The notes below the pieces were generated by a model. The model did no database searches, was not told the origin of the DNA, and was given only the letters and a program-made list of their open reading frames with translations. Of a stretch of 14,175 nt of DNA, positions 1 to 14,175 are shown one piece after another. Where the stretch lies: NCBI GenBank assembly GCA_030038715.1, contig JASHSO010000195.1:1-14175 (forward strand), written 5' to 3'. This DNA comes from Streptosporangiaceae bacterium. Its GTDB lineage: Bacteria; Actinomycetota; Actinomycetes; Streptosporangiales; Streptosporangiaceae. The translations under genes were made by a program, and so were the position numbers. Position 1 is the first letter of the stretch. Each line of letters begins with the position of its first letter.

Positions 1-282
1 CAGGTGCTCGACGGTGTGCTGGCCGGGGAAGGCGAGCCGGACGACATCGTGGCAGCCCGCGGGCTGGCCGTCGTCAGCGACGAGCGCGCGCTGGCGGACG
101 CGGTGGACGCGGCTATAGCGGCCAACCCAGAGGTATCGGACAAGGTCCGGGCGGGCAAGCTGGCCGCGGCGGGCGCCCTCGTGGGGGAAGTCATGAAGGC
201 CACCCGCGGCCGCGCCGACGCTGCACGCGCCCGCGAACTCATCACCCAGCGGCTCAGCGACGGTAACCGTTCACATCGTTGA
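1..282 (+). CDS. gatB: Asp/Glu-tRNA amidotransferase subunit B, C-terminal end (partial)
   Basis: The last 93 codons of a gene that begins before the window; frame 1 is open from base 1 to a TGA at 280-282. The tail matches the C-terminal (YqeY-like, tRNA-binding) domain of GatB: a [12 protein letters not shown] segment followed by [26 protein letters not shown] is the usual end of the family. GatB, with GatC and GatA, converts Glu-tRNA(Gln) and Asp-tRNA(Asn) to the amidated forms in the cytoplasm; GatB binds the misacylated tRNA and activates its carboxylate with ATP. No catalytic residues fall in the visible part. It converges with the hibernation-factor gene and their stops lie only about 10 bases apart. 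Identification is by recalled family sequence. The upstream gatC/gatA partners are not visible. Confidence 0.9.
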
Positions 283-292
283 CGGCGCTTGC

Positions 293-667
293 TTAGCGTT
301 GCCGGTGAGCTCGTAGTGCGCGTGCTGCAGCGCTCGGCCGCCTCCGGGCCTGCTCAACTTCGTCCCCCCAGGCGCGCTCGAGCCTGATCCGCAACCGGGC
401 GGCTAGCTGACTGATCGCCTCCGGCATCGTCGCGCCGTCTGAGTGCGCACGGACCGGTCGGCCGTTAACGCTGACCATCGCCCTAGCCGAGGCGGGCTGG
501 TCGACTGCGGGATCCGCGGCCATCGTGAGCACGACGCGGGCGAACAGCACCGGTTCGCCGACGTGCCGCAGCGCGGAGGCCATCCGCCTCCTGGCCAGTT
601 CCCGCATCGCGGGCGGCACCGCGCCGGTCGTCCGCACCTGCACGGCCACAGCCTCGTTGACGGTCAT
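293..667 (-). CDS. Short HPF/RaiA-like ribosome hibernation protein
   Basis: A 124-residue cytoplasmic protein. The ATG at 667-665 is preceded by a strong Shine-Dalgarno (AGGGAGGT, four bases before the start), so I prefer it to the longer open frame reaching 721. The sequence follows the beta-alpha-beta-beta-beta-alpha order of the HPF/RaiA (S30AE) N-terminal domain: a strand around 6-12 (AVAVQVR), a basic helix 17-37 (MRELARRRMASALRH), a strand 39-48 (PVLFARVVLT), strands 62-74 (with SVNGRPVRAH) and a second helix 80-100 ending in RLRIRLERAW. The C-terminal dimerisation domain of long HPF is missing; the tail is a short basic stretch. HPF proteins bind the 30S subunit near the A/P sites and silence or dimerise ribosomes. 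The protein resembles the mycobacterial Rv0079 type in that it is short and divergent. It lies 56 bases downstream of the release-factor-like gene on the same strand, so they probably share an mRNA. Confidence 0.72.
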   Translation of the reverse strand: MTVNEAVAVQVRTTGAVPPAMRELARRRMASALRHVGEPVLFARVVLTMAADPAVDQPASARAMVSVNGRPVRAHSDGATMPEAISQLAARLRIRLERAWGDEVEQARRRPSAAARALRAHRQR

Positions 668-691
668 CGCATACCTCCCTTGTGAGCCTGG

Positions 692-720
692 TGCCGGGAA
701 TCCGGCTAAGTTGCCCGGCA
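692..720 (-). other. Intercistronic inverted repeat between the baeRF and HPF genes
   Basis: TGCCGGG at 692-698 and CCCGGCA at 714-720 form a perfect 7-bp stem with a 15-base loop inside the 56-base gap between the two minus-strand genes. It has no T-run, so it is unlikely to be an intrinsic terminator. It could be a processing or attenuation hairpin that changes the ratio of the two products. The repeat is seen directly; its function is inferred. Confidence 0.35.
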
Positions 721-723
721 CGG

Positions 724-1812
724 TCAGCGCAGCCGAGCGGCGGCCTGGCAGGGCAGCGCCCTGGCCGATACCACCTGGCCGCCGTCATGCAGCGTGCGCC
801 ATGCCATCTCTTCCAGTAGGTCGGGGATGGCCCGTGCTGCTGCTCCCCAGTCACAACACCCGTCGCTGCTGGTGAGTAGCGCATCGCAGCGCTCGCAGTA
901 GAAGCCCGGCACCGTCGGCTGGTCAGCGAGAAGTAGAACGTCGATCTCGCTGGCGTTCACCGCAATGAGGCAGTCGTCCAGCCCGACGGCAGCCCGGAAG
1001 CGGGGGGCGGGATCCGTGACGGCCTGAACCAGCTGCCTCTCGCGCCGCTCGACCCAACCCGCGATGAGAGGCGTGGCAAGTTCTCGCGCCCTGGCCAGCG
1101 TCAGTTCGTGCGGATCCACCGCGAAGCCGCCCGCGTAGCTGGCCAGGACCGCCTGCGGCAACAGGGCCAGCAGGGTGGTGGTCATGTCGGCGTATCCGCC
1201 GATCACGACCGGCCGCGCACCAAGGGCTTTGGCCTGGCGGTCGAGAATGGCTGCCGCGTCCTGGTAGAGGTGCCCCGTATGCTCGGTCAACCGCTCCAGG
1301 CCGGTCGACGGCTGCAGGTACCAGCCGCCGAAGCCGGAAGTCGGCGCGTCCGCGTCGGAGATCGTAGCGACGACCTCGATCCGGTCCGCGGCGACTGACA
1401 GCAGCCAGGCGTGCCGGTGGTCGATGATCACGATCCGATAGTCGGGGTGTCGCTGCAGCGCGGCCAGCAGGGGCCGAACATGCGGCCGTACTGCGAGCAC
1501 GGCCCGTTCGGCGACCCAGCCGGGCAGTGCTATCGCCTCGAGCAGGCCGAGCTGCTCCGACACGAAGATGCACAGCGTGTGGCCGGCGCACTCGCGCACG
1601 CGTTCCGTGACGATGCGCCGCACCAGATGCTCAGCACCCGGCCGCAGCGCCCCCGGCGTGACCATGGTCGCGGCCGCGATCAGGCCGCAGGCGCGAACTA
1701 GCACATCGCCGGAACCCGCCGGGTCCTGCGGCACGTATGTGTAGACAGAAAGAACCGTCTCGTCCGGCGCACAGGTGCTGTGCAACTTCGCTATTTCGCC
1801 GAAGGTAATCAT
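724..1812 (-). CDS. Bacterial eRF1-like release-factor homologue (baeRF / Rv2629 type)
   Basis: A 362-residue protein; ATG at 1812 with a strong Shine-Dalgarno (GGGGAGGT, four bases before the start). Three parts recall the archaeo-eukaryotic release factor fold. The N-terminal part, about 1-130, opens with PDETVLSVYTYV. A middle part, about 131-260, carries IVIIDHRHAWLLSVAADRIE, then GGWYLQPST at 162-170 and VVIGGYADMTTTLLALLP at 202-219. A C-terminal part, about 265-362, has AVGLDDCLIAVNASEIDVLLLAD, as in eRF1 domain 3, followed by a Cys cluster C306-x2-C309-x9-C319-C320 that looks like a zinc ribbon. Length is close to that of M. tuberculosis Rv2629. The peptide-releasing GGQ of true eRF1 is absent; the nearest motif is GGW. 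The family is thought to act in ribosome rescue or stress, but its biochemistry is poorly known. The downstream HPF gene supports a ribosome role. A DosR-like palindrome lies about 50 bases upstream. Confidence 0.75.
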   Translation of the reverse strand: MITFGEIAKLHSTCAPDETVLSVYTYVPQDPAGSGDVLVRACGLIAAATMVTPGALRPGAEHLVRRIVTERVRECAGHTLCIFVSEQLGLLEAIALPGWVAERAVLAVRPHVRPLLAALQRHPDYRIVIIDHRHAWLLSVAADRIEVVATISDADAPTSGFGGWYLQPSTGLERLTEHTGHLYQDAAAILDRQAKALGARPVVIGGYADMTTTLLALLPQAVLASYAGGFAVDPHELTLARARELATPLIAGWVERRERQLVQAVTDPAPRFRAAVGLDDCLIAVNASEIDVLLLADQPTVPGFYCERCDALLTSSDGCCDWGAAARAIPDLLEEMAWRTLHDGGQVVSARALPCQAAARLR

Positions 1813-1862
1813 CGCTACCTCCCCTCAGAGCCATTCGTTGCCGCCAGGACGCTGGTTGGTAA

Positions 1863-1876
1863 GGGTCTAAAGACCC
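1863..1876 (-). promoter_or_regulatory. DosR/DevR-like operator upstream of the baeRF-HPF operon
   Basis: GGGTCTAAAGACCC is a perfect 14-bp dyad. It keeps the core GGGNC-N4-GNCCC of the mycobacterial DosR (DevR) box, whose usual core is GGGACTWWAGTCCC; the only differences are the symmetrical T and A at positions 4 and 11. Its edge lies 50 bases upstream of the ATG of the release-factor-like gene, a normal distance for a DosR site overlapping a -35 region. I could not pick a convincing -10 element. The M. tuberculosis relatives of both downstream proteins belong to the DosR regulon, which is why I read this palindrome as an operator rather than chance. Confidence 0.55.
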
Positions 1877-1981
1877 AGCCGAAGTTCCAACTTGACCCGC
1901 AGCCTCCGCCCTGGCTCCTGCTCGCGGCATGATGTGCGGGCAACAGCAAGCCCGGTCGGCACAGCTGGAAGCTGGTGCGCC

Positions 1982-2075
1982 TCAGGTAAGCCGGTCCCGT
2001 ACCGCGACCACTCCCGCTACGTGCCGCACGGCGTCGAGCAGGGCATGCCTGGCATCGTCATCTCGGGCGCGGCCA
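1982..2075 (-). pseudogene. Possible BON-domain C-terminal remnant
   Basis: On the minus strand, a short frame ending in TGA at 1984-1982 reads DDDARHALLDAVRHVAGVV followed by AVRDRLT. The pattern of a helix followed by GVVAV.DRLT resembles the end of a BON domain, found in CBS-BON stress proteins that often neighbour HPF, universal stress and Rv2629-like genes in actinobacteria. I see no start codon with a ribosome-binding site, and the frame upstream turns into low-complexity Ala/Ser/Thr, so if genuine it is a decayed end. This is a weak call based on about 27 residues; chance is a fair alternative. Confidence 0.22.
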
Positions 2076-2143
2076 ACAGGCCCACTCGGTGGGTCCGCTG
2101 AGGCGATGGAGGTAGCGCTCGTCGCCGAGGTGCTCGTCGCGAT

Positions 2144-2158
2144 CTGGCCGAAGGCCAG
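2144..2158 (-). terminator. Short hairpin downstream of the acyltransferase gene
   Basis: A perfect 6-bp stem, CTGGCC with GGCCAG (the same read on either strand), with a 3-base loop, about 70 bases past the acyltransferase stop in its direction of transcription. It has no T-tract, which is common for actinomycete terminators. The hairpin is certain; its termination role is a guess. Confidence 0.28.
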
Positions 2159-2228
2159 GGCGACCCCTGCCAGACCCGCCCAAGCCCCTCAGTCTGCCGA
2201 TGCCCCCAAGTCTCCCCGCCATGGCAGG

Positions 2229-3542
2229 TCACACTCTCTCGGTGCGTGCCGCGCCAACATGCTCCCGGTCGCACGGCGCGCCCGCCGTGCGTCGCACACT
2301 GCGACCGGTGAACAGCGTCGCGACCATGCCGCAGGCGAAGCAGGCGAGAACAGGAACCGGCAGGTGCCCGGCTGGCGCGAAGCCGCCTATCGCGAGCCGG
2401 GTCAGCCCTACGGCGGCGGTTGCGATGCCGGCCAGCAGAAGGACTGGCGACCAGGGTCCGGTCCGCCCGAGCCCGGCGGGGAGCCGCATCATCGGCCGCT
2501 CGGCCCACGTGACAGCCATGACCAGCGGGATGAGCACTATGGTCAGCAGGGCGAACCACGCGCATCGCAGTACCCACCATTCCGCCGCGCCGACGGTCGG
2601 CTGAGGCATCAGGCCGGTGGCGTAGAAGGCCGCCGCGATGACGATGGCTGGCACGAAGTGCCACAGGTACACGTTCATGACCGTGCTGTTCAGGCGCCTG
2701 ACCAGTTGCCATGCCCGGGGTCTGTTGAGCAGCCGGGACGCCCAGGGCTCAGCGGCCAGGACCAGCCCCGCCTGGCCGGCGGCGAAGGCGAGCAACGCGA
2801 CCGACGGCGGATTCGTGTTCCCAGACCCGACCATGTCGACCATGAAGTATCCCGACACCAGCAGCCCGGCCAGCGCGGATGCCCCGATCACGCTCATCGC
2901 GTACGGGCGCCACCTGGGCGATGTCAGCGTGCGGTCCTGCCAGGCAAAGCCCCACTGGTGCATTGATCCCCACACGAAGAAGTAGTTCAGATATCCGATG
3001 ACGTGCCAGTGCGGGCCGACCACGGCGACATCCACCAAGGCGGCCGCGGCGGCCATGCAGACGGGCACCGCGAGACCCCAGCGTCGGTGCGCTGCGAGCA
3101 TCACCGGCGTAACCGTGATCATCACCAGGTAGACGGGAAGGAACCACAACTGCAGAGCGACCAGCCAGCCGGCCTCAGCGAGTTCGGCGGCGGGAACGCC
3201 TGCCGCAAGCGCGGCCGAGACAGCCAGCACGGACACGACGATGTAGACGGCAGTTGGCCAGAACAGTCGCACGGCCCGGTCGCGGACCCACTGGGTCCAG
3301 GTCTCCCCTTGGGCGTGATGCGTCGTCCAGGACTGGGCGTTGACGTACCCGCCAACGAGGAAGAAGACCGGCATCACCTGGAAGATCCACGTCACCCAGC
3401 GTCCCCAGCTGACATATTCCACCGCGTCCACGCCCGACAGGTTGCCGTGCTGATAGGTGACAGACACCAGCAGCCAGTGGCCGTACACCACCCCGCCGAT
3501 GGCGAGGACCCGCATCAGGTCCAGGTAGCGATTCCGTTTCAC
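2229..3542 (-). CDS. Acyltransferase-3 family integral-membrane protein
   Basis: I place the start at the GTG at 3542-3540 (437 residues). It directly precedes KRNRYLDLMRVLAIGGVVYGHW, which corresponds to the first helix of Acyl_transf_3 proteins with the conserved Arg and the probable catalytic His. The frame continues open to 3752, but that part is low-complexity. A modest GGGAAG sits 12 bases upstream. Further family marks are FFLVGGYVNAQSW, WVRDRAVRLFWP (the conserved R..R...R..P segment) and LWFLPVYLVMITVTPVML. About ten hydrophobic helices follow, and the protein ends in a short basic cytoplasmic tail. Family members move acyl groups from a cytoplasmic donor onto extracytoplasmic sugars, lipids or peptidoglycan; the substrate here cannot be read from sequence or neighbours. 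It is monocistronic and divergent from metG across a repeat-rich gap. Confidence 0.82.
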   Translation of the reverse strand: MKRNRYLDLMRVLAIGGVVYGHWLLVSVTYQHGNLSGVDAVEYVSWGRWVTWIFQVMPVFFLVGGYVNAQSWTTHHAQGETWTQWVRDRAVRLFWPTAVYIVVSVLAVSAALAAGVPAAELAEAGWLVALQLWFLPVYLVMITVTPVMLAAHRRWGLAVPVCMAAAAALVDVAVVGPHWHVIGYLNYFFVWGSMHQWGFAWQDRTLTSPRWRPYAMSVIGASALAGLLVSGYFMVDMVGSGNTNPPSVALLAFAAGQAGLVLAAEPWASRLLNRPRAWQLVRRLNSTVMNVYLWHFVPAIVIAAAFYATGLMPQPTVGAAEWWVLRCAWFALLTIVLIPLVMAVTWAERPMMRLPAGLGRTGPWSPVLLLAGIATAAVGLTRLAIGGFAPAGHLPVPVLACFACGMVATLFTGRSVRRTAGAPCDREHVGAARTERV

Positions 3543-3600
3543 GCTGTAGCACTTCCCGCCGAGAGCCCCGCGACAGCGAACTCCACGGGAGCCACTCCTG

Positions 3601-3630
3601 AAGATCGCAGCAGGAGATCCAAGATCGCAG
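3601..3630. repeat. Tandem 10-bp direct repeat with 20-bp period
   Basis: AAGATCGCAG occurs at 3601-3610 and again, identically, at 3621-3630, separated by 10 bases. The 20-bp period puts both copies on the same DNA face about two helical turns apart, as for paired response-regulator or activator sites. It lies 59 bases upstream of the acyltransferase start and about 60-90 bases upstream of the suggested metG promoter. The repeat is seen directly; a binding protein is inferred. Confidence 0.45.
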
Positions 3631-3665
3631 GGCCGAAAGTCCCGGACCGCCGGGAGTCTCGGCCC
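3630..3665. other. Two-tier inverted repeat in the divergent promoter region
   Basis: Outer arms GGGCCGA (3630-3636) and TCGGCCC (3659-3665) enclose inner arms CCCGG (3641-3645) and CCGGG (3650-3654), with matched 4-base internal loops and a 4-base apex. It can form a stable hairpin as RNA on either strand, or serve as a nested operator. No T-run follows on either side. Confidence 0.45.
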
Positions 3666-3675
3666 TGATGGCGCG

Positions 3676-3719
3676 GCGCGCGGACTGCCGATATCCTGGA
3701 TGCATGCAGTCCGTCGCGC
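3676..3719 (+). promoter_or_regulatory. Inverted repeat around a putative metG -10 element
   Basis: GCGCGCGGACTGC (3676-3688) pairs with GCAGTCCG-T-CGCGC (3706-3719): 8 uninterrupted base pairs, a one-base bulge, then 5 more. The 17-base centre contains TATCCT at 3692-3697, which fits the actinomycete -10 pattern TANNNT, and would start transcription at about 3704. I see no good -35. A dyad spanning the -10 and start site suggests a repressor operator; a hairpin in read-through RNA is the alternative. Confidence 0.35.
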
Positions 3720-3846
3720 GTCCGGAGATGATGCCCCGCTAGCCGGGGCCATCTGACGCTGCCAGGACGCAAGTCCGCACGAGGCCCCCAGGGGCCTCGA
3801 TCCATGTGCGGGATCGGCGCCCCCTGAGTGTCACCAGGAGGTTCCG
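3720..3846 (+). promoter_or_regulatory. Candidate structured 5' leader RNA of metG
   Basis: The 127 bases before the metG ATG fold by eye into an ordered series. Hairpin A: AGATG (3726-3730) with CATCT (3750-3754), then GCCCCG (3733-3738) with CGGGGC (3744-3749), 5-base loop. Hairpin B: GGAC (3765-3768) with GTCC (3773-3776), closed by a GCAA tetraloop. Stem C: CCGCAC (3775-3780) with GTGCGG (3806-3811), enclosing a strong GAGGCCCC/GGGGCCTC hairpin (3781-3798). Stems B and C share two bases, so they compete slightly. An alternative pairing, CGATCC (3798-3803) with GGATCG (3811-3816), excludes stem C. Near the start codon, CCTG (3822-3825) can pair with CAGG (3835-3838), touching the Shine-Dalgarno AGGAGGT. 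I find neither the T-box UGGNACC element nor SAM-riboswitch cores. Confidence 0.42.
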
Positions 3847-5547
3847 ATGAGCCGTATCTACCTCAGCACCACCATCCCCTACGTGAACGGGCGTCCCCAC
3901 CTCGGTCACGCCCTCGAACTTGTGCAGGCCGACGTGCTGGCCCGCCATCATCGCCGGATTGGCGATGAGGTGCGGCTGCAGACCGGCACCGACGACAATT
4001 CGCTGACAAACGTGCTGGCCGCCGAGGCCAATGGTGTCAGCACCAGGGATCTGGTCAACAGGAACGCCAGCGCGTTCGCCGCGCTGCGCGAGCAGCTGTC
4101 GCTGTCGTTCGACGACTTCATCCGCACCAGCACCGATCCGCGGCACCGGCCAGGGGTGGAACGGCTATGGCGGGCCTGCGCGGCGAGCGGCGACCTGTAC
4201 CGCAAGAGTTACCAGGGCCTGTACTGCGTCCGGTGCGAGCAGTTCTACGCTGAGGCCGAGCTCGTAACCGGCAACTGCCCGGAACACGGGACGCCGCCGG
4301 AGCGGGTAGCCGAGGAAAACTGGTTCTTCCGGCTGTCCAGGTATGCCGGTCAGCTGCGCGAGCTGATCAGCTCCGGCCGCCTGCGGATCGAGCCGGCTAG
4401 CCGCCGCAATGAGGTTCTCGGCTTCATCGCCGCGGGCCTTGCAGACTTCAGCGTTTCCCGCACGGTCGCCCGGGCACGGGGCTGGGGCATCGCCGTGCCG
4501 GGCGATCCAGGCCAGGTGATCTACGTATGGTGGGACGCGCTCGGCAACTACATCACCTCGCTGCGATACGGCTCCGGTCGCGACTACGAGCGCTGGTGGG
4601 CTGGCGCGGACCGGCGGGTGCACCTGGTCGGCAAGGGCGTGTTGCGGTTCCACGCCGTGTACTGGCCGGCGATCCTGCTGTCGGCGGGCGAGCCGGCGCC
4701 CACCGAGATCTTCGTGCACGACTATCTCACGGTGGGCGGTCGCAAGATCAGCAAGTCAGATCCGGAGACGAGCACCGGCCCCGGTGACCCGGTCGAGCTG
4801 GCAGGCCGGTATGGCATCGACGCGCTGCGCTGGTGGCTGCTGCGCGAGGTCCCGCGCTCCGGCGACGCCGACTTCACCGTGAACAGGCTCGTCGCCCGGG
4901 CAAACACCGACCTTGCCAACGGCCTCGGGAACCTGATCAGCCGGGTGGTCACGCTGGCGCATTCAGCTCGGAACGGGGTCGTCCGTCCATGCGGCCGCCC
5001 GAAGGGCACGAGCCGCTGGCTCGCTGCGGCCGGCGATGCAGGGGGCAGGGACCTGGGCGACTTCCCAGGCGACGGCGCAGCACCAGACTGGCCCGCCGAC
5101 GCGGACGCGCTGCGGTCCGCGGTAGAGCGCGCGCCAGACGCGGTCAGGGCCGCGCTGGACGCATTCGACTTCCGCGCCGCGGCGGCCGCAGTGTGGGAAA
5201 TCGTCGCGCAGGCCAATCGCTACGTGGACGCGGTGCAGCCCTGGAATCTGGGCCGGGCCGAGCGGGCCGGCGACACCAGCGCAGGAACTCGGCTGGACGC
5301 GGTGCTCGGGGCGCTGATCGCGGCCTGCCAGGTGCTGGCCGCGGAGATCTGGCCGTTCCTGCCGGACCTCGCCGTCCGCGTGGCCGCGGCGTGCGACGAC
5401 TTCAGCGGCACGCTGCCGAAGCCGCAGTCGGTGTTCCCGCGGATCGACGGCGATGCCAGCGGGCTCAGCTGGCCGTCGCGGCAGTATCCTGCCGTGACGG
5501 CGGGCCTGGCGAGCGCGGATGCCGACTTCGCCGAAGCCCGGCACTAG
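3847..5547 (+). CDS. metG: Methionyl-tRNA synthetase, divergent form
   Basis: 566 residues; ATG after AGGAGGT four bases upstream. A class I aminoacyl-tRNA synthetase that should attach methionine to tRNA(Met) in the cytoplasm. Landmarks: HLGH at 18-21 (HIGH motif); a single zinc knuckle C127-x2-C130 / C144-x2-H147 of the T. thermophilus type; PASRRNEVLGFI at 183-194; YVWWDALGNY at 226-235; RFHAVYWPA at 267-275 for the methionine pocket; KISKS at 300-304; and an all-helical anticodon-binding domain to the end with ANRYVDAVQPWNL. There is no C-terminal EMAP/Trbp111 domain. Departures from ordinary MetRS: TGTDDNS (46-52) where TGTDEHG is usual, GKG (262-264) where GKD is usual, and about five extra residues after KISKS. 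This suggests a second, specialised MetRS rather than the housekeeping copy; that is inference. It is followed 47 bases later by the dehydrogenase gene. Confidence 0.87.
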   Translation: MSRIYLSTTIPYVNGRPHLGHALELVQADVLARHHRRIGDEVRLQTGTDDNSLTNVLAAEANGVSTRDLVNRNASAFAALREQLSLSFDDFIRTSTDPRHRPGVERLWRACAASGDLYRKSYQGLYCVRCEQFYAEAELVTGNCPEHGTPPERVAEENWFFRLSRYAGQLRELISSGRLRIEPASRRNEVLGFIAAGLADFSVSRTVARARGWGIAVPGDPGQVIYVWWDALGNYITSLRYGSGRDYERWWAGADRRVHLVGKGVLRFHAVYWPAILLSAGEPAPTEIFVHDYLTVGGRKISKSDPETSTGPGDPVELAGRYGIDALRWWLLREVPRSGDADFTVNRLVARANTDLANGLGNLISRVVTLAHSARNGVVRPCGRPKGTSRWLAAAGDAGGRDLGDFPGDGAAPDWPADADALRSAVERAPDAVRAALDAFDFRAAAAAVWEIVAQANRYVDAVQPWNLGRAERAGDTSAGTRLDAVLGALIAACQVLAAEIWPFLPDLAVRVAAACDDFSGTLPKPQSVFPRIDGDASGLSWPSRQYPAVTAGLASADADFAEARH

Positions 5548-5594
5548 CCGCTGCAGGTCGCACGGCCGAGCGAAGGCCATCGCGGGAGGTTGCA

Positions 5595-6506
5595 GTGCTG
5601 ATATGGGTGCCGATGGAGCCGGTAGCGCGGGCTCTGGCGGGATTGGACGACGTGCAGGCAGAGGTCGTCGTGCCGGACGGCACCGGCTTGCCGGCTGGCA
5701 CCTCTGACGTCGAGTTTTACGTTCCGCCGTTCTTTCCCGCGCAGGCTGCCATCACCGCGATGGCGCAGATGCCGCGCCTGAAGGTGGTGCAGACGTTGAC
5801 GGCGGGATTCGATCTAGTCCGGCCGCACGTCCCGGTCGGCGCCGTGCTGTGCAATGCGCGAGGTGTGCACGACGCGAGCACCGCCGAGTGGGTGGTGGCT
5901 GCGGTCCTGGCATCGCTGCGCCAATTGCCGTACTTCGCGGCCGAGCAGGCAGCGGGCCGGTGGAGCTTCCGGTTCACCGACTGCCTGGCGGGCAAGACGG
6001 TCCTCATCGTCGGCTACGGGTCCATCGGAAGGGCTGTCGAGCGGCGACTCGAAGGCTTCGATGTCCAGATACGCCGGGTCGCGAGGTCGGCACGCGACGC
6101 CGTCAGTCCGGTGGCCGACCTGCCGGACCTGCTGCCGGAAGCTGACGTCGTGATCTTGCTGGCACCGGTGACCAGAGAAACCGTCGGCATGGCGGACGCG
6201 GCGTTCCTGGCCCGCATGAAGGACGGAGCGCTGCTGGTGAACGCGGCCCGTGGCGTGCTCGTCGTGACGGAGGACCTGGTGGGCGAGGTCAGCTCGGGCC
6301 GGCTGTCGGCCGCGCTCGACGTGACCGACCCCGAGCCGCTGGGTCCCGGTCATCCGCTCTGGTCGCTGCCGAACGTCTTGATAACGCCGCACGTGGGCGC
6401 GTCCACGCCGTACTCGGCCTCGGCGGCACTGGAGTTCGTGCGAAGGCAGGCCGAGCGGTTCCTGGCTGGACAGCCGCTGGCCAACGTGATCACCGGGGAC
6501 TACTGA
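5595..6506 (+). CDS. D-isomer-specific 2-hydroxyacid dehydrogenase family protein
   Basis: 303 residues. The GTG at 5595 has GGGAGGT four bases upstream and begins VLIWVPMEPV; longer frames upstream run inside metG and are rejected. The Rossmann cofactor domain has GYGSIG at 140-145, then IRRVARSARD at 159-168, where the usual acidic residue is replaced by arginines, which suggests NADP(H) rather than NAD(H). The family's catalytic trio is present: R219 in NAARGV, E247 in DPEPLG and H266 in TPHVGAS. Such enzymes interconvert 2-keto acids and D-2-hydroxy acids (glyoxylate/hydroxypyruvate, formate or related substrates); the substrate cannot be told here. At about 303 residues it lacks the extra domains of SerA, and it is clearly different from the serA downstream. 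The 47-base gap to metG suggests co-transcription; a long hairpin follows at once. Confidence 0.85.
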   Translation: MLIWVPMEPVARALAGLDDVQAEVVVPDGTGLPAGTSDVEFYVPPFFPAQAAITAMAQMPRLKVVQTLTAGFDLVRPHVPVGAVLCNARGVHDASTAEWVVAAVLASLRQLPYFAAEQAAGRWSFRFTDCLAGKTVLIVGYGSIGRAVERRLEGFDVQIRRVARSARDAVSPVADLPDLLPEADVVILLAPVTRETVGMADAAFLARMKDGALLVNAARGVLVVTEDLVGEVSSGRLSAALDVTDPEPLGPGHPLWSLPNVLITPHVGASTPYSASAALEFVRRQAERFLAGQPLANVITGDY

Positions 6507-6565
6507 GCGGATCCTGGCGAAGACTTGACCGTCGTATATGGCGGCGAGTCTTCCCCAGGATCTGC
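6507..6565 (+). terminator. Long hairpin right after the dehydrogenase stop
   Basis: GATCCTGGCGAAGACT (6510-6525) and AGTCTTCCCCAGGATC (6547-6562) pair over 16 positions with a single C-C mismatch; three further pairs (one G-U) extend the stem to 6507-6525 with 6547-6565. The loop is 21 bases. It begins on the base after the TGA. There is no T-tract, as is usual for actinomycete terminators. Termination or mRNA 3'-end protection is the likely role. Confidence 0.6.
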
Positions 6566-7104
6566 CGGGCTCACCGGTGGCGGCGGAATGCCGGGATTGC
6601 CATGAATTACGCGGACACGATCGGCCCAGCGGTGTCAAAGGCAGCGCAGTAGTGCGCCAGCGCCGGGGTAAGCCCGCGTCCCGTACGAATCCGACCGGCC
6701 AGATCCGCCCGTGGCGCCGCACTCAGGTACTGACCCGTTCGGCTGAGCTGAGAAGCGCCTGGTCACGCTGGTCTGCAGGGGTGCCTGGCAGGTCTCTAAT
6801 CCCAGGTCACCGGGGGTATCGAAGGATGAGAGGAAGTTGTCGCCTTGTGTAGGCCCTTCCTCAATCGAAGCGTGACCTCGGCTGCATAGGGTACAGACGC
6901 ATTGCGATATTTGCGACACGCCTTCGAGCCAGCGAACACCTGTGTCTGCTGAGCTTGACGGCTTTCTGCAGGTCGTGCGCTGCCGTTGCTCAATGATGAG
7001 CCACAGCCATGACATCCGGGAAGGGCGGGTAGCGCACAGACCCACGCTGGCCCGTCCCCGCCATGTGGCTGCGGTCGGCTAGGACGCCGTCGACAGGAGG
7101 TTTC
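6566..7104. other. Gene-poor spacer and probable leader of the GGDEF-EAL gene
   Basis: About 540 bases with no convincing gene. The frames present (136 codons at 6635-7045 and 65 codons at 6796-6993, minus; 104 codons at 6538-6852, plus) lack Shine-Dalgarno sequences and any motif I know. The composition is visibly less GC-rich around 6835-6990 than in the flanking genes. Seen: a close direct repeat TTGCGA at 6902-6907 and 6911-6916, a TANNNT-type hexamer TAGGGT at 6887-6892, a TTGACG at 6955-6960 with no matching -10, and a hairpin at 7023-7057. I found no tRNA, despite a T-loop-like CGTACGAATCCG near 6682. Confidence 0.45.
7023..7057 (+). other. Hairpin in the GGDEF-EAL leader
   Basis: GGGCGGG (7023-7029) pairs with CCCGTCC (7051-7057) with one G-U pair, continued by AGCG (7031-7034) with CGCT (7045-7048) and a 10-base loop. 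It lies 37 bases upstream of the Shine-Dalgarno of the leader ORF. It could be an mRNA leader structure or a terminator for upstream transcription; no T-run follows. Confidence 0.35.
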
Positions 7105-7152
7105 GTGCGAGCAAGTCTGGCCCCGACGCCCGCCGGCGGCCGTGGCCGATGA
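7105..7152 (+). CDS. 15-codon leader ORF overlapping the GGDEF-EAL start
   Basis: GTG at 7105 follows a strong AGGAGG (7095-7100) at a spacing of four bases and encodes MRASLAPTPAGGRGR before TGA at 7150-7152. The stop shares the ATGA tetranucleotide (7149-7152) with the ATG of the GGDEF-EAL gene, which has no ribosome-binding site of its own. This is the classic arrangement for translational coupling. The peptide is Arg/Pro/Gly/Ala-rich with no run of a single amino acid, so it does not look like an amino-acid attenuator. Alternatively, a sequencing frameshift hides the true N-terminus of the large protein; the peptide would then be its first residues. Confidence 0.5.
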   Translation: MRASLAPTPAGGRGR

Positions 7153-9893
7153 GCGCTGCCTGGATCACCGTTGGCGTGCTGCTGGCGGCTGCCGCCGTCG
7201 CGCTGATGCTGCGCGGCTCTCGCGCCGGGCGCCCGGGCTGCCGCTGGTTCGCCGCGACTGCCGCGCTGTGGGGTGCTGCGTTCGCCGCGCAGGGCGCAGG
7301 CACTGGCTCGGTGATGCCGACCGGAGTGGAGCTGACCCCTGCGGACTTGCTAGCCCTAGTCAGCTTGCCGCTCGCGGTCATGGGCATGCTGCGGCTTGCG
7401 CGCCCCAGCGAAGACCCCGGCACGAGCCTGCGCGCCCGGGTCGCCGACAGCTTCCTGCTCGGACTGTCGCTGCTGAGCATCGGATGGATCGTCCTGTTGC
7501 GATCGGCCTACGTTACTACCGGGGTAGGACCTGGCTCGTTCGCTGTGGTCGTCATTCACCCGCTGGCGGACGTGGTCGCACTGGCCGGCACGCTCTGGCT
7601 GGCTGTCCGGGCTGGCCGCCGCGCGGTAGCGCCGTACCTCGCGCTCTGCGCCACTACTGTGGGCGACTTTCTGGCGGTGCAGGCCAGGGCCACGGCCCTG
7701 CATCCGGGCGCGCTGCCGCAGCTCGCTTGGCTGCTCGGGATCTGTTTGCTCGGGGTGGCTGCGGTGTGGCCGGCCGAGTCGGCTGCCGCCGCGGCTAGAC
7801 CGACGGCCACGACCGCCGGAGCCGCAGCCGCACAGCCAGCCCAGGCGGCCGGTCCTGATCCGCGGCTGACCGCCTTCATCGCCCTGGCCGCAGTCGCCGC
7901 CGCGGCCCTCGTTACCTTCATCTTTGCCGTCGCGGACTGGGGCCATAACGGCTCGCTGCCGTTGCTCCTGACCATCGGCCTGGTGGTGGCGCTCATCGTC
8001 AGGATCACTGGCCTGCTGGGGCAGGAAGCGGCAATGTCAGCACATGCGTTCTTGTCCGGTAACCAGTTCCAGCAGCTTGCCGAGCGCACGAGCGACTCGG
8101 TCCTGCTCTGCGACGCCGTCGGCGTAGTCACCTTCGCCAGCCACGCTGTGACCCAGTTTGGTTACCAGCCCGACCAGCTCACCGGGGTGCGGGTGGCCGA
8201 GCTTGTGCATCCCGACGACCTGCCGGACGCCGAACGCGCGATGGGCGCAGTCGCGGCCCGCGAGCCAGCGCAGGCGCGGAGGTTGGCTTGCCGGATCAGG
8301 TCCGCGGACGGCACGTGGCGCCATGTCGAAGTGGCGATTTCCCGGTACACCGGTGAAGGGCCGGAGGATTTGCTGCTGGTGACCGCCAGGGACGTCAGCG
8401 ACCAGGTCGCGCTGCGCAGGCAAGTAACGCACCTCACTTTCCACGACGGCCTCACCGGCCTACCCAACCGGTCTTACCTGGAGGAACGCGCCAAGGACGT
8501 GCTCGCCAGCCGACGGCAGGCCGCGAGTCCGCAAGGCCAGACCGGCGCTATCTTCGTCGACCTCGACGGTTTCACCGCGATCAACGACTCGGTCGGGCAC
8601 GGAGCCGGCGACGTGCTCCTGGCTCAGGCTGGCCGACGGCTTCGCGGGCTGGTCCCCGGCCACGACACCGTGGCACGCTGGGGCGGTGACGAGTTCGCCG
8701 TCCTGGTGGAGAGCGCCGCCTCCCCCCAGGAGATCGTGGACGTAGCGGAGAGGCTGGCCGGCGCCATCGCCGGGGAGCCCTTCGCGATCGCCGGGCGGGA
8801 GATCTCGATCACGGCCAGCATCGGCGTGGCCTTCGCTGACACCGAAGTGCCCGAGCACCTGCTCCGCAACGCCGACCTTGCCATGTCGAGGGCCAAGGAC
8901 AGCGGCGGCGGCCGGGTCGAGGTTTTCGCCGCGCACATGCACGCGGACCTGACTCGCCGACTCGAACTGGCCGGCGACCTGAGGCTCGCGGTCGCCGACG
9001 GAAGCCTCGGCATCGCCTACCAGCCGGTGGCCGAGCTGGCCACCGGCCGCATTACGAACGTCGAGGCGCTGTTCCGCTGGCCGCGGGACGGTCAGCCGGC
9101 CCAGATGGCCGAGCTGCTGTCCGTGGCCGAGGACTCGGGCCTGATAGTCCCGATCGGCAACTGGCTGCTCCGCGAGGCCTGCCAGCAGGTCGCCAAGTGG
9201 CGCGAGTCAGGCTGGCAGGTGCGCTTGTCGGTCAACCTCTCGCTGCGGCAGGTCAGCTCCGCTGGGCTCGCGGGGTCCGTACTGGCGGCGCTGGACCAGG
9301 CTGGCCTGGCGCGCAGCGCCCTGACGCTCGAGATGACCGAGCGAGTGCTGATCGACGCCGGCGAGCCCGTGCTTGGCGCGCTTGACCAGTTGCGGAGGGT
9401 CGGCGTGCGATTGGCGATAGACGACTTCGGCACCGGGTATGCCTCGCTCGCCTACCTTCGCCAGCTCCCGGTTGATGTCATCAAGATCTCCCCGTCGTTC
9501 GTTGCCGGGCTCGGCACTGACGGCATCCTGGCCATGCTGACGAGGACGATCGTCCGGGTCGGCCACGACCTCGGGATCGAGATAGTAGCCGAGGGTATCG
9601 AGCGGCCAGAGCAGCTTGAGCTGTTGCGAGCGATGGGCTGCGGACTTGGTCAGGGCGCCCTGGTGGCAAGACCCATGACCGCCGGCTCGGTCGAGGAGCT
9701 GGCCGTCTACGACGGCCAGCGGGTGTCCGGCCTGGTAACTGAGCTCAGCCAGGTCGGTGATCTTGGCCGGGCCCGGTTGCCGTCCGGCGAGGTCGGCGAC
9801 CCGGGCCCGGTCGGCATGCCATCCGGCGAAGCCGGAGACCTCGGACCGGCCGCGCCGCCGTCCGACCAGGCCGCAGCCGCCCCGGCGGGCTAG
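7149..9893 (+). CDS. Membrane PAS-GGDEF-EAL cyclic-di-GMP cyclase/phosphodiesterase
   Basis: 914 residues. About nine hydrophobic helices lie in the first 290 residues (for example 5-22, 66-84, 101-118, 240-262 and 269-290), split by an Ala/Pro-rich linker near 211-237. A PAS domain follows (about 305-417, with FGYQPDQLTG and VHPDDL), then GGDEF (about 425-595) and EAL (about 605-855). The GGDEF signature is intact at 512-516, so cyclase activity is possible, but the inhibitory RxxD site is PGHD (503-506) and probably does not bind c-di-GMP. The EAL domain keeps E639-A-L, N696, E728, D758-D759, K779, E815 and Q835, so phosphodiesterase activity is expected. The ATG lacks a Shine-Dalgarno and overlaps the leader ORF stop. 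The C-terminus carries three 13-residue repeats. Similar membrane GGDEF-EAL proteins control development in Streptomyces (RmdA and RmdB are examples). The signal sensed by this one is unknown. Confidence 0.92.
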   Translation: MSAAWITVGVLLAAAAVALMLRGSRAGRPGCRWFAATAALWGAAFAAQGAGTGSVMPTGVELTPADLLALVSLPLAVMGMLRLARPSEDPGTSLRARVADSFLLGLSLLSIGWIVLLRSAYVTTGVGPGSFAVVVIHPLADVVALAGTLWLAVRAGRRAVAPYLALCATTVGDFLAVQARATALHPGALPQLAWLLGICLLGVAAVWPAESAAAAARPTATTAGAAAAQPAQAAGPDPRLTAFIALAAVAAAALVTFIFAVADWGHNGSLPLLLTIGLVVALIVRITGLLGQEAAMSAHAFLSGNQFQQLAERTSDSVLLCDAVGVVTFASHAVTQFGYQPDQLTGVRVAELVHPDDLPDAERAMGAVAAREPAQARRLACRIRSADGTWRHVEVAISRYTGEGPEDLLLVTARDVSDQVALRRQVTHLTFHDGLTGLPNRSYLEERAKDVLASRRQAASPQGQTGAIFVDLDGFTAINDSVGHGAGDVLLAQAGRRLRGLVPGHDTVARWGGDEFAVLVESAASPQEIVDVAERLAGAIAGEPFAIAGREISITASIGVAFADTEVPEHLLRNADLAMSRAKDSGGGRVEVFAAHMHADLTRRLELAGDLRLAVADGSLGIAYQPVAELATGRITNVEALFRWPRDGQPAQMAELLSVAEDSGLIVPIGNWLLREACQQVAKWRESGWQVRLSVNLSLRQVSSAGLAGSVLAALDQAGLARSALTLEMTERVLIDAGEPVLGALDQLRRVGVRLAIDDFGTGYASLAYLRQLPVDVIKISPSFVAGLGTDGILAMLTRTIVRVGHDLGIEIVAEGIERPEQLELLRAMGCGLGQGALVARPMTAGSVEELAVYDGQRVSGLVTELSQVGDLGRARLPSGEVGDPGPVGMPSGEAGDLGPAAPPSDQAAAAPAG
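9753..9869 (+). repeat. Three 39-bp in-frame repeats at the end of the GGDEF-EAL gene
   Basis: Three consecutive 39-base units (9753-9791, 9792-9830, 9831-9869) encode VGDLGRARLPSGE, VGDPGPVGMPSGE and AGDLGPAAPPSDQ. They share the pattern [VA]GD.G.....PS[GD][EQ] and form a flexible Pro/Gly-rich tail beyond the EAL domain. The DNA copies have diverged, so the repeat is not recent. It may serve as a tether or may be free to vary in copy number between strains. Confidence 0.6.
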
Positions 9894-9904
9894 CCGACCG
9901 CGAC

Positions 9905-9934
9905 CCCGACTTGTGAAAACCTTCACAAGTCGGG
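9905..9934. promoter_or_regulatory. Perfect 13-bp inverted repeat with a Crp-type site before serA
   Basis: CCCGACTTGTGAA (9905-9917) and TTCACAAGTCGGG (9922-9934) are exact reverse complements around AACC. Inside lies TGTGA-N6-TCACA (9912-9927), the textbook cAMP-receptor-protein half-site pair, also used by mycobacterial Crp (Rv3676). It begins 11 bases after the GGDEF-EAL stop and ends 42 bases before the serA GTG. A TAGACT at 9939-9944 fits a -10 (TANNNT). As RNA it would be a very stable hairpin, so it may also terminate the upstream transcript, although no T-run follows. The palindrome is certain; Crp binding is inferred. Confidence 0.6.
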
Positions 9935-9976
9935 CCGATAGACTGTTAGCCCGACCGCTTGCAAACCGGAGGGTCC

Positions 9977-11566
9977 GTGCCTGTCGTGCTGGTGGCCGAG
10001 GAGCTGTCCCCGGCCGGAATCGCCTTGCTGGAATCTGCATTCGAGGTTCGTTACGCCGACGGTGCCGACCGCGCCAAGCTGCTGCCCGCGCTGGCGGACG
10101 TGGACGCGGTGATCGTTCGCAGTGCCACGAAGATCGATGCCGAGGCCATCAGCCACGGGCGCAGGCTGCGGGTGGTGGCCAGGGCCGGCGTCGGGCTGGA
10201 CAACGTGGACGTCGACGCCGCCACTAAGGCCGGCGTGATGGTGGTGAACGCACCGGCATCGAACATCGTCAGCGCGGCCGAGCATGCCGTGGCACTGCTG
10301 TTGGCACTGGCCAGGAACGTGCCGCAAGCTATGCGCTCGCTGCAGGGCGGCCAGTGGAAGCGCTCCGCCTTCACCGGCGTGGAGCTCCAGGACAAGGTCG
10401 TGGGCATCCTCGGGCTGGGGAGGATAGGCACGCTGGTTGCCGAGCGGCTCGCTGCCTTCGGCATGACCGTGATCGCTTACGACCCGTACGTCCCGACGGC
10501 CAGGTCCACTCAGCTCGGCGTGCGGCTGGTCACCCTGGATGACCTGCTGGCCGAGGCAGACTTCATCTCCGTCCACCTGCCGCGTAACGCCGAGACTGTC
10601 GGCCTCATCGGCGACCGGGAACTGCACCTGGTCAAGCCCGAGGTGCGGATCGTGAACGCGGCACGCGGCGGCATAGTCGACGAGGCCGCACTGGCCAGCG
10701 CGCTGAGCGAGGGGCGGGTGGCCGGCGCTGCCCTGGACGTCTACGCGACCGAGCCATGCACCGACAGCCCGCTCTTCGGCTTCGACAATGTGGTCGTTAC
10801 TCCGCACCTGGGCGCGAGCACCGAAGAGGCGCAGGAGAAGGCGGGAACGCAGGTGGCACGGTCGGTCAAGCTGGCGCTGGCTGGCGAGTTCGTGCCGGAC
10901 GCGGTGAACGTGCAGGGCGGGGCCGTGGCCGAGGACCTGCGGCCGTGGCTGCCGCTGTGCGAGAAGCTCGGCCGGATCTTCGCCGCGCTGGCGGGCGGCG
11001 CCACCGCCGCGGTCGCGGTAGAAGTCCGCGGCGAGATAGCCGAGTTCGACATCAGCGTGCTGGAGCTGGCCGCCTTGAAAGGCCTGTTCGCCGACGTAAC
11101 CGAAGAGGGCGTGACATACGTCAACGCCCCGCTCGTGGCCAAGGAGCGCGGGGTAGAGATGAGCCTCAGCGCCGACCAGGCGAGCCCCGACTGGCGGAAC
11201 GTGCTGACATTGCGCGGCACCGCCCGTGACGGCCAGCTTGTCTCGGTCAGTGGGACGCTGACCGGGCTGCGCCATGCGGCCGAGCGGATCGTCGAGGTGA
11301 ACGGGCTGGACGCCGAGATCGCCCCGACCGAGCACATGCTGTTCCTCGGTTACGCCGACCGGCCCGGCGTGGTCGGCATCGTCGGCCAGATCCTCGGCGG
11401 CAAGCAGATCAACATCGGCGGCATGCAGGTGTGCCGGCACGCCCAGGGCGGGGAGGCGATGATCGTACTCTCCCTGGACTCGGCGGTTCCGCCCGAGGTC
11501 GTCACGGACATCGCCAGTGCGATCGGGGCCGGCCTGGCCCGGGTTGTCGACCTGGACGAGACCTGA
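9977..11566 (+). CDS. serA: D-3-phosphoglycerate dehydrogenase
   Basis: 529 residues from GTG 9977, chosen because GGAGG lies just upstream (9968-9972) and the protein then starts VPVVLVAEELSPAG like known SerA. A TTG at 9959 in the same frame would place the ribosome-binding site inside the gene. It catalyses the first step of serine biosynthesis: 3-phosphoglycerate to 3-phosphohydroxypyruvate with NAD. Visible: GLGRIG at 146-151 with D169 (AYDP) for NAD; catalytic R230 (NAARGG), E259 (ATEP) and H277 (TPHLGAS). After the catalytic core come the extra ASB domain (about 310-450) and a C-terminal ACT domain (about 455-529, MLFLGYADRPGVVGIVGQIL), the long actinobacterial form that is usually inhibited by serine. 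The length matches the mycobacterial enzyme. It is first in a serA-leuB-ilvE run, and a Crp-type palindrome lies upstream. Confidence 0.96.
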   Translation: MPVVLVAEELSPAGIALLESAFEVRYADGADRAKLLPALADVDAVIVRSATKIDAEAISHGRRLRVVARAGVGLDNVDVDAATKAGVMVVNAPASNIVSAAEHAVALLLALARNVPQAMRSLQGGQWKRSAFTGVELQDKVVGILGLGRIGTLVAERLAAFGMTVIAYDPYVPTARSTQLGVRLVTLDDLLAEADFISVHLPRNAETVGLIGDRELHLVKPEVRIVNAARGGIVDEAALASALSEGRVAGAALDVYATEPCTDSPLFGFDNVVVTPHLGASTEEAQEKAGTQVARSVKLALAGEFVPDAVNVQGGAVAEDLRPWLPLCEKLGRIFAALAGGATAAVAVEVRGEIAEFDISVLELAALKGLFADVTEEGVTYVNAPLVAKERGVEMSLSADQASPDWRNVLTLRGTARDGQLVSVSGTLTGLRHAAERIVEVNGLDAEIAPTEHMLFLGYADRPGVVGIVGQILGGKQINIGGMQVCRHAQGGEAMIVLSLDSAVPPEVVTDIASAIGAGLARVVDLDET

Positions 11567-11585
11567 TCAGCTGGCCCACCGGGCG

Positions 11586-11597
11586 TAAGGTACTCCC
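11586..11597 (+). promoter_or_regulatory. Putative -10 element giving a leaderless leuB transcript
   Basis: TAAGGT (11586-11591) fits the actinomycete -10 pattern TANNNT and is followed by six bases and then the GTG start of leuB. This spacing would put the first transcribed base on the start codon, the hallmark of leaderless mRNAs that are common in this phylum. No Shine-Dalgarno is evident. leuB may therefore have its own promoter in addition to read-through from serA (31-base gap). Confidence 0.4.
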
Positions 11598-12647
11598 GTG
11601 ACGCGTGGACTTATCCGGCTAGCGGTCATCGGGGGCGACGGCATAGGCCCCGAGGTCGTCGCTGAGGCGATCAAGGTCCTGCGTGCCGTGGGCACGCTGA
11701 CTGTCGAGCCCACCACCTATGACCTGGGGGCGCAGCGGTGGAGCCGGACTGGTGAGGTACTGCCGGACTCGGTCCTGGCCGAGATAGCCCAGCACGACGC
11801 GGTCTTGCTCGGCGCAGTCGGCGATCCGAGCGTCCCAAGCGGCGTCCTCGAACGCGGGCTTGTGCTCAGGCTGCGGTTTGAATTCGACCAGTACGTCAAC
11901 CTGCGACCCGTTCGGCTCTACGCCGGCGTCGCCTCGCCGCTGGCCGAAGTCAGGCCCGAGTCGGTCGACATGCTGCTAGTGCGGGAAGGCACCGAGGGTC
12001 CCTACATCGAGGCCGGCGGGTTCATGCGCAAGGGCACCCCGGCCGAAGTGGCCACGCAGGAGAGCATCAATACGGCGTTCGGCATTGGCAGGGTGGCCAC
12101 CTACGCGCTGGAACGCGCAGCGGCCCGGCCACGGCGGCAGCTGACGCTGGTACACAAGAGCAATGTGCTGGCCTATGCCGGCGACCTGTGGCGACGGACC
12201 GTCATGCAGGCGGCGGCGCAGTACCCGCAGGTGACCACGGAGTACTGCCACATGGACGCGGCAGCCGTTTACTTCCTCACCAAGCCGGAGCGCTTCGACG
12301 TCATCGTCACCGACAACCTGTTCGGTGACGTCCTGACCTCGCTCGGCGCCGCGGTGGCCGGCGGGATCGGCCTTGCCGCCAGCGCCAGCGTGAACCCCGA
12401 GCGGACGGCACCGAGCACGTTCGAGCCGGTGCACGGCAGCGCCCCCGACATCGCAGGCAAGCAGAAGGCCGATCCGACCGCTGCGATCTTGTCCGCCGCC
12501 ATGCTGTGCGACCACCTTGGCCGCACGGTCGAGGCGGCCAGGATCGAGCAGGCAGTCTCCGACGACCTGCTGGAGCGACAGGGCGCCTGGTCGCCGCGTG
12601 CGACACCGGAGATTGGCGACGATATCGCCGCTCGCGTGGCGGGTTAG
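11598..12647 (+). CDS. leuB: 3-isopropylmalate dehydrogenase
   Basis: 349 residues from GTG 11598, which gives the standard family opening [15 protein letters not shown]. It catalyses the NAD-dependent oxidative decarboxylation of (2R,3S)-3-isopropylmalate in leucine biosynthesis. Visible family segments: [19 protein letters not shown] (substrate-binding arginines), [22 protein letters not shown] (the catalytic Lys), the metal-binding Asp segment [20 protein letters not shown], and [21 protein letters not shown] near the C-terminus, which shapes the NAD site. The length and the VREGTEGPY pattern are those of the actinobacterial type rather than the longer proteobacterial type. It lies 31 bases after serA and 28 bases before ilvE, as in many actinomycetes. 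The isocitrate dehydrogenase relatives are a less likely reading. Confidence 0.95.
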
Positions 12648-12675
12648 CCGCGCTGCCGGATTGAGGAGGACCTTC

Positions 12676-13791
12676 ATGACCGCTGGTGCAACGGGCGGGA
12701 TCCGGTTCGCGATCAGGCCGTCGGCAGAGCCGGTCCCGGGTCGGCGGCGCGCGCAGTTGCTAGCACAGCCAGGCTTCGGCCAGGTCTTCACCGATCACAT
12801 GGTGACGATCTCCTGGTCGGCTGGGCGCGGCTGGCACGACGCACAGCTTGGCCCGTACGGCCTGCTGCACATGGATCCGGCCAGCCAGGTCTTCCACTAC
12901 GGCCAGGAGATCTTCGAAGGACTGAAGGCCTACCGGCAGGCTAGCGGGCCGGTCGTGACATTCAGGCCGGGAGTCAACGCCGCGAGGTTCAACCGCTCGG
13001 CCGCCAGGATGGCGATGCCGCAGCTGCCGGAAGACACGTTCCTGGAAGCGATCGAGCTGCTGGTCACGCAGGACCGGGACTGGGTGCCTGCGGCCGAGGA
13101 ACACAGCCTCTACATTCGCCCGTTCATGATCGCGACCCATGTGGGCTTGGGCGTGAGTCGGCCGTCGCCTGAGTACCTGTTCGCGGTGATCGCATCGCCG
13201 GCCGGCGCGTACTTCTCCGGCGGGCCACGGCCGGTCTCGGTATGGCTCGCCGACGGCTACATTCGGGCCGCGCCGGGAGGCACTGGTGCGGCCAAGACCG
13301 GGGGAAACTACGCGGGCGGCTTCGTCGGTCAGCTCCAGGCCCTGGACCACGGCTGCGACCAGGTCGTCTGGCTCGACGCTGCCGAGCATCAGTGGGTCGA
13401 AGAGCTGGGCGGGATGAACCTGTTCTTCGTGTTCGGCTCGGGCGACCAGGCGCGGATCATGACGCCGTCGCTGACGGGCACACTGCTGGCTGGCGTAACG
13501 AGGGACTCGCTGCTGACACTCGCGCCCGATCTCGGCATCCCCGCCATCGAGGGTGCAATCTCGGTCGCCGACTGGCGGCAGGGCTGTGCGTCCGGGGCGA
13601 TCACCGAGGTGTTCGCGTGCGGCACGGCGGCCGTCATCACCCCTGTGGGCGAGGTCAAGAGCGTCTCGGGTGACTGGAAGATCGGCGGCGGACAGCCCGG
13701 CCCGATCACCATGCGACTGCGCGAGCACCTGCTGGGGATCCAGTTCGGGCAGCTTCCCGACCCGCACGGCTGGATCCACAAGATCTGCTAA
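12676..13791 (+). CDS. ilvE: Branched-chain amino acid aminotransferase
   Basis: 371 residues; ATG 12676 with a strong GAGGAGGA upstream. A class IV (fold type IV) PLP aminotransferase that carries out the last step of isoleucine, leucine and valine synthesis and the first step of their breakdown, using glutamate/2-oxoglutarate. Visible: HYGQEIFEGLKAYR at 74-87, SLYIRPFMIAT at 144-154, GGTGAAKTGGNYA at 201-213 with the PLP lysine K207, VEELGGMN at 241-248, and FACGTAAVITPVG in the C-terminal part, which contacts the cofactor phosphate. It belongs to the longer BCAT form of actinobacteria and eukaryotes. It follows leuB by 28 bases. Its TAA overlaps the TAG of the converging threonine synthase gene, so there is no room for a terminator between them. 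Confidence 0.96.
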   Translation: MTAGATGGIRFAIRPSAEPVPGRRRAQLLAQPGFGQVFTDHMVTISWSAGRGWHDAQLGPYGLLHMDPASQVFHYGQEIFEGLKAYRQASGPVVTFRPGVNAARFNRSAARMAMPQLPEDTFLEAIELLVTQDRDWVPAAEEHSLYIRPFMIATHVGLGVSRPSPEYLFAVIASPAGAYFSGGPRPVSVWLADGYIRAAPGGTGAAKTGGNYAGGFVGQLQALDHGCDQVVWLDAAEHQWVEELGGMNLFFVFGSGDQARIMTPSLTGTLLAGVTRDSLLTLAPDLGIPAIEGAISVADWRQGCASGAITEVFACGTAAVITPVGEVKSVSGDWKIGGGQPGPITMRLREHLLGIQFGQLPDPHGWIHKIC

Positions 13792-14175
13792 CGTCGGCTC
13801 GGACTGAAGCCGGCTCCGGGATCTGCTGCACCGCGGTACTCGCGGTCGGCCCCCGCAGGACCGGCACCTGGTATCGGCGTGCCGAGTGGCAGCACCGGCA
13901 GGTCAACCGGGGCCGGCGGCGGGTACTTCAGACCGGCGCCGGTATTGAGCACGACCACCTCGTCGGACTCGGAGAGCCAGCCAGACTCGCGCAGTTGCGC
14001 GACCGCGACCAGGCACGCGGCACCTTCAGGGCAGATCCAGGTTCCCTCGGTCCTGGCGGCCCGAGCCTGCGCGGACAGCAGGTCCGCGTCGGAGACTGCG
14101 ACTGCGGTGCCGCCGGTCTCCCTGACGGCGCGCAGCACCAGGAAGCCGCCGAGCGGAGCGGGGACTGTCAGCCCG
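13788..14175 (-). CDS. thrC: Threonine synthase, C-terminal part (partial)
   Basis: The minus-strand frame is open from the window edge (14175) to a TAG at 13790-13788; about 128 codons are visible and the start is outside. The sequence GLTVPAPLGGFLVLRAVRET, followed by GGTAVAVSDADLLSAQARAA, then EGTWICPEGAACLVAVAQL and EVVVLNTGAGLKYP, is the usual C-terminal third of PLP-dependent threonine synthase, with the glycine-rich NTGAGLKYP close to the end. The enzyme converts O-phosphohomoserine to threonine. The catalytic lysine and the PLP-phosphate loop lie outside the window. The last 40 or so residues are Pro/Gly/Ala-rich and look like a lineage-specific tail. Threonine feeds isoleucine synthesis, which fits the ilvE neighbour. 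A threonine synthase-like paralogue or another fold type II enzyme (for example threonine dehydratase) cannot be fully excluded. Confidence 0.8.
   Translation of the reverse strand, partial: GLTVPAPLGGFLVLRAVRETGGTAVAVSDADLLSAQARAARTEGTWICPEGAACLVAVAQLRESGWLSESDEVVVLNTGAGLKYPPPAPVDLPVLPLGTPIPGAGPAGADREYRGAADPGAGFSPSRR

Follow-up and report, generated by a model that had tools for sequence, protein, structure and literature searches.

A Balon-family and RafH-type gene pair behind a DosR-type box: a probable dormancy operon with two hibernation factors in a Streptosporangiaceae bacterium

Introduction

The mycobacterial genes for Rv2629, a relative of the ribosome hibernation factor Balon, and for the RafH protein Rv0079 lie at separate loci. 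In mycobacteria, RafH, which is induced by DosR, links the DosR regulon to the survival of ribosomes under hypoxia (PMC10799931), and Balon homologues are hypoxia-induced as well (PMC10799931, PMC10901736). As described in the RafH report, this protein (MSMEG_3935 / Rv0079) has a linker that meets the anti-Shine-Dalgarno sequence and a doubled C-terminal domain (PMC10799931). The Balon report describes Balon-type proteins as being without GGQ, the mycobacterial relatives Rv2629 and Msmeg1130 as inhibitors of translation, and Balon itself as able to bind the ribosome together with RaiA (PMC10901736). That baeRF or Balon genes sit beside HPF or RaiA genes is stated both there and in a 2019 release-factor survey (PMC6514570, PMC10901736), so the linkage that an initial annotation of the locus described here pointed out is of a kind already known. 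For the OsdR regulon of Streptomyces coelicolor, Table 1 of the published study includes Usp, nitroreductase, PPOX and zinc dehydrogenase families, and the main text of the same paper makes no mention of a release factor, Rv2629, Rv0079 or terms beginning with hibernat- (PMC5069765). In the accessible parts of the literature on Balon, RafH, DosR and OsdR, we found no report of a joint DosR-box operon of Balon and RafH, which is no proof of absence.

Here we describe a locus in which a Balon-family gene and a RafH-type gene stand behind a DosR-type box. Its parts are known ones, the oddity worth testing being a RafH of a single domain, and we consider it probable that it forms a DosR/OsdR-type dormancy operon with two hibernation factors.

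Layout of the locus

The window, meaning the whole stretch of 14,175 nucleotides that was analyzed, is the entire contig C393 of a Streptosporangiaceae genome (G000; 3.35 Mb in 607 contigs, 72.7% complete). The features of the locus are as follows.

293..667, minus strand: RafH-type hibernation factor gene, N-terminal domain only; 124 aa, ATG at 667, stop codon ending at 293
668..723, minus strand: gap of 56 bases between the two genes, read from the sequence
724..1812, minus strand: gene for a ribosome hibernation factor of the Balon family (baeRF family 10); 362 aa, ATG at 1812, stop codon ending at 724
1813..1862, minus strand: stretch separating the box from the start codon and containing a ribosome-binding-type motif, GGGGAGG; candidate promoter region, as judged from the sequence
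1863..1876, no strand assigned: DosR/OsdR-type box, GGGTCTTTAGACCC when read along the genes, 50 bases upstream of the Balon-family ATG; position kept in six of six pairs

The tandem arrangement with a 56-base gap was described exactly in the initial annotation, and from the shared minus strand and this short gap we infer that the Balon-family and RafH-type genes form one putative transcript. In the open reading frame list, the RafH-type gene has an alternative, longer frame that starts with GTG at 721. The palindrome, claimed as a perfect dyad 50 bases upstream, stands in its place, its distance and its two perfect 6-base arms, but the full 14-mer, GGGTCTAAAGACCC, has AA at its center and is not self-complementary. 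It has a single exact match in the window, and with up to three mismatches there are three window matches, two of which are this site on both strands, against a shuffle mean of 0.58. When the 200-base upstream region was shuffled 2000 times, an equally good site at 45–63 bases arose with p = 0.001, a band chosen after the sites had been seen. At 1877-1888 there is a weak trace of an abutting second box. Elsewhere in the window, positions 7149-9893 encode a 914-aa protein with PAS/GGDEF/EAL-like stretches by eye, amid amino-acid biosynthesis-type genes.

For comparison we used the pairs in five other genomes (G004, G005, G008, G122 and G178), three of which come from the window's own genus; the Balon of G008 is split over two contig ends and was taken as one by assumption.

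The two proteins

The product of the first gene belongs to baeRF_family10 (Pfam PF18854; 54.1 bits against a cut-off of 27.1). It scores below the NCBIfam equivalog cut-offs of the MSMEG_1130, AOC03_06830 and Rv2629 groups (33.5 of 480, 24.4 of 330 and 21.2 of 320 bits, respectively), and we therefore file it as a relative only, not as one of those equivalogs. A single-sequence search of the PDB gave no match up to E 10, so that a profile and a fold were needed to place the protein. With a six-sequence profile of its family (A2), the top PDB match is Balon (8rd8_B, E 8.4e-6). Its AlphaFold2 model (mean pLDDT 74.9) has a three-domain aeRF1-like fold that, when ranked by Z, is closest to Balon: the top six matches are Balon, Msmeg1130 and Rv2629 chains at 19.6–24.6, ahead of all eRF1 and Pelota chains, and the next match stands at 12.4. 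When the matches are ordered by Foldseek E-value instead, an archaeal aRF1 takes fourth place among the Balon-type chains. In the alignment of relatives, where 27 of the 29 aligned rows show the loop equivalent to GGQ, this loop reads GGWY(G)L and no glutamine position is conserved. Because a Balon-type predicted fold is joined to a loop without a conserved glutamine, the protein is most likely a non-catalytic, Balon-like plug.

The product of the second gene scores 22.9 bits for Ribosomal_S30AE, just under the Pfam cut-off of 23.7. Its best PDB match is RafH (8whx, E 6.5e-15), with the next solved HPF at 6.4e-5, and a profile of six relatives (A3) matches RafH from end to end (E 2.9e-84). The predicted fold (pLDDT 75.2) is also best matched by RafH (8wi7, 48% identity), so that the RafH N-domain is found both in sequence and in modeled fold. 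Judged by family, profile and predicted fold, both proteins are kin to their namesakes. The RafH copies in the window and in G004 end after the N-domain, at 124 and 121 aa, and the copy in G003, a further genome of the genus, is also short; a tblastn search with two C-domains gave no match in the window, G004 or G003 loci, while the doubled S30AE_C C-terminal domain is present in the RafH of G005. As linker and doubled C-terminal domain are missing, the window protein is classed as a RafH-like one-domain protein, not as a full RafH. A canonical long HPF gene, its start lost at the contig end, lies on C97 of the same genome.

Distribution of the pair

A scan of named genomes with the Balon profile returned nine loci, four of them labeled Streptosporangiaceae bacterium, one Trebonia sp. 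and four Actinobacteria or Actinomycetota; the closest is 64% identical and matches the contig of G004, which belongs to the window's genus. Among 200 genomes drawn from the family, Balon relatives at E 1e-30 occur in 36 and RafH relatives at 1e-15 in 50, and Balon lies next door in 6 of the 30 RafH loci inspected, counting G008 with its Balon broken by contig ends. The Balon-RafH pair is thus a minority arrangement. Within the window's genus the pair is found in four of nine genomes; in G001 and G002 a box precedes RafH and a distant Balon is encoded elsewhere, G003 has its short RafH alone, and G006 and G007 (73 and 77% complete) have neither gene. G000, G004, G005 and G008 form one clade in the tree (support 0.996) and the G122 pair branches elsewhere, so the linkage has probably been gained or lost more than once.

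When the DNA of G003 (L198, C13) is aligned with that of G004 (L064, C133), the flanks are kept and the Balon stretch is missing in G003, where a tblastn search for a Balon remnant gave nothing above noise (best E 0.22). The idea that a short RafH is always accompanied by Balon is weakened by G003. A small DUF7455 gene upstream of Balon in G004 (L064:1003-1419) has a box, GGGCCGTTGGGCCC, near its start, and similar DNA is present in G003.

Conservation of the box

A site with at least seven of the eight fixed positions of GGGNCNNNNGNCCC lies 49–59 bases before the Balon start in all six pairs, window included. The palindrome upstream of related pairs, on which the initial annotation had staked its reading, is therefore kept in place, not letter for letter. 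Such a site falls in the band of 45–63 bases in 14 of 189 other genes, taken from loci not chosen for boxes. The combined shuffle p for the six pairs is 5e-6, with the band fixed after inspection and three of the relatives from the same genus; taken singly, four of the six loci reach only p 0.05–0.09.

We also scored upstream regions with a matrix built from 26 published Streptomyces OsdR sites, for which the best possible score is 21.9 (PMC5069765). The window box matches all eight fixed G/C positions of GGGNCNNNNGNCCC, yet its matrix score is only 0.6, and the best-scoring upstream site of the window (p 0.06) lies elsewhere than the conserved box. Because the matrix fails to pick up the window box, we judged sites by the 8-position core and by conservation of position too. 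The window 14-mer is not identical to the DosR core quoted in the initial annotation, having T/A for A/T at positions 4 and 11, and its matrix score is low. The best upstream sites in the other pairs score 11.0 in G005 (p 0.007), 9.9 in G004 (p 0.010) and 9.6 in G008 (p 0.023), with p 0.13 in G122 and p 0.45 in G178, whose box scores 1.4. The G004 site at 51 bases scores -0.9 on a looser matrix, and it is a second site, 13 bases upstream of it, that gives G004 its good score. Such a second box upstream of Balon abuts the first in both G004 (L064) and G008 (L137), at 12–13 bases apart, and a literature search for tandem DevR sites found nothing relevant. In G178 the Balon and RafH genes are transcribed divergently, and the stretch that separates them contains box-like sites.

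Among 26 other Balon-family loci, four have a matrix site with p < 0.05. Where RafH has no adjacent Balon, 8 of the 22 loci scanned show a site with p <= 0.05, 83–107 bases before the start, two of these eight being sister genomes; the 22 come from 24 such loci among the 30 inspected, L175 and L189 having been set aside with starts at or near the stretch end.

The regulator and its regulon in the genome

A dosR homologue, which the reading of the initial annotation presupposed, is present: the response regulator at C196:222-902 matches DevR (PDB 3c3w, E 2.9e-82), and the orthologue is found in 14 of 14 genomes asked, the 13 others having full-length matches of 81–91% identity. Together with the palindrome kept in place, this settles two of the three refuting conditions of the initial annotation in its favor. 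A DevS/DosT-type kinase lies on a different contig, C486; it is 70% identical to the kinase beside dosR in G005 and matches solved domains of DevS and DosT. A near-perfect box, GGGACCAAGGTCCT, stands 93 bases before the genome's own dosR. By eye, the dosR contig (L123) also has arginine deiminase, ornithine carbamoyltransferase and carbamate kinase-like genes.

There is no genome-wide enrichment of the box, and in total the reversed control has more sites than the box. GGGNCTNNAGNCCC has a single place in the genome against 8 for its control, GGGNCNTTNGNCCC has 8 sites against 16 for the control pattern, and with up to two mismatches the box has 19 matches against 40, gene placement covering the two of these 19 that lie in the window. 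Summed over nine genomes the count is 37 against 69, and three of the nine have one more than the control. Support for the box comes from its position and its neighbors rather than from counts. Of the eight GGGNCNTTNGNCCC sites, two fall inside genes and six are intergenic, each of the six no more than 190 bases from the closest gene start, whereas 1 of the 16 control sites is intergenic (exact one-sided p about 0.0013). A search for the motif before other dormancy genes had been proposed in the initial annotation as a check, and four of the five other intergenic boxes adjoin dormancy-type genes: a Usp gene, a divergent pair of Acg-type oxidoreductase and HTH-PPOX genes whose contig also has two CBS-BON genes, a PPOX gene that shares its contig with hsp20, and a zinc dehydrogenase gene. 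The fifth is a second box in the window itself.

2229..3542, minus strand: acyltransferase-3 gene, start GTG; adjoins an intergenic box
3630..3643: second box, GGGACTTTCGGCCC when read along the acyltransferase-3 gene, 87 bases upstream of its GTG

In G005 (C211), the pair stands at the end of an approximately 16-kb run with several boxes and with hydrogenase-like, CBS-BON, nitroreductase-family, Rv1733c-family and HTH-PPOX genes, together with a Usp-like gene for which the call is weak. On another contig of the window's genome (C236, L143) there is a long open frame of odd composition, 932 residues on the stretch, with one box-like site; this may be a foreign contig in the metagenome-assembled genome.

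Alternative explanations

The hibernation operon could be real while its box serves another palindrome-binding regulator, such as a LuxR-type response regulator or a redox repressor, the likeness to DosR being coincidental. The arms, GGGTCT/AGACCC, do depart from the quoted DosR core at two positions that mirror each other, the box scores low on the OsdR matrix, and the genome has 23 GerE-domain matches, several of them response regulators. However, the same-place sites in G005 and G008 score well on the OsdR matrix (11.0 and 9.6), G004 has its site of 9.9 abutting the same-place site, and the G005 pair sits in a DosR-type cluster, all of which makes a different regulator unlikely. It is highly improbable that the inverted repeat serves as a transcription terminator, or arose by chance, in front of two constitutive genes: sites of 7/8 quality are indeed common, 77 of 189 control genes having one within 200 bases, but no T-run follows the repeat, its perfect arms leave only a 2-base loop, and its position is kept in six of six pairs despite diverged surrounding sequence.

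A further alternative concerns the first protein, which might have peptidyl-tRNA hydrolase activity and rescue stalled ribosomes ahead of their parking by RafH, as the initial annotation hinted. According to the release-factor survey, baeRF family 10 overall retains a conserved glutamine and might be catalytic (PMC6514570), and glutamines do occur in the neighborhood of the loop. The window protein has one close by (GGWYLQ), where G004 and G005 have E or K instead. Another, some nine residues further along, is present in G004 and G178 and replaced by E, R, N or D elsewhere. None of these is conserved among the 27 rows that show the loop, and the best folds by Z are Balon-type proteins, which lack GGQ (PMC10901736); we give a hydrolase little credence. 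The notion in the initial annotation that one protein parks ribosomes and the other clears them is likewise unlikely, given this loop and the inhibition of translation by Rv2629 and Msmeg1130 (PMC10901736).

Proposed mechanism

The locus is most likely a conserved hibernation gene pair under DosR-type control, and the mechanism proposed here is modeled on known relatives. Under low oxygen or redox stress, the DevS/DosT-like kinase would be activated and would phosphorylate the DosR orthologue, which would then bind the box 50 bases before the first gene. Binding would switch on one transcript for both hibernation factors, so that co-transcription and hypoxic induction are predicted. The Balon-family protein, presumably ribosome-bound, would fill the A site from the decoding center to the peptidyl-transferase center and hydrolyze nothing, and the N-domain of the RafH-type protein would fill the decoding-center cleft of the small subunit. 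Both factors may sit on the ribosome together, in analogy to the Balon-RaiA structure (PMC10901736), in which case idle ribosomes would be blocked and protected twice.

A bolder version, which we put forward tentatively and consider rather doubtful, is that the one transcript supplies an A-site plug (Balon) and a decoding-center plug (RafH), and that in the window lineage RafH shed its linker and C-terminal domain, which in mycobacteria contact the anti-Shine-Dalgarno sequence and the platform, because the co-made Balon secures the ribosome. The short RafH of G003, with no Balon found, speaks against a strict tie of the shortening to Balon.

Comparison with known systems

That a lineage has both genes behind one box suggests joint use of the two factors in the same stress, with a single low-oxygen switch parking ribosomes with both at once. 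With this pair, the joint action of Balon and RafH can be tested directly, as can the need for a C-terminal domain in RafH.

Compared with Balon, Msmeg1130 and Rv2629 (the baeRF-1 clade), the first protein shares only 13–17% identity over the structural alignment, and its gene, unlike theirs, sits behind a DosR-type box together with RafH. The second protein resembles RafH (MSMEG_3935 / Rv0079) in its N-domain, which fits RafH far better than other solved HPFs, but in contrast to the two-domain, DosR-induced RafH (PMC10799931), the window and G004 copies are without linker and doubled C-terminal domain. As in the DosR/DevR regulon of mycobacteria and the OsdR regulon of Streptomyces coelicolor, there are DosR and DevS/DosT-type genes and a similar box, and the companions are shared as well: Usp, nitroreductase, PPOX and zinc dehydrogenase by Table 1 of the OsdR paper (PMC5069765), and Acg and Rv1733c by NCBIfam name. 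What sets this locus apart from both regulons is that Balon and RafH stand here on one putative transcript.
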